From Umezawaea endophytica (GTDB lineage: Bacteria; Actinomycetota; Actinomycetes; Mycobacteriales; Pseudonocardiaceae): 47,160 nucleotides of DNA. The stretch is taken from positions 142,183 to 189,342 of the forward strand of contig NZ_JANYMP010000005.1 in NCBI RefSeq assembly GCF_025061645.1, in the 5' to 3' direction. Under the pieces are notes generated by a model, which was not told the origin of the DNA, searched no databases, and saw only the letters and a program-made list of their open reading frames with translations. A program made the position numbers and the translations under genes. Below are positions 1 to 47,160 of this stretch, piece after piece; positions within the stretch are counted from its first letter, which is position 1, and every line of letters starts with the position of its first letter.

Positions 1-35
1 CGGGCGCGGACGGGACCCGGCCCCGTCCGCGCCCG
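1..35 (-). terminator. Hairpin terminator after the cyclase-like gene
   Basis: Positions 1-14 and 22-35 are exact inverted complements, giving a 14-bp all-G/C stem with a 7-nt loop. It lies 8 nt beyond the stop codon of the minus-strand cyclase-like gene, so it is well placed to end the four-gene signalling operon. There is no clear T-tract, which is usual for actinobacterial terminators. The window edge cuts off the context beyond it. Confidence 0.75.
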
Positions 36-42
36 CCGGTGG

Positions 43-666
43 TCAGCGGACCAGCGGGTGCGGCCACACCAGCGGCTCGTCCGGCACGTGCACCCAGCCG
101 CGCTGGGCCACCGAGCCGATCTGGACGTTCACCAGCGGCGCGAACGACGGCGCGTCGATGCCGTCGTAACCGTGGTGCACCACGGACCAGTACAGGTCGT
201 CCGAGACGACGAGCACCAGCGGCGCGGAGGTCTCCCGCAGCGCCAGCTTCAACCGCGGCGCGTCGAGCAGGCGGCATGCCACGTCGAGCATCTCCCCCGA
301 CTGGCCGAGCTCGTCGAAGTGCACCTCGCCCGCGTGCAGCACCGCCCGCAGGCGGATCGCCAGGTCGGGGAACTCCGCGTTGTGCCTGCCGAGCACCCGG
401 CTCACCTCGGGCACGACCGACTCCAGCAGCAGCGTCTTCGGCACCCGGTCGGACGACCGGATGAGGACGATCGCGCCGTCGCCGCGGTCCAGGGGCGGGT
501 CGAGGTCGGCGTCACCGACGCCGTGCGCGGCGAACGCCTGGCCGAGCGCGCCGTACATCACCCTGCGCAGCTTCTGCTTCTCCATGTTGTTGCGGGTTGT
601 CGAACCCTCGATGTCCACCCCGAACGCGACGCGGTAGACGGGGTGTCGCCTGTCTGCATTGCCCAT
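43..666 (-). CDS. Class III nucleotide cyclase-like signalling protein
   Basis: A 207-residue soluble protein with the fold signature of class III adenylate/guanylate cyclases. The first strand reads FGVDIEGST, matching the usual metal-binding 'FADIxGST', and DRGDGAIVLI matches the second metal Asp segment. The later DVACRLLDA segment sits where active cyclases carry the Asn of 'NxAARL', so that transition-state position is altered and activity is uncertain. No membrane segment or second domain is seen. The ATG at 666 is preferred over a TTG at 702 because a repeated regulatory motif (691-723) overlaps the longer start. It is the last gene of a minus-strand operon, 55 nt after the response regulator. 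Similar stand-alone proteins are common in actinobacteria. A role in nucleotide signalling is inferred. Confidence 0.8.
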   Translation of the reverse strand: MGNADRRHPVYRVAFGVDIEGSTTRNNMEKQKLRRVMYGALGQAFAAHGVGDADLDPPLDRGDGAIVLIRSSDRVPKTLLLESVVPEVSRVLGRHNAEFPDLAIRLRAVLHAGEVHFDELGQSGEMLDVACRLLDAPRLKLALRETSAPLVLVVSDDLYWSVVHHGYDGIDAPSFAPLVNVQIGSVAQRGWVHVPDEPLVWPHPLVR

Positions 667-690
667 GCGGACACGGTCCCGCCCCCGCTT

Positions 691-723
691 TCCCAGGAAC
701 AAGCGGTCCCGCGTCCCGGATTC
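691..723 (-). promoter_or_regulatory. Bipartite motif, copy A, upstream of the cyclase-like gene
   Basis: Read on the minus strand the site is GAATCCGGGACG, an 11-nt spacer, then GTTCCTGGGA. Nearly the same bipartite element (GAATCCGGGACG, 10 nt, GTTCCCGGGA) occurs at 3922-3953 upstream of the first gene of the same operon. Copy A lies across the end of the response-regulator gene, 24 nt before the ATG at 666. Twelve identical bases plus nine of ten in the second half argue for a shared binding site or promoter rather than chance. The factor is unknown. The adjacent response regulator or the GAFTGA activator are candidates. Confidence 0.5.
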
Positions 724-1390
724 ACGGGTGCTCCCCGCCGCCGATGCCGTGCTTGCGCGCCTTCTCGACGACCTCGGCGCGGTCGCGCGCGCCCAGCTTG
801 GACTGGATCTCCCCCGCCCGGTTGGCCACGGTCTTGGTCGCGAGCGTCAACTCGGTGGCGATCTGCTGGTTCGACTGCCCCCTCGCCATCAGCACCAGCA
901 TGCGGTACTCGGCCCGCGTGAGGCGGAACGGCAGGTCGCCGTCCGGCACCTGCTGGTCGAGCAGCGCGGTGATGACCCCCAGGTCCAGCACCGCCTTGTT
1001 GCCCTCCGCCACGGTGCGCACCGCCTGCACGACGTTCGTCTCCTCCTTGCACAGGTAGCCCGCGGCCCCGGCCCTCAGCGAGGCGCGCACGTGTTCGGGC
1101 TCCTCGTGCATGGACAGCACCAGGAGCCTGGTGGCCGGGACCAGCTCGACGATCCGGCGGATCACCTCCGGACCGCAGAGCGTCGGCTCGGCGCCCGCGA
1201 ACCGCGGTATCCGGAGGTCGACCAGCACCACGTCGGGGTGTTCCCGCTCGGTGAACGCGATGGCGTCCTCACCGGTCGCGCACTCGCCCACCACCTCCAC
1301 GTCCTCGGCGTCCTCCAGTTCGCCGCGCAGGCCCCTGACGAAGATCGGGTGGTCGTCCACGATCAGGACCCGGTGTCGCGTGTCCGTCAA
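722..1390 (-). CDS. NarL/LuxR-family response regulator
   Basis: A 222-residue two-component response regulator. The N-terminal receiver domain (about residues 5-125) shows VDDHP, the phospho-acceptor in DVVLVDLRIP and the conserved Lys in LCKEE. The C-terminal LuxR-type helix-turn-helix (about 155-215) shows LTRAEYRMLVLMARG and SNQQIATEL. After DLRIP the loop is several residues longer than the usual DLxMPGxxG, which is odd. The TTG at 1390 is chosen because a good GGAGGG Shine-Dalgarno lies 5-6 nt upstream. Longer reading would run into the kinase gene. It lies 55 nt downstream of the histidine kinase and is its likely partner. Target genes are not known. Confidence 0.92.
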   Translation of the reverse strand: MTDTRHRVLIVDDHPIFVRGLRGELEDAEDVEVVGECATGEDAIAFTEREHPDVVLVDLRIPRFAGAEPTLCGPEVIRRIVELVPATRLLVLSMHEEPEHVRASLRAGAAGYLCKEETNVVQAVRTVAEGNKAVLDLGVITALLDQQVPDGDLPFRLTRAEYRMLVLMARGQSNQQIATELTLATKTVANRAGEIQSKLGARDRAEVVEKARKHGIGGGEHP

Positions 1391-1445
1391 GGTGCCCTCC
1401 CGGTGCGCTGGTGGCACGGCCGTCCGTCCCGACGCCACGACGGGG

Positions 1446-3392
1446 TCATCCCCGCGTGAACGGGATGCGCGCCGTGACGCGGGTTCCGGGAGCGCCGCAG
1501 TCGACGGTGAAGTCCCCACCGAGGTCCTGGCAGCGCTCCTTCATCGATTCCAGCCCGATCCCCGGAACGGGGTTCGGTGCCAGTCCCCGGCCGTCGTCGG
1601 TGACGGCGATCTCCAGGCCGGTGCCGGTGCGGACGACGTCGATCCGGCACTCCGACGCCTCCGCGTGCCGGACGACGTTCGTCAGCGCCTCACTGATCAC
1701 GAGGTAGGCGGCCCGCAGGACGGGGAACGGGACGTCGTCGAGGTCCCCCCTAGGGACGACGTGCACCGCCACCTCGCCGTCCAGGCGGTCCGCCAGCCCG
1801 CGCAGCGCGTTCACCAGTCCCGACCGCAGGTCGAGCGCCTGCACGTCGCGGGCCACCCGCCGCACGGTGCCGGTGAGCGTCTCCAGGTCGGCGACCGCTT
1901 CCCCCAGCCGCCGCCGCGCCTTCTCGTCGGAGCCGTCCATCGTCCGGAGGACGACGCTCACCTGCTTCTGGACGCCCACGACACCGGGGCAGATCATGTC
2001 GTGCAGGTCGTAGCTGATCCGGTGCAGGTCCTCCCGGCGCTTGAGCTCGAACCGCGCGTCCGCGTGGCGCAGCGCCAGCGCCAGCCGCACCGAGTGCACG
2101 GCGGGCGCGGCCTGGCCCGCCAGGTCGTCCAGCAGGCCCAGTTCCCGCGACCCCAGCCGCTCGCCGCCGCCGCGCGCCTCGGCCACCAGCACGCCGATCC
2201 GCTGCCCGCTGTGCCGCAGGTCCACCTCGTGCTGCTCCCACCCGCGCGAGCACCCGTACTCGTCCGGCGCGCGGCAGTCCGCGCCGTCCAGGCGGACCGC
2301 CACGTACGGCAGCTTCAACGCCTCGCCGACCGACGCGGCGATGGCGGGCAGCACCTCGTGCGGGCGGCGGGGGTGCGCCAGCGTGCGCCCCAGTTCCACC
2401 AGCGCCCGGTACGGGTCGCAGCGGTCGCCGAACAGCCACCGGTCCAGCGCCCTCCGGAGCAGCGCGTGCAGCGGCGCGAGCGCCACCACGACCACGAGGG
2501 TCGCGAGCGCGTTGGCGGCGGTGGGGACGCTGGTGGTGGTGACCAGCACGACGGCCGTGTAGGCGCCGATCAGCAGCGCGCCCAGCAGGCCGTAGAGCAG
2601 GGTGCGGTGGATGATCAACTCGATGTCGTACAGGTCGTGCACGGTGATCACCACCACCAGCGCCACCGGGAACGCCATCGCCGCCGCCAGCCAGGCGCCG
2701 CCGGACACCAGTTCCAGCGCCAGCGTCGGGATCCCCAGCACGGCGCCCACCACCGCCCAGCCGAGCACCCGCCGCCGCACCCCGTCCTCCCTGAACCAGC
2801 GCACCACCAGCGAGAGCACGGCCACCGCCAGCGCGACGGCGAACGCCGTGAACCCCGTCCACGCCAGCACCACCGCGACCCCTCTGCGCGCGGTACCGCC
2901 GAAGACCTGCTGCCAGAACGCGACCGGCTCCGACCACGCCGCCCAGCCGACGCCGACCACCGGCAGCACCACCCCGGCCGCCGCGACGGCGACGGCGGGC
3001 CACCACCGGCGGGTGGGAGGCCGTCCCGTTGGGAACAGCAGGAGCACCACCGGCAGCAGCGAGTACGTCGGCCACCAGCTCCAGGTGCCGATCCACGCCG
3101 CCCACGGCTCGTGCGGCGCGGCCGCGGCCCCCACCGCGACCGCGCCGCACACCCCCATCGCGAGCACCAGCCACCCCACGGCGTTGCGCCGCGCGTGGGC
3201 CACGATCCGCTCACCCAGCAGGCAGTACACGACGGCCGTGAACCAGTTGTGCGGGTGCGACGGCTCACCGCCCGTGGTGACGTGCGCGGCCAGCGCGACC
3301 AGCACCAGCGCCGCCGAGCCCATCGCGAGCAGCCGGGAGCCGAACACCGCCCCGCCGCCGCGCCGCGTTCCCACCGTCGGCCCGGATACCAT
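1446..3392 (-). CDS. Membrane sensor histidine kinase (HisKA_3 type)
   Basis: A 648-residue sensor kinase. Roughly residues 15-290 are a long run of hydrophobic segments (about eight or more membrane helices) with no obvious periplasmic domain. A cytoplasmic GAF-like region of about 110 residues follows. The phospho-acceptor is the His in YDLHDMICPG (about residue 464), as in HisKA_3 kinases that pair with NarL regulators. The ATPase domain shows EALTNVVRHA (N box), DDGRGL (G1) and GIGLESMKER (G2). The ATG at 3392 has GGGGGA just upstream. It lies between the small unknown gene (41-nt gap) and its likely response regulator. A membrane-embedded sensor suggests a lipid, envelope or membrane-state signal, but the ligand is unknown. 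Confidence 0.93.
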   Translation of the reverse strand: MVSGPTVGTRRGGGAVFGSRLLAMGSAALVLVALAAHVTTGGEPSHPHNWFTAVVYCLLGERIVAHARRNAVGWLVLAMGVCGAVAVGAAAAPHEPWAAWIGTWSWWPTYSLLPVVLLLFPTGRPPTRRWWPAVAVAAAGVVLPVVGVGWAAWSEPVAFWQQVFGGTARRGVAVVLAWTGFTAFAVALAVAVLSLVVRWFREDGVRRRVLGWAVVGAVLGIPTLALELVSGGAWLAAAMAFPVALVVVITVHDLYDIELIIHRTLLYGLLGALLIGAYTAVVLVTTTSVPTAANALATLVVVVALAPLHALLRRALDRWLFGDRCDPYRALVELGRTLAHPRRPHEVLPAIAASVGEALKLPYVAVRLDGADCRAPDEYGCSRGWEQHEVDLRHSGQRIGVLVAEARGGGERLGSRELGLLDDLAGQAAPAVHSVRLALALRHADARFELKRREDLHRISYDLHDMICPGVVGVQKQVSVVLRTMDGSDEKARRRLGEAVADLETLTGTVRRVARDVQALDLRSGLVNALRGLADRLDGEVAVHVVPRGDLDDVPFPVLRAAYLVISEALTNVVRHAEASECRIDVVRTGTGLEIAVTDDGRGLAPNPVPGIGLESMKERCQDLGGDFTVDCGAPGTRVTARIPFTRG

Positions 3393-3433
3393 TGCTCCCC
3401 CTAGTGGTCTGCGAACACCGTCCCCGCGGTGGT

Positions 3434-3871
3434 TCAGGACGTGCCGGTGAGCCAGTGCCAGAAGTTGTGGCAAGGCGACCCCTCGTCGTACGCCTCGACA
3501 CCCCCGTGCGCCAGCTCGACGTCCCGGTCCAGGCCGCCCCCGCTCAACGTGACGCCCGCCCCGTCGTGCGGGTGCCGGTGCGCGCGTTCCCCGCCGCCGC
3601 GCCGTCCCCCGCGGGCCAACGCCTTCCGCATCGTCGCCAGTTCCGGCAGCAGTCCCGGCCCGACGAGCGCTCCGTACCTCGCCTCGAACAACGCCAGCCC
3701 CTCGCACATCCGGCCCGGCTCGAACGGGACGACGGCGACGTGCGGCACGGCGAAGTGCTCGTTGCCCGTCGGGGCGGCCGCCGCGTAGGCGAGGAACGTG
3801 TCGTGCCACTGGGCCAGGTCTCCGAGGACGGGATGGACGAGCTGCCCTCGGTCTTCGGTGGGTGCGGACAT
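3434..3871 (-). CDS. Small protein of unknown function, first gene of kinase operon
   Basis: A 145-residue soluble protein I do not recognise. The start at 3871 is supported by a GGAGGAG Shine-Dalgarno about 6 nt upstream. The N-terminal half is a plausible folded alpha/beta region. The middle is rich in Gly, Arg and His, and the C-terminus ends with CHNFWHWLTG, an unusual Cys/His/Trp cluster that might bind metal or haem (speculative). No signal peptide or membrane helix is visible. As first gene of the operon with the membrane kinase, regulator and cyclase-like protein, it may be a sensor accessory or an output component. A copy of the bipartite motif (3922-3953) lies 50 nt before its start. 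Confidence 0.72.
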   Translation of the reverse strand: MSAPTEDRGQLVHPVLGDLAQWHDTFLAYAAAAPTGNEHFAVPHVAVVPFEPGRMCEGLALFEARYGALVGPGLLPELATMRKALARGGRRGGGERAHRHPHDGAGVTLSGGGLDRDVELAHGGVEAYDEGSPCHNFWHWLTGTS

Positions 3872-4160
3872 CGATCTCCTCCGGTCGCTGAGCTTCGTGG
3901 TCCAGCGTCCCCATCCCGCGGTCCCGGGAACCAGAGGCGACCGTCCCGGATTCGCAGGGGGAACCCGAGGCACCCCACCACCGGGCGGTGACGGCCGACA
4001 AGGTCAGATGACGCAGAAGGCCGCGAGCACCGCGCGCCGACCTGACGTCGGGCTATTCAGGCCTCTTTTTGCGGAATAGCGCGGGTATCCGCGCATGACC
4101 CCTACCGCCTGGTTCACTGGTGGGGGGAACGCGTCCGGGGGGACGCTCAGGGGGAGAGAA
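3872..4160. other. Divergent intergenic control region
   Basis: About 290 bases separate the kinase operon (minus) from the GAFTGA activator and its leader (plus). The region holds the second copy of the bipartite motif (3922-3953). It also holds a short A/T-richer stretch around 4055-4095 with the small inverted repeat CGCGG-GTAT-CCGCG, and a purine-rich ribosome-binding stretch at 4151-4160. Promoters for both directions must lie here, but no confident -35/-10 pair could be named. Confidence 0.5.
3922..3953 (-). promoter_or_regulatory. Bipartite motif, copy B, upstream of the kinase operon
   Basis: On the minus strand it reads GAATCCGGGACG, 10 nt, GTTCCCGGGA, followed 50 nt later by the start of the small unknown gene. 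It matches copy A at 691-723 in both halves, with one base difference and a 1-nt spacer change. The TCCCGGGAA core is itself palindromic. It lies in the intergenic region shared with the plus-strand activator, so it could act on both directions. Confidence 0.5.
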
Positions 4161-4235
4161 ATGATCTCATGTGGACGTTCGCGCACCCGTAGGTCGTCGA
4201 CCGGCAACGGCGGGTGGAGCCGCCGAGACCAGTGA
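4161..4235 (+). CDS. Possible 24-residue leader peptide of the AAA+ activator
   Basis: The ATG at 4161 has a strong GGGGAGAG Shine-Dalgarno 2-3 nt upstream, better than any site near the next gene. It encodes 24 residues rich in Ser, Arg and Gly, ending in GWSRRDQ. Its TGA (4233-4235) overlaps the GTG at 4232 as GTGA, the usual sign of translational coupling. The activator gene itself lacks a good ribosome-binding site, which fits coupling. It may instead be a chance ORF. Conservation in relatives would decide. Confidence 0.4.
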   Translation: MISCGRSRTRRSSTGNGGWSRRDQ

Positions 4236-5587
4236 CGTGGTTGGTGGACCTGGACGAGCACGCCGCGTCCCGCGCGGTCGTCCGGGCGCTGCGCGCGGCC
4301 GATCCCAGGACGGAGGTGGTCCGCGCGCCGCGCGCCGAACCGTCCGGCCTGGTGCTGTGCTCGCGGGAGTCGGCGGCGCTGGACGAGCTGCTGTCCGCGA
4401 CGGCGGGGGCGGGCTGGCACGTGATCGTCGTGGCGGTCGAGAAGGGGCTGGAGCCGTGGTCGGTGCTGGCGCGCGGCGCGGCCGACGTGCTCACCTGGGA
4501 CGGTGATCCCGAGGCGGTGCTGGCCAGGGTGGCGCGGGCGCGGGAGGTCGACGAGCTGGTGCGCGCGCCGCAGGTGTCGGCCACGCTGCGCGGTTCCAGC
4601 CCGGCGCTGGCGGCGGCGCTGCGGGACCTGGTGACCGCGGCGCGCTTCGCCCGCGGACCGATCCTGATCCTGGGCGAGACCGGGACGGGCAAGGAGTTGG
4701 CGGCTCGCGTCGCGCACCGGATGGAGTCCGGTTCGGGGCCCCTGGTGGTGGTGGACTGCACGACGGTCGTGCCGTCCTTGTCCGGCAGCGAGCTGTTCGG
4801 GCACGAGAAGGGCGCGTTCACCGGTGCCGTCAACGTGCGGATCGGCGCCTGCGCGGCGGCCAACGGCGGGACGCTGATGCTCGACGAGGTCGGCGAACTG
4901 CCGCTGGAGCTCCAGTCCGAGTTGCTGCGCGTGGTGCAGGAGGGCACGTACAAGCGGGTGGGCAGCGACACCTGGCACACCACCAGGTTCAGGCTGGTGT
5001 GCGCGACGAACCGGGACCTCGCGGAGGAGGTGCGGGCGGGTCGGTTCCGCGCCGACCTCTACCACCGGATCGCGGCGTCGACGGTGCGGATGCCGCCGCT
5101 GCGGGACCGGCCCGAGGACGTCGTGCCGCTGTTCACCGCGTTCGTGGCGGAGGCGGAGGGGCGGCGGGAACCCGTGCGGCTGACGTCCTGGGTGGAGCGG
5201 GCGGTGCGCGCCCGCGCCTACCCCGGCAACCTGCGGGACCTGCGGCAGCTCGCGCAGCGGGTGGCGGCGCGCCACGTCGGGCCGGGACCGGTGACGCCGG
5301 GGGACCTGCCGCCCGCCGACCGCCCGGACCGGGCCGGGCCCGCGGTGTCCGCCGAGCCGGACGAGGACAGGGACCTCGGGACGCTGCTGGCGCGCGTGGT
5401 GCGGGTGCACCTCGCGGCCGGGACGAACCTGCGCGACCTGAGGGAGCGGGTGGCCGAGGTCGCGGTGGACGCGGCCCTGTCGGAGGCGGGCGGCAACGTG
5501 CGGGCCGCGGCCGTGCGGCTGGGCGTCACCGACCGGGCGCTGCACCACCGGCTGGCCGAGGCGCGGAAGCGGACCGCCGTGTCCTGA
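4232..5587 (+). CDS. Sigma-54-activator-like AAA+ regulator with GAFTGA
   Basis: A 451-residue bacterial enhancer-binding-type protein. Residues 1-110 look like a degenerate receiver: acidic residues remain after the first strand (LVDLDEH) but the expected phospho-acceptor strand reads LVLCSRES. The AAA+ domain has Walker A GETGTGKE (148-155), GAFTGA (194-199), Walker B TLMLDEVGELP, sensor CATNRDL and arginine finger GRFRADLYHR. The C-terminus has a Fis-like helix-turn-helix (GGNVRAAAVRLGVTDRAL). GAFTGA normally contacts sigma-54, which actinobacteria generally lack, so the protein must work otherwise or is repurposed. The start at 4232 fits the receiver fold and a GTGA overlap with a leader ORF. 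GTG 4214 is an alternative. Its 3' end overlaps the convergent amidohydrolase by 62 bp. Confidence 0.9.
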   Translation: MTWLVDLDEHAASRAVVRALRAADPRTEVVRAPRAEPSGLVLCSRESAALDELLSATAGAGWHVIVVAVEKGLEPWSVLARGAADVLTWDGDPEAVLARVARAREVDELVRAPQVSATLRGSSPALAAALRDLVTAARFARGPILILGETGTGKELAARVAHRMESGSGPLVVVDCTTVVPSLSGSELFGHEKGAFTGAVNVRIGACAAANGGTLMLDEVGELPLELQSELLRVVQEGTYKRVGSDTWHTTRFRLVCATNRDLAEEVRAGRFRADLYHRIAASTVRMPPLRDRPEDVVPLFTAFVAEAEGRREPVRLTSWVERAVRARAYPGNLRDLRQLAQRVAARHVGPGPVTPGDLPPADRPDRAGPAVSAEPDEDRDLGTLLARVVRVHLAAGTNLRDLRERVAEVAVDAALSEAGGNVRAAAVRLGVTDRALHHRLAEARKRTAVS

Positions 5588-6326
5588 CCGCGCGCCGACC
5601 CGTCAACCGCAGCAGGTTGCCGCCCAGCACCAGGGCCGCCCGGTCCGGGGGCAGGCGCAGCGCGCGCACCTTGGCGAGTTCCACGCCGGGGTGCAGGAAC
5701 GGGCCGTCGGAGCCGAACAGGACCTTGTGCGCGCCCGCGAGGCGCACGGCGTCGGCGAGCACGTCGAAGTAGCGGACGCCGGAGGTGTCGGTGAACACGT
5801 TGGGAAGGCGGGTGAGCTGGTCGACGAACGCGGTCTGGGCGCGCCAGTCGTCGGCGAACGTGGACAGGTGCGGGATGATCCAGGCGACGTCCGGGTAGGC
5901 GCGCGCGGCGGTCTCCACCGAGCCGGTGTCGCCGTGCGGGTCGTACAGGACCGGCAGACCGCGTTGCCGGGCCACGTCAGCGATCTCCCTGGTGACGCGC
6001 CCGTCGTGCCAGTGGACCTTGATGCCGCACGCGCCCCACCGCAGGGCGTCGTCGACGACCTCGGCGACCCGGCCGCCCGCGGTGGCGGGGTTGACGTAGG
6101 CGAACCCGAGGTAGCGGCGGGGGTGGGCGCGGACCAGGTCGCCGACGGCGCCGTTGCCCGCGCGGCAGTCCGAGGTCAGCACGGAGAACAGGACGGTGGC
6201 GTCGATGCCCGCGGCACGGGCGCGCGGCCCGTACCGGTGCAGGGACGCGTCGGTGTCCCACGGGCCGGTGAGGCCGTCGCCGAGTCCGGCGTGGCAGTGG
6301 GCGTCGATGATCGGGAAGCGCTTCAC
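5526..6326 (-). CDS. Amidohydrolase family 2 (TIM-barrel metal hydrolase/decarboxylase)
   Basis: A 266-residue protein of the amidohydrolase_2 type. It opens with the metal-binding DAHCH (H10, H12). Later it shows IKVHWHDG, IIPHLST and LFGSDGPF, which match the further His and Asp ligands of the barrel. Family members are hydrolases or non-oxidative decarboxylases of small aromatic or lactone-like substrates. The exact substrate is not evident. The GTG at 6326 overlaps the stop of the aminotransferase gene as GTGA, so the two are co-translated. The C-terminal tail is Arg/Ala-rich and runs antisense into the end of the activator gene for 62 bp. Confidence 0.88.
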   Translation of the reverse strand: MKRFPIIDAHCHAGLGDGLTGPWDTDASLHRYGPRARAAGIDATVLFSVLTSDCRAGNGAVGDLVRAHPRRYLGFAYVNPATAGGRVAEVVDDALRWGACGIKVHWHDGRVTREIADVARQRGLPVLYDPHGDTGSVETAARAYPDVAWIIPHLSTFADDWRAQTAFVDQLTRLPNVFTDTSGVRYFDVLADAVRLAGAHKVLFGSDGPFLHPGVELAKVRALRLPPDRAALVLGGNLLRLTGRRAVRTRRSASAPRPAGGAAPGR

Positions 6327-7354
6327 GAGGCGGCCCTCCCGGCACCGGTGGCGCCCAGCGCGGCGCCGATCAGCGCGATGTCGTCGTCGGTGTGGTCGGC
6401 CCGGATCATCGCGCTGACCAGGGCGCCGGGCAGGCACCGGGGAACCTGGACCACGGCGCGCACGCCGTGCGCGAGCACCCGCGCGTGGTGCCGGTGCGCC
6501 AGGCCGGTGGTGGGGAACCAGGTGTCGGCGACGGGGAACGGCGGGTCGGTGTCGTCCAGCGCCCGTTGGACGCGGCGGACGTGGCGCAGCAGGCGCAGGC
6601 GCGCCCGGCCGGTCCCCCGGTCGGTCAGCGCCCGGTCGGCGGCGGCCAGGTCGGCGGCGGACGGCGGGCCGCAGTGCACGCGGGTGGGGCCGCGCACGGC
6701 CAGCCGGGACAGCGCGTCGGCGTCACCGGTGAGGACGGCCAGCGGGGCGCCGTACGCCTTGGCCAGCGAGGCCACCCACAGCACGTCCCGGTGGTCGATC
6801 CCGCTCCAGCGCGGGGTGCCGGAGCCGTCGCCGAACGCCTCGCCGGGCCGCCGGGCGCCCAGCACGCCGCAGGCCAGCGAGTCGTCCACGACCAGCGAGC
6901 CGCCGTGCGCGCGGGCGACCTCGCGCAGCCGGGCCAGCGGGGCGGCCCGACGGCAGCCGGGGCACCAGCCGTCGGTGACCACGAACAGCCTGCCCCGGCG
7001 CGGTTCGGGCACCAGGTCGGGCCGGTGGTGCGGGTAGTCCACGACCCGCGCGCCCCGCTGCCCCGACAGCAGCGAGGCCCAGCGGGCCACCGGGTAGCAC
7101 GCGGAGTCCACCGCGACCACGTCCCCGCGCTCGGGCAGGCCGCCGAGCACGTCCAGCAGGGCGTGCAGCGCGGAGCGCGCGACCAGCCCGGCGGGCGCGC
7201 CCTGCCCGTCCGCCACCAGCGCGGCCACCCGGCGCGCGGCGGGGACCTCCCGCAGCGCGCCGGGAACCCCGGTGGTGAGCGAACGCCACGGCCGCAGCGC
7301 CCCCGCGGGGTGGCGCAGGCCGAGGAACAGGGCGGAGGTCGCGTCGACGATCAC
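6323..7354 (-). CDS. PLP-dependent aminotransferase class I/II, alpha-oxoamine-synthase-like
   Basis: A 343-residue fold-type I PLP enzyme. It has an N-terminal FLGLRHPAG resembling the 'NYLGL.xHP' opening of 8-amino-7-oxononanoate/2-amino-3-ketobutyrate synthases. LFVVTDG, LVVDDS (the Asp that pairs with the pyridine nitrogen) and GVLG follow, then the Schiff-base Lys in ASLAKAYGAP (K199). The usual DEAHS His is replaced (DDSLAC), and a WCPGC segment is unusual, so it is a divergent member. Some classic C-terminal landmarks are weak. GTG at 7354 overlaps the preceding stop (GTGA), and its own stop overlaps the amidohydrolase start, so three genes are chained. A role in making or degrading an amino-ketone metabolite is inferred. 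Confidence 0.85.
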   Translation of the reverse strand: MIVDATSALFLGLRHPAGALRPWRSLTTGVPGALREVPAARRVAALVADGQGAPAGLVARSALHALLDVLGGLPERGDVVAVDSACYPVARWASLLSGQRGARVVDYPHHRPDLVPEPRRGRLFVVTDGWCPGCRRAAPLARLREVARAHGGSLVVDDSLACGVLGARRPGEAFGDGSGTPRWSGIDHRDVLWVASLAKAYGAPLAVLTGDADALSRLAVRGPTRVHCGPPSAADLAAADRALTDRGTGRARLRLLRHVRRVQRALDDTDPPFPVADTWFPTTGLAHRHHARVLAHGVRAVVQVPRCLPGALVSAMIRADHTDDDIALIGAALGATGAGRAAS

Positions 7355-7854
7355 GCCCGGACCCTCCGCGCGCGCATCCGCTTGGCCAGCAGCGCCGAGG
7401 GCATGGTGGCGTCCACGCCCGCGGTCAGGTCGGCGCCGGTCACGGCCCGGTAGGCGTGGACGTAGCGCTGGACGGACTCGCGGAACAGCAGCGCCCAGTG
7501 CTCGGCGTCCTTGCGGGTGTGGTCGGTGCTGTTCCACTGCCCGTGCCGGACCGACAGCACGAGGCGCTCGCCGTGCACCGCCAGGTCGAAGAAGTGCGTG
7601 ATGCTGGGGTCGGGCCAGCCCTGCAACTCCTTCATGGTGTCCACGCGGTCCATCCACGGTTCCTCGTAGGGCACCATCGGCGGACCGCCGAGGAACTGCC
7701 GCATCTCCTGCCTGCCCAGGATCCACTGCATCGCCAGCATCTCCGCCCGCGCCGTGGGGGCGAGGTCGGCGAACTGGTTGTGCGCGCCGTGCGCCAGCAG
7801 CAGGTGCACCTCGCGCAGGCCGCTGAGGGGAACCCCGTGGCCGTCCGTCCACAA
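7351..7854 (-). CDS. Unrecognised protein linked to the aminotransferase
   Basis: A roughly 167-residue protein of unknown family. It contains HGAHNQFADL near the N-terminus, an acidic/aromatic middle with WPDPSITHFFDL, and VLSVRHGQWNSTDH before a helical C-terminus ending in Arg-rich residues. No signal peptide or membrane helix is seen. The start is uncertain. TTG at 7854, 14 nt after the SnoaL-like gene, gives the longest sensible reading. A GTG about 17 codons in is an alternative, and neither has a clear Shine-Dalgarno. Its stop overlaps the aminotransferase start. Residue composition looks like a real folded protein, and coupling to the enzyme suggests a shared pathway. Confidence 0.65.
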   Translation of the reverse strand: MWTDGHGVPLSGLREVHLLLAHGAHNQFADLAPTARAEMLAMQWILGRQEMRQFLGGPPMVPYEEPWMDRVDTMKELQGWPDPSITHFFDLAVHGERLVLSVRHGQWNSTDHTRKDAEHWALLFRESVQRYVHAYRAVTGADLTAGVDATMPSALLAKRMRARRVRA

Positions 7855-7868
7855 CGGACGGACGGCCG

Positions 7869-8285
7869 CTAGGCGTCGGCGACGCTCGCCAGGGTTTCGG
7901 CCAGTACCAGGGGGTTGAGGTAGTCGCGGTACGAGACGACCAGGCCGTCCCTGATCCGGATCACGGCGATGATGGTCTGGCGCAGGGGCGCGCCCGTGGG
8001 GAGCACGGTGCCGTGGGCGTCGTACTCGACGATCACCACCTCGGGGTCGGTGGTCTCGTGGATCACCGTGTTGCGGTACTCGTCGAACCTGACCAGGCCG
8101 TTGGCCTGCGCCGTCAGGAACTCGCGAATGCGGTCGCGGCCCTCCACCCGGTCGGGCAGGCCCGCGGGCAGGTACGGCCACTCGACGTGGCCGTCCGGGG
8201 CGAACAGGCTCGTGAACGCCTCGGTGTCCTGCTCCCGGCTCGCGCGCAGGAGCTGCTCGACGACCTCGCGTGACGTGGCGGTCAT
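7869..8285 (-). CDS. SnoaL-like (NTF2-fold) polyketide cyclase/isomerase-type protein
   Basis: A 138-residue protein with the SnoaL/NTF2 fold pattern: an N-terminal helix pair, LFAPDGHVEWPYL, a conserved GRDRIREFL helix, then strands VVIVEYDAHGTV and IRIRDGLVVSYRDYLNP. Members range from cyclases and isomerases of polyketide or steroid-like substrates to ketosteroid-isomerase-like proteins of unknown role. ATG at 8285 is chosen over an upstream in-frame ATG that would fall inside the operator region. AAAGTGGG is a weak ribosome-binding site. It is the first gene of the cassette and divergent from the TetR gene, its likely repressor. Confidence 0.88.
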   Translation of the reverse strand: MTATSREVVEQLLRASREQDTEAFTSLFAPDGHVEWPYLPAGLPDRVEGRDRIREFLTAQANGLVRFDEYRNTVIHETTDPEVVIVEYDAHGTVLPTGAPLRQTIIAVIRIRDGLVVSYRDYLNPLVLAETLASVADA

Positions 8286-8298
8286 GGTCGACCCACTT

Positions 8299-8335
8299 TC
8301 GTTGAACGCTTGTTGATTGAACAACCGTAGAACGA
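8299..8335. promoter_or_regulatory. 37-bp imperfect palindrome, probable TetR operator
   Basis: Centred on 8317, the outer arms TCGTT/AACGA (8299-8303, 8331-8335) and inner arms TTGTT/AACAA (8310-8314, 8320-8324) share one centre. Fourteen of 18 base pairs match. It lies 14 nt before the SnoaL-like start and 36 nt before the TetR start. A second, shorter inverted repeat GGTCA-N12-TGACC occurs at 8347-8368. Position and symmetry fit autoregulation of the divergent pair by the TetR protein. Confidence 0.6.
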
Positions 8336-8370
8336 AATGTGCCGTCGGTCAACGGCCGTAGAATGACCAC

Positions 8371-8946
8371 GTGACCGAACCGAGCGCCCGTCCCACCAGG
8401 GCGCAGCAGCGCCGCCAGAGCGAGGAGCGCATCCTCACCGCGGCCCGCCGGATCTTCGCCGAACTCGGCTACGACCGGACCACGATCCGGGCCGTGGCGT
8501 CGGCGGCCGGTGTCGACGCGGGCCTGGTCATGCACTACTTCGGCAGCAAGGACCTGCTCTTCGCCCGCTCCACCGAGGTGCCCGCCGACGAGTTGCCGGG
8601 CGGCACGTCCGACGAGGTGGCCGAGGCGCTGCTCAGGTCGCTGGGCAGGCGCTTGGCCGACGAGCCGACGGCGTCACTGGCGGTCCTGCGCTCGACGCTC
8701 ACCAACGCCGACGCCGCCGACCGCTACCGCGCCGCCGGGGCACCCCAGCTCAACCAGCTCACCGAGGCGATCCCGACCCCCGACGCCGACCTGCGCGCGA
8801 GCCTGCTCAGCGCGATCGTGCACGGCGTGATCGCCGAGCGGTACCTGCTGCGCCTCACCAACCTCGCGGACGCCTCGCCGGAGCAGATCATCGACCTGCT
8901 GCGCCCGTGCTTCCAGAGCCTGGCGACACCCCCGCCGACCCCGTAG
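8371..8946 (+). CDS. TetR-family transcriptional regulator
   Basis: A 191-residue regulator. Residues about 18-62 form the TetR helix-turn-helix: RILTAARRIFAELGYDRTT, IRAVASAAGVDAGLVMHYF and GSKDLLF. The C-terminal all-helical part is the ligand-binding and dimer domain, resembling the actinobacterial TetR_C type with no recognisable ligand pocket. It starts with GTG at 8371 and is transcribed away from the SnoaL-like/aminotransferase/amidohydrolase operon, with an 85-bp shared promoter region holding a 37-bp palindrome. It probably represses that operon and itself. The P450 gene follows 103 nt downstream on the same strand. Confidence 0.93.
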   Translation: MTEPSARPTRAQQRRQSEERILTAARRIFAELGYDRTTIRAVASAAGVDAGLVMHYFGSKDLLFARSTEVPADELPGGTSDEVAEALLRSLGRRLADEPTASLAVLRSTLTNADAADRYRAAGAPQLNQLTEAIPTPDADLRASLLSAIVHGVIAERYLLRLTNLADASPEQIIDLLRPCFQSLATPPPTP

Positions 8947-9049
8947 GCGGCGGAGTGCGTGGCGGTAATTCGTGAGATGACCACGACGCAGTTGCCCCGT
9001 CCACCTCGCCTCCCTAGGTTCGGAGCCCGACAAGGGGAGACGCGCGACG

Positions 9050-10471
9050 ATGGAACGACGACCGGTGGTCCTCGACGACACCGCGGGACGAACGGTGGCC
9101 GACCTCGGCGGACCGCGGGGCGTCCCGCTGGGGAACCTGCCCTCACTGGTGCGCGGTCAGGTCATGCACCAGGTGCTGGAGAAGTGGTGCGACCGCTTCG
9201 GTCCGACCTACCGGGTCCGGTTGGGACGGACGCCCGCCGTCGTGACCGCCGACCCGGTGGTCGTGCACTCCGTTCTGCGCCAACGACCCGACGTGTTCCG
9301 GCGGTCGAGCGTCATGACCGAGGTGATCGAGGAACTCGGCGGGAAGGGCGTGTTCACCGCGGAGGGGGCCGAGTGGCGGCGGCTGCGCAAGATCGCCGCG
9401 CAGAGCACCAGCGCGTCCTACCTGCGGCAGTACTTCACCACGATCACCGAGGTGACCGCGCGGATGCGGGACTCGTGGGTGGCGGCGGCGGGAACCGGCG
9501 CGCCCGTGGACGTCCTCACCGACATGCGGCGGTACACCCTGGACGTCACCACGTGGCTGGCCACCGGGCACGACCTCAACTCGCTGGAGAGCACCGGCGA
9601 CGGCCTGCACAGCCGCCTGTCGCTGCTGTTCCCGGCGTTCGCCCGGCGGATCAACGCGCCGTTCCCGTACTGGCGCCACGTCAAGCTCCCCCGTGACCGG
9701 CGGCTGGATTCCACCGTCCGGGAACTGGAGGTCCTCGTGCGGGACCGCTTCGCCGTGGCCCGCGACCGGATGGCGGACGGCGTCGAACCCGCGAACTTCC
9801 TCGAAGCACTGGTCCGGCCACTCCCGGACGAGCCGCCGGCGGGCGACGCGGAGGTCTTCGGCAACGTCCTGACCATGCTGCTCGCCGGCGAGGACACCAC
9901 CTCCTCCACCCTCGCCTGGGCCGTGCACCACCTCGCCGAACACCCCGAGGCGCAACGGCGGGTGGCGGCCGAAGCCGAGGCGGTGCTCGACGGCCCCGTC
10001 GACCCGGCCGCCGTCGGCAGGCTGACCTACGCCAGGGCGGTCGTCGACGAAGCCATGCGGCTCAACCCGGTGACACCGTTCCTCATCGTCCAGCCGAACC
10101 ACGACGTCACCGTCGACACCGGCGGCGGCTCCCTCCGCTTGGCGGAGGGGACCCCGGTGCTCACGCTGCTGACGTACGGCTCCCGCCGCGACCGGGCCAG
10201 GTTCCCCGACCACGACGTGTTCCGCCCCGAGCGCTGGCTCGACGAGTCCCCCGTTCCACCCGAACTGCCCTACGCGCCCTTCGGCGAGGGCCCCCGCTTC
10301 TGCCCCGGCCGCAACCTCGCCCTGATCGAGGCCACCCTGCTCCTCGCGACCCTGTGCCGCGACCTCACCATCAGCCCGCACACCGCCACGGGCCCGGTCC
10401 GGGAACGCATGGGCTTCACCGCGTTCCCCACCGGTCTCGCGGTCACCCTCGACCGACGCGGGCAGGGCTAG
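9050..10471 (+). CDS. Cytochrome P450
   Basis: A 473-residue P450 monooxygenase. It shows the I-helix oxygen-activation motif AGEDTTSS (about 279-286), the K-helix ExxR in DEAMRLNP and the haem-ligand loop FGEGPRFCPGRN with Cys near residue 418. It is longer than most actinobacterial class I P450s (about 400). The LAGEDTTS and FRPERWL pattern resembles the CYP102/CYP110-like eukaryote-style group rather than CYP105/107. No reductase or ferredoxin is fused or adjacent, so electrons must come from elsewhere. AAGGGGAG lies 10 nt or so before the ATG. The substrate is unknown. Proximity to the cassette suggests possible pathway membership. Its TAG shares CTAG with the convergent phosphatase gene. 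Confidence 0.95.
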   Translation: MERRPVVLDDTAGRTVADLGGPRGVPLGNLPSLVRGQVMHQVLEKWCDRFGPTYRVRLGRTPAVVTADPVVVHSVLRQRPDVFRRSSVMTEVIEELGGKGVFTAEGAEWRRLRKIAAQSTSASYLRQYFTTITEVTARMRDSWVAAAGTGAPVDVLTDMRRYTLDVTTWLATGHDLNSLESTGDGLHSRLSLLFPAFARRINAPFPYWRHVKLPRDRRLDSTVRELEVLVRDRFAVARDRMADGVEPANFLEALVRPLPDEPPAGDAEVFGNVLTMLLAGEDTTSSTLAWAVHHLAEHPEAQRRVAAEAEAVLDGPVDPAAVGRLTYARAVVDEAMRLNPVTPFLIVQPNHDVTVDTGGGSLRLAEGTPVLTLLTYGSRRDRARFPDHDVFRPERWLDESPVPPELPYAPFGEGPRFCPGRNLALIEATLLLATLCRDLTISPHTATGPVRERMGFTAFPTGLAVTLDRRGQG

Positions 10472-11694
10472 GACCCGACCACCGGTGGGGTGCGGTGGCG
10501 GATCGTCAGCAGGGCGATGTCGTCGGTCGCGCGGCGGTCGCCGACCAGGGTGGCCATGATTCGCGTGCAGGCGTCCTCCGCCGGGGCCGGGGCGGCGGTG
10601 CGGCGGAGGGTTTCCAGGCCGGTGTCCAGGTCGACGTCGCGGCGTTCCACGAGGCCGTCGGTGTACAGGGCCACCAGTGCTCCGGGCGGTACGTCGACGG
10701 TCACGCTCCGGCGGCCGGTGACGGCGAGGCTGTAGCCGACGGGTGGGCCGACCGGGGCGTCGACGAACTCGGTGGCGCGGCCCGGTGCGGCCAGGACCGG
10801 GGGCAGGTGGCCCGCCAGTGCGACGGACATGCCGTGGGTGGTCGTGTCGACGACGGCGTAGACGATCGTGGCCATGGTGTGGTTCTCGAAGTGGCTGGCC
10901 TTGCGGTCGAGCTTGCCGAGCACCTCCGCCGGATCGGTGAACTCCAGGGCGTAGGCGCGCAGCGCGCTGCGCAGGCGCCCCATGACGATCGCGGCGGCCA
11001 GCCCGTTGCCGACCACGTCGCCGACCACGAGCCCGATGCGGTCACCGGGCAGGTGGAACACGTCGTACCAGTCGCCACCGACACCGCTGTCCGTACCGGG
11101 CACGTAGCGGGCGGCGAACTCCCAGGCGTCAGTGGTCGGGAGGTGGCTCGGCAGGAGGCTGTCCTGGAGCATGGCCGCCGCGGCGCGCGCGGACCGCGAC
11201 CGGTGGGCGTGCGCCGCCGTCGCGAGCCGGTCGCCGACGAGTTGCAGCAGGTCGACCTCCTCGTCGGTGAACCGGCGCGCCGCGGTGCTGCCGATGTGCA
11301 GCACCCCGGCGAGATCACCCTGGGCCACCATCGGCACGCCCACCAACGATCGCAGGCCCCGCTCCCAGAGCAGGGGGTTGACCACCGTGGAGCGGTCGAC
11401 GTGGTCGAGCCGCACCGGTTCCCGGTGCTGGGCGACACGTCCGGCGAAGCCGGTCCCCACCGGTATCCGCACGCCCTGGAGGACCTCCTCCTCCAGGCCG
11501 ATGGCGGCCTTGGCGACCAGTTGCCGCCCGCCGGGGTCGACCAGCAGGACGGTGGCGGTGTCGATGGCGAACAGGTCTCGCACCCGCAGCAGCAGGACCT
11601 CGAACAGCTTCTCCAGTTCCAGGTCCCTCAGCGCGCTGTCCGTGACCGCTTCCAACACCCGCAGCCGCATCCGCGAACTCCGACCGACGCCCAT
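10468..11694 (-). CDS. GAF-PP2C (SpoIIE/RsbU-type) protein phosphatase
   Basis: A 408-residue cytoplasmic protein. Residues about 10-165 form a GAF sensor domain (VLLVDPGG, IPVGTGFAGRVA, SLVGVPMVAQGDLAGVLHIG). Residues about 175-400 form a SpoIIE-like PP2C phosphatase with metal-binding GGDWYD and VVGDVVGNG and a TDDIALL end. Such enzymes dephosphorylate anti-anti-sigma (STAS) proteins and so set stress sigma-factor activity in actinobacteria. No kinase or STAS partner is adjacent here. It lacks PAS or membrane segments. The ATG start lies 96 nt after the DUF1990 gene. Its end shares a CTAG tetranucleotide with the P450. Confidence 0.93.
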   Translation of the reverse strand: MGVGRSSRMRLRVLEAVTDSALRDLELEKLFEVLLLRVRDLFAIDTATVLLVDPGGRQLVAKAAIGLEEEVLQGVRIPVGTGFAGRVAQHREPVRLDHVDRSTVVNPLLWERGLRSLVGVPMVAQGDLAGVLHIGSTAARRFTDEEVDLLQLVGDRLATAAHAHRSRSARAAAAMLQDSLLPSHLPTTDAWEFAARYVPGTDSGVGGDWYDVFHLPGDRIGLVVGDVVGNGLAAAIVMGRLRSALRAYALEFTDPAEVLGKLDRKASHFENHTMATIVYAVVDTTTHGMSVALAGHLPPVLAAPGRATEFVDAPVGPPVGYSLAVTGRRSVTVDVPPGALVALYTDGLVERRDVDLDTGLETLRRTAAPAPAEDACTRIMATLVGDRRATDDIALLTIRHRTPPVVGS

Positions 11695-11790
11695 CCACCA
11701 ACCTCATCCCGCACTGGCCGTGCACACCGCTTGAACACTACGAGCACACGGCGATGCGGTGCGCGCCCGGTAGGGGGACCGCCACACGGG

Positions 11791-12513
11791 TCACCGGCCG
11801 GGGTGGCGGGAATCCGGCAGCACCCGCTCCCACGGGCTCGACCGCGCGCCGGACGGGGCCAGCACCACGCCGTCGGCCAGCAGCGTCAGCGGTGGCGGTG
11901 GCTCACCGCGCTCGGCGGCGGCCACGAGGTCGCGCAGGCGCCGCAGCACGGCGCCGTAGAACCGCTTCTGGGTCCACCGGCCGAACACCTGGAACCCCGC
12001 CCTGATCACCGGGTTCGGCAGCGGGGCGCGCCGGGAGTAGCCGCTGACCCTGAACGACACGGCCCCCGAGGTGAGGTCCTTGACGACCTCGTAGCTGAGC
12101 CTGCCCTCCTCCAGGTGCCCGCGCAGCGTCTGGTAGCTCCACCCCCACACCCGTTCGGACTCCTCGCCCGTTCCCCTGGTCTCGTCCACGACGGAGGTGA
12201 CCCGCACCCCGAGGTAGAACCGCAGACCGGCGAACCGGCCCTCCAGCAGCATGTCGCGGCCGAGCAGTTCGTCGTCACGCCGGTAGAAGGCCCGCATGAT
12301 CGACGGGTCGGAGAACTCGTACCGCTCGACCAGCAGGCAGGCACGGGCCCAGGCGCCGTCCGGCAGCGGTGGCCCCGGCGGTTCGGCGCCGACCACCGCG
12401 ACGGCCGAGTCGACGTGCCAGTGCCCGGCCGCCACCCCGTCCACGGGCGCGGCGCGGGGGTCGTAGTTCAGCGGGAGGCCGCACAGGGCGTCGAGTTCGG
12501 CGGTGGGCTCCAT
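11791..12513 (-). CDS. DUF1990-family protein
   Basis: A 240-residue protein of the DUF1990 family. The signature half is VWGWSYQTLRGHLEEG, then SFRVSGYSRRAPLPNP, then a helix ending in FYGAVLRRLRDLV. The function is unknown in the family, and a lipid- or START-like beta fold has been suggested for relatives (inference). No signal peptide is seen. The ATG at 12513 follows directly after the TAG of the small membrane protein gene, with no spacer, so the two are co-translated. A second DUF1990 gene is divergent at 12793. Having two copies face-to-face around one promoter suggests a shared task at the membrane. Confidence 0.8.
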   Translation of the reverse strand: MEPTAELDALCGLPLNYDPRAAPVDGVAAGHWHVDSAVAVVGAEPPGPPLPDGAWARACLLVERYEFSDPSIMRAFYRRDDELLGRDMLLEGRFAGLRFYLGVRVTSVVDETRGTGEESERVWGWSYQTLRGHLEEGRLSYEVVKDLTSGAVSFRVSGYSRRAPLPNPVIRAGFQVFGRWTQKRFYGAVLRRLRDLVAAAERGEPPPPLTLLADGVVLAPSGARSSPWERVLPDSRHPGR

Positions 12514-12729
12514 CTACTCGGATTCCCGCAGCGTGTCGCCCATCAGCCACAGCGTGGGCGGCCACAGCCCGACGAACAGGGCTCGGCGCTCGGCGTTGCC
12601 GCGCTCGTCCTGGTCGACCGTCTTGGCCCGGATCCACAGCGCCACGCACAGCACGATCGCCCCGAGTGAGGCCACGTGGAGGTGGTCCCCCCGCAAACCC
12701 CTGCGCCGCAGAGATTTTCCTACCGACAT
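12514..12729 (-). CDS. Small two-helix membrane protein
   Basis: A 71-residue protein with a basic N-terminus (SLRRRGLRGD) and two hydrophobic stretches, LGAIVLCVALWI and ALFVGLWPPTLWLMG, joined by a polar loop RAKTVDQDERGNAERR. It is predicted to cross the membrane twice with both ends inside. A clear GGAGG Shine-Dalgarno lies 6 nt before the ATG at 12729. Its stop abuts the start of the DUF1990 gene downstream. Similar small proteins are often found with DUF1990 genes in actinobacteria (recollection, not tested). No function is known. Confidence 0.78.
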   Translation of the reverse strand: MSVGKSLRRRGLRGDHLHVASLGAIVLCVALWIRAKTVDQDERGNAERRALFVGLWPPTLWLMGDTLRESE

Positions 12730-12792
12730 GTGGACCTCCGTTCGGCACCGCGGTAACGAGCGACGGCCCGTTCCGCATGGTGTCATGGCCGC

Positions 12793-13491
12793 ATGACACC
12801 CGCGAGCGGAGCCGCCCGGCTGGCGACGGTTCTGTGGTGGCCGGTAGGACTGGCGGTGGTGGCCTGGCGCTACCTCTGGCGAACCACCCCCCTGCACCGC
12901 TCCGACGAGGCGGGCGGCCCGGAGGACCTCCCCGACTTCGACGACGACGTGCCCGGCGGCCGGGCGCAGCGGATCGCCGACGGCACGGGCCCCCTGCTCC
13001 ACCGGACGTACGCGATCAGGATCGTCGACAGCCCGCTGAGCGCCCCGGAACTGGTGGACGTCGTCGCCCGCGGGCTCAACAGGGCCTCGCCGGAGATGGC
13101 GGTGTTCCACAAGACCCGCGGGTCGAACGGCTCGGTGCGGCTGGGTGACGAACTCGTGGTGCGGATGCCCGGCCCGTGGGACGGACCGGTGCGGGTGACC
13201 GGGAGGGACGGCACGTCGTTCCGGCTGTCCACCCTGGCCGGGCACCTCGAAGCCGGTCACATCGAGTTCCGCGCGAGCGCCGCGGACGACGTGCTGCACT
13301 TCGAGATCGAGTCGTGGTGCCGGGCGGGTGACCGGCTGTCGCACCTGCTGTACAACCGCGTCGGGTTCGCCAAGGAGGTGCAGTTGAACATGTGGACGCA
13401 CTTCTGCGTCCGCACCGCCGCGCTCGCCGGGGGCAGGTACCGGGGAGGCGTCACCATCCGGACGCGGCGCGTCGACTGGCCAGCCCGCTAG
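12793..13491 (+). CDS. DUF1990-like protein with N-terminal membrane helix
   Basis: A 232-residue protein. Residues about 8-28 (TVLWWPVGLAVVAWRYLW) form a membrane anchor. An acidic linker follows, then a beta-rich domain with RLSTLAGHLEAGHIEFRAS and a helix near HLLYNRVGFAKEVQLNMW, the DUF1990-like pattern. A membrane-attached member next to a cytoplasmic one (11791-12513) suggests partners. It is divergent from the small membrane protein gene over 63 bp and convergent with the DivIVA-like gene, with which it shares a CTAG stop. Function unknown. Confidence 0.75.
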   Translation: MTPASGAARLATVLWWPVGLAVVAWRYLWRTTPLHRSDEAGGPEDLPDFDDDVPGGRAQRIADGTGPLLHRTYAIRIVDSPLSAPELVDVVARGLNRASPEMAVFHKTRGSNGSVRLGDELVVRMPGPWDGPVRVTGRDGTSFRLSTLAGHLEAGHIEFRASAADDVLHFEIESWCRAGDRLSHLLYNRVGFAKEVQLNMWTHFCVRTAALAGGRYRGGVTIRTRRVDWPAR

Positions 13492-14069
13492 CCGACCGGA
13501 CCGCTCGACCGAACAGGCTCGCTCGTCCCCGGCCGGGTCAACTGGTGCCGCCCGGTCGTCTCGGTCGTCTCGGCCGTCGGCCGCCTCGGCGCCGGCACGT
13601 CGATCGACGCCTCGGCGTCCGCGTACCACTCGTCGAGCTCGCGCTGCCGCTCGGCCAAGTCCTCGATCAGGTGCCTGGACTCCGCCAGCGCGGCGCACAC
13701 GATCTCCCGCGCGCGGTGCGCAGCTTCGGTCAGTCGGCGCTGCCACTCCACCTCGTCGAGCGGCGCGTCCCCGGTCGGCACGGCCTCCCGCGGGTCGTCC
13801 TCGACGGCTTCCCGCCGCACCCCGGTCGTGGGGGCGTCCTCCGGCGGCCACCCCGTGCGCGACGACCGGGACCCGGCCAACTCCTGCCGCGCCTCGGCCA
13901 GTTGCCGGGTCAGGTCAGCCGCGGCCTTCACCCACGAGTCGCGGTCCCGGTACACGGCCTCGAGTTCCCGGTCGGCGTCGGCGAACCGGGCGTCCACCTG
14001 CTCGCGGTCGTAGCCCCGCCACCGGACGTCGAAGCAGCGGTCGACCTCCTTGAGCATTTCGTCGATCAT
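13488..14069 (-). CDS. DivIVA-domain coiled-coil protein
   Basis: A 193-residue protein. The first 25 residues contain CFDVRWRGYDREQVDAR, matching the DivIVA/Wag31 N-terminal 'F.xxxRGYDxxQVD' membrane-curvature motif. Two coiled-coil stretches follow (about 28-65 and 103-150) separated by a Pro/Gly/Thr-rich linker, and the C-terminal 40 residues are disordered. True Wag31 is longer and sits in the dcw cluster. This stand-alone short version is more like accessory actinobacterial DivIVA-domain proteins that bind poles or septa. It ends in a shared CTAG with the DUF1990-like gene. Confidence 0.8.
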   Translation of the reverse strand: MIDEMLKEVDRCFDVRWRGYDREQVDARFADADRELEAVYRDRDSWVKAAADLTRQLAEARQELAGSRSSRTGWPPEDAPTTGVRREAVEDDPREAVPTGDAPLDEVEWQRRLTEAAHRAREIVCAALAESRHLIEDLAERQRELDEWYADAEASIDVPAPRRPTAETTETTGRHQLTRPGTSEPVRSSGPVG

Positions 14070-14353
14070 GTTCCTACCCCGATGTCCCAGAGGGCGGCTC
14101 CGCGACCGCGGTACGCCGGATCAGTCACGGAGTACCCGACCCGCCGCGCAGCACGCCGCCGCGGGGCGGGCACCAGCCGAAATGGTGAACCGCCCGGCCA
14201 CGGTCACGCTGCGGAGCCCCCTGGCCCGCCCTGTCGCAAGATGTCTGGTTTTGTTGCTTTCTGTTGACAACGTGCGGGTGCTGCGCGAGCGTGAGGAAGT
14301 CGGTCGTCGCGCCGCCCTTCCCGACATCCGATCCGGACGACAAGGAGCACTGG
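14070..14353 (+). promoter_or_regulatory. Upstream region of the GH31 glycosidase gene
   Basis: This 284-bp gap holds a stem-loop at 14164-14195 (arms GGGCGG/CCGCCC and CACCA/TGGTG around GCCGAAA). A T-rich run at 14249-14263 leads into a consensus TTGACA at 14264-14269, about 85 nt before the ATG. No good -10 hexamer is found at 17 bp. The pyrimidine/TTG-rich stretch resembles sugar-repressor operators in type but cannot be assigned. AAGGAG lies at 14342-14347. Confidence 0.4.
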
Positions 14354-17300
14354 ATGTCCTCAAGGAAGCCCACTCGTCGCGACTTCCTCAGGGCGGCGGG
14401 CATCACGGTCGGCACCGCCGCGGGCGTCGGCGCGCAGGTGCTGCCCGCGAACGCCGCGCCGTCACAGCAAGCCGTCGAGACGTTGACGAACTACGGCAGC
14501 CACAGCACCGACGGCCGCTCCATGACGACGACCAGCACCACGGGGCAGCACCTCACCATCACCGCCTACGGCGACCACGTCGTCCGGGTGCGCGCCATCC
14601 GCGGCGGCGAGACCTTCTTCGCCGACAACCGCTACGAGATGGTCGACCCCGCGAACCACGCGGGCATGGGCGGGTCGCTGCGCGTCGTCGACGACGGCGA
14701 CAGCTTCACGATCACGACCGCCGCCGCCGACGGCGTCAAGATCGTCCTGCGGAAGAACCCCCTGCGCCTGGAGTACTACCGCAAGAGCGACAACACCCGG
14801 CTGGCCGGGGAAGACGCCACGCACAGCCTGGCCTGGAACGGCACCGGTGTCGTCACGCAGTCCTTCGCGCCCGCCGCAAGCGACGAGCGCTTCGTCAAGG
14901 GCGGCCACGGCCTCTACGGGCGCGCCCCGCGGATCGACCGGACCGGGGACCTCGTGTCCCACAACTACGGCGCGCGCAGCGACCACGCGGACCAGGCCCC
15001 GGCGATCGTCCCGCTCTACCTGTCCTCCAAGGGTTACGCGATCTTCTTCAACACCACGTTCGACACGGCGTTCAGCTTCGGCAACGGCGGCAGGTACGAG
15101 TTCTCCGCCGACGGTCACGGCGCCCCCGGAGCCGAGCCGCAGATCGACTACTTCCTCATCGAGGGCCCCGAGTTCGCGAAGCTGCTCGACCGCTACACCC
15201 GGCTGACCGGTCGGCCGCGCTTCCCGCAGCTCGGCGTCTTCGGCTTGCAGTTGTCGGACAAGAACTTCCCGAGCGTCAGCGACCAGAACTGGTGGACGAC
15301 CAGGATCACCACGCTGCGGAACGCGGGTTTCCCGCTCGACGTGCAGGTCCACGACAACCGCTGGCGCGCGGGTTCCGGGGCGTGGAGCGGGTCGTGGTTC
15401 GAGTTCAGCTCGACGCGGTGGCCCGATCCCGCGGGCTTCAAGAACTGGGCCGCGGAGAACGGCGTGCTCACCACGCTGGACTACAACCGCAACAACTCCA
15501 ACGAGATGGCGGGCTGGATCCCCGGTCCCCCACCGGGTTACAGCTTCGCCGCGGCGGACCTCACCGCCGTCAGCGACAACGACGCGGTGCCGGACTGGAG
15601 CAACCCGGCGACCCGAGCCTGGCTCTGGCGCGTCTTCTGGACCAAGGCGCTCGACCCGGCGCTCGGTTTCCCCGGCGACGCGCTGTGGATCGACGAGCCG
15701 GACGAGATGGGGCCCATCCCGTACACGGCGCTCGCCGCGAACGGGCAGCGCTGGTCCGAACTGCGCAACGCCTTCTTCCTGTACTGCCAGAAGGGCATCG
15801 GCCAGGAGGGCTGGGACGCGGCCATCGGCACCGCCAAGCGCCCCTGGACCTTCACCCGCGGCGCCACCGCGGGGCAGCAGCGCTTCGGCCACCTGTGGAC
15901 GGGTGACATCAACTCGACCTACTCGGAGATGCAGGAGCAGATCCGGGGCATGCAGAACTCCGGGCTGGGCGGCTTCCCGTACTCCAACATCGACGCGGGC
16001 GGGTTCTTCGGCGGCGTGCTGTCCGGTGCCCTCTACCGCAACTGGGTGGCGGCCTGGGCGAGCGTCTCGCCGATCTGGAGGCCGCACTCGACGGGCGACA
16101 CCGCGGCGCTCGGCCAGGCCGCGTCCCGCTGGCCCATCGACCAGGGCGCGGCGGAGCGGGCGGACTTCCTGCAGTACAGCAGGGTCCGCTACGCGTTGCT
16201 GCCCTACGTCTACACCATCGCCCACGCCGCCCACGCGACCGGGATGCCGATGGCCAGGGCGATGGTGATCGACTACCAGCGCAACGCCAACGCCTACTCC
16301 CACGACCTCCAGTACCTGTGGGGGCCGTCGATCATCGTCATGCCCGTCACCACCGACGTGGACGGCGCGGTGCAGAACGTGTGGCTGCCCGCGGGCGACA
16401 CCTGGTACAACTTCTGGTCCGACGCCAAGAACGTGGGCTCGGACACCGCGGAGAAGGCCTACGTCACCAAGCCCGGCGAGATCATCATGTACGTCCGGGC
16501 CGGGAGCGTCCTGCCGAGGTACAAGTACGCGCAGAGCACCGCGTTCCTCGACAAGACCCACCTGGAGGTCGACGTCTACGCGGGCAAGGACGGCTCGTTC
16601 AGCGTCTACGAGGACGACGGCGTGACCGAGGAGTTCCGCGGCGGCTCCGCGTCGTCGACCACCGCGCTGACCTACACCGACTCGGCCCGGCGGGTGGTGA
16701 TCGGCCACCCGGTCGGCACCTACCGGGGCGCGCCGACCGAACGCCGCTACGTCGTCCGCGTCCACGGTCTCGCCGCGCCCGTGGGGATGCGCGTCGGCAC
16801 CGGCGCCCCGCTGCCCGCGTTCACCAGCGAGTCGGCGGCCGTGCTCAACGGCGGCGGCCAGGTCTGGGACGCCACGAGGAAGATCCTCTCGGTGGTGACG
16901 CCCAGGATTCCGGTGGTGACCGGCGGCGGCACCGCGGCCACGGTGGAACCGAGCGGGACCGCGTTCCCGACCCCGTCGGACCGGACCGTCCACGAGGCCG
17001 AGGACGCCGCCCTCAACGGTGTGGTGATCGGCTCGCGGCACGCCGGGTACACCGGTAACGGTTACGTCGACTACACCAACGCCACGGGCGACCACGTCGA
17101 GTGGACGGTGACCGTGCGCGCCGCCGGGACCCGTGCGCTCGGCTTCCGCTACGCCAACGGCGGCACGACCGACCGGCCGTTGACGATCTCGGTCGACGGC
17201 ACGGTCGTCGGCACGCTCTCCTTCGCTCCCACCGGCGCGTGGACGACCTGGGCGACCGCCCGGCTGGACGCCGCGCTCCCGGCGGGCAGCGCGGTGCGGA

Positions 17301-17359
17301 TCCGCGCCACCGCCACCGGGTCGAGCGGCGCGAACCTGGACAGCCTGACGATCGGCTGA
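14354..17359 (+). CDS. Tat-exported GH31 alpha-glycosidase with C-terminal CBM35
   Basis: A 1001-residue secreted enzyme. The N-terminus has a twin-arginine signal (TRRDFLRAAG) and a cleavage-like region near PANAAPS. A GH31 N-terminal beta domain is followed by a TIM barrel. The nucleophile Asp is in LWIDEPDEMG (D447) and the acid/base Asp is in WTGDINSTY (D518), with GGFPYSNIDAGGF after it. Residues about 876-1001 form a CBM35-type module (HEAEDAALNG ... NLDSLTIG). GH31 covers alpha-glucosidases, alpha-xylosidases and alpha-glucan transferases. CBM35 fusion recalls enzymes acting on isomalto- or cyclic alpha-glucans, but the substrate is not decided. The ATG at 14354 has AAGGAG upstream. 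No sugar transporter or repressor is adjacent. Confidence 0.93.
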   Translation: MSSRKPTRRDFLRAAGITVGTAAGVGAQVLPANAAPSQQAVETLTNYGSHSTDGRSMTTTSTTGQHLTITAYGDHVVRVRAIRGGETFFADNRYEMVDPANHAGMGGSLRVVDDGDSFTITTAAADGVKIVLRKNPLRLEYYRKSDNTRLAGEDATHSLAWNGTGVVTQSFAPAASDERFVKGGHGLYGRAPRIDRTGDLVSHNYGARSDHADQAPAIVPLYLSSKGYAIFFNTTFDTAFSFGNGGRYEFSADGHGAPGAEPQIDYFLIEGPEFAKLLDRYTRLTGRPRFPQLGVFGLQLSDKNFPSVSDQNWWTTRITTLRNAGFPLDVQVHDNRWRAGSGAWSGSWFEFSSTRWPDPAGFKNWAAENGVLTTLDYNRNNSNEMAGWIPGPPPGYSFAAADLTAVSDNDAVPDWSNPATRAWLWRVFWTKALDPALGFPGDALWIDEPDEMGPIPYTALAANGQRWSELRNAFFLYCQKGIGQEGWDAAIGTAKRPWTFTRGATAGQQRFGHLWTGDINSTYSEMQEQIRGMQNSGLGGFPYSNIDAGGFFGGVLSGALYRNWVAAWASVSPIWRPHSTGDTAALGQAASRWPIDQGAAERADFLQYSRVRYALLPYVYTIAHAAHATGMPMARAMVIDYQRNANAYSHDLQYLWGPSIIVMPVTTDVDGAVQNVWLPAGDTWYNFWSDAKNVGSDTAEKAYVTKPGEIIMYVRAGSVLPRYKYAQSTAFLDKTHLEVDVYAGKDGSFSVYEDDGVTEEFRGGSASSTTALTYTDSARRVVIGHPVGTYRGAPTERRYVVRVHGLAAPVGMRVGTGAPLPAFTSESAAVLNGGGQVWDATRKILSVVTPRIPVVTGGGTAATVEPSGTAFPTPSDRTVHEAEDAALNGVVIGSRHAGYTGNGYVDYTNATGDHVEWTVTVRAAGTRALGFRYANGGTTDRPLTISVDGTVVGTLSFAPTGAWTTWATARLDAALPAGSAVRIRATATGSSGANLDSLTIG

Positions 17360-17374
17360 GCCGCGGGCCCGCGA

Positions 17375-17668
17375 TCAGGTCCGGGGCGGGTTCTGCTGGT
17401 ACTGCTGCTGGACGCCCTGCCGCTCGGGTGACCCGCCTGCCTGCTGGAGCAGGCGGGTCGCCTCGGCCTTGTCCAGCCGGGTCGCCGCGCCGCAGTAGGT
17501 GCACTGCGTGGAGTACCTGGTCTTGACCGGGAACAGCGGGACGAAGAACAGGGTGAACTTCGTGACCGCCTTGTGCAGCGGGTGCGCGACCGGGTTGCCG
17601 CACTGACGGCAGACCAGGGTCAGCACCGTCAAGATGAAGACCTTGGTGCGAAAGCCGAAGATCACCAC
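17375..17668 (-). CDS. Zinc-ribbon domain protein
   Basis: A roughly 97-residue protein. It begins VVIFGFRTKVFIL, then carries two Cys pairs, CRQCG and CTYCG, separated by a hydrophobic segment FTLFFVPLFPV, and ends in a Gln/Pro-rich tail. This is the common actinobacterial zinc-ribbon family with a membrane-associated hydrophobic strand between the knuckles. Its role is unknown. GTG at 17668 is chosen because GGAG sits 7 nt upstream. GTG 17665 or TTG 17680 are alternatives. It is convergent with the GH31 gene across 15 bp. An 11-bp stem hairpin lies within its 3' part (17430-17459). Confidence 0.8.
   Translation of the reverse strand: MVIFGFRTKVFILTVLTLVCRQCGNPVAHPLHKAVTKFTLFFVPLFPVKTRYSTQCTYCGAATRLDKAEATRLLQQAGGSPERQGVQQQYQQNPPRT
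17430..17459. repeat. Hairpin inside the zinc-ribbon gene
   Basis: GACCCGCCTGC (17430-17440) and its exact complement (17449-17459) flank an 8-nt loop. The hairpin lies within the coding region of the zinc-ribbon gene, about 70 nt past the stop of the convergent GH31 gene, so it could terminate GH31 transcripts. There is no T-tract. Confidence 0.45.
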
Positions 17669-17840
17669 GTCGTACTCCAACCGACTCGTCCGGACCCCGT
17701 GCCGCTCACGTCATCACCGCTGGTAGCAGGGGTTCGACGTCGAGACTACCCACGATCGGGGAGCGAGGTGGCACGGGACGGTCCGATCGGTCCACCTCCC
17801 CGCGTCCGGTCCGCCGGTGGCCGGTGGAACGATCACCGCC

Positions 17841-18605
17841 ATGGCATTCATCGACGAGAGCACCGTCGCGGGACTGGCCGAGGACCACGGCGTTCCCGCG
17901 GACGTGGCACGGGAATTGGCCGGGCTGCTGCGCCCCTGCGTCCTCCTGGTGGAACGGGGAGACCTGCCGGAGGGCACCCGGCCCGCCGGACGGTCGGGAG
18001 GTCTGCCCGCGCTGCCGGAGGACGTCGAGTGGCCCGGCGGCGCGGGTCCGTTCGCGATGACCGTGGACTGCGCCGCCCTGCCCCACGACTGGCTCGACAT
18101 CGACCTCCCGCGCGACGGGCACCTGTTGTTCTTCACCACGTTCCAGTACGAGCCGGAGGACTCCGTCGTCCTGCACGTCCCCGCCGGGACGCCGACCGCG
18201 GAGCGCGCGCTCCCGGAGGACCTGGACAGCGCCGAGGACGAGGCCTACGAGCCGCGCGAGCTGTTCCCCTTGCCTGGCTTGAGCATCGACCACGACTGGT
18301 ACGGCGCTCCCGCGGCGACCGCGCTGAGGAAAAGCGATCCGGACCGGGCCGAGAAACTGGACGGCTTCGTCGAGGTCCTCGTGAGCAGTGTCCACAACGG
18401 ACCTCGCCCGCACCCCGTCGCCCAGCTCGGCGGGTTCTCCGTCCAGTGGCAGGAACCGCCGGACCAGGACGGGCTGGTGCTCTTCGCCCAGATCGCGGGC
18501 AACGGCGTCGACCACCAACTGTTCACGCTGAACCTGGTGGTGGGCACCAGTGAGGACATCTCGGCCCGGAAGTGGGGGGAACTCCGGTTCGAGCAGCAGT
18601 GCTGA
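17841..18605 (+). CDS. DUF1963 (YwqG-like) protein
   Basis: A 254-residue cytoplasmic protein with the DUF1963 pattern: RSGGLPALPEDVEWP near residue 55, a FAMTVDCAALP strand, GHLLFFTTFQYEP, and near the C-terminus HPVAQLGGFSVQWQEP followed by LVLFAQIAGNG. The family occurs widely and is often found with toxin-immunity or housekeeping genes, but it has no settled function. ATG at 17841 is chosen because upstream in-frame starts lack a ribosome-binding site. Its stop lies 12 nt from that of the convergent GntR gene. No export signal is visible. Confidence 0.85.
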   Translation: MAFIDESTVAGLAEDHGVPADVARELAGLLRPCVLLVERGDLPEGTRPAGRSGGLPALPEDVEWPGGAGPFAMTVDCAALPHDWLDIDLPRDGHLLFFTTFQYEPEDSVVLHVPAGTPTAERALPEDLDSAEDEAYEPRELFPLPGLSIDHDWYGAPAATALRKSDPDRAEKLDGFVEVLVSSVHNGPRPHPVAQLGGFSVQWQEPPDQDGLVLFAQIAGNGVDHQLFTLNLVVGTSEDISARKWGELRFEQQC

Positions 18606-18617
18606 GTCGGCGCGGAG

Positions 18618-19286
18618 TCAGGCCGGGTCCGCGGTCCCGGTGATGACGTCGACGGCGAGGCGGCGGTGGGCGGCGAACAGGTCGAGCGCCGTCCCGGTGT
18701 CGCGGGCGCGCAGTGCCGCGACGAGGTCCCGGTGCTCGCCGGGGATGCGGGCGAGGTAGTCCTCCGCGCTGCGGCCGATCCGGATCAGCAGGAACAGGTG
18801 CACCTGGCAGCGGATGCCGTTCCACGCCTCGTACAGGCGCCGGTGGCGGGCGGCGGCGAACACCGCGTCGTGGAAGTCGATGTCGCAGCGCACCATCTCG
18901 TGCACGTCCGCGGCGCGCTCCATGGCGTCCGCCGCCTTCGCCAGCACCGCGAGGTCCTCGTCCGAGGCGTGGGCGACCACCCGGTCGACGGCGAGCTGCT
19001 CCAGCACGCCGCGCAGGCTGACGAGTTCCTCGACGTCCTCGGGTGACAGCGTCGTCACGGTGGCGCCGCGGTGCCACTCGCTGCGGACCAGGCCCTCGCG
19101 CTCCAGGCGCAGCAGGGCCTCGCGCACGGGTCCGCGGCTGACGTCCAGCGCCTCGGACAGCTCCACCTCCCGCACCTGGGCGCCCGGTGCGTACACCCCG
19201 GTGAAGATCGCTTCCCTGATCCGGTCCGCGACCTCGTCGGCCAGGCCTCGACGGCGAGCGGGAGCGACGCTGCCCTGGTTGTCCAT
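18618..19286 (-). CDS. GntR-family (FadR/FCD-type) regulator
   Basis: A 222-residue repressor. The winged helix (about 12-75) shows LADEVADRIREAIFTG, REVELSEALDVSRGPVREALLRLE and GLVRSEWHRGATV. The FCD ligand domain (about 85-210) has the metal-binding set in DIDFHDAVF, EHRDLV and AHRRL. FCD regulators usually sense small organic acids. It is divergent from a VOC-family enzyme gene, with two copies of ATGTTRACAT between them, so it probably represses itself and that enzyme, whose substrate or product would be the inducer. Confidence 0.93.
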   Translation of the reverse strand: MDNQGSVAPARRRGLADEVADRIREAIFTGVYAPGAQVREVELSEALDVSRGPVREALLRLEREGLVRSEWHRGATVTTLSPEDVEELVSLRGVLEQLAVDRVVAHASDEDLAVLAKAADAMERAADVHEMVRCDIDFHDAVFAAARHRRLYEAWNGIRCQVHLFLLIRIGRSAEDYLARIPGEHRDLVAALRARDTGTALDLFAAHRRLAVDVITGTADPA

Positions 19287-19312
19287 GATCCCTGCCTCCA
19301 GCGGTTGTCGTC

Positions 19313-19348
19313 ATGTTAACATCGGCTCGCTTGTAGCAATGTTGACAT
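19313..19348. promoter_or_regulatory. Twin ATGTTRACAT operators between GntR and VOC genes
   Basis: ATGTTAACAT (19313-19322, perfect palindrome) and ATGTTGACAT (19339-19348) differ by one central base and lie 26 bp apart centre to centre. One sits 27 nt upstream of the GntR start and the other 34 nt upstream of the VOC start. Spacing and symmetry fit FadR-subfamily GntR dimers (known general consensus TnGTnnnACnA), one near each promoter. Confidence 0.7.
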
Positions 19349-19381
19349 TCGCCGCTCGGTTCGAGAAGGAAGGTCCACCCC

Positions 19382-19813
19382 ATGACTGTCCTCGATTCGC
19401 CGATCCCGAGGTTCCACCTGGCCGTGCCGGTCGACGACCTGGCCGCCGCCCGCCGCTTCTACGGCGAGGTGCTCGGCCTCGAACAGGGCCGCAGCTCGGA
19501 CACCTGGGTGGACTGGAACCTGCACGGCCACCAGTTCGTCACGCACCTGGCGGCGGGCCGCGCGCCGCGGGTCCACAACCCGGTCGACGGCCACGACGTC
19601 CCGGTGCCGCACTTCGGCCTGCTCCTGCCGATCCCGGAGTTCCAGGCGCTCGCCGAACGGCTGCGCGCGGCGGGCACCGAGTTCGTGATCGAGCCGTACG
19701 TCCGCTTCGAGGGGCAGACCGGCGAGCAGTGGACCATGTTCCTCCTCGACCCGGCGGGCAACGCCCTGGAGTTCAAGGCCTTCGCCGACGACTCCCAGGT
19801 GTTCGCCGCCTGA
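19382..19813 (+). CDS. VOC-family metalloenzyme (glyoxalase/dioxygenase fold)
   Basis: A 143-residue protein with two beta-alpha-beta-beta-beta units. The first unit has [23 protein letters not shown]. The metal ligands are H12, H77 in PHFGLLL and E130 in GNALEFKAF, an intact His-His-Glu set. The family includes glyoxalases, extradiol dioxygenases and isomerases. The single-module length and the [10 protein letters not shown] segment do not fix the reaction. A good AGAAGGA ribosome-binding site lies before the ATG. It is controlled, by inference, by the divergent FCD regulator. A small hairpin (19824-19859) follows. Confidence 0.9.
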
Positions 19814-19823
19814 TCAAGGGCCT

Positions 19824-19859
19824 CCGGCGCGGCACGGACCGGAAACCGCGTCGCGCCGG
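19824..19859 (+). terminator. Possible terminator after the VOC gene
   Basis: CCGGCGCG (19824-19831) pairs with CGCGCCGG (19852-19859) across a 20-nt loop that itself contains a small CGG/CCG stem. It lies about 10 nt after the VOC stop codon, in a 178-bp gap before the vWA gene. It is weaker than other hairpins in the window. Confidence 0.4.
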
Positions 19860-19991
19860 GGAAAGCACGGCGGACCGCGCTCCCCCGCCGTCCGGATGAC
19901 AGATCGAACACGGCTTCGGCGACCCCTCGGTTAACCGGGCGGTTTCGCCTAGTCTGGCCCGACCAGTCAGCGGCGACGGGGGGTTGGGGCG

Positions 19992-21545
19992 GTGGCTCGG
20001 CGTTCGGACCCACCGGTGGTCGTCCTGAGCGTCCTGCTCGTGCTCTCGCTCGCCGGGTGGTTCGGCTTCGACTACCTGCACGACCGGCTCTCCGCGTCGA
20101 ACTGCGACGCGGTGGCCACGCTCACCGTCGTGGCGGCGCCGGACGTCGCCTCGGCCGTGGCCGCTGTATCGAACCAGGACCAGGACCAGGCCGCGTGCTA
20201 CCGGGTCGACGTGGTGTCGAGGGAGTCCGCCGAGGCCGTCCGGACCCTCGCGGAGACCAAGCCGGACGTGTGGATCCCCGAGTCGTCGCTGTGGCTGCTG
20301 CGCGCCCAGCGAGGGGGCGCGTGGGACATCCCCGTCACCGGCCCGTCCATCGCGTCCTCCCCCGTCGTGCTGGGGCTGACCGAGGCCGCCGCGCGCCAGT
20401 TCGGCTGGCCGGCGCGAACGCCGACCTGGGCCCAGGTGTTCAGCGGTGAGCCCGCGATCGGGTTCGTCGACCCGGCCGTCGACCCGACCGGTCTGTCGGC
20501 GCTGATCGGCACGGGTGAGCTGACCGCGTCGGCCGCGGACCCCGCCGGTTCCTACGCGCTGACCCTGCGCAAGCTCACCAGGAACACCGTCCAGGCGCCC
20601 ACCGAGCTGTTCGACCCCTCCCGGCGGCTGGACGGCGTGGTGACCCCCGAGTGGGCGCTGGCGAAGCACGGTCTGGTCGGGGTGTACGCCGACCCCGCCG
20701 TGCCGTCGCTGGACTACCCCTACGTCGTGCTCCCCGGTTCCGATCAGGCCGAACGCGATGTGGCGCAACAGTTCCTGAGCCGCCTGCTCGACCAGTCCGC
20801 GGCCGGGCGGTTCGCCGAGGCGGGCCTGCGCGGCCCCGACGGCCGAGCGCTCGGCGGGTCGACCGCCGCGGTGGTCCGGCCGGTCGCCCCACCCGCCGAC
20901 CCCGACCAGTTGCTCAACCAGTGGGCCGCGGTCAACCGCAGCGCGCGGATGCAGGTGCTGCTGGACGTGTCCGGGTCGATGGCGCAGGCCGTTCCCGAGG
21001 CCGACGCCAACCGGATGACGCTCACCGTCCAGGCCGCCGAGCTGGGCATCAGGCTGTTCAAGCCGACCACGAAGATCGGGCTGTGGCGGTTCTCCACGAA
21101 CCTCGACGGCGACCAGGACTACAAGGAGCTCCTGCCGGTGCGGCCGGTGGAGGAGCACCTGGCCGACGGGTCGCTGGACCAGCTCCGCGCGGTCAGGGCC
21201 ATCCCCAACGGCGCCACGGGCCTGTACGACTCGGTGCTGGCCGCCTACACCTCGGCCCGGCAGAACTGGGAGCCCGGCCGGATCAACCTCGTGGTGGTGC
21301 TCACCGACGGCAAGAACGAGGACCCCCAGGGGATCTCGCAGGAGCAACTGCTCGCCCGGTTGGCCGAGTTGCAGGACCCGAAGCGGCCGCTCCAGATCAT
21401 CGGCATCGGCATCGGGCCGGACATCGACCCGGTCGAGCTGAGGGCGATCTCGCAGGCCACCGGCGGCGACGCCTACACCACCCCGGACCCGACCAAGATC
21501 GTCGACGTGTTCTACGCCGCGATGGGCAGGTTGCTGGAGACATGA
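19992..21545 (+). CDS. Solute-binding plus vWA domain lipid-face protein
   Basis: A 517-residue protein. An N-terminal membrane anchor (VVVLSVLLVLSLAGWFGF) is followed by a periplasmic-binding-protein-type domain (about 40-310, with PDVWIPESSLWLL and the alpha/beta repeats). A von Willebrand A domain follows (about 320-510) with an intact MIDAS: DVSGSM, a Thr in NGATGLYD and VVLTDGKNED. The combination is a known actinobacterial architecture of unclear role, on the outer face of the membrane. Its TGA overlaps the next ATG (ATGA), so it is the first gene of an operon leading through a membrane protein and methyltransferase to AftD, which suggests a cell-envelope assembly role. Confidence 0.9.
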   Translation: MARRSDPPVVVLSVLLVLSLAGWFGFDYLHDRLSASNCDAVATLTVVAAPDVASAVAAVSNQDQDQAACYRVDVVSRESAEAVRTLAETKPDVWIPESSLWLLRAQRGGAWDIPVTGPSIASSPVVLGLTEAAARQFGWPARTPTWAQVFSGEPAIGFVDPAVDPTGLSALIGTGELTASAADPAGSYALTLRKLTRNTVQAPTELFDPSRRLDGVVTPEWALAKHGLVGVYADPAVPSLDYPYVVLPGSDQAERDVAQQFLSRLLDQSAAGRFAEAGLRGPDGRALGGSTAAVVRPVAPPADPDQLLNQWAAVNRSARMQVLLDVSGSMAQAVPEADANRMTLTVQAAELGIRLFKPTTKIGLWRFSTNLDGDQDYKELLPVRPVEEHLADGSLDQLRAVRAIPNGATGLYDSVLAAYTSARQNWEPGRINLVVVLTDGKNEDPQGISQEQLLARLAELQDPKRPLQIIGIGIGPDIDPVELRAISQATGGDAYTTPDPTKIVDVFYAAMGRLLET

Positions 21546-23275
21546 CCACCACCGAACAGCGCCAGATCGTCCTGGCCCGGCCCCGACCCGTCACCCTCGC
21601 CGCGGTCGCGATCGGCGTCATCCCGTTCGCGCTGCACGCCTGGATGGCCCTCAACGGGTTCTTCGGGCACGACGACTTCGTGATCCTCCACCGGGCGGCG
21701 GCGCACGGCCCGTTCGACCCCGGCTACCTCTTCCAGGACTACAGCGGCCACCTGGCGCCCGGCATGTTCCTGCTGGCGTGGTTCGTCACGGCCGTCGCGC
21801 CGCTGAGCCACGTGTTCGCCGTGCTCCCCCTGCTCGCCATGCAGGCGGGGGCGTCCGTGCTGTTCTGGCGGCTGCTCGTGCGGTGCTTCGGGTCGCGCTG
21901 GACGCTGCTGCTGCCGTTCGCGGTGTACGCGTTCTCCCCGTTGATCCTGTACCCCACCCTGTGGTGGGCCTACGGCGTGCAGCTCTTCCCGTTGCTGCTG
22001 ACCATGTTCGGCGCGCTCAACGCGCACCTGACCTACCTGCGCACCCGCGAGTCCAAGCAGATCGTCCTCACCCTGCTGTGGACCGTCGCGGGAATGGCCT
22101 TCTACGAGAAGGCCGCGTTGTTCATCGCCGTCCTGTTCGGGTTCACCCTGCTGCTGGGCGAACGGATGCCGCGGCGGGTGTGGGTGGCGCACGGCGTCGT
22201 CCTCGCCGCGTTCACCGCGCTGTTCGTCGGCCTGACCGCCAGCCGCGTCAAGAACGACCTGCCGTCCGCGGACGCCATCGCGGACTTCGTCGGCTACGCG
22301 GTGGTGAACACGTTCCTGCCGGGGTTGTTCGGCGGCCCGTGGACCGGTCCCGCGCCCGGCTCGACCATCGCGACGTCCCCGCTGTGGCTGCGCCTGGCCG
22401 TGGCCGCGCTGGCGGTGGTGGTGCTCGTCGGCGGACTGGTCAAGGCACCGCGGCGCGCGGGGGCGGCGTGGCTGATGCTGGTGGGCTACCTCGCGGTCGA
22501 CCTGGGTCTGGTGATCGTGACCAGGCTGCCCGAGATCGGGCCGCTGATCGGCAACGACCCCCGGTACACCGCCGACGCGGTACCGATAGCCGTGCTGTGC
22601 GCGGCGTTCGCCTACCTCCGACCGGGTGAGCGCGACGGCGGCCCGAAACGGCCACTCGTGCTCGGTCTGGTGGCCCTGCTCGGGATCAGCTCCACGTTCA
22701 GCTTCCTGTGGCTCGCGCCCGGTCTGCGGTTCGCCGAGTCGGAGCGGTACGTCGGCACGGCGCGGGCCGCGCTGGCGGCGAACCCGTCGATGACGTTCTA
22801 CGACACGACCGTCCCGGACGCGATCATGTCGCTGTGGCTCGTGGAGGACGGCAAGGCGTCCAGGGTGGTCGGTCTGCTCCCGCAGCGGCCGAGGTTCGAC
22901 CAGCCCGCGGAGGAGATGTTCCTGCTGGACGACAACGGGTCGCCCCACCGGATCACCGGGGTGAAGGATCCCGTCGTCGGCCGGAAGGGGCCGGTGGCCG
23001 ACTGCGGCTACCCGGTGGGCGGCCAGGTCGTGACGATCCCGTTGAGCAGTCGGGTGGAGGGCCGCCGGTTGCTGCGGATGGAGTACTACACCTCCAGCGC
23101 GGGCCCGGTGCGGCTCGCGCTCGGGCCGGCCGCCCAGGAGGTGAACTTCGCCGAGGGCCTGCACGTGCTGTACGTCGTGGTGAACGGCGGCTCCGACCGG
23201 CTGGAGGTCAGCCGCGGCACCGATGTGGACCCGATGTGCGTGGTGGACGTCCGGATCGGTTCCCCTACGACGTGA
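21542..23275 (+). CDS. Multi-pass membrane protein, glycosyltransferase C-like
   Basis: A 577-residue integral membrane protein with about ten to twelve hydrophobic segments over residues 15-400 and a C-terminal extracellular domain of about 170 residues. The first external loop has GHDDFVILHRAA, where paired acids after helix 1 resemble the catalytic loop of GT-C lipid-linked sugar transferases. FYEKAALF and PRYTADAVPIAV are similar to that type. Its reaction is not known. A lipid-phosphate sugar donor is the general expectation for GT-C enzymes. It is joined to the vWA gene by an ATGA overlap and lies 20 nt before a methyltransferase gene. Confidence 0.82.
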   Translation: MTTTEQRQIVLARPRPVTLAAVAIGVIPFALHAWMALNGFFGHDDFVILHRAAAHGPFDPGYLFQDYSGHLAPGMFLLAWFVTAVAPLSHVFAVLPLLAMQAGASVLFWRLLVRCFGSRWTLLLPFAVYAFSPLILYPTLWWAYGVQLFPLLLTMFGALNAHLTYLRTRESKQIVLTLLWTVAGMAFYEKAALFIAVLFGFTLLLGERMPRRVWVAHGVVLAAFTALFVGLTASRVKNDLPSADAIADFVGYAVVNTFLPGLFGGPWTGPAPGSTIATSPLWLRLAVAALAVVVLVGGLVKAPRRAGAAWLMLVGYLAVDLGLVIVTRLPEIGPLIGNDPRYTADAVPIAVLCAAFAYLRPGERDGGPKRPLVLGLVALLGISSTFSFLWLAPGLRFAESERYVGTARAALAANPSMTFYDTTVPDAIMSLWLVEDGKASRVVGLLPQRPRFDQPAEEMFLLDDNGSPHRITGVKDPVVGRKGPVADCGYPVGGQVVTIPLSSRVEGRRLLRMEYYTSSAGPVRLALGPAAQEVNFAEGLHVLYVVVNGGSDRLEVSRGTDVDPMCVVDVRIGSPTT

Positions 23276-23295
23276 CCGGACCTACACTCCGGCGA

Positions 23296-24030
23296 ATGAC
23301 CTTCGACCAGGTGCGCCGCGACTGGACCCGGCTCGGCGAAGCGGATCCGCTGTGGGCGGTGCACGTCGCGCCGGACAAGCGCGGCGGCCGGTGGGACGTC
23401 GACCAGTTCCTCAAACTGGGGCGGCGGGACGTCGCGGTCGCCCGCGAGTGGCTGGCCCGGCTCGACCTGCCGGTGACCTGGCGGCGGGTGCTGGACTTCG
23501 GGTGCGGGGCGGGGCGGCTGTCGCAGGCGCTGGCCGAGCACGCCGAGGAGGTCGTCGGCGTGGACGTCTCGCCGCCGATGCTCGCCACCGCCGAGAAGCT
23601 CGACCGCAGCGGCGGGAAGTGCCGGTTCGTCCACAACGACACGCCGGACCTGCGCCGGTTCCCCGACGGCGATTTCGACCTGGTCTACACGGAACTGGTG
23701 TTGCAGCACCTGCCGCGCGCGGCGATCGAGGGCTACCTGGCGGAGTTCCTGCGCGTGCTGCGCCCCGGTGGCGTGGCGGTGTTGCAGTGCACCACCAGTC
23801 CGTTGTGGACGCTCAGGGGCGTGCTGTGGCGGTTCGCGCCCTACCGCCTGGTGGCCTGGGGGCAGCGCGTCGTGCTGCGCTACCCGGCGCCGATGCGGAT
23901 GACCCCGCTGGCACCGGACCGGCTCGGCGCCGTCGTCGCCGAGCACGGCGGCGAGGTCGTCGACAGCGTGTCCGAGGACATCCCGGCCAGCCACTGGCGG
24001 TCCACGAGATACGTCGTCCGCAAGAGGTGA
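23296..24030 (+). CDS. Class I SAM-dependent methyltransferase
   Basis: A 244-residue Methyltransf_11/25-type enzyme. The SAM-binding motif I is VLDFGCGAGRLSQ, the acidic loop is VVGVDVSPPML, and motif IV-V is FDLVYTELVLQHL with LRVLRPGGVAVLQ. The N-terminus WTRLGEADPLWAVH is typical of small-molecule or sugar methyltransferases. It lies inside the AftD operon, overlapping the AftD start by GTGA. Methylation of a cell-wall sugar or lipid intermediate is an inference. Confidence 0.92.
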   Translation: MTFDQVRRDWTRLGEADPLWAVHVAPDKRGGRWDVDQFLKLGRRDVAVAREWLARLDLPVTWRRVLDFGCGAGRLSQALAEHAEEVVGVDVSPPMLATAEKLDRSGGKCRFVHNDTPDLRRFPDGDFDLVYTELVLQHLPRAAIEGYLAEFLRVLRPGGVAVLQCTTSPLWTLRGVLWRFAPYRLVAWGQRVVLRYPAPMRMTPLAPDRLGAVVAEHGGEVVDSVSEDIPASHWRSTRYVVRKR

Positions 24031-27000
24031 CGCGCGTCCGGGCCGCCGTGGGCCTGCTCCGCAACCCCACGGCGTGGATCATGGCGGGTCTCGTGCTGCT
24101 GTCGTTCCTGCAACGCCCCGGCCGCACGACCTTCGACACCAAGCTCGACCTGGTGGTCGACCCGATCGCGTTCCTCGGCCGCGCGCTGCACCTGTGGAAC
24201 CCGGCGGCCAGCGGCGGCGAGTTGCAGAACCAGGCGTACGGCTACCTGTTCCCGATGGGGCCGTACTTCGCGCTGTGCCAGGTGTTGGGGATGCCGCCGT
24301 GGATCGCCCAGCGCCTGTGGTGCGCGCTGCTGCTGTGCGCCGCGTTCGGCGGTGTCCTCGCCGTGGCGCGCGCGTTGCGGATCGGCAGCGCACCGGCGCA
24401 GTACCTGGGGGCCGTCGCCTACGCGCTGGCACCGCGGATGCTCACCGAGATCGGCCCGCTGTCGGCGGAGATGGTCGCCGCCGTGATGCTGCCGTGGATC
24501 CTGCTGCCCCTGGTCAAGGCCGACCGGATCGGGTCGCCGCGGCGGGCGGCGGGGCTGTCCGGGCTGGCGACCCTCGGCGTCGGCGGGATGAACGGCGCGC
24601 TGGTGCTCACGGTCCTGCTGCTGCCCGGACTGTGGCTGCTGACCCGGCGGTGGACCGTCCGGCACGTCCGGCTCGTGCTCTGGTGGTGCGCGTCCGTGGT
24701 GGCGGCCGTGCTGTGGTGGCTGCTGCCGCTGATGCTGCTGGGCGAGTACAGCCTGCCGTTCGTCGACTACGTCGAGTCCGCCGCCAACACCACGGCGCCG
24801 ACGTCGCTGTTCCAGGTCCTGCGCGGCACCAACCAGTGGGTCGCCTACGTCGTGCAGGGCAGCCCGTGGTGGCCGTCCGGCTTCCTGCTGGTCGACAACC
24901 CGGTCCTGATGCTGGCCACCGGGCTCGTCGCGGCGGTCGGCCTCGCCGGACTGGTCCGGCGGGGGCTGCCGGAGCGGCTGTTCCTGACGATCGGCGTCGT
25001 CGCGGGCGTCACCGTGATGACCATCGGCTACGTCGGGGCGCTCGACAGCCCGCTGTCCCACACCGTCCGCGCGCTGCTGGACGGTCCGCTGGCCCCGCTG
25101 CGCAACGTGCACAAGTTCGAGCCCGGACTGCGGCTGCCGTTGATGCTCGCGTTCACGCACGCCGTGTCGGGCCTGAGGTTCCCGGCCGCCGCGGGCAAGG
25201 CGTTCGCGGGCCGGGCGAGGCTCGCCGTCGGTGTCGTGCTGGTGGCCGTGATGGCCGTGCCCGCGTGGACGTTCACGCTGCGGCCGGGGCCGGGGTGGCA
25301 GGAGATCCCGGAGTACTGGCGTTCCGCGATGACGTGGCTGGCCGACAACGACCCGGACGCCCGCACGCTCCTGCTGCCCGGCACCGGCTTCGGCGAGTAC
25401 ACCTGGGGCAAGACGGTCGACGAGCCCGCGCAGGCGCTGGCCAGGTCCCCCTGGGCGCTGCGCAGCCAGATCCCGCTGGGCTCGGAGGGCAACACCCGGC
25501 TGATGGACGCGGTCGAGGACGCGCTCGCCGACGGCCGCGGCGCACCGGGGCTCGCCGACTTCCTCGCCCGGTCCGGGCACCGGTTCCTGCTGGTGCGCAA
25601 CGACATCGACCGCGTCTCCACCGACGCTCCACCGGTCACGGTGCTGCGCGACGCGCTGGCCCGCTCCGCCGGCATCGAGCGGGTGAAGACGTTCGGCCCG
25701 GTCGTCGAGCCGGGTGAGCACCCGGTGGTCGGCTCGATCGACCTCGACGCCGCTGACGCGCCCGCGCTGGAGGTCTACGAGGTGAAGCGGTCGGTGCCGC
25801 GCGCGGTCGCGGTGCACGCCGAGGACCTCGCGACGGTGAGCGGCGGCCCGGAATCCCTGTTGCCGCTGCTCGACTCCGGCGTGCTGAGGGGCGATCGTCC
25901 CGCCGTCCTGGCCGGTGACGGCGGCGCGCCGGGGAGCCGGGACTGGCTCGTCACCGACGGTCTGCGCCACCGCGAGCGCAACGTCGGGCGGATGCGCGAC
26001 AACGTGAGCCAGACGCTCACCCCCGACGAGCGGCCCAGGCAGGACCGGCCCGCGTCGGACATCCTGCCGTTCCCCGGTCCTGAGCACCTGACGGTCGCGG
26101 CCTACCGGGGGATCCGCGGCGTCACCGCGTCGAGTTCGGCGAGCTACGCGGACTCCGTCAGGGCGTCCGACCCGTCGTCCATGCCGTTCGCCGCGATCGA
26201 CGGGGACCCCTACAGCGCCTGGCAGTCCTCCACCTTCGACGGGCCTGCCGGGCAGTGGCTCGAAGTCGGCCTGGACACGCCACGGGTGGTCGACCAGGTG
26301 TCGCTGCGGATGGTGGACGACATCCGGGTCGGCTGGCCGGTCACCCGGATCAGGATCACCACCGACTCGGGTTCCCGCGAGCACGAGGTCGCCAGGGGCG
26401 CCGGGGAGCAGGTGTTCCCGGTGTCGCCGGGGCTCACGAGCCGGGTCCGGGTCACCGTGCTGTCGGTGGCGGCGGAGTTGACCAGCGGCTCCGTCGGCAT
26501 CGCCGAGCTGTCGGTGCCGGGTGTGACCGCCCAGCGGGCGCTGCGGGTGCCCACCGACGTCCAGCCCGATCCCGCGCAGCGGACGAGCTTCGTGTTCAGC
26601 CGCGGCTCCCAGCCGCGCTACTCGTGCACGGGCACCGACGGCGACCAGCGGTGCGACGTGGGGCTGTCCAGGAGCGGTGAGGAGCCGAACGGGATCCACC
26701 GGCTCTTCCGCACCCGCGAGGACGCGAACTACCGTCTCGAAGGGACGGTCCTGCCGACCGTCGGCGGCGTTCTCCCCGTCACCGCACCGGGTCTGACCGT
26801 CTCCAGCACCACCCAGCTCGCCGGTGACCCGGCCGCCGCGCCGCTGGCCGCGGTCGACGTGAACCCGGCCACGACGTGGATCGCCGACTACACCGACGAG
26901 GAACCCACGCTGCGCCTGAGCTGGCCCGCCGCCCGTGACGTCACCGGCCTGCGGCTGACGACGTCGGAGCTGTCCGGCGCGTCCCGCCCCACCGAGGTGC

Positions 27001-28223
27001 AGATCACCACCCCGGAGCTGAGCCGGACCGTGCCGGTGTTCTCCGACGGCTCGGTCGACTTCGCCGCGACCACCGACCGGCTGGACATCACCGTCAAGAA
27101 GAGCGAGGGCGTCGCCGACCGCGTCCCCGGACCGGTGGGCATCAGCGACGTGGAGGTCGTCGGCGCGCCCGACCTGGTGCGGCCGATCCCCCTGGACACC
27201 CCGTTCACCGTGCCGTGCGGCTCCGGCCCGGCCGTCACCATCGACGGAACCGCTTACGCCACCACGGTTTCCGGCACGCTGCGGGACGTGTTCCAGCACC
27301 GCCCGCTGCCGCTGGGCACCTGCCGGGACCTCGTCGAGGGCGTCGACCTCGGCGGCCGGGAGCACGAGGTGAGCACGGCCCGGTCGACGTCCTTCGTGGT
27401 GCAGGACCTCACCCTGCTGCCCAGCACCACGCCCGCCGACCAGCCGCGGCCGGGCACGCGCGCGATCGACTTCGAGCAGTGGGGCGTCGCGCACCGGGAA
27501 CTGCGGGTGGACGCCGGACCGGCCGCGGTGCTCAGCATCCCGGAGAACGCGAACGACGGCTGGGTGGCGGAGGTCGACGGGAAACCGCTGGCCCGCACCA
27601 GGATCGACGGCTGGCAGCAGGCCTGGGTGCTGCCCGCCGGTGGCGCGGCGACCGTGGTACTGGACTTCGAGCCCGACACCACCTACCGGCAGCGGCTCCT
27701 GGTCGGCGCCGTCGCCGCCGCGCTGCTCCTGCTGCTCACGCTGGTGCCCGTGCGCCGCCGCGTCCGGATCACCACCTCACCCGGCGGCGGGAGGTGGGTG
27801 CCGGTGGCGCTGGTGGTCCTGCTCGCGGCCGTCGGCGGTGTCCTCCCGGTCGTCCTGCTGATCGCGAGCCTGCTCGTCCGCGCCGTGGCCCAGCGGTACG
27901 CCGTGCGGTTCAACGTCACCGCGTTGACCGTCGTCACCGGGATGGCGACCGCCACCGGGATCGCGGTCGTCGGCCGCCTCCAGGGGCACGGCCAGGACTG
28001 GGCGTACGAGACGGCCACGCAGGCCGCCATCCTCGTCGCTCTGGCCGCGGCGGTGTCACCGTGCCTCGACTGGTTCGACGCGGGACCGGAACTCGACCAG
28101 GGCCCCGAAGCACACCAGCAGGGCGGTGGCGGTGACGGCGCCGGTGACGACCTGGACCGCCGACCCGTGCCACCAGCCCAAGACGAGCACCACCTCGAAC
28201 CCGACCGCCAGCCAGGTCAGTGA
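24027..28223 (+). CDS. aftD: AftD-like alpha-(1->3)-arabinofuranosyltransferase
   Basis: A 1398-residue membrane glycosyltransferase of the DUF3367/AftD family. In mycobacteria AftD adds branching arabinofuranose from decaprenyl-phosphoarabinose during arabinogalactan/lipoarabinomannan assembly. The N-terminal GT-C part (about 1-420) shows TTFDTKLDLVVDPIAFLGRA and many membrane helices. Two discoidin-like carbohydrate-binding modules follow (about 690-825 and 910-1040), then a beta domain and about four C-terminal helices (1220-1355). The start GTG at 24027 overlaps the methyltransferase stop (GTGA). The last roughly 55 codons (28056-28223) are antisense to the flippase gene. They read as a low-complexity Asp/Pro/Gln tail, probably a run-on after the last helix. 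Confidence 0.93.
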   Translation: MTRVRAAVGLLRNPTAWIMAGLVLLSFLQRPGRTTFDTKLDLVVDPIAFLGRALHLWNPAASGGELQNQAYGYLFPMGPYFALCQVLGMPPWIAQRLWCALLLCAAFGGVLAVARALRIGSAPAQYLGAVAYALAPRMLTEIGPLSAEMVAAVMLPWILLPLVKADRIGSPRRAAGLSGLATLGVGGMNGALVLTVLLLPGLWLLTRRWTVRHVRLVLWWCASVVAAVLWWLLPLMLLGEYSLPFVDYVESAANTTAPTSLFQVLRGTNQWVAYVVQGSPWWPSGFLLVDNPVLMLATGLVAAVGLAGLVRRGLPERLFLTIGVVAGVTVMTIGYVGALDSPLSHTVRALLDGPLAPLRNVHKFEPGLRLPLMLAFTHAVSGLRFPAAAGKAFAGRARLAVGVVLVAVMAVPAWTFTLRPGPGWQEIPEYWRSAMTWLADNDPDARTLLLPGTGFGEYTWGKTVDEPAQALARSPWALRSQIPLGSEGNTRLMDAVEDALADGRGAPGLADFLARSGHRFLLVRNDIDRVSTDAPPVTVLRDALARSAGIERVKTFGPVVEPGEHPVVGSIDLDAADAPALEVYEVKRSVPRAVAVHAEDLATVSGGPESLLPLLDSGVLRGDRPAVLAGDGGAPGSRDWLVTDGLRHRERNVGRMRDNVSQTLTPDERPRQDRPASDILPFPGPEHLTVAAYRGIRGVTASSSASYADSVRASDPSSMPFAAIDGDPYSAWQSSTFDGPAGQWLEVGLDTPRVVDQVSLRMVDDIRVGWPVTRIRITTDSGSREHEVARGAGEQVFPVSPGLTSRVRVTVLSVAAELTSGSVGIAELSVPGVTAQRALRVPTDVQPDPAQRTSFVFSRGSQPRYSCTGTDGDQRCDVGLSRSGEEPNGIHRLFRTREDANYRLEGTVLPTVGGVLPVTAPGLTVSSTTQLAGDPAAAPLAAVDVNPATTWIADYTDEEPTLRLSWPAARDVTGLRLTTSELSGASRPTEVQITTPELSRTVPVFSDGSVDFAATTDRLDITVKKSEGVADRVPGPVGISDVEVVGAPDLVRPIPLDTPFTVPCGSGPAVTIDGTAYATTVSGTLRDVFQHRPLPLGTCRDLVEGVDLGGREHEVSTARSTSFVVQDLTLLPSTTPADQPRPGTRAIDFEQWGVAHRELRVDAGPAAVLSIPENANDGWVAEVDGKPLARTRIDGWQQAWVLPAGGAATVVLDFEPDTTYRQRLLVGAVAAALLLLLTLVPVRRRVRITTSPGGGRWVPVALVVLLAAVGGVLPVVLLIASLLVRAVAQRYAVRFNVTALTVVTGMATATGIAVVGRLQGHGQDWAYETATQAAILVALAAAVSPCLDWFDAGPELDQGPEAHQQGGGGDGAGDDLDRRPVPPAQDEHHLEPDRQPGQ

Positions 28224-29261
28224 CGTGGACCGGCGGTCGGCGCCCGCGATCCTGGAGTACAGCAGGATCTGCACGAGTGCCAGCAGCGACCCGACCAGGG
28301 CGAACGGCCACACCGGGAGGCCGCTGGACGCGTACTTCGCACCGCCGACGAGCGACACGACCGTGCGGCCGAACAGCGCGCACCCCAGCACCACCACCGC
28401 GTCCACGGCGGCGCAGACGCCCAGCGCGATCGGCACGATCCGACGGCGGGCCTCCTCGTCGGCCAGCCTGGGCAGGACGACGACGGCGACGGCGTACGGC
28501 AGCCAGTAGGCGATCTTGGTGATCACCGAGCCCACCGCGTACTCCCCCGCCGCGCCCGCGGGCAGGCTGTGCCTGGCCAGCACCAGGTCCAGGTTCACCA
28601 GCAGCACCAGCGCCAGCAGGGCCTGCACGGCGTGCAGCACGTCGCGCACGTGCCCCGCGCCGCGCGGTCCGGGCAGCGGTCGGCCGCAGATCAACCAGCC
28701 CGTGCAGGCGACGAGGAGCGACCCGAGGAGCGTCCCGGCGAACGCCCCGGTCGGTGTGCGGAACACGAGCAGGCCCGCCAGCGTGCCGCCGACCCGCCCG
28801 ATCCCCTCGGTCGCGATCAGCCTGGCCATGGACCGGAACCGCTGGGTGCCCTGGAGGACCCCGTAACAGAGGCCTACCAGGGTGATCGGCGCGAGCGAGC
28901 AGGCGAGCAGCAGCACCGCCCACGGCCCCGGCAGGTGCAGCAGGGCCATCAGCACGGGCGCGGCGGCCAGCGCGGCGGCCAGGACGGCGGCACCGGTCAT
29001 CAGGCCGAGCGTGACCAGTGGGCCGCGGTCCTGCTCCGGTGCGCGCGCCACCCGCAGGGCGACCACGGTCTGGAGGCCCATCGCGGGCACCGCGCCGATC
29101 GCCAGCACCGCCAGCAGCGAGCCCAGTTCACCGAAGACCGGCGGCGCGAGCAGCCGCGCGGCGATCAGCGTGAGCAGGTAGCTGGCGACGTTGCTGCCCG
29201 CGAAGGCGACCGCGACGGCGACCGCGTCGAGGCGTGTCCTGGCCGGAAGTGCGTCCGCCAT
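28056..29261 (-). CDS. Oligosaccharide flippase-like membrane protein (MOP superfamily)
   Basis: A 401-residue protein with about twelve membrane helices. The N-terminal segment (AVAVAFAGSNVASYLLTLIA, then RLLAPPVFGELGSL) is typical of polysaccharide biosynthesis/Wzx-like flippases. Later PYAVAVVVLPRLAD matches the mid-protein helix of the family. It probably moves a lipid-linked sugar or other lipid across the membrane. It runs against the AftD gene with an unusually long 168-bp 3' overlap, and divergently from the 551-residue membrane protein. Start ATG 29261 has only a weak GGGGA ribosome-binding site. Confidence 0.87.
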   Translation of the reverse strand: MADALPARTRLDAVAVAVAFAGSNVASYLLTLIAARLLAPPVFGELGSLLAVLAIGAVPAMGLQTVVALRVARAPEQDRGPLVTLGLMTGAAVLAAALAAAPVLMALLHLPGPWAVLLLACSLAPITLVGLCYGVLQGTQRFRSMARLIATEGIGRVGGTLAGLLVFRTPTGAFAGTLLGSLLVACTGWLICGRPLPGPRGAGHVRDVLHAVQALLALVLLVNLDLVLARHSLPAGAAGEYAVGSVITKIAYWLPYAVAVVVLPRLADEEARRRIVPIALGVCAAVDAVVVLGCALFGRTVVSLVGGAKYASSGLPVWPFALVGSLLALVQILLYSRIAGADRRSTSLTWLAVGFEVVLVLGWWHGSAVQVVTGAVTATALLVCFGALVEFRSRVEPVEAR

Positions 29262-29362
29262 CGGCTTCGTCCCCTATGTTCGAGGTTACCGCGGGGTAGT
29301 GCTCGGGGAACCTTAGTCCCGCGGTCTCGGTTCCGGGACCGCCGAAGTGGAGCGGTGGTGCG

Positions 29363-31018
29363 ATGCGGCTGGTCCTGCCCGCGGTGTCCGCCGCGCTCGC
29401 GCTGCTCGTGCTCACCCCGCTGCTCGGCCGCGGCTTCGTCCTGAACTACGACATGGTGTTCACGCCGGACCAGCCGCTCCTGCCCGACGGTCTCGGCCTC
29501 GGCTCGGCGCTGCCCCGCTCGGTGCCTGCGGACGCGGTGATGTCGTTCGCGACCGCGCTGCTGCCGGGGGACGTCGTCCAGAAGGTCGTGCTGCTGGCGG
29601 CCCTGTTCGCCGGTCCGCTCGGCGCGGGCAGGCTCGTGCCCACGGACTCGGTCGCGATCCGGGTCGTCGCCGCGGTCTGGTACGGGTGGAGCCCGTACGT
29701 GGCCGAGCGGCTCTTCATGGGCCACTGGCCGTACCTGGTCGCCTACGCCTGCCTGCCGTGGATCGCGGCGGCCGGGCTCGCGGTGCGCAGGGGTGAGCAC
29801 GGTGCGCTGCCGAAGCTGGTGCTGGCCTGCGTCCCCGCCGTCCTGACCCCGACCGGCGGGATCCTCGCCGCCGTGCTGGCGGTCGTGTGCTCCGGCCGCC
29901 GCGCCCTCCGGGTCACCGTGCCGGTCGTGGTCCTGCTGAACCTGCCGTGGTTCCTGCCCTCCGTGCTGCGCCCGGACGGCTCGCTGTCCAGTCCGGACGG
30001 TGTCGGCGCGTTCGCCGCCAGGGTCGAGGGCTGGGGGTCGCCGGTCACGAGCGTGCTCGGCCTCGGTGGTATCTGGAACGCCGAGGTGGTGCCAGGCAGC
30101 CGGGCGATGCCGCTGGTACCGGTGCTCACCCTGCTGTCGGTCGCGGTGGCGCTGGTGGGGCTGCGGTCGCTGGCGCCGCGTTGGGGCGTCGCGCCGGCGC
30201 GGTCGTTCGTCCTCCTGGGCGCGGTCGGCGTCGCGGTCGCGGTGTTCGGCACCCTGCCGGGAGGTGGTGACGTGCTGGCGTGGGCGGTGTCGCACGTCCC
30301 CGGTGCCGGTCTGCTGCGGGACTCGCAGAAGTGGGTCGCGTGGTGGGCGCTCCCGCTCGCGCTCGGTGTCGCCCTGGGCGTCGAGGCGGCGGGGAAGCAC
30401 CTCGCCAACCGGGCGGCGCTGGTGTCGCTGGCGGCGCTGCTCCCGCTCGTCACGATGCCCGACCTCGCCTGGGGAGGCTTGGGGCGCCTGGAGGTCGTGG
30501 ACTACCCGGCCGACTGGAGCGCCGTGCGCGCCGTGCTGGAGGCGGACGACCGGCCGGGCGACGTGCTGTCCCTGCCGATGTCCGCGTTCCGGCGGTTCGC
30601 CTGGAACGGCGACCGGACCCAGCTCGACCCGGCGCCCCGGTTCCTGCCCAGGACGGTCGTCATCGACGACGTCGTGCACGTCGGCGGTGAACCGGTGTCC
30701 GGAGAGGACGGTCGGGCCGCGGCGATCCGCGGTGCGCTGGCCCGGAACGACGATCTGGGCGCGGTCGGGATCGGCTGGGTGCTGGTGGAGCACGGGACAC
30801 CCGGCGCCGTCGATCCCCGCGTGCTCGACGGTCTCCAGGAGGTGTGGTCCGGGCCGTGGCTGACCCTCTACCGGGTGCCGGGCGTGATCGCGCCACCACC
30901 GCCCGGAGCGCCCGCACCCCCTGTGCTGGCAGGAGATCTGGCCGCGCTGGCACTGGTCGCATCCGGCCTATTGTGGCTGCTGTTACCAGCCGGTAGATTC
31001 AGGCGGCCTGGCCGCTAA
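29363..31018 (+). CDS. Multi-pass envelope membrane protein, GT-C-like
   Basis: A 551-residue membrane protein with about twelve hydrophobic helices. An early loop has LNYDMVFTPDQPLLP, where the Asp following helix 1 recalls the GT-C catalytic position. It resembles AftD-type N-terminal regions in style (WYGWSPYVAERLFMGHWPYLVAY) but lacks the binding modules. A short soluble C-terminal domain and a final helix (LAALALVASGLLWLL) follow. By gene content it may correspond to M. tuberculosis Rv0226c, which is an inference. GGAG precedes the ATG at 29363. It is followed within 20 nt by the DUF2613 gene. Confidence 0.82.
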   Translation: MRLVLPAVSAALALLVLTPLLGRGFVLNYDMVFTPDQPLLPDGLGLGSALPRSVPADAVMSFATALLPGDVVQKVVLLAALFAGPLGAGRLVPTDSVAIRVVAAVWYGWSPYVAERLFMGHWPYLVAYACLPWIAAAGLAVRRGEHGALPKLVLACVPAVLTPTGGILAAVLAVVCSGRRALRVTVPVVVLLNLPWFLPSVLRPDGSLSSPDGVGAFAARVEGWGSPVTSVLGLGGIWNAEVVPGSRAMPLVPVLTLLSVAVALVGLRSLAPRWGVAPARSFVLLGAVGVAVAVFGTLPGGGDVLAWAVSHVPGAGLLRDSQKWVAWWALPLALGVALGVEAAGKHLANRAALVSLAALLPLVTMPDLAWGGLGRLEVVDYPADWSAVRAVLEADDRPGDVLSLPMSAFRRFAWNGDRTQLDPAPRFLPRTVVIDDVVHVGGEPVSGEDGRAAAIRGALARNDDLGAVGIGWVLVEHGTPGAVDPRVLDGLQEVWSGPWLTLYRVPGVIAPPPPGAPAPPVLAGDLAALALVASGLLWLLLPAGRFRRPGR

Positions 31019-31038
31019 CGGATAGCCGAGGAGCAAGC

Positions 31039-31206
31039 GTGCGCACAGTGATCGGTGTCCTCATCGCCGTCGTCGCCGGACTCGCGTTCGCGGGAGGCGG
31101 GACGTACGCCCTCGTCAACTCCCTGGTGCCGAACGAGGCGGCCGAGTTGCAGAACGCCCCGGCGGCCAACAACTCGAACGGTGTCGTCAACTACGGCACG
31201 CCGTAA
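31039..31206 (+). CDS. DUF2613 small secreted/membrane protein
   Basis: A 55-residue protein with an N-terminal hydrophobic segment (VIGVLIAVVAGLAFAGGG) and a short polar Asn/Ala-rich tail ending NGVVNYGTP. It matches the DUF2613 family, whose M. tuberculosis member Rv0236A lies next to aftD. A strong GAGGAG Shine-Dalgarno sits 5 nt before the GTG at 31039. It is sandwiched between the 551-residue membrane protein and a methyltransferase, all on the plus strand, and may be a small partner of the arabinosyltransferase machinery (inference). Confidence 0.85.
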   Translation: MRTVIGVLIAVVAGLAFAGGGTYALVNSLVPNEAAELQNAPAANNSNGVVNYGTP

Positions 31207-31207
31207 G

Positions 31208-31936
31208 GTGCCGAGCAGGGCGACGCTGGACCGGTCCGTCCGCCTGTTCAAGGCCTTCCGCGACGAGCAGACCGATCGGGACGCCTTCTACCGGTTGCTG
31301 GCCGACGACTCCGCGCGGCAGGTCGCCGAGTTCACCTCCCTCACGGGCCGGAGCCTGCTCGACGTCGGCGGCGGTCCGGGGTACTTCGCCGACGCCTTCC
31401 GCGCGGCGGGCGCCTACTACGTCGGCCTGGACCCGGACGTCGGCGAACTGTCGGCCCGCGGCGAGTACGCCGACGGGATGATCCGGGCCAGTGGCACCAG
31501 GTTGCCCGTCCGAACGTCCTCAGTGGACGTCTGCTACTCGTCGAACGTGCTGGAGCACGTGGACGAGCCCCGCGCCATGCTCGACGAGATGGTGCGCGTG
31601 ACGAAGCCCGGCGGGACGGTGTTCCTGTCGTTCACGCCGTGGTACTCCCCGTGGGGCGGCCACGAAACCTCGCCGTGGCACTACCTTGGCGGCCACCGCG
31701 CCCGCGGCAGGTTCCGGCGCAAGCACGGCCTGGAGCCCAAGAACCGTTACGGCGAAAGCCTTTTCGCGGTGTCCGTCGGGTCGGCCCTGCGCTGGGCGCG
31801 GAACCACCCGGACGCGGCGCTGGAACGCGCACTCCCCCGGTACCACCCGTGGTGGGCGACCTGGGTCGTGCGCGTCCCGGTGCTCCGCGAGGTCGTGTCC
31901 TGGAACCTCGTGCTGGTCCTGCGGAAGAACCCCTAG
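31208..31936 (+). CDS. Class I SAM-dependent methyltransferase (Rv0224c-like)
   Basis: A 242-residue enzyme. SAM motifs are SLLDVGGGPGYFADAF, YVGLDPDVGEL, VDVCYSSNVLEHV and MVRVTKPGGTVFLSF. A distinctive TPWYSPWGGHETSPWHYL segment and a C-terminal hydrophobic stretch suggest a lipid or membrane substrate. It resembles the methyltransferase Rv0224c that sits beside glycosyltransferase and DUF3068 genes in M. tuberculosis. The GTG at 31208 starts 1 nt after the DUF2613 stop. Its TAG shares CTAG with the convergent DUF3068 gene. Confidence 0.92.
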   Translation: MPSRATLDRSVRLFKAFRDEQTDRDAFYRLLADDSARQVAEFTSLTGRSLLDVGGGPGYFADAFRAAGAYYVGLDPDVGELSARGEYADGMIRASGTRLPVRTSSVDVCYSSNVLEHVDEPRAMLDEMVRVTKPGGTVFLSFTPWYSPWGGHETSPWHYLGGHRARGRFRRKHGLEPKNRYGESLFAVSVGSALRWARNHPDAALERALPRYHPWWATWVVRVPVLREVVSWNLVLVLRKNP

Positions 31937-32928
31937 GCGCGGCGGCGACCGACGAGCAGCAGGGCGATCCCGGCGAGCAGCAGGACACCTCCGGCGATCC
32001 ACAGGACCACCGGAAGACCCGTCAGCAGCCACAGCCTCGACTTGTTGGCCTCGGCCGCCCGCACGTTGTTCTCGACCGTCTTCCGGTTGAGCTCCAACGT
32101 CCCGTCGAACACCGCGGTGCCCCGACCCGCGCCCTGGTCCGAGGTGCGCAGCTCCTGCTTCACCGACTGGCGCACCTTGACCAGCGCGCCGGTGTCCGGC
32201 TCGACCCACATCGTCTTGTCCACCTGGTAGTGCAGCCTGACCGACACCGAGGCGTCCGGCTTGCCGACCAGTGAACCGGGGACCTCGCGGCCGTCGACGT
32301 CGGTGGGCGGCACGGACACCTTGAACCGGTACACCGGCAGGCCGTCGACCTCGTCCTCGCCGTCGAACTTGGCGTCGACCTGCTTGTTCACCCCGGTGTC
32401 GTACCAGGGGTACGTCCGCTTCTCGGTCTGGAAGGGGAACTTGAAGTTCAGACCGGGGAACTGCGCCTGGCCGCGGGTGCCGGGGATCCTGGTGTCCTTG
32501 CCCTCCTCCTTGGTCTTCTGGAGGTACTGGTTGGTGCAGGGCGCGACGGCCTCCGCGCTGAACCGGTCCAGGCAGAGTTCGCGGACGCTCGCGTTGATCT
32601 CCTTGCCGTCGCGGTCGTTCGTGACGCGGGTGGCCTCGATCCACGAGGTCACGCCACCGTCGGCCTTCACCTCGGGCGCCCGCGCGTCCCCGGAGACGTA
32701 GGTGCTCGACGTGAGGTTGAGGTTCCGCTGGATCTCCGGCTGCGTCGGGGATCCCTTCTTCTCCACGTACACGAGCGCGGTGATGCCGCTGCCCTGCGCG
32801 ACCGCGGAAGTCTTGGGGTCGTGCGGGATCTTGGCGAGGGCCGGGTAGGCGTAGAACCGCAGCAACAGCCCGGTCGCGATCCCGAACACGCCGAGTCCGA
32901 GCACGACTAAGGTCACAACGCGTCGCAA
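31933..32928 (-). CDS. DUF3068 membrane-anchored protein (Rv0227c-like)
   Basis: A 331-residue protein with an N-terminal helix (LVVLGLGVFGIATGLLL), a large extracytoplasmic beta-rich domain and a C-terminal helix (WIAGGVLLLAGIALLL) ending in a basic GRRRA. This is the DUF3068 layout. Databases often call it a PorA-family porin, a name not well supported. The M. tuberculosis homologue Rv0227c is a conserved envelope protein. The TTG start at 32928 has GAGGAGG just upstream. It overlaps the GT4 gene by 16 bp and is the last gene of a GT2-GT4-DUF3068 operon. Confidence 0.88.
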   Translation of the reverse strand: MRRVVTLVVLGLGVFGIATGLLLRFYAYPALAKIPHDPKTSAVAQGSGITALVYVEKKGSPTQPEIQRNLNLTSSTYVSGDARAPEVKADGGVTSWIEATRVTNDRDGKEINASVRELCLDRFSAEAVAPCTNQYLQKTKEEGKDTRIPGTRGQAQFPGLNFKFPFQTEKRTYPWYDTGVNKQVDAKFDGEDEVDGLPVYRFKVSVPPTDVDGREVPGSLVGKPDASVSVRLHYQVDKTMWVEPDTGALVKVRQSVKQELRTSDQGAGRGTAVFDGTLELNRKTVENNVRAAEANKSRLWLLTGLPVVLWIAGGVLLLAGIALLLVGRRRA

Positions 32929-34079
32929 AGGTCCTCCTCAGGAGCTGGGCCGCCGACGCGGCCCGTGGTTGAACTGTCGAGCAGGGTGGACACCACGGCG
33001 ACGAACAGCCGTCCACTGGCGGCCCAGTCGAAGCGGGCGGCCCACTCCCGGCACGCGTCGGCGACGGCCGCCGCGTCGTCGGGACGTGCCAGCAGCGTGA
33101 GCGCGTCGTGGATCGCCCCGCCGACGTCCTCGTCGGCGCCCACCAACCAGCCGGTCTCCCCGTGCCGCACGGAGTCGCGCAGCCCGTCGACCTCGCGGCA
33201 GACGGTCGGGACGCCGTGCGCGGCGGCCTCGACCACGGCCAGGCCCCAGCCCTCGCCGTCCGACAGGGTGACGTTCAGCCAGGACTCCCGCAGCAGCGCG
33301 CTCTTCGTCGAGTCGTCGACGAAACCGTGCACCACGACGGAATCCCCGAACGGCGCCGCCGCACCGCGCACCACGTCCTCGTGCGGGCCGCGGCCGACCA
33401 CGTGCAGGCGCAGCCCCGGCCAGTGGCCGCGCAGCGTGCCGACGAGCCCGACCAGCCGGTCGACCCGCTTGTGCGTGACGAGCCTGCCGAGGCACACCAG
33501 CGTGGGGTCCGCGGAGCGGGCACCCTCCTCGGACGAGGGGTGGGCCGTTCCGTTGGGCACCACGAAGATCCGGCCGCGCCAGGCGAGGCGCTCGCGCATC
33601 GCGCGCACGGTGGACCGCGACACGGCGACCGTCACCGCCCGGCGGTAGACCCGACGCGCGGCGGGACCTTCCAGCCAGCGCCCGATCCGGGCCAGCCACG
33701 GCGGGAAGTGCACGGCGAACTGGGCGTCGTGCACGTGGTGCATCACCAGCACGACCTTCGTCCACCTGGCGACGACCAGCGGGCTGAAGAAGGGGATGCC
33801 GTTCTGGCAGTCGATCACCAGGTCGACGCGGCTCCTGTTGCGCAGCAGCCAGAACAGCGCCCAGAAGTACACCGTCCACCGGCCGCCGCGACGCACGGTC
33901 GACCCGTCACCGGCGCTCTGCCCGTCCCCCCTGGCCGTGAGGAAGGTGACCTGCGCGCCCGCGGCGGCCATCGCGTCCGCCATGCGGGCGGCGTACTCCT
34001 CGGCGCCACCGGCGTGCGGGTGCCCGCGGTCCCGCCAGTTCACCACTACCACCCGCGCACCGTTGAGCGGTGGTCTCAC
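32913..34079 (-). CDS. GT4-family glycosyltransferase (Rv0225-like)
   Basis: A 388-residue GT-B glycosyltransferase. The N-terminal domain has RDRGHPHAGGAEEYAARMA, the donor side has LVCLGRLVTHKRVDRL, and the donor-binding EGWGLAVVEAAAHGVPTV carries the E-x7-E pattern. It is a retaining family transferring a sugar from a nucleotide donor at the cytoplasmic membrane face. It resembles Rv0225 in neighbourhood and type. The GTG at 34079 directly abuts the TGA of the GT2 gene. It overlaps DUF3068 downstream by 16 bp. Acceptor and sugar are unknown, probably a lipid or cell-wall glycan. Confidence 0.92.
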   Translation of the reverse strand: MRPPLNGARVVVVNWRDRGHPHAGGAEEYAARMADAMAAAGAQVTFLTARGDGQSAGDGSTVRRGGRWTVYFWALFWLLRNRSRVDLVIDCQNGIPFFSPLVVARWTKVVLVMHHVHDAQFAVHFPPWLARIGRWLEGPAARRVYRRAVTVAVSRSTVRAMRERLAWRGRIFVVPNGTAHPSSEEGARSADPTLVCLGRLVTHKRVDRLVGLVGTLRGHWPGLRLHVVGRGPHEDVVRGAAAPFGDSVVVHGFVDDSTKSALLRESWLNVTLSDGEGWGLAVVEAAAHGVPTVCREVDGLRDSVRHGETGWLVGADEDVGGAIHDALTLLARPDDAAAVADACREWAARFDWAASGRLFVAVVSTLLDSSTTGRVGGPAPEEDLCDAL

Positions 34080-34835
34080 TCAGGCCACCTCCGCCACGGG
34101 TGTCATGACCGGGGCGACGGCGGGCGTCTTCTCCGAGCCGAGGATCGCCCGGATCCTGGCGAGCGCGGCGAAGCTGCGGTAGCCGTCCCGCATCGGGCGG
34201 AACGTGGACCCCGGCACGTCGGTCCAGCTCACCGGCAGTTCGACGATCATCGCGCCGATCCGCTGGGCCCTGGCGAGCAGTTCGACGTCGAACGCCCACC
34301 CCGGTGTGCGCAGCGGCTGGAAGATCGCGTCCGCGGTGCGCCGGTCGAAGAACTTGTAGCCGCACTGGGTGTCGCCGACGCCCGGCACGATCGAGCCCGC
34401 CGCGTGGCGGAAGGCCCACGCGCCCGCCTGGCGGACCTGGGTGTGCCTGGCCCGCACGATCGAGTTCGGGTGCGCCCGCGATCCGACGACCACGTTCACC
34501 CCGGTGCTCAGGAACCGGAGTGTCGGCGCCAGCGCCGCCATGTCGGTCGCCAGGTCCGCGTCGCAGAAGCCGACGTAGCGGCTGTCGGTCCGCAGCACCC
34601 CGGTCCGGACCGCGGCGCCCTTCCCCGGCTGGTCGCACCGGATCAGCCTCACCGGTACCGACCCGGACCTATGCAGGCGGGCGACCTCGCCGCTGCGGTC
34701 GGTGCTGGTGTTGTCGACGACCACGATCTCGCAGGGCTCCCGAGTGGTCGAGAGCGCGGCCTTGAGCGCGGACAGCGTGGTCGACAGCCGCGACTCCTCA
34801 TTGCGCACAGGCACGACAATGGAAAGCAGTGTCAT
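34080..34835 (-). CDS. GT2-family glycosyltransferase (polyprenyl-phosphate sugar synthase type)
   Basis: A 251-residue GT-A enzyme. It shows VVPVRNEESRL, IVVVDNTSTD, the metal-binding FCDADLATD and, later, GDTQCGYKFF, typical of dolichyl/polyprenyl-phosphate glycosyltransferases such as DPM/ALG5-like proteins. It has no C-terminal membrane helices. ATG 34835 is chosen because the family begins within a few residues of this Met. It is the first gene of the GT2-GT4-DUF3068 operon. A perfect CRP-type site lies 127 nt upstream. Supplying lipid-linked sugar for the neighbouring transferases is an inference. Confidence 0.92.
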   Translation of the reverse strand: MTLLSIVVPVRNEESRLSTTLSALKAALSTTREPCEIVVVDNTSTDRSGEVARLHRSGSVPVRLIRCDQPGKGAAVRTGVLRTDSRYVGFCDADLATDMAALAPTLRFLSTGVNVVVGSRAHPNSIVRARHTQVRQAGAWAFRHAAGSIVPGVGDTQCGYKFFDRRTADAIFQPLRTPGWAFDVELLARAQRIGAMIVELPVSWTDVPGSTFRPMRDGYRSFAALARIRAILGSEKTPAVAPVMTPVAEVA

Positions 34836-34961
34836 GTCTTCGCCGCCGATATTCCGGGCACGAAGAACCCGGCATGGTGTCGCAAGAGTCCTCCCATGAC
34901 GTGACGCAGGTCTCAGACGCCGAAAGTTACCCAACGGTAGTTCCCCGGAAATAAAAGGTCA

Positions 34962-34979
34962 GTGTGATATGCGTCACAC
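34962..34979. promoter_or_regulatory. CRP/FNR-type binding site
   Basis: GTGTGA-TATGCG-TCACAC has perfect six-base arms and matches the TGTGA-N6-TCACA consensus known for E. coli CRP, M. tuberculosis Crp (Rv3676) and Corynebacterium GlxR. It lies 127-144 nt upstream of the GT2 start, next to an A/T-rich stretch on the promoter side. Control of the envelope glycosyltransferase operon by cAMP-type signalling is an inference. Confidence 0.65.
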
Positions 34980-35261
34980 AACCCTTCGAAGTGACGTCCA
35001 CCTTCGAACTTTGTGCCGTTCAGAGCCCGAACTTGAGCTGGACGGGCTAATCAGGATGGCGATGACCGGACGGACAGCGCCTCGTCGAACAAAGATCCGG
35101 TGAAAAACCGTCACGAGTCCGCCAGGAGCATCGCCGGTAGACGAAGAACGCAGGTCAAATCATCTGAATGGATCTACCAGCGGAGTGAAGCACCTGGTCA
35201 GGCGCGCGCAGTACCACAGATCGACGCGCGCGACGACAACCCGGCAGGCGTCAGTTGCATA

Positions 35262-35282
35262 TCGGTTCGACCAAAAAACCGA
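35262..35282 (-). terminator. Weak hairpin downstream of the small unknown gene
   Basis: TCGGTT (35262-35267) pairs with AACCGA (35277-35282), with a 9-nt loop. On the minus strand the loop starts with a T-run. It lies about 30 nt beyond the stop of the 98-residue minus-strand gene and could be its terminator. Confidence 0.3.
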
Positions 35283-35309
35283 CCATCGACAGGTTCGGAA
35301 ATCGCCGCG

Positions 35310-35606
35310 TCAAATCAGGTAACGGATCGAAGCCGTTCCGTAATAAAAGCAAGTCAAATCGTCAAATTCCGACCGATTCACGGCCTTCATTTCGCGCAAT
35401 TCACCCTCTCCGAAGGCCGCGATCTGGGCTTTGACATGCGAAAACACACTTCCGGAGCCCCTCGGGACCACCCCGACCGCCCGGCGTTTAGCCTGGTCAG
35501 AGACGTGGGGCAGGTCATCGAAGATCGAGTCCCGAACAAAGGCGAGCACCGGGACCAGTCGGTCCATTAGTGCCGCCGATTCCACCGGGGTCAGCTCACC
35601 GGCCAT
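35310..35606 (-). CDS. Hypothetical protein in an A+T-rich stretch
   Basis: A 98-residue reading frame. I do not recognise it. The sequence looks protein-like (ELTPVESAALMDRLVPVLAF, DSIFDDLP, FDDLTCFYYG) rather than the Arg/Pro/Gly-rich pattern of shadow frames, and a helical N-terminal half is likely. Codon use is atypical: the 35341-35400 segment is about 42 percent G+C, far below neighbours. The ATG at 35606 lacks a clear ribosome-binding site, and a GTG about 7 codons upstream is possible. It could be a recently acquired gene, a remnant, or chance. Its neighbours give no hint. Confidence 0.42.
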   Translation of the reverse strand: MAGELTPVESAALMDRLVPVLAFVRDSIFDDLPHVSDQAKRRAVGVVPRGSGSVFSHVKAQIAAFGEGELREMKAVNRSEFDDLTCFYYGTASIRYLI

Positions 35607-35690
35607 TCGACGCGGCCACTCCACTCCGGCCCGCCCGTGCCGCGGTTCTTTCCCCACGGCACGGGCGACGGCATTCCGGAAATGGGTCGC

Positions 35691-36479
35691 TCAGGCGCGG
35701 GCGCCGCCGTCAACCCGCAGCACCGTCCCGGTCACGAAGGAGGCGCGGTCGCTCAGCAGCCACGCGGCGGCCTCGGCGATCTCGGACGGGTCGGCGCCCC
35801 GCCCCAGCGGCGTGCTCGCGACCAGCAGCTCGGGAAGGTCGGGCGCGTGCGCCACCCAGGTGTCCATCATCTCGGTGGCGGTGTTGCCGGGGGCGATGGC
35901 GTTGACCCTGATGCCCTCCGGGCCGTAGGTGACGGCGGCGGACTCGGTGAGGCTGTTGAGCGCGCGCTTCATCGCCCCGTACACGGGCAGGCGGGGGTTG
36001 CCCATCAGGCTGCCGACGCTGGAGTTGTTGACGATCGCCCCGACGCCCGCGGTGGCGCGGATGGCGGCGACCTCGGCGACCATCGCGAGCCACGGGCCTC
36101 GGAGGTTCACCGCGTAGAGGTGGTCGAAGTCGGCTTCCGGGACGAGGTCCATCGGGTTGGGCGGCACGAACGCGGCGCCGTTGTTGAAGGCGACGTCCAG
36201 CCTGCCGTGGAGGTCCACGACGTGCCGCACGGCCGCGCGGACGCTGTCGGCGTCGGCCAGGTCGCACACGACGTGGTCCGCCGTGCCGCCCGCGGCCCGG
36301 ACCTCCTCGGTCACGGCCTTGAGCTGGTCCTCCGTGCGGGCCGCGAGCACCACCCGCGCCCCTTCGCGGGCGAACAGCCGCGCCGCCGCGGCGCCGATGC
36401 CGCGTCCGGCACCGGTGATGAAGGCGACCTTGTCCGCGAGCAGGCCGAGGGACGGGGCGGTGGTGGGTGTGGTGGTCAT
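35691..36479 (-). CDS. Short-chain dehydrogenase/reductase (SDR)
   Basis: A 262-residue classical SDR. It has the cofactor motif TGAGRGIGAAAA, FNNGAAF in the NNAG position, the catalytic Ser in NNSSVGSL, YGAMK (Tyr and Lys) and the C-terminal VTGTVLRVDGG. An Arg after the second strand (AARTEDQL) favours NADP(H). The substrate is unknown. ATG 36479 is the natural start of the Rossmann fold. It is divergent from an XRE/MmyB-type regulator, with an inverted repeat in the 85-bp gap, so it is probably that regulator's target, a very common pair in actinobacteria. Confidence 0.94.
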   Translation of the reverse strand: MTTTPTTAPSLGLLADKVAFITGAGRGIGAAAARLFAREGARVVLAARTEDQLKAVTEEVRAAGGTADHVVCDLADADSVRAAVRHVVDLHGRLDVAFNNGAAFVPPNPMDLVPEADFDHLYAVNLRGPWLAMVAEVAAIRATAGVGAIVNNSSVGSLMGNPRLPVYGAMKRALNSLTESAAVTYGPEGIRVNAIAPGNTATEMMDTWVAHAPDLPELLVASTPLGRGADPSEIAEAAAWLLSDRASFVTGTVLRVDGGARA

Positions 36480-36507
36480 GGGACGAGCCTGTGCCGGTGC
36501 GTGCGAC

Positions 36508-36536
36508 CCAACCAGGCACAGCCGGTACCTGGCTGG
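36508..36536. promoter_or_regulatory. Inverted repeat between SDR and XRE genes
   Basis: CCAACCAGG (36508-36516) and CCTGGCTGG (36528-36536) form an inverted repeat with eight of nine pairs matching and centre at 36522, midway between the divergent starts at 36479 and 36565. It is the likely operator of the XRE/MmyB-type regulator. Confidence 0.55.
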
Positions 36537-36564
36537 GCCCGCGACCCGCGAGCACACTGGAAGC

Positions 36565-37416
36565 GTGGACAGAGACGAGCTGGCGGCCTTCCTGCGCACC
36601 AGGCGCGAGCGGATCACCCCGGCCGACGTGGGCCTGCCCGCCGGACCGCGCAGGCGCACGCCGGGGCTGCGCCGCGAGGAGACCGCGCAGCTCGCGCACA
36701 TCTCCACGGAGTACTACACCCGGCTGGAGCAGGCCCGCGGCCCGCGCCCGTCCCGCGAGGTGCTGGCCGGGCTGTCGCGGGCCCTGCGGCTGTCCGACAC
36801 CGAGCGCGACCACCTCCACCACCTCGCGGGCGCTCCGCCCGCACCCCCGCCGGGTCCCTCGCGGGAGGTGCGGCCCGGCGTCCTGCACCTGCTGCACCGA
36901 CTCCCGCAGGCGGCGGTCTTCGTGACGTCGGCGACGCAGGAGGTGATCGCCTGGAACGACCTCGCCGCCGCGCTGATGGAGGACTTCTCCGCGGTGTCCA
37001 GGCGTGATCGCAACCTGGTGCGCCGCGTCTTCCTCGGCCCGCACCCCGGCGGTCGCAGGCTCTTCGGGGTGTCGGACGCCGACGACTTCGCCCGCGGCGC
37101 CGCCCGGCAACTGCGCGCCACCGCGGCCCGCTACCCCGACGACCCGGAGACCGCCGAACTGGTCGCGGACCTGCTCGCGGGCAGCGAGGAGTTCGCCCGG
37201 CTGTGGGAGTCCCACGACGTGGGCGCGCGGCACGCCCTCCGCAAGACGTTCCAGCACCCGCTGGTCGGCCCCGTCACCGTCGACTGCGACGCACTGGACG
37301 TCACCGACCGGGACCAGCGCGTCGTGATCTACACGGCGCCCCCCGGTTCCCCGTCGGAGGAGGCGCTGCGGCTCCTGTCGGTCATCGGCACCCAGCGCAT
37401 GGACGTGCCCGGCTGA
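36565..37416 (+). CDS. XRE-family regulator with MmyB-like ligand domain
   Basis: A 283-residue regulator. The N-terminal helix-turn-helix (about 5-80) reads ELAAFLRTRRERI, RTPGLRREETAQLAHIS, YYTRLEQARGPRPS. The C-terminal part (about 105-275) is the MmyB-like PAS domain: AVFVTSATQEVIAWNDLAAAL and the conserved FQHPLVGPVTVDCDAL. This family in actinobacteria is nearly always divergent from a short-chain dehydrogenase and represses it; ligands may be fatty acids. GTG at 36565 is used. After it, 37417-37671 is a 255-bp gap with no gene. Confidence 0.93.
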   Translation: MDRDELAAFLRTRRERITPADVGLPAGPRRRTPGLRREETAQLAHISTEYYTRLEQARGPRPSREVLAGLSRALRLSDTERDHLHHLAGAPPAPPPGPSREVRPGVLHLLHRLPQAAVFVTSATQEVIAWNDLAAALMEDFSAVSRRDRNLVRRVFLGPHPGGRRLFGVSDADDFARGAARQLRATAARYPDDPETAELVADLLAGSEEFARLWESHDVGARHALRKTFQHPLVGPVTVDCDALDVTDRDQRVVIYTAPPGSPSEEALRLLSVIGTQRMDVPG

Positions 37417-37671
37417 GGCGACGCCCACCACTCGGTGAAAACCTTTACAGGAGAACAATTCCACGTCGAGTCGCTGCGCCACAACGGATCCGGGACGGCT
37501 GAACCACCGGACTCACCTGGGCGGAACCGGTCCCGCACCGAGAAGAGCCTTGCGCCTCCGGCCTTTCCGCCCCGCGTGCGCCGACGCCGTTCCGAGGTGG
37601 CTTGGTGCGAGCGCCGCGAGCGGTCTGGATAGGGTCTCGCCCATCCACACGGCATCCGGAAGGGGCAACCG

Positions 37672-39279
37672 GTGATCGGGCGCTTGGACGAAGGCGAAGC
37701 GCGGCGGTGGCGGACCGGTGATCCGGCCGTCCTGCGCGCCGACCTCGACCGCGCTCTCGCGGGCGCGGAAGACCCGCTGAACCCGCCGTCGGACGCGGAA
37801 CTGCTGGACGCCGTACGAGGCGGGACGATCCAGGCCTACGGCACGCTCTACGCGCGTCACGTCCAAGCGGCGGGCAACCTGGCCCGGCAGCTCGCCAGGT
37901 CACCGGTGGAGGCCGACGACCTCGTGTCGGACGCCTTCGCCAAGGTCCTCTCCGTGCTGCGCACGGGTGGCGGCCCCGAGTCGGCGTTCCGCGCGTACCT
38001 GCTGACCGCGTTGCGCCACACGGCCTACGACAAGGCCCGGCGGGACCGCAGGCTCGAGCTGTCCGACGACGTGGAAGCCGTCCCCGGTGTCGCGAAGACC
38101 ACGTCCCAGCCCTTCCACGACACCGCCGTGGCGCGACTTGACCGGTCGCTGGCCGCCAGGGCGTTCGCCAGCCTCCCCGAGCACTGGCAGACCGTGCTGT
38201 GGCACACCGCGATCGAGGGCCAGACACCCGCCCAGGTCTCCCCCCTGCTCGGCCTGACCCCCAACGGGGTCTCCGCGCTGGCCTACCGGGCCCGTGAGGG
38301 CCTGCGGAAGGCCTACCTCCAGGCGCACGTGGAGCGGAACCCCTCCGAGCCGTGCCGCGCCACCGCCGCCAAGCTCGGAGCCTGGACCCGCGGCGGCCTG
38401 TCCAAGCGCGAGGCGGTCCAGGTCGAGGCGCACCTGGACGAGTGCTCCGCCTGCCGCGCGCTGACCGCCGAGCTGGCCGACGTCAACGGCGCGCTGCGCG
38501 CCGTCGTCGCGCCGCTGGTGCTCGGTGTCGGCACCACCGGCTACCTGGCCGTCGGAGCGGGCAAGGCGAGCGCGGTCGCGTCGATCGCCACGGGCACCGG
38601 TGCGTCGGTGCCCCAGTGGCTCGGCGCGGTCGCCTCGGCGGTGCTGCTGGCGACCGCCATCGGTTCGGGCGTGGACGCCCCGGACCGCCCGGTCGACCCC
38701 ACGGCCGTCGCCCAACCCCCGGCGACGAGCACCACCGCCGGCTTGACGACGACGGTCGGGCAGACCACCACGACCGCCCCGCCCGCGTCCGCTCCCCCGG
38801 CCTCGGGGACCGCGCCGGGGACCACCTCGACCGGCGGGTCGAGCGCCGTCGCACCGGCACCCACGGCCGCCGCCGCGCCCACGCTGGCACCGACCTCGCC
38901 CACCGGGTTCACCACGTCCACCGGCGGGCCGCCCACCGACTTCCCCATCACCATCAGCAACACCGGTTCGGCCCCCGCGCCGCCCCCGACGATGACGCTG
39001 TCGCTGCCGGACGACCTCAAGGTCGTGGGGCCGGGCAACAACCTGCGGGGTGGGGTCCTGGTCGGGCTGGACGGCGCGACGGGGACCGTGGGATGCCCGG
39101 CGGGCAAGGGGACGGTGGTCTGCGCGGCGACGCGGGAACTCGCGCCGGGCGACTCCGTGACGTTCGTCTTCCGCCTGCTCGCGGGCCCCAAGGCGCAGGA
39201 CGGCACGATCACCGCCACCACGGACTCCGGTCCCCCGCTGGTCATCGAGGTGCCCGTCACCATCAAGCCGAAGAAGTAG
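37672..39279 (+). CDS. ECF sigma factor fused to anti-sigma zinc finger, membrane segment and surface domain
   Basis: A 535-residue multidomain protein. Residues about 45-115 are sigma region 2 (TLYARHVQAAGNLARQL, EADDLVSDAFAKVL) and about 150-205 region 4 (LPEHWQTVLWHTAIEG, LLGLTPNGVSALAYRAREGL). Next comes an anti-sigma zinc-binding element (C-to-H spacing, then HLDECSAC), one or two hydrophobic segments (about 273-328), a Thr/Pro/Ala-rich linker (about 335-425) and a DUF11-like beta domain outside the cell. Sigma and anti-sigma parts in one chain imply a membrane-tethered sigma factor released by a signal; similar fusions are known in actinobacterial ECF groups (ECF52/53-like, assignment uncertain). 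GGAAGGGG precedes the GTG. Confidence 0.9.
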   Translation: MIGRLDEGEARRWRTGDPAVLRADLDRALAGAEDPLNPPSDAELLDAVRGGTIQAYGTLYARHVQAAGNLARQLARSPVEADDLVSDAFAKVLSVLRTGGGPESAFRAYLLTALRHTAYDKARRDRRLELSDDVEAVPGVAKTTSQPFHDTAVARLDRSLAARAFASLPEHWQTVLWHTAIEGQTPAQVSPLLGLTPNGVSALAYRAREGLRKAYLQAHVERNPSEPCRATAAKLGAWTRGGLSKREAVQVEAHLDECSACRALTAELADVNGALRAVVAPLVLGVGTTGYLAVGAGKASAVASIATGTGASVPQWLGAVASAVLLATAIGSGVDAPDRPVDPTAVAQPPATSTTAGLTTTVGQTTTTAPPASAPPASGTAPGTTSTGGSSAVAPAPTAAAAPTLAPTSPTGFTTSTGGPPTDFPITISNTGSAPAPPPTMTLSLPDDLKVVGPGNNLRGGVLVGLDGATGTVGCPAGKGTVVCAATRELAPGDSVTFVFRLLAGPKAQDGTITATTDSGPPLVIEVPVTIKPKK

Positions 39280-39293
39280 ACCGCGGCCCGCTA

Positions 39294-40145
39294 TCAGCCG
39301 TGCGCACCCGGTCCGTCGCGGTCGAGCGCCTCCCGGATCTCCCCGAGCCACTCCACGCCCAGCCTGCGCCCGTCCGGGAGCCGGTCGTCCCGGTCCCAGC
39401 GCCACGCCGTGACCATCGCCCGGCCGAGGACCCGGCACGCGCGCAGCAGCTCCCGGTCGACACCGGGGTAGTGCTCGGCGACCTCCTCCGGCGCGTGGGC
39501 GAGGTCGAACTCGACCGGCCCGCGGCAGCACGTCTCGAAGTCGACGAACACCGGCCCGTTCCTCGTCGCGAGCACGTTGCCGGGGTGCGGCTCGCCGTGC
39601 AGCACCTGCTCGGCGGCACCGCGCTCGACGACCACCCGTCGCAGGTCCCGCAGCGCGTCGCCGAGGAACCGCCGGTCGTCGTCGGTGAGCGCCGGGGTCA
39701 GGTCTCGGCTCGCCACGAGTCGTCGGGCCTGCTCGACCCGATCGGCCAAGTGCGGTGTGGGGACGTCGAGTTCACGCATGCCCGCGTGCAGCCGTGCGAG
39801 CGCGGTGGCGTAGTCGGCTGGGGGAACTCCCCGCCCCGGCACGGGTTCGTAGTAGGTCCAGAAGGTGACCACGAACCCGTCCAGTTCGTGGACGCCCGTC
39901 GGCACACGGGGTTCCAGAGCGGCCACCGGGCTCCCGAACCCGGCCAGCCGTCGGGCGACATCGACCTCGAACCGAGCGATCTGGTCCGCCTCCGGCGCCA
40001 CCCGTGCCACGACGTCGCAGGGCAGCAGGCGCACGGTGAGCTTGTTCGAGTCGTGCAGCACGACCGCCTCGTCCGCGGCCAGGCCGAGTGCCGAGGCGAT
40101 CGACGTGGCAGCGGCCACCGCACGGGTGAACTCCGACCCCCGCAT
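39294..40145 (-). CDS. APH-fold kinase-like protein (aminoglycoside phosphotransferase family)
   Basis: A 283-residue protein of the APH/choline-kinase fold. The catalytic loop reads HGEPHPGN (183-190), where the usual HGDxxxxN Asp is Glu185, and the metal-binding motif is VFVDFETC (Asp202). This Glu form is seen in some actinobacterial members, so loss of activity cannot be assumed. An N-lobe Lys/Arg in LTVRLL fits nucleotide binding. The true substrate is unknown, and antibiotic resistance should not be assumed. ATG 40145 has GAGGGGGAG upstream. It is convergent with the ECF gene (14-bp gap) and lies 102 bp beyond the hydrolase gene. Confidence 0.85.
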   Translation of the reverse strand: MRGSEFTRAVAAATSIASALGLAADEAVVLHDSNKLTVRLLPCDVVARVAPEADQIARFEVDVARRLAGFGSPVAALEPRVPTGVHELDGFVVTFWTYYEPVPGRGVPPADYATALARLHAGMRELDVPTPHLADRVEQARRLVASRDLTPALTDDDRRFLGDALRDLRRVVVERGAAEQVLHGEPHPGNVLATRNGPVFVDFETCCRGPVEFDLAHAPEEVAEHYPGVDRELLRACRVLGRAMVTAWRWDRDDRLPDGRRLGVEWLGEIREALDRDGPGAHG

Positions 40146-40209
40146 CGACTCCCCCTCAGCTCCGGCGGCCGCCACCGTACCAAGATCCGCCGCGTGCCCG
40201 GCACGCACG

Positions 40210-40240
40210 ACGACGGGCGCCCGGACCGGGCACCCGTCGT
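40210..40240 (-). terminator. Hairpin terminator after the serine hydrolase gene
   Basis: ACGACGGG (40210-40217) pairs with CCCGTCGT (40233-40240). Inside, GCCCG pairs with CGGGC around a GAC loop, with one mismatch between the stems. It lies 7 nt beyond the stop of the minus-strand serine hydrolase gene and before the APH-like gene, separating the two units. Confidence 0.7.
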
Positions 40241-40247
40241 CATCGGA

Positions 40248-41405
40248 TCACTTGCAGAAAGCGGTGTCCACGCTGTTGAGCACCGCCTTGAGTGCGGGCA
40301 GGTCCTCCCCGAAGGTGCCCGGCAGGGCGGTCACCGCGAGCCCCACGGAACGGCCGTCGTCGGTCGCCCCACCGCGCGTCTCGTACCCGTCGATGTCGCC
40401 GCCGTGGCCCCAGTACACGCCGCCGCAGGTGAGCGGGATGCTGATCAGGCCGAGGCCGTAGCGCCACTCCGATCCGGGGTACACCGGGGCGTCGACCGTC
40501 TTGCGCATCTCGGCCAACTGCGCGGGCGGCAGCAGCTTGCCGTCGAGCAGCAGCCGGTTGAACTTCGCGAGGTCGCTCGGCGTCGAGATGAGCTGACCGG
40601 CGGCGCCGCCCCAGGACGGGTCCAGCTCGGTCACGTCGATCACCGTCTTGTCGGTGAGGCTGACGGTGCCGTAGCCCTGCGCGTGGGGCTCGCGGATGGT
40701 CTGGTCACCGGGCTGCGGCCAGTAGGTGGCGCGCAGACCGGCCTTCTTGATGACCCGTTCGGTGATCTGCTCCTGCACCGGGCGCTCGGTGATCCGCTCG
40801 ATCAGCAGTCCCGCCAGCAGGTAGTTGGTGTTGCTGTACTTCCAGCTCGTGCCGGGGGCGAAGTCCGCCGGGTGGGCGAGCGCCGCGGCGAGCAGGTCGT
40901 GCGGCTGGAAGAACTTGTGCTGGATCTTCTGGAAGTTGTCCAGCCCGATGTGCGCGGTGTAGTTCGGGAGCCCGCTGGTGTGCTGGAGCAGGTGCCGCAC
41001 GGTGATCTTCGTCGGGTCGATGTCCTCGCCGCGCACGAGTCCCGGCAGGTAGGTCTCGATGGACGCGTCCAGGTCCACCTTGCCCTCGGCCACCAGTTGC
41101 AGGACCACCACCGCGGTGAACGTCTTGGTCCCGCTGCCCGCCCTGACGTAGCCGTCCCGTGGCACCGGGACCTGCTTGTCGATCCGCGAGGACCCGGCGA
41201 CCAGCGACGTCGTGCGGCCGTTCCTGCTCACCGACGCGAGCACCGCCGGGAACTTCTCCTGGCTCACCAGGGAGTTGATGCTGTCCTGCACGGGTGAGGT
41301 GCGCGAGGGGCCTTCCGCCGCCGAAGCGGTCCACGCGGTGCCCACCAGGCCCGCCACGGTCAGGACCACCGCACCCTTGCGCATCGTCGAGAGGGACTTG
41401 CTCAT
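40248..41405 (-). CDS. Secreted serine hydrolase, class C beta-lactamase/DD-peptidase fold
   Basis: A 385-residue exported enzyme. A signal peptide (residues about 1-30, VVLTVAGLVGTAWTASA) precedes a beta-lactamase-fold domain with SGTK (S91, K94), YSN (Y190-N192) and HGG (H334-G336) in place of KTG. That set is typical of Streptomyces R61-like DD-carboxypeptidases and esterases rather than true AmpC. The role is probably peptidoglycan or small-ester hydrolysis outside the membrane. It is divergent from a VanX-type dipeptidase gene over 173 bp, which supports a peptidoglycan theme. Two Cys near the C-terminal third may pair. Confidence 0.92.
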   Translation of the reverse strand: MSKSLSTMRKGAVVLTVAGLVGTAWTASAAEGPSRTSPVQDSINSLVSQEKFPAVLASVSRNGRTTSLVAGSSRIDKQVPVPRDGYVRAGSGTKTFTAVVVLQLVAEGKVDLDASIETYLPGLVRGEDIDPTKITVRHLLQHTSGLPNYTAHIGLDNFQKIQHKFFQPHDLLAAALAHPADFAPGTSWKYSNTNYLLAGLLIERITERPVQEQITERVIKKAGLRATYWPQPGDQTIREPHAQGYGTVSLTDKTVIDVTELDPSWGGAAGQLISTPSDLAKFNRLLLDGKLLPPAQLAEMRKTVDAPVYPGSEWRYGLGLISIPLTCGGVYWGHGGDIDGYETRGGATDDGRSVGLAVTALPGTFGEDLPALKAVLNSVDTAFCK

Positions 41406-41578
41406 ATCGCGTTCTCCTTGTTTCGGCCGGATCGACGAGGAAAATGATCCGCGCTCCGGGCACCAAGATCACTGGAGCTGGCCGCCGCATCGGGGGTGAC
41501 CCAGGCTCTACCACCGCGCGGCGCGGCGTCTCATTCAGCTCCGCCGGGGAGTCGGACGGAGTAGAAACTCCAGGGGTG

Positions 41579-42358
41579 ATGCGAAGCCGTTCCAGAACGC
41601 TGTGCGCCCTGCTGGCCGCACTGGCCCTCGTCCTCGCCCCCGTCCCCGCCTCCGCCGACACCGGGCAGTCCGGGTTCGTCGCCCTCAGATCGGTCGACCC
41701 GACGATCGTGCAGGAGATCCGCTACGCCGGTCACCACAACTTCGTCGGCGTCCCGATCGACGGCTACCTCGAACCGACCTGCCTGCTCACGAGGCAGGCC
41801 GCTCAGGCGTTGCGGACCGTGCAGCGGCGCGTCCGCCCGCTCGGCCTGACCCTGAAGGTCTACGACTGCTACCGCCCGCAGCGGGCGGTGGACCACTTCG
41901 TCCGCTGGGCCGAGGACCTCGCCGACACCACGATGAAGGCCGAGTTCTACCCGCAGGTCGACAAGACCAGGTTGTTCCTCGACGGCTACATTTCCGCGCG
42001 CTCCGGGCACAGCAGGGGCAGCACGCTCGACGTCACGCTGGTGCGGCTGCCCCCGGCACCGCAGCGCCCCTACGTGCCGGGTGAGGCCCTCGAGCCCTGC
42101 TACGCGCCGGTCGGCGTCCGGTTCCCGGACAACACCGTCGACATGGGCACCGGGTACGACTGCTTCGACACCCTGTCCCACACCGCCGACCCGCGGATCA
42201 CCGGCGTCGCGCGGCAGAACCGCGACCTGCTCGTGAACACCATGAACGCGGCGGGCTTCACCAACCTCACCGAGGAGTGGTGGCACTTCACCTTGCGCGG
42301 GGAACCGTTCCCCGACACCTACTTCGACTTCCCCGTGGCCCGTTCGTCCGTGTGCTGA
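41579..42358 (+). CDS. Secreted VanX-type D-Ala-D-Ala dipeptidase
   Basis: A 259-residue metallopeptidase of family M15D. It has a signal peptide (LCALLAALALVLAPVPASA), the conserved Arg in VYDCYRPQ, zinc ligands H144 and D151 in SGHSRGSTLD, and the catalytic Glu and last ligand in EEWWHF (E233, H236). VanX of resistance operons is cytoplasmic and removes free D-Ala-D-Ala; this exported form more likely recycles or scavenges dipeptides from wall turnover. No vanH, vanA or VanRS is nearby, so glycopeptide resistance should not be assumed. An alternative GTG start is one codon upstream. A perfect 32-bp palindrome follows the stop. Confidence 0.92.
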   Translation: MRSRSRTLCALLAALALVLAPVPASADTGQSGFVALRSVDPTIVQEIRYAGHHNFVGVPIDGYLEPTCLLTRQAAQALRTVQRRVRPLGLTLKVYDCYRPQRAVDHFVRWAEDLADTTMKAEFYPQVDKTRLFLDGYISARSGHSRGSTLDVTLVRLPPAPQRPYVPGEALEPCYAPVGVRFPDNTVDMGTGYDCFDTLSHTADPRITGVARQNRDLLVNTMNAAGFTNLTEEWWHFTLRGEPFPDTYFDFPVARSSVC

Positions 42359-42360
42359 CA

Positions 42361-42392
42361 GGTGTGGGGGGAGCCGCGGCTCCCCCCACACC
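42361..42392. terminator. Perfect 32-bp palindrome, terminator after the dipeptidase gene
   Basis: Positions 42361-42376 and 42377-42392 are exact complements with no spacer, starting 3 nt after the dipeptidase stop. As RNA it would fold to a long G/C stem with a minimal loop. There is no T-tract, the so-called I-shaped form common in actinobacteria. It isolates the dipeptidase gene from the methyltransferase at 42450. Confidence 0.8.
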
Positions 42393-42449
42393 CGACGGCG
42401 GGCGATAACCCTTCGCCCGGCACGTGGGTCGGACCCTAGGGTCGCCCGA

Positions 42450-43160
42450 ATGGATCTGAGCACCGTCGCCGTCCCCCACACCCTCGCCCACCTGACACCG
42501 CTGCTGCCCGCTCCCCCGGCCCGCGTGCTGGAGGTCGGCTGCGGCCGGGGCGCGCTGGCCGCAGCCCTGATCGACGTGGGCTACGAGGTCACCGGTGTGG
42601 ACCGCGACGCCGGGATGGCCGCCGCCGCGGCCGAACGCGGTGTGCCCGTCCTCCACGCCGACGTCCGCGACGTCTCCGGTGAGTACGACGTCGTGCTGTT
42701 CACCCGTTCCCTGCACCACGCCGAGGTCCTGGACGAGGTCCTGGGCCACGCGGCCGGGCTGCTCGCCGTGGGCGGGCAGCTCGTCGTCGAGGAGTTCGCC
42801 TGGGAGCGGGTGGACCGCTCGGCCGCCGACTTCCTCTACGACACCGGCGCGCTGCTGGTCGCCGCGGGCCTGCTCACCGCCGAGATCCCCACCGGCGACC
42901 TGCTCGAAGCCTGGGTCGGCGGCCACGACCACCTCCACTGCGGCTCCTCGATGCTCGCCGCACTGAGCCGCCTCGGCCCTGCTCCGACCACAGTGGACAC
43001 CGCGATGCTGTGGCGCCTGCTCGACGGCCGCGGCGGTGCCTGGACCGAGCCCCGCAACCGCGTCCCCGGTGTCCTCGACGCCCTGCGCCGAGCCGAGGAG
43101 CGCCGCGTCGCCGCGGGCACGCTCCCCGCCGTCGGCCTCCTGGCGGCCGTCCGCCGCTGA
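42450..43160 (+). CDS. Class I SAM-dependent methyltransferase
   Basis: A 236-residue enzyme with RVLEVGCGRGALAAAL (motif I), VTGVDRDAGM (acidic loop) and YDVVLFTRSLHHAEVLDEVL plus AVGGQLVVEEF downstream. The HHA-type loop and short C-terminus place it in the Methyltransf_11/12 group of small-molecule methyltransferases. The substrate is unknown. It lies alone between the palindromic terminator and the convergent ABC transporter, 15 bp away. A small G/C hairpin (43170-43185) covers that junction. Confidence 0.9.
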   Translation: MDLSTVAVPHTLAHLTPLLPAPPARVLEVGCGRGALAAALIDVGYEVTGVDRDAGMAAAAAERGVPVLHADVRDVSGEYDVVLFTRSLHHAEVLDEVLGHAAGLLAVGGQLVVEEFAWERVDRSAADFLYDTGALLVAAGLLTAEIPTGDLLEAWVGGHDHLHCGSSMLAALSRLGPAPTTVDTAMLWRLLDGRGGAWTEPRNRVPGVLDALRRAEERRVAAGTLPAVGLLAAVRR

Positions 43161-43175
43161 GCCGCCCGCGCCCCG

Positions 43176-44987
43176 TCAGCGGGGCAGGGGCTCGTCGGCC
43201 ACCTCCTCGTCGAGGAAACCGCCGGACTGGTGGCACCACAGCTTCGCGTACGTCCCGTTCGCGGCGAGCAACTGCGCGTGGGTGCCCTGCTCGGTGATCC
43301 GCCCCCGGTCGAGCACGATCAGCCGGTCCATCCGCACGACCGTGCTCAACCGGTGGGCGACGACGATCGCGGTGCGGCCCTCCATGAGCCGCCACAGCGC
43401 CTCCTGGACCAGCACCTCGCTCTCTGAGTCGAGCGCGCTGGTGGCCTCGTCCAGCAGCAGGATCGGCGCGTCCCGCAGGATCGCGCGGGCCAGTGCCACC
43501 CGCTGCCGCTGCCCGCCCGACAGCTTGACGCCGCGCTCGCCCACCATGGTGTCGAACCCGTCGGGCAGCGCGTCCGCGAACTCCGTCACGTGCGCGGCCT
43601 GCGCGGCGCGGCGGATCTCCGCGTCGGTCGCGCCCGGCCGGGCGAACGCGATGTTCTCGCGCAGGGTCCGGTGGAACATGGCGGGGTCCTGGGGCACGTA
43701 CGCGATCAGGCCGCGCAGGTCGGCCTGGCGCAGGCGGGAGATGTCCTGGCCACCGACGAGGACACGGCCCCGGTCGACGTCCATCAGCCGCAGCAGCAGA
43801 CGGGTGAGCGTGGTCTTGCCGCCGCCGGAGCGACCGACCAGCCCGATCCGCGTACCCGCCGGGATGTCCAGGTCGAGCTCGTCGAACAGCGGCTCGCCGA
43901 CGCCGTGCGCGAACCCGACCTTCTCGAACCGGACCTGGGAGTCCTTGGTGCGCAAGGGTTCCGGGTGCTTCGGGTCGAGCACGGTCGGCGGGTCGAGCAG
44001 CAGTTCGGTGAACTGGGCCGCCTCGGTCAGCGTGCTCTCCACCCGCCGGTAGATCTGGTTGAACTCGAACATGATCCGCGTCGCGTTGCCGAAGTAGGCG
44101 AACGTCACCACGATCGCCTCCACGCCGAGCCCGCCGCTGACCCCGACCGCGACCGCGAGGCCGAGCGCGTTGGTGAGCACGGACAGCGGCGCGATCACGG
44201 TGTCGATGCGCAGGTTCCCGTAGTCCCACGACCGCAGCATCAGCGTCCGCTGCTCGGCGGCACGGGTCCGGTGCTCCTCGCTCTCCCGCCGTTCGGCGGC
44301 GAACGCCCGCACCGTCTCCATGTTCGCGAGCGTGTCGGAGACGTGGCCGGACACGCGGGCGATGGCGGCCTCGCGCCGGTCGACCAGCCGCTGGCGGTGG
44401 CGGATGAGCGGCGCGACCACGAATCCCGTGACCGTGATCAGGCCGAGCAGCACCACGACCAGCAGGGGGTCGTAGTTCCAGAGCACGACGCAGGCGAAGC
44501 CCAGCGGGATGAGGTTGGCGAAGACCTTGAAGGCCAGCGCGTCCACGAAGTCCTCGAAGCGGAAGGAGAAGCTCAGCACGCGCTTGGTGAGCGACCCGGC
44601 GAAGTTGTCGTGGAAGAACGCCGCGTCCTTCCCCAGCAGCTCGTCCATGGCCAGCGCCGACAGGTGCTCGATCCCGCGCCCGTCCAGGCGGTTGAGGCAG
44701 TGGATTCCCACGCGCCACAGCACTTCCGAGAACAGCATGAGACCGGTGAAGGCCAGCAGGTAGGGCATCACGGTGCCCGCGTCGGTGCCGCCGCCCGCCG
44801 CGAGCCGTCCCACGAGGGCGGCCACCGCCAACGGCGCCAGGTAGAGCTGGCAGGTCACGCCCAGCGCGGGCGACACGAGCGCGCCGACGGCGATGAACCC
44901 GTGACGCCGCAACTCCTTCCAGTACAGACGCAGGACGAGCATCACCGCGTTCTTGCGGACGGGTACTTCCGACCCTGGCGCGACCAT
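43176..44987 (-). CDS. ABC transporter, fused permease-ATPase half-transporter
   Basis: A 603-residue exporter-type half-transporter. Six membrane helices lie in residues about 15-310, then an ATPase domain with Walker A GRSGGGKTTL (about 386), Q-loop YVPQDP, signature LSGGQRQRVALARA (about 489), Walker B ILLLDEATSALD and the H-loop VAHRL. It works as a homodimer or with a partner, but no second half-transporter is adjacent. Substrates may be lipids, peptides or drugs. ATG 44987 is chosen because GGAGGGAG lies 6 nt upstream. Confidence 0.94.
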   Translation of the reverse strand: MVAPGSEVPVRKNAVMLVLRLYWKELRRHGFIAVGALVSPALGVTCQLYLAPLAVAALVGRLAAGGGTDAGTVMPYLLAFTGLMLFSEVLWRVGIHCLNRLDGRGIEHLSALAMDELLGKDAAFFHDNFAGSLTKRVLSFSFRFEDFVDALAFKVFANLIPLGFACVVLWNYDPLLVVVLLGLITVTGFVVAPLIRHRQRLVDRREAAIARVSGHVSDTLANMETVRAFAAERRESEEHRTRAAEQRTLMLRSWDYGNLRIDTVIAPLSVLTNALGLAVAVGVSGGLGVEAIVVTFAYFGNATRIMFEFNQIYRRVESTLTEAAQFTELLLDPPTVLDPKHPEPLRTKDSQVRFEKVGFAHGVGEPLFDELDLDIPAGTRIGLVGRSGGGKTTLTRLLLRLMDVDRGRVLVGGQDISRLRQADLRGLIAYVPQDPAMFHRTLRENIAFARPGATDAEIRRAAQAAHVTEFADALPDGFDTMVGERGVKLSGGQRQRVALARAILRDAPILLLDEATSALDSESEVLVQEALWRLMEGRTAIVVAHRLSTVVRMDRLIVLDRGRITEQGTHAQLLAANGTYAKLWCHQSGGFLDEEVADEPLPR

Positions 44988-45158
44988 CCGACTCCCTCCG
45001 GGGCACCTCGGACTCCTCATGCTGCCGCAGGAAACCTGGTCGTAGCGACCGAATATCACCCGTGGGCGCCTCCGGGGACGCGGTGCGCACGTTGTTGGCG
45101 CGTTGGTTGTTCAGCCCGACGCCCCGACCGTCAACAACACCCCGGAGCTAGAACTGGC

Positions 45159-45187
45159 CGGGTCGGCCGACCGGTTCGGCCGACCCG
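45159..45187 (+). promoter_or_regulatory. 5'-UTR stem-loop before the small secreted protein
   Basis: CGGGTCGGCCGA (45159-45170) and its exact complement (45176-45187) flank a 5-nt loop, giving a perfect 12-bp stem that ends 3 nt before the GGAGGAG Shine-Dalgarno (45191-45197). The stem could affect ribosome access, mRNA stability or early termination. A weaker GTTGTTG/CAACAAC pair lies upstream in the same leader. Confidence 0.55.
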
Positions 45188-45206
45188 ACAGGAGGAGAAC
45201 TCGCAG

Positions 45207-45593
45207 ATGACCAGAAAACTCATCCCGGTGCTGATCGCGATCGTCGCGCTGCTGGGGTTCGGCGTTCAGGCGACGGCGAGCGCGGCACCCCGCGAGACCG
45301 TCAACAGGTGCGCGCAGGTGGGGTTCGGTGCGGGCCTGGTGTGCGTCGAGGTGAACAGGGGTGCCTGGGTGACCGTCTGGTACGACAAGAGGAGCAGCGG
45401 CAGGCAGTCGTGCCGCCTCCGCTACAGCGGTCCCGACGGCGGGCACGAGGACGACGGCACGTTCACCATCGACCCCGGTCAGGTCAAGGGGTACCGCTGG
45501 TACCCGCCGGTCCACACCGGCTCCGGGTCCTACGTCGGATCCGTGTCCTGCAACGGCACGACGGCGTCCACCGGAACCCTCGTCGTCCCGTAG
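45207..45593 (+). CDS. Small secreted cysteine-containing protein
   Basis: A 128-residue exported protein. The signal peptide has a basic start and a hydrophobic core (LIPVLIAIVALLGFGVQA), with likely cleavage after ASA. The mature part of about 100 residues is beta-rich and has four Cys (in RCAQV, LVCVE, QSCRL, VSCNG), probably two disulfides. No catalytic motif is recognised. It ends TLVVP. Small secreted actinobacterial proteins of this kind may be inhibitors, adhesins or morphogens, but the role here is unknown. A bidirectional hairpin (45630-45667) separates it from the WYL gene. Confidence 0.82.
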   Translation: MTRKLIPVLIAIVALLGFGVQATASAAPRETVNRCAQVGFGAGLVCVEVNRGAWVTVWYDKRSSGRQSCRLRYSGPDGGHEDDGTFTIDPGQVKGYRWYPPVHTGSGSYVGSVSCNGTTASTGTLVVP

Positions 45594-45629
45594 GCGCGGC
45601 GGCCGGTCGCCGCGAACGGCCGCACGGGT

Positions 45630-45667
45630 GAGCGGTGGTCCGGTACCGCGGTGCCGGACCACCGCTC
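45630..45667. terminator. Bidirectional hairpin between convergent genes
   Basis: The 14-bp arms at 45630-45643 and 45654-45667 are exact complements, and the 10-nt centre is nearly self-complementary, so almost the whole 38 bp is palindromic. It lies 37 nt after the secreted-protein gene and reaches into the stop codon of the convergent WYL gene, serving both directions. Confidence 0.75.
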
Positions 45668-46637
45668 AGGACGGCTCGTCGTACAACGCGGCTATCGCGG
45701 CGGCGCGGTCGCGCAGGGCGGTGCGCAGCGACGGCGGGGCCAGGACTTCGGCGTCCGCGCCGAGCCGCCACACCGCCCACTCGGCGTGCCAGGCGTCCTG
45801 GAAGGCCAGCTCCAGCCGCACCCGACCGTCCGCGTCGGGGGCCTCGGCGCGCACGGCCAGCGCGGTGTCCAGCAGGGCTTCCCGCCGTGCCGGGGCCACC
45901 CGCACCAGCACGGTGACGTGCCCGTCGGACAGGAACCCCGCGCAGCGCTCCCGCCACACCCGGTCCAGGTCGACCCGGTCCGGTCGCCGCGCCGGTTCGG
46001 GGAGTTCCTCGGCGGCCAGCACCCGCGACAGCCGGTAGGTGCGGTCCATTCCGGACCTCGTGGCCAGCAGGTAGCCGCGGTCGTGCACGGTGACCAGGCC
46101 GATGGGGTCCACCGTCCGCCACCCCGGTTCCCGGCCCGCGGCGGCGTAGTGGACGCGGAGCCGGTGCCCGGCGAGCACCGCGCGCCGGATCTCGGCCATC
46201 GCGGCGGCGGGCACCTCCTCGGTCACCTGCCTGCGCGGGAGCAGGTCGGTGTCGGGGTCGACGAGGAAGCGCTGGGCCGCGTCGCTCGCGGTGGCCCGAT
46301 GTCCGTCCGGCAGCGCGTCGACCACCTTGCGCATGGCCGAGGCGAGCGCCGAGCGGAGGCCGAACACCTGCTCGCCGCGCCCGGACCCGGCGGTCAGCAG
46401 GGCGAGGGCCTCGTCGTGGTTCAGCCCGGTGAGCTCGGTCCGGAAACCGGGCAGCAGCGCGAAACCCCCGTGCCGACCCCGTTCTGCGTGGACCGGGACG
46501 CCCGCCGCGGACAGCGCCTCGATGTCGCGCAGCACGGTGCGGGTGGACACCTCCAGCTCGCGGGCCAGCACGTCCGCGGTCAGCCTGCCCCGACGGCGCA
46601 GCAACAACACCAGCGAGACCAACCGGTCGGCGCGCAC
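45666..46637 (-). CDS. WYL-domain (YafY-type) transcriptional regulator
   Basis: A 323-residue regulator. An N-terminal DeoR-like winged helix (about 3-60) has ADRLVSLVLLLRRRGRLTA and VLARELEVSTRTVLRDIEAL, with GRHGGFALLPGF as the wing. A WYL-type ligand domain follows (about 140-215; LAGHRLRVHYAAAG, GYLLATRSG) and a C-terminal WCX-like domain. WYL domains may bind nucleic acids or small ligands. It is divergent from a RidA gene, with a perfect palindrome (46658-46676) 21 nt upstream of its start, and so probably regulates both. Confidence 0.92.
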   Translation of the reverse strand: MRADRLVSLVLLLRRRGRLTADVLARELEVSTRTVLRDIEALSAAGVPVHAERGRHGGFALLPGFRTELTGLNHDEALALLTAGSGRGEQVFGLRSALASAMRKVVDALPDGHRATASDAAQRFLVDPDTDLLPRRQVTEEVPAAAMAEIRRAVLAGHRLRVHYAAAGREPGWRTVDPIGLVTVHDRGYLLATRSGMDRTYRLSRVLAAEELPEPARRPDRVDLDRVWRERCAGFLSDGHVTVLVRVAPARREALLDTALAVRAEAPDADGRVRLELAFQDAWHAEWAVWRLGADAEVLAPPSLRTALRDRAAAIAALYDEPS

Positions 46638-46657
46638 CGGCGAAGTCTAGCGAAATA

Positions 46658-46676
46658 CACGACACAGGATGTCGTG
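46658..46676. promoter_or_regulatory. 19-bp palindrome between WYL and RidA genes
   Basis: CACGACA and TGTCGTG are exact complements separated by CAGGA. The site is 21 nt before the WYL start and 70 nt before the RidA start. It is the likely operator for the WYL regulator. Confidence 0.65.
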
Positions 46677-46745
46677 ATTCGTTGCGAGGCTCAGCCGGAC
46701 GACGTCGACGGACGTCCTCGATCCCTTGAGTCGAATGGAGCTGAC

Positions 46746-47144
46746 GTGGTGGAACGCACGGCCGTGAACCCGGTGACGTGGTCGGTGGAGTTGGGGTTCA
46801 ACCAGGGTGAGGTCGTCTCCGGGCACACCCGGACCCTGTACTGCTCGGGCCAGACCGCGATGAGCGCCGACGGCAGGCCCGAACACGACGGCGACGTGGC
46901 GGCACAGGTGGCGTTGAGCGTCGACAACCTGGAGGCGGTGCTGGGCGCGGCGGGCATGTCGCTCGCGAACCTCGTCCGGCTCACCGTCTACACCACCGAC
47001 GTCGACCTGCTGATGCCGCACTACGGCGTGCTGGCGGCGCGGTTGGGCGCCGCCGGGGTGGCGCCGACCACCACCCTGCTCGGGGTGGCGCGGCTGGCGA
47101 TCCCCGGCCAGGTGGTCGAGCTGGAGGGAACCGCCGTCGACTGA
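46746..47144 (+). CDS. RidA/YER057c/UK114-family protein
   Basis: A 132-residue protein of the Rid family (YjgF). True RidA enzymes hydrolyse reactive enamine/imine intermediates. Conserved features are LYCSGQTAM, DVAAQVALSVDNLEAVL, LVRLTVYTTDVD and the pocket Arg in LLGVARLAIPGQVVELEG. GTG 46746 is chosen because TGGAG lies 5 nt upstream, with a second GTG directly after. It is divergent from a WYL regulator over 108 bp. Several Rid subfamilies lack imine hydrolysis, so the exact reaction is open. Confidence 0.9.
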   Translation: MVERTAVNPVTWSVELGFNQGEVVSGHTRTLYCSGQTAMSADGRPEHDGDVAAQVALSVDNLEAVLGAAGMSLANLVRLTVYTTDVDLLMPHYGVLAARLGAAGVAPTTTLLGVARLAIPGQVVELEGTAVD

Positions 47145-47160
47145 CGTGCCCCCTCGCCGC

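Follow-up and report, generated by a model that had tools for sequence, protein, structure and literature searches.

Actinobacteria commonly serve as an example of a large phylum that lacks sigma-54. The absence of a sigma-54 system from Actinobacteria has been reported (PMC3162934, available part), and according to a 2025 statement the phylum "effectively lacks a functional RpoN" (PMC12316311, available part). The latter source also names rare divergent rpoN genes of Actinomycetota, in Alloactinosynnema sp. L-07, Modestobacter marinus BC501 and Citricoccus sp. SGAir0253-1 (PMC12316311). GAFTGA-type AAA+ activators (EBPs) have been described as orphans in the genomes of F. nucleatum and Jannaschia sp. 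CCS1, which are without rpoN and in whose EBPs the Thr/Ser of the GAFTGA motif is replaced by Glu (PMC3162934). The available part of the same paper contains the proposal of a sigma-70-type mode of operation for TyrR, DhaR and the F. nucleatum and Jannaschia EBPs (PMC3162934).

The window analysed here is a stretch of 47,160 nucleotides from Umezawaea endophytica (contig NZ_JANYMP010000005.1, positions 142,183 to 189,342 of the forward strand), and it encodes an EBP. The reading preferred here, at a probability of roughly 85%, is that this activator is the leftover of a self-contained sigma-54 regulon that was broken by deletion, with loss of the sigma-54 itself.

The window activator and its genome

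The activator has the following parts:

4214..5587, + strand: GAFTGA-type AAA+ activator (EBP) of 457 aa, one open frame, PF00158 at 3.5e-52
4592..5086, + strand: Sigma54_activat AAA+ domain (Pfam), residues 127-291
4811..4828, + strand: GAFTGA loop, the same in 14 of 15 aligned relatives and GSFTGA in one
5468..5560, + strand: Fis-type HTH (HTH_8), residues 419-449, sub-threshold at 20.8 bits against a cut-off of 22

The frame runs from a GTG at 4214 to the stop at 5587; the GTG at 4232 lies in the same frame, six codons downstream. By Pfam, Sigma54_activat lies over its cut-off (3.5e-52, 176.9 bits), with further matches to AAA_lid_14 (1.1e-07) and HTH_8 (0.00031). The motifs GETGTGKE, GAFTGA, LMLDEVGEL, CATNRDL, FRADLYHRI and YPGN are all present, and we take them to be Walker A, GAFTGA, Walker B, sensor I, the arginine-finger motif and sensor II, respectively. 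An earlier reading of the DNA alone (the sequence-only reading) had proposed an intact GAFTGA AAA+ activator, and the single open frame with its Walker A, Walker B, arginine-finger and GAFTGA motifs bears this out. The check for GAFTGA drift in close orthologues that it had suggested revealed no drift. Its proposal of a Fis-type end holds in so far as an HTH is likely, but the HTH_8 match stays just under the cut-off. A receiver unable to accept phosphate had also been proposed: a conserved phosphoacceptor is indeed lacking, but no receiver domain (Response_reg), the mark of NtrC-type response regulators, was detected at all by Pfam at E ≤ 0.001. By eye, the first ~120 residues have a partial likeness to a receiver, and no acceptor Asp is conserved in the regulatory domain across 16 aligned activators; absent phosphorylation therefore looks like a family trait of the cluster activators described below.

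The sequence state of the activator was compared with that of its relatives. It deviates at 8 of the 87 AAA+ columns that are shared by at least 14 of the other 15 rows (range in the others, 0-8), which ties it with the most divergent row of the alignment. Walker A, GAFTGA and the Asp-Glu of Walker B are untouched by these deviations, one of which is an M for F beside Walker B. GC per codon position in the frame is 0.79/0.54/0.97. A frame without decay, with a GC3 of 0.97 and its motifs kept, fits a recent loss of the partner and would equally fit retained function; the relatives are too distant for pairwise dN/dS to judge selection.

The genome of the organism (G000) is a draft assembly of 11.02 Mb in 65 contigs, listed as 99.89% complete and 4.78% contaminated. 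Six Sigma54_activat matches were found in it, all over the Pfam cut-off; only that of the window activator is strong (2.2e-52), the other five lying at 6.1e-10 to 4.7e-5. Sigma54_DBD (PF04552) and Sigma54_CBD (PF04963) had no match in the assembly; the same two domains matched 4 of 14 control genomes (E. coli, B. subtilis, Caulobacter vibrioides and Bacteroides ihuae). Furthermore, with the RpoN of a relative's cluster as query, all 68 candidates were scored and none matched at E ≤ 0.01, in a search that recovered two other such RpoNs at 4.0e-32 and 2.7e-31. The expectation that the genome lacks sigma-54 was thus confirmed for the draft assembly, by Pfam domains and by a relative's sigma-54. 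A hidden rpoN elsewhere in the assembly was rejected, both genome-wide searches being empty. A sigma-54 in the same genome, as expected for an EBP, was found in all 12 other actinobacterial holders of the activator and not in the draft assembly studied here.

The divergent kinase/regulator/cyclase operon, which the sequence-only reading had noted next to the activator, does adjoin it, but a functional tie is unlikely. Window positions 27-3961, which hold the operon, are syntenic in the genus mate G022 at 79% DNA identity, and no match to the activator was found in the G022 genome. Because the operon is kept where no activator was found, it is probably a mere neighbour, and a linkage of the two was rejected. 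A transposase-like ORF (named by eye) lies ~1.3 kb from the syntenic block in G022. Elsewhere in the window, two DUF1990 genes at 11791-12513 (-) and 12793-13491 (+) point apart.

The conserved cluster and its sigma-54

Homologues of the activator at E ≤ 1e-15 occur in 3 of 394 genomes of the class, 11 of 390 of the family (own genome counted in both) and 1 of 3 in the genus. The large class, family and phylum searches scored the best four candidates per genome, and one other large search the best 11. Twelve other actinobacterial genomes hold the activator, and in each of them a divergent rpoN lies within ~20 kb. When the stretch around each of these activators (20 kb; 36 kb for the nearest relative, G429) was mapped with HMMs, a conserved cluster emerged that comprises rpoN, the glycine-rich proteins X1 and X2, a protein with an HEVGH motif (G440), a large protein (G520), sometimes a PLP gene and an amidohydrolase gene, and the activator. 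The genes for RpoN, X1 and/or X2, G440 and G520 are present in 12/12 clusters. The PLP gene is found in six of the 12 stretches (G429, G092, G681, G680, G713 and G640) and the amidohydrolase gene in eight (G429, G640, G713, G549, G631, G651, G610 and G700). In G429 the order is rpoN-X1-X2-G440-G520-PLP-AMH-EBP. No description of this cluster was found in open-licence papers.

In a quick tree of 51 activators (SH-aLRT support only; window row flagged for odd letter make-up), the window activator pairs with that of G429 (SH-aLRT 99) inside a 16-row clade of cluster activators (100). The outgroup was taken from a search of genome contigs that gave at least 80 loci: a length filter left 69 activators, and alternate ones, 35 in all, were used; no actinobacterium stands in the record titles of related loci among the at least 80 matches listed. 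Because the window groups with G429 inside the cluster clade, descent of its activator from an rpoN-bearing cluster would be the simple reading.

Several features of the cluster proteins can be described. X1 and X2 (L095:7276-8914 (+) and counterparts) are paralogues with acidic N-termini, glycine-rich middles and an end of the GRWxRxG...IVI type; they had no confident family match, and they are perhaps surface or membrane-active proteins. G440 (L095:8945-10273 (+)) carries an HEVGH motif, which we take to be typical of zinc metallopeptidases; searches with it found nothing in Pfam or NCBIfam at E ≤ 0.01, nor in the PDB at E ≤ 1. Family and PDB searches with G520 gave no useful match, the two PDB matches being at E 0.14 and 0.99. 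The activators of G610, G651 and G631 (L117, L118 and L119) end soon after the AAA+ domain, the Fis-type HTH being absent in the stretch aligned, and that of G700 is also without an HTH end in the stretch aligned, with a stop inside its match. Some EBPs without an HTH act from solution.

PF04963 and PF04552, the core-binding and DNA-binding domains of sigma-54, were over cut-off in all three (of 12) cassette RpoNs that were scanned, and the remaining nine were identified by a model built from these three. Region I gave a weak match or none, with PF00309 at 17.5 bits (cut-off 23.8) in one protein and no listing at E ≤ 0.01 in two others, and NCBIfam rpoN_sigma is the top family for two scanned proteins at 159 and 177 bits against a cut-off of 277. 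Of 11 cassette RpoNs (G713, cut by the stretch fetched, was left out), 10 carry two CxxC pairs between Region I and the core-binding domain and G372 carries one pair; none was seen at that place in five other RpoNs of the phylum that were aligned. The RpoN box is near ARRTVxKYR, with KHR or RRA variants. In a quick tree of 28 rows, the 12 cassette RpoNs group together (SH-aLRT 99); outside the group stand 15 other rpoN genes from the phylum and a partial gammaproteobacterial sequence. In the 394-genome class sample, the three-sequence rpoN model found rpoN in two genomes only, G429 and G372, which are also the two that have the activator besides the own genome; both had helped to build the model, which is not narrow, having found 15 other holders in the phylum sample. 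This other kind of rpoN (L139-L153) occurs in 15 of 396 Actinomycetota genomes, all outside the class of the window, and the statement that the phylum lacks sigma-54 is therefore too broad.

Sites of the -24/-12 type were scored with an unfitted matrix for the consensus TGGCACG-N4-TTGCW (maximum 18.2). Counts at scores of 9 and above were near chance in a first scan with per-base shuffles, so only the top scores and their positions are informative. In the 300 bp that precede the X1 homology start, the best site scores 15.1-18.2 in 11 of the 12 actinobacterial clusters, three of them at 18.2, and 0.4-2.3% of equal-sized windows per locus reach that score in those 11. In G549 the best such site is weak (10.7, with 6.4% of equal-sized windows scoring as high). 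Twenty sites of at least 15 occur in 240 kb of the 12 loci, and 16 of these are upstream of X1 (11), rpoN (4) or G440 (1). No site of at least 15 was found in 65 kb around the window (best 14.5, at 24427), which is no surprise, because six shuffles of the 65 kb gave 0, 3, 1, 0, 0 and 2 such sites, about one per 65 kb; 16 in place are surprising. A non-standard partner or another remodelling target, as envisaged in the sequence-only reading, thus finds no support, given rpoN in 12/12 clusters and strong sites upstream of X1 in 11/12. For the family as a whole, a non-standard partner was rejected, the relatives carrying sigma-54.

The remaining four sites comprise one in G680 without a label and three before a shared gene of ~680 aa. 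The latter are identical sigma-54-like sites 56-57 bp before the gene in G610, G651 and G631 (L117:6597 +, L118:7232 + and L119:12711 -). Their place outside the cluster hints at a wider regulon, with this gene as a possible second member.

Relatives of G520 are also found on four plasmid records, three of which were examined (Ensifer adhaerens, Rhizobium sp. CCGE532 and Paraburkholderia phymatum). These clusters have nearly the same gene set, including the activator; the PLP gene was not found in P. phymatum, nor the amidohydrolase gene in Rhizobium. The plasmid stretches came without feature annotation. No rpoN was found in ~21 kb of the three clusters, and these hosts presumably have a housekeeping rpoN elsewhere. 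This distribution suggests that the cluster needs sigma-54 and, in hosts without it, brings its own. The three proteobacterial activators branch among the actinobacterial ones, on forks that are open or below 95. The site upstream of X1 scores 18.2 in Ensifer, 16.7 in Rhizobium and 3.3 in P. phymatum, the last being none by the same measure.

The truncated copy in the window and its explanations

Beyond the activator, the window holds the following features of the cluster and its junction:

5526..6329 (ORF 5526-6437), - strand: amidohydrolase (AMH), kept cluster gene, PF04909 at 1.3e-14, 53% to G429
6323..7351, - strand: PLP-dependent aminotransferase-fold gene, kept, 51% to G429 over 329 aa
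7351..7839, - strand: G520 3' remnant, last ~160 of ~520 codons, 63% to G429 over 157 aa
7839..7867, no strand: perfect inverted repeat at the junction, arms of 12 bp and loop of 5 bp, fold -33.8 kcal/mol, z -3.53
7869..8324, - strand: SnoaL-like gene abutting the junction, PF12680 at 5.9e-18

The window PLP ORF has a weak PF00155 match (0.0026), below cut-off, and its G429 relative matches bioF at 1.6e-13, also below cut-off. The G520 remnant spans profile positions 373-530 of 533, and a full G520 query against the own genome (E ≤ 0.1) matched only over residues 360-521 (62%), at the window locus. Its composition is coding-like (GC 0.72/0.46/0.98). By eye, the remnant is without a good start of its own, an in-frame TTG sitting in the loop of the repeat, and its frame is open upstream through the SnoaL-like gene. 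The SnoaL-like gene, which adjoins a TetR gene, had no match among the ORFs of three relatives compared, and the inverted repeat may be its terminator. Identity to G429 is 54% for the activator, 53% for the amidohydrolase, 51% for the PLP gene and 63% for the remnant; the remnant is thus the most similar of the retained genes, as would be expected if the cut postdates the divergence.

HMMs found no rpoN, X1, X2 or G440 in the window and 18 kb upstream, and a second comparison for the same genes in this stretch gave chance-level matches only (E 0.053 or weaker, with a 37-residue rpoN match at 0.096). The window keeps one contiguous end of the G429 order (G520 tail-PLP-AMH-EBP), the contiguous other end being missing, and therefore one deletion suffices. 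It is this truncation that sets the window copy apart from the other holders. The empty site was not recovered, as G022 is syntenic on the left flank only.

From these observations we infer the following course of events. The ancestral unit would have comprised a divergent rpoN, the GAFTGA activator and an X1-X2-G440-G520 operon, often with PLP and/or amidohydrolase, behind a -24/-12 promoter, and clusters of this make-up occur sporadically in the actinobacterial class of the window. In an intact, working copy, the cassette sigma-54 would load the host RNA polymerase onto the promoter upstream of X1, and the activator hexamer, using ATP and its GAFTGA loop, would open the complex, leading to expression of the operon. 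In four copies rpoN, too, is preceded by a -24/-12 site, which suggests self-amplification. In the lineage of the window, a single contiguous deletion would have removed rpoN, X1, X2 and G440 together with the target promoter and the 5' two thirds of G520, with a breakpoint near 7839-7869 beside the SnoaL-like gene. The activator, amidohydrolase and PLP genes, still open, would be stranded, and the activator most likely idles without a transcription target now.

Other explanations differ in what they make of the missing partner. The activator could have been re-purposed after the loss of sigma-54 and be kept by selection, acting together with a polymerase of the sigma-70 type or repressing a local promoter by binding its DNA. 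It still resembles a working gene, with frame and AAA+ motifs complete, an HTH likely and a GC3 of 0.97, and orphan EBPs with a proposed sigma-70 switch exist (PMC3162934, available part). However, the two orphan genome cases described there have Glu at motif position 4 (PMC3162934), where GAFTGA is intact here, and no conserved local target is visible, the kinase operon being conserved in G022 with no activator found there. We regard re-purposing as quite improbable. The joint claim that sigma-54 enters the class, which otherwise nearly lacks it, as a self-sufficient regulon (a sigma factor with a Cys-pair insert, one activator and a target operon with -24/-12 promoters) and that the surviving window activator has been re-employed with another form of the polymerase would likewise be unlikely.

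Alternatively, the missing part may be present in the organism and absent from the assembly, through a gap, a misassembly or a plasmid, in which case the strain has sigma-54. A draft in 65 contigs with a listed contamination of 4.78% leaves some room for this, yet the contig is continuous across the junction, the listed completeness is 99.89%, the G520 remnant passes straight into a SnoaL/TetR pair whose ORFs are good, and the genome-wide rpoN and G520 searches gave no further match; this makes such a missing piece very unlikely. The window might also descend from a cluster like those of the proteobacteria, in which an rpoN was never included, in line with the three plasmid clusters lacking rpoN in ~21 kb, whose activators branch among the actinobacterial ones. 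However, the window activator is sister to that of G429 (99), whose cluster has rpoN, and such an inheritance would leave the truncated G520 and the missing X1, X2 and G440 unexplained, so that it deserves the least credence of these explanations.

Comparison with described systems

On the preferred reading of a regulon broken by deletion, the window would represent a natural loss of a sigma factor with its activator left behind, which would account for an intact GAFTGA without a new partner. The main interest lies in the cassette itself, however, and not in the orphan activator: in 12 genomes from the class of the window, sigma-54, an activator and promoter-like sites make up one compact unit. 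It raises the questions of whether actinobacterial RNA polymerase can use sigma-54 and whether such control can enter a lineage as one piece.

Compared with RpoN/sigma-54 (TIGR02395), the cassette proteins share the core-binding and DNA-binding domains and the RpoN box, but they fall below the cut-off of the family (in the two scanned), match Region I weakly or not at all and carry CxxC pairs. The window activator resembles EBPs of the NtrC/NorR/FleQ class in its AAA+ core, GAFTGA, sensor and arginine-finger motifs and likely Fis-type HTH; its best NCBIfam matches are NorR and RtcR, and its best PDB matches FleQ and a nitrogen assimilation regulator. It differs from them in lying below the cut-off of all 25 NCBIfam families among the matches listed, in having no recognisable receiver, in belonging to its own clade with the cluster activators and in that no sigma-54 was found in its genome. 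With the orphan EBPs of F. nucleatum and Jannaschia sp. CCS1 it shares the condition of an EBP in a genome without rpoN (PMC3162934, available part). Unlike in those cases as described there, the window activator keeps its GAFTGA, and the loss of the partner gene can be read from the truncated cluster. Finally, the rpoN genes named in the available part of PMC12316311 are, like the cassette genes, rare and divergent within the phylum. Each of the 12 divergent rpoN genes described here is accompanied by a GAFTGA activator, and in 11 of these clusters X1 is preceded by a strong -24/-12 site. Cassettes with their own activator and putative promoters in this class argue, at the sequence level, against the conclusion, as worded in that part, that the phylum is effectively without a functional RpoN (PMC12316311).
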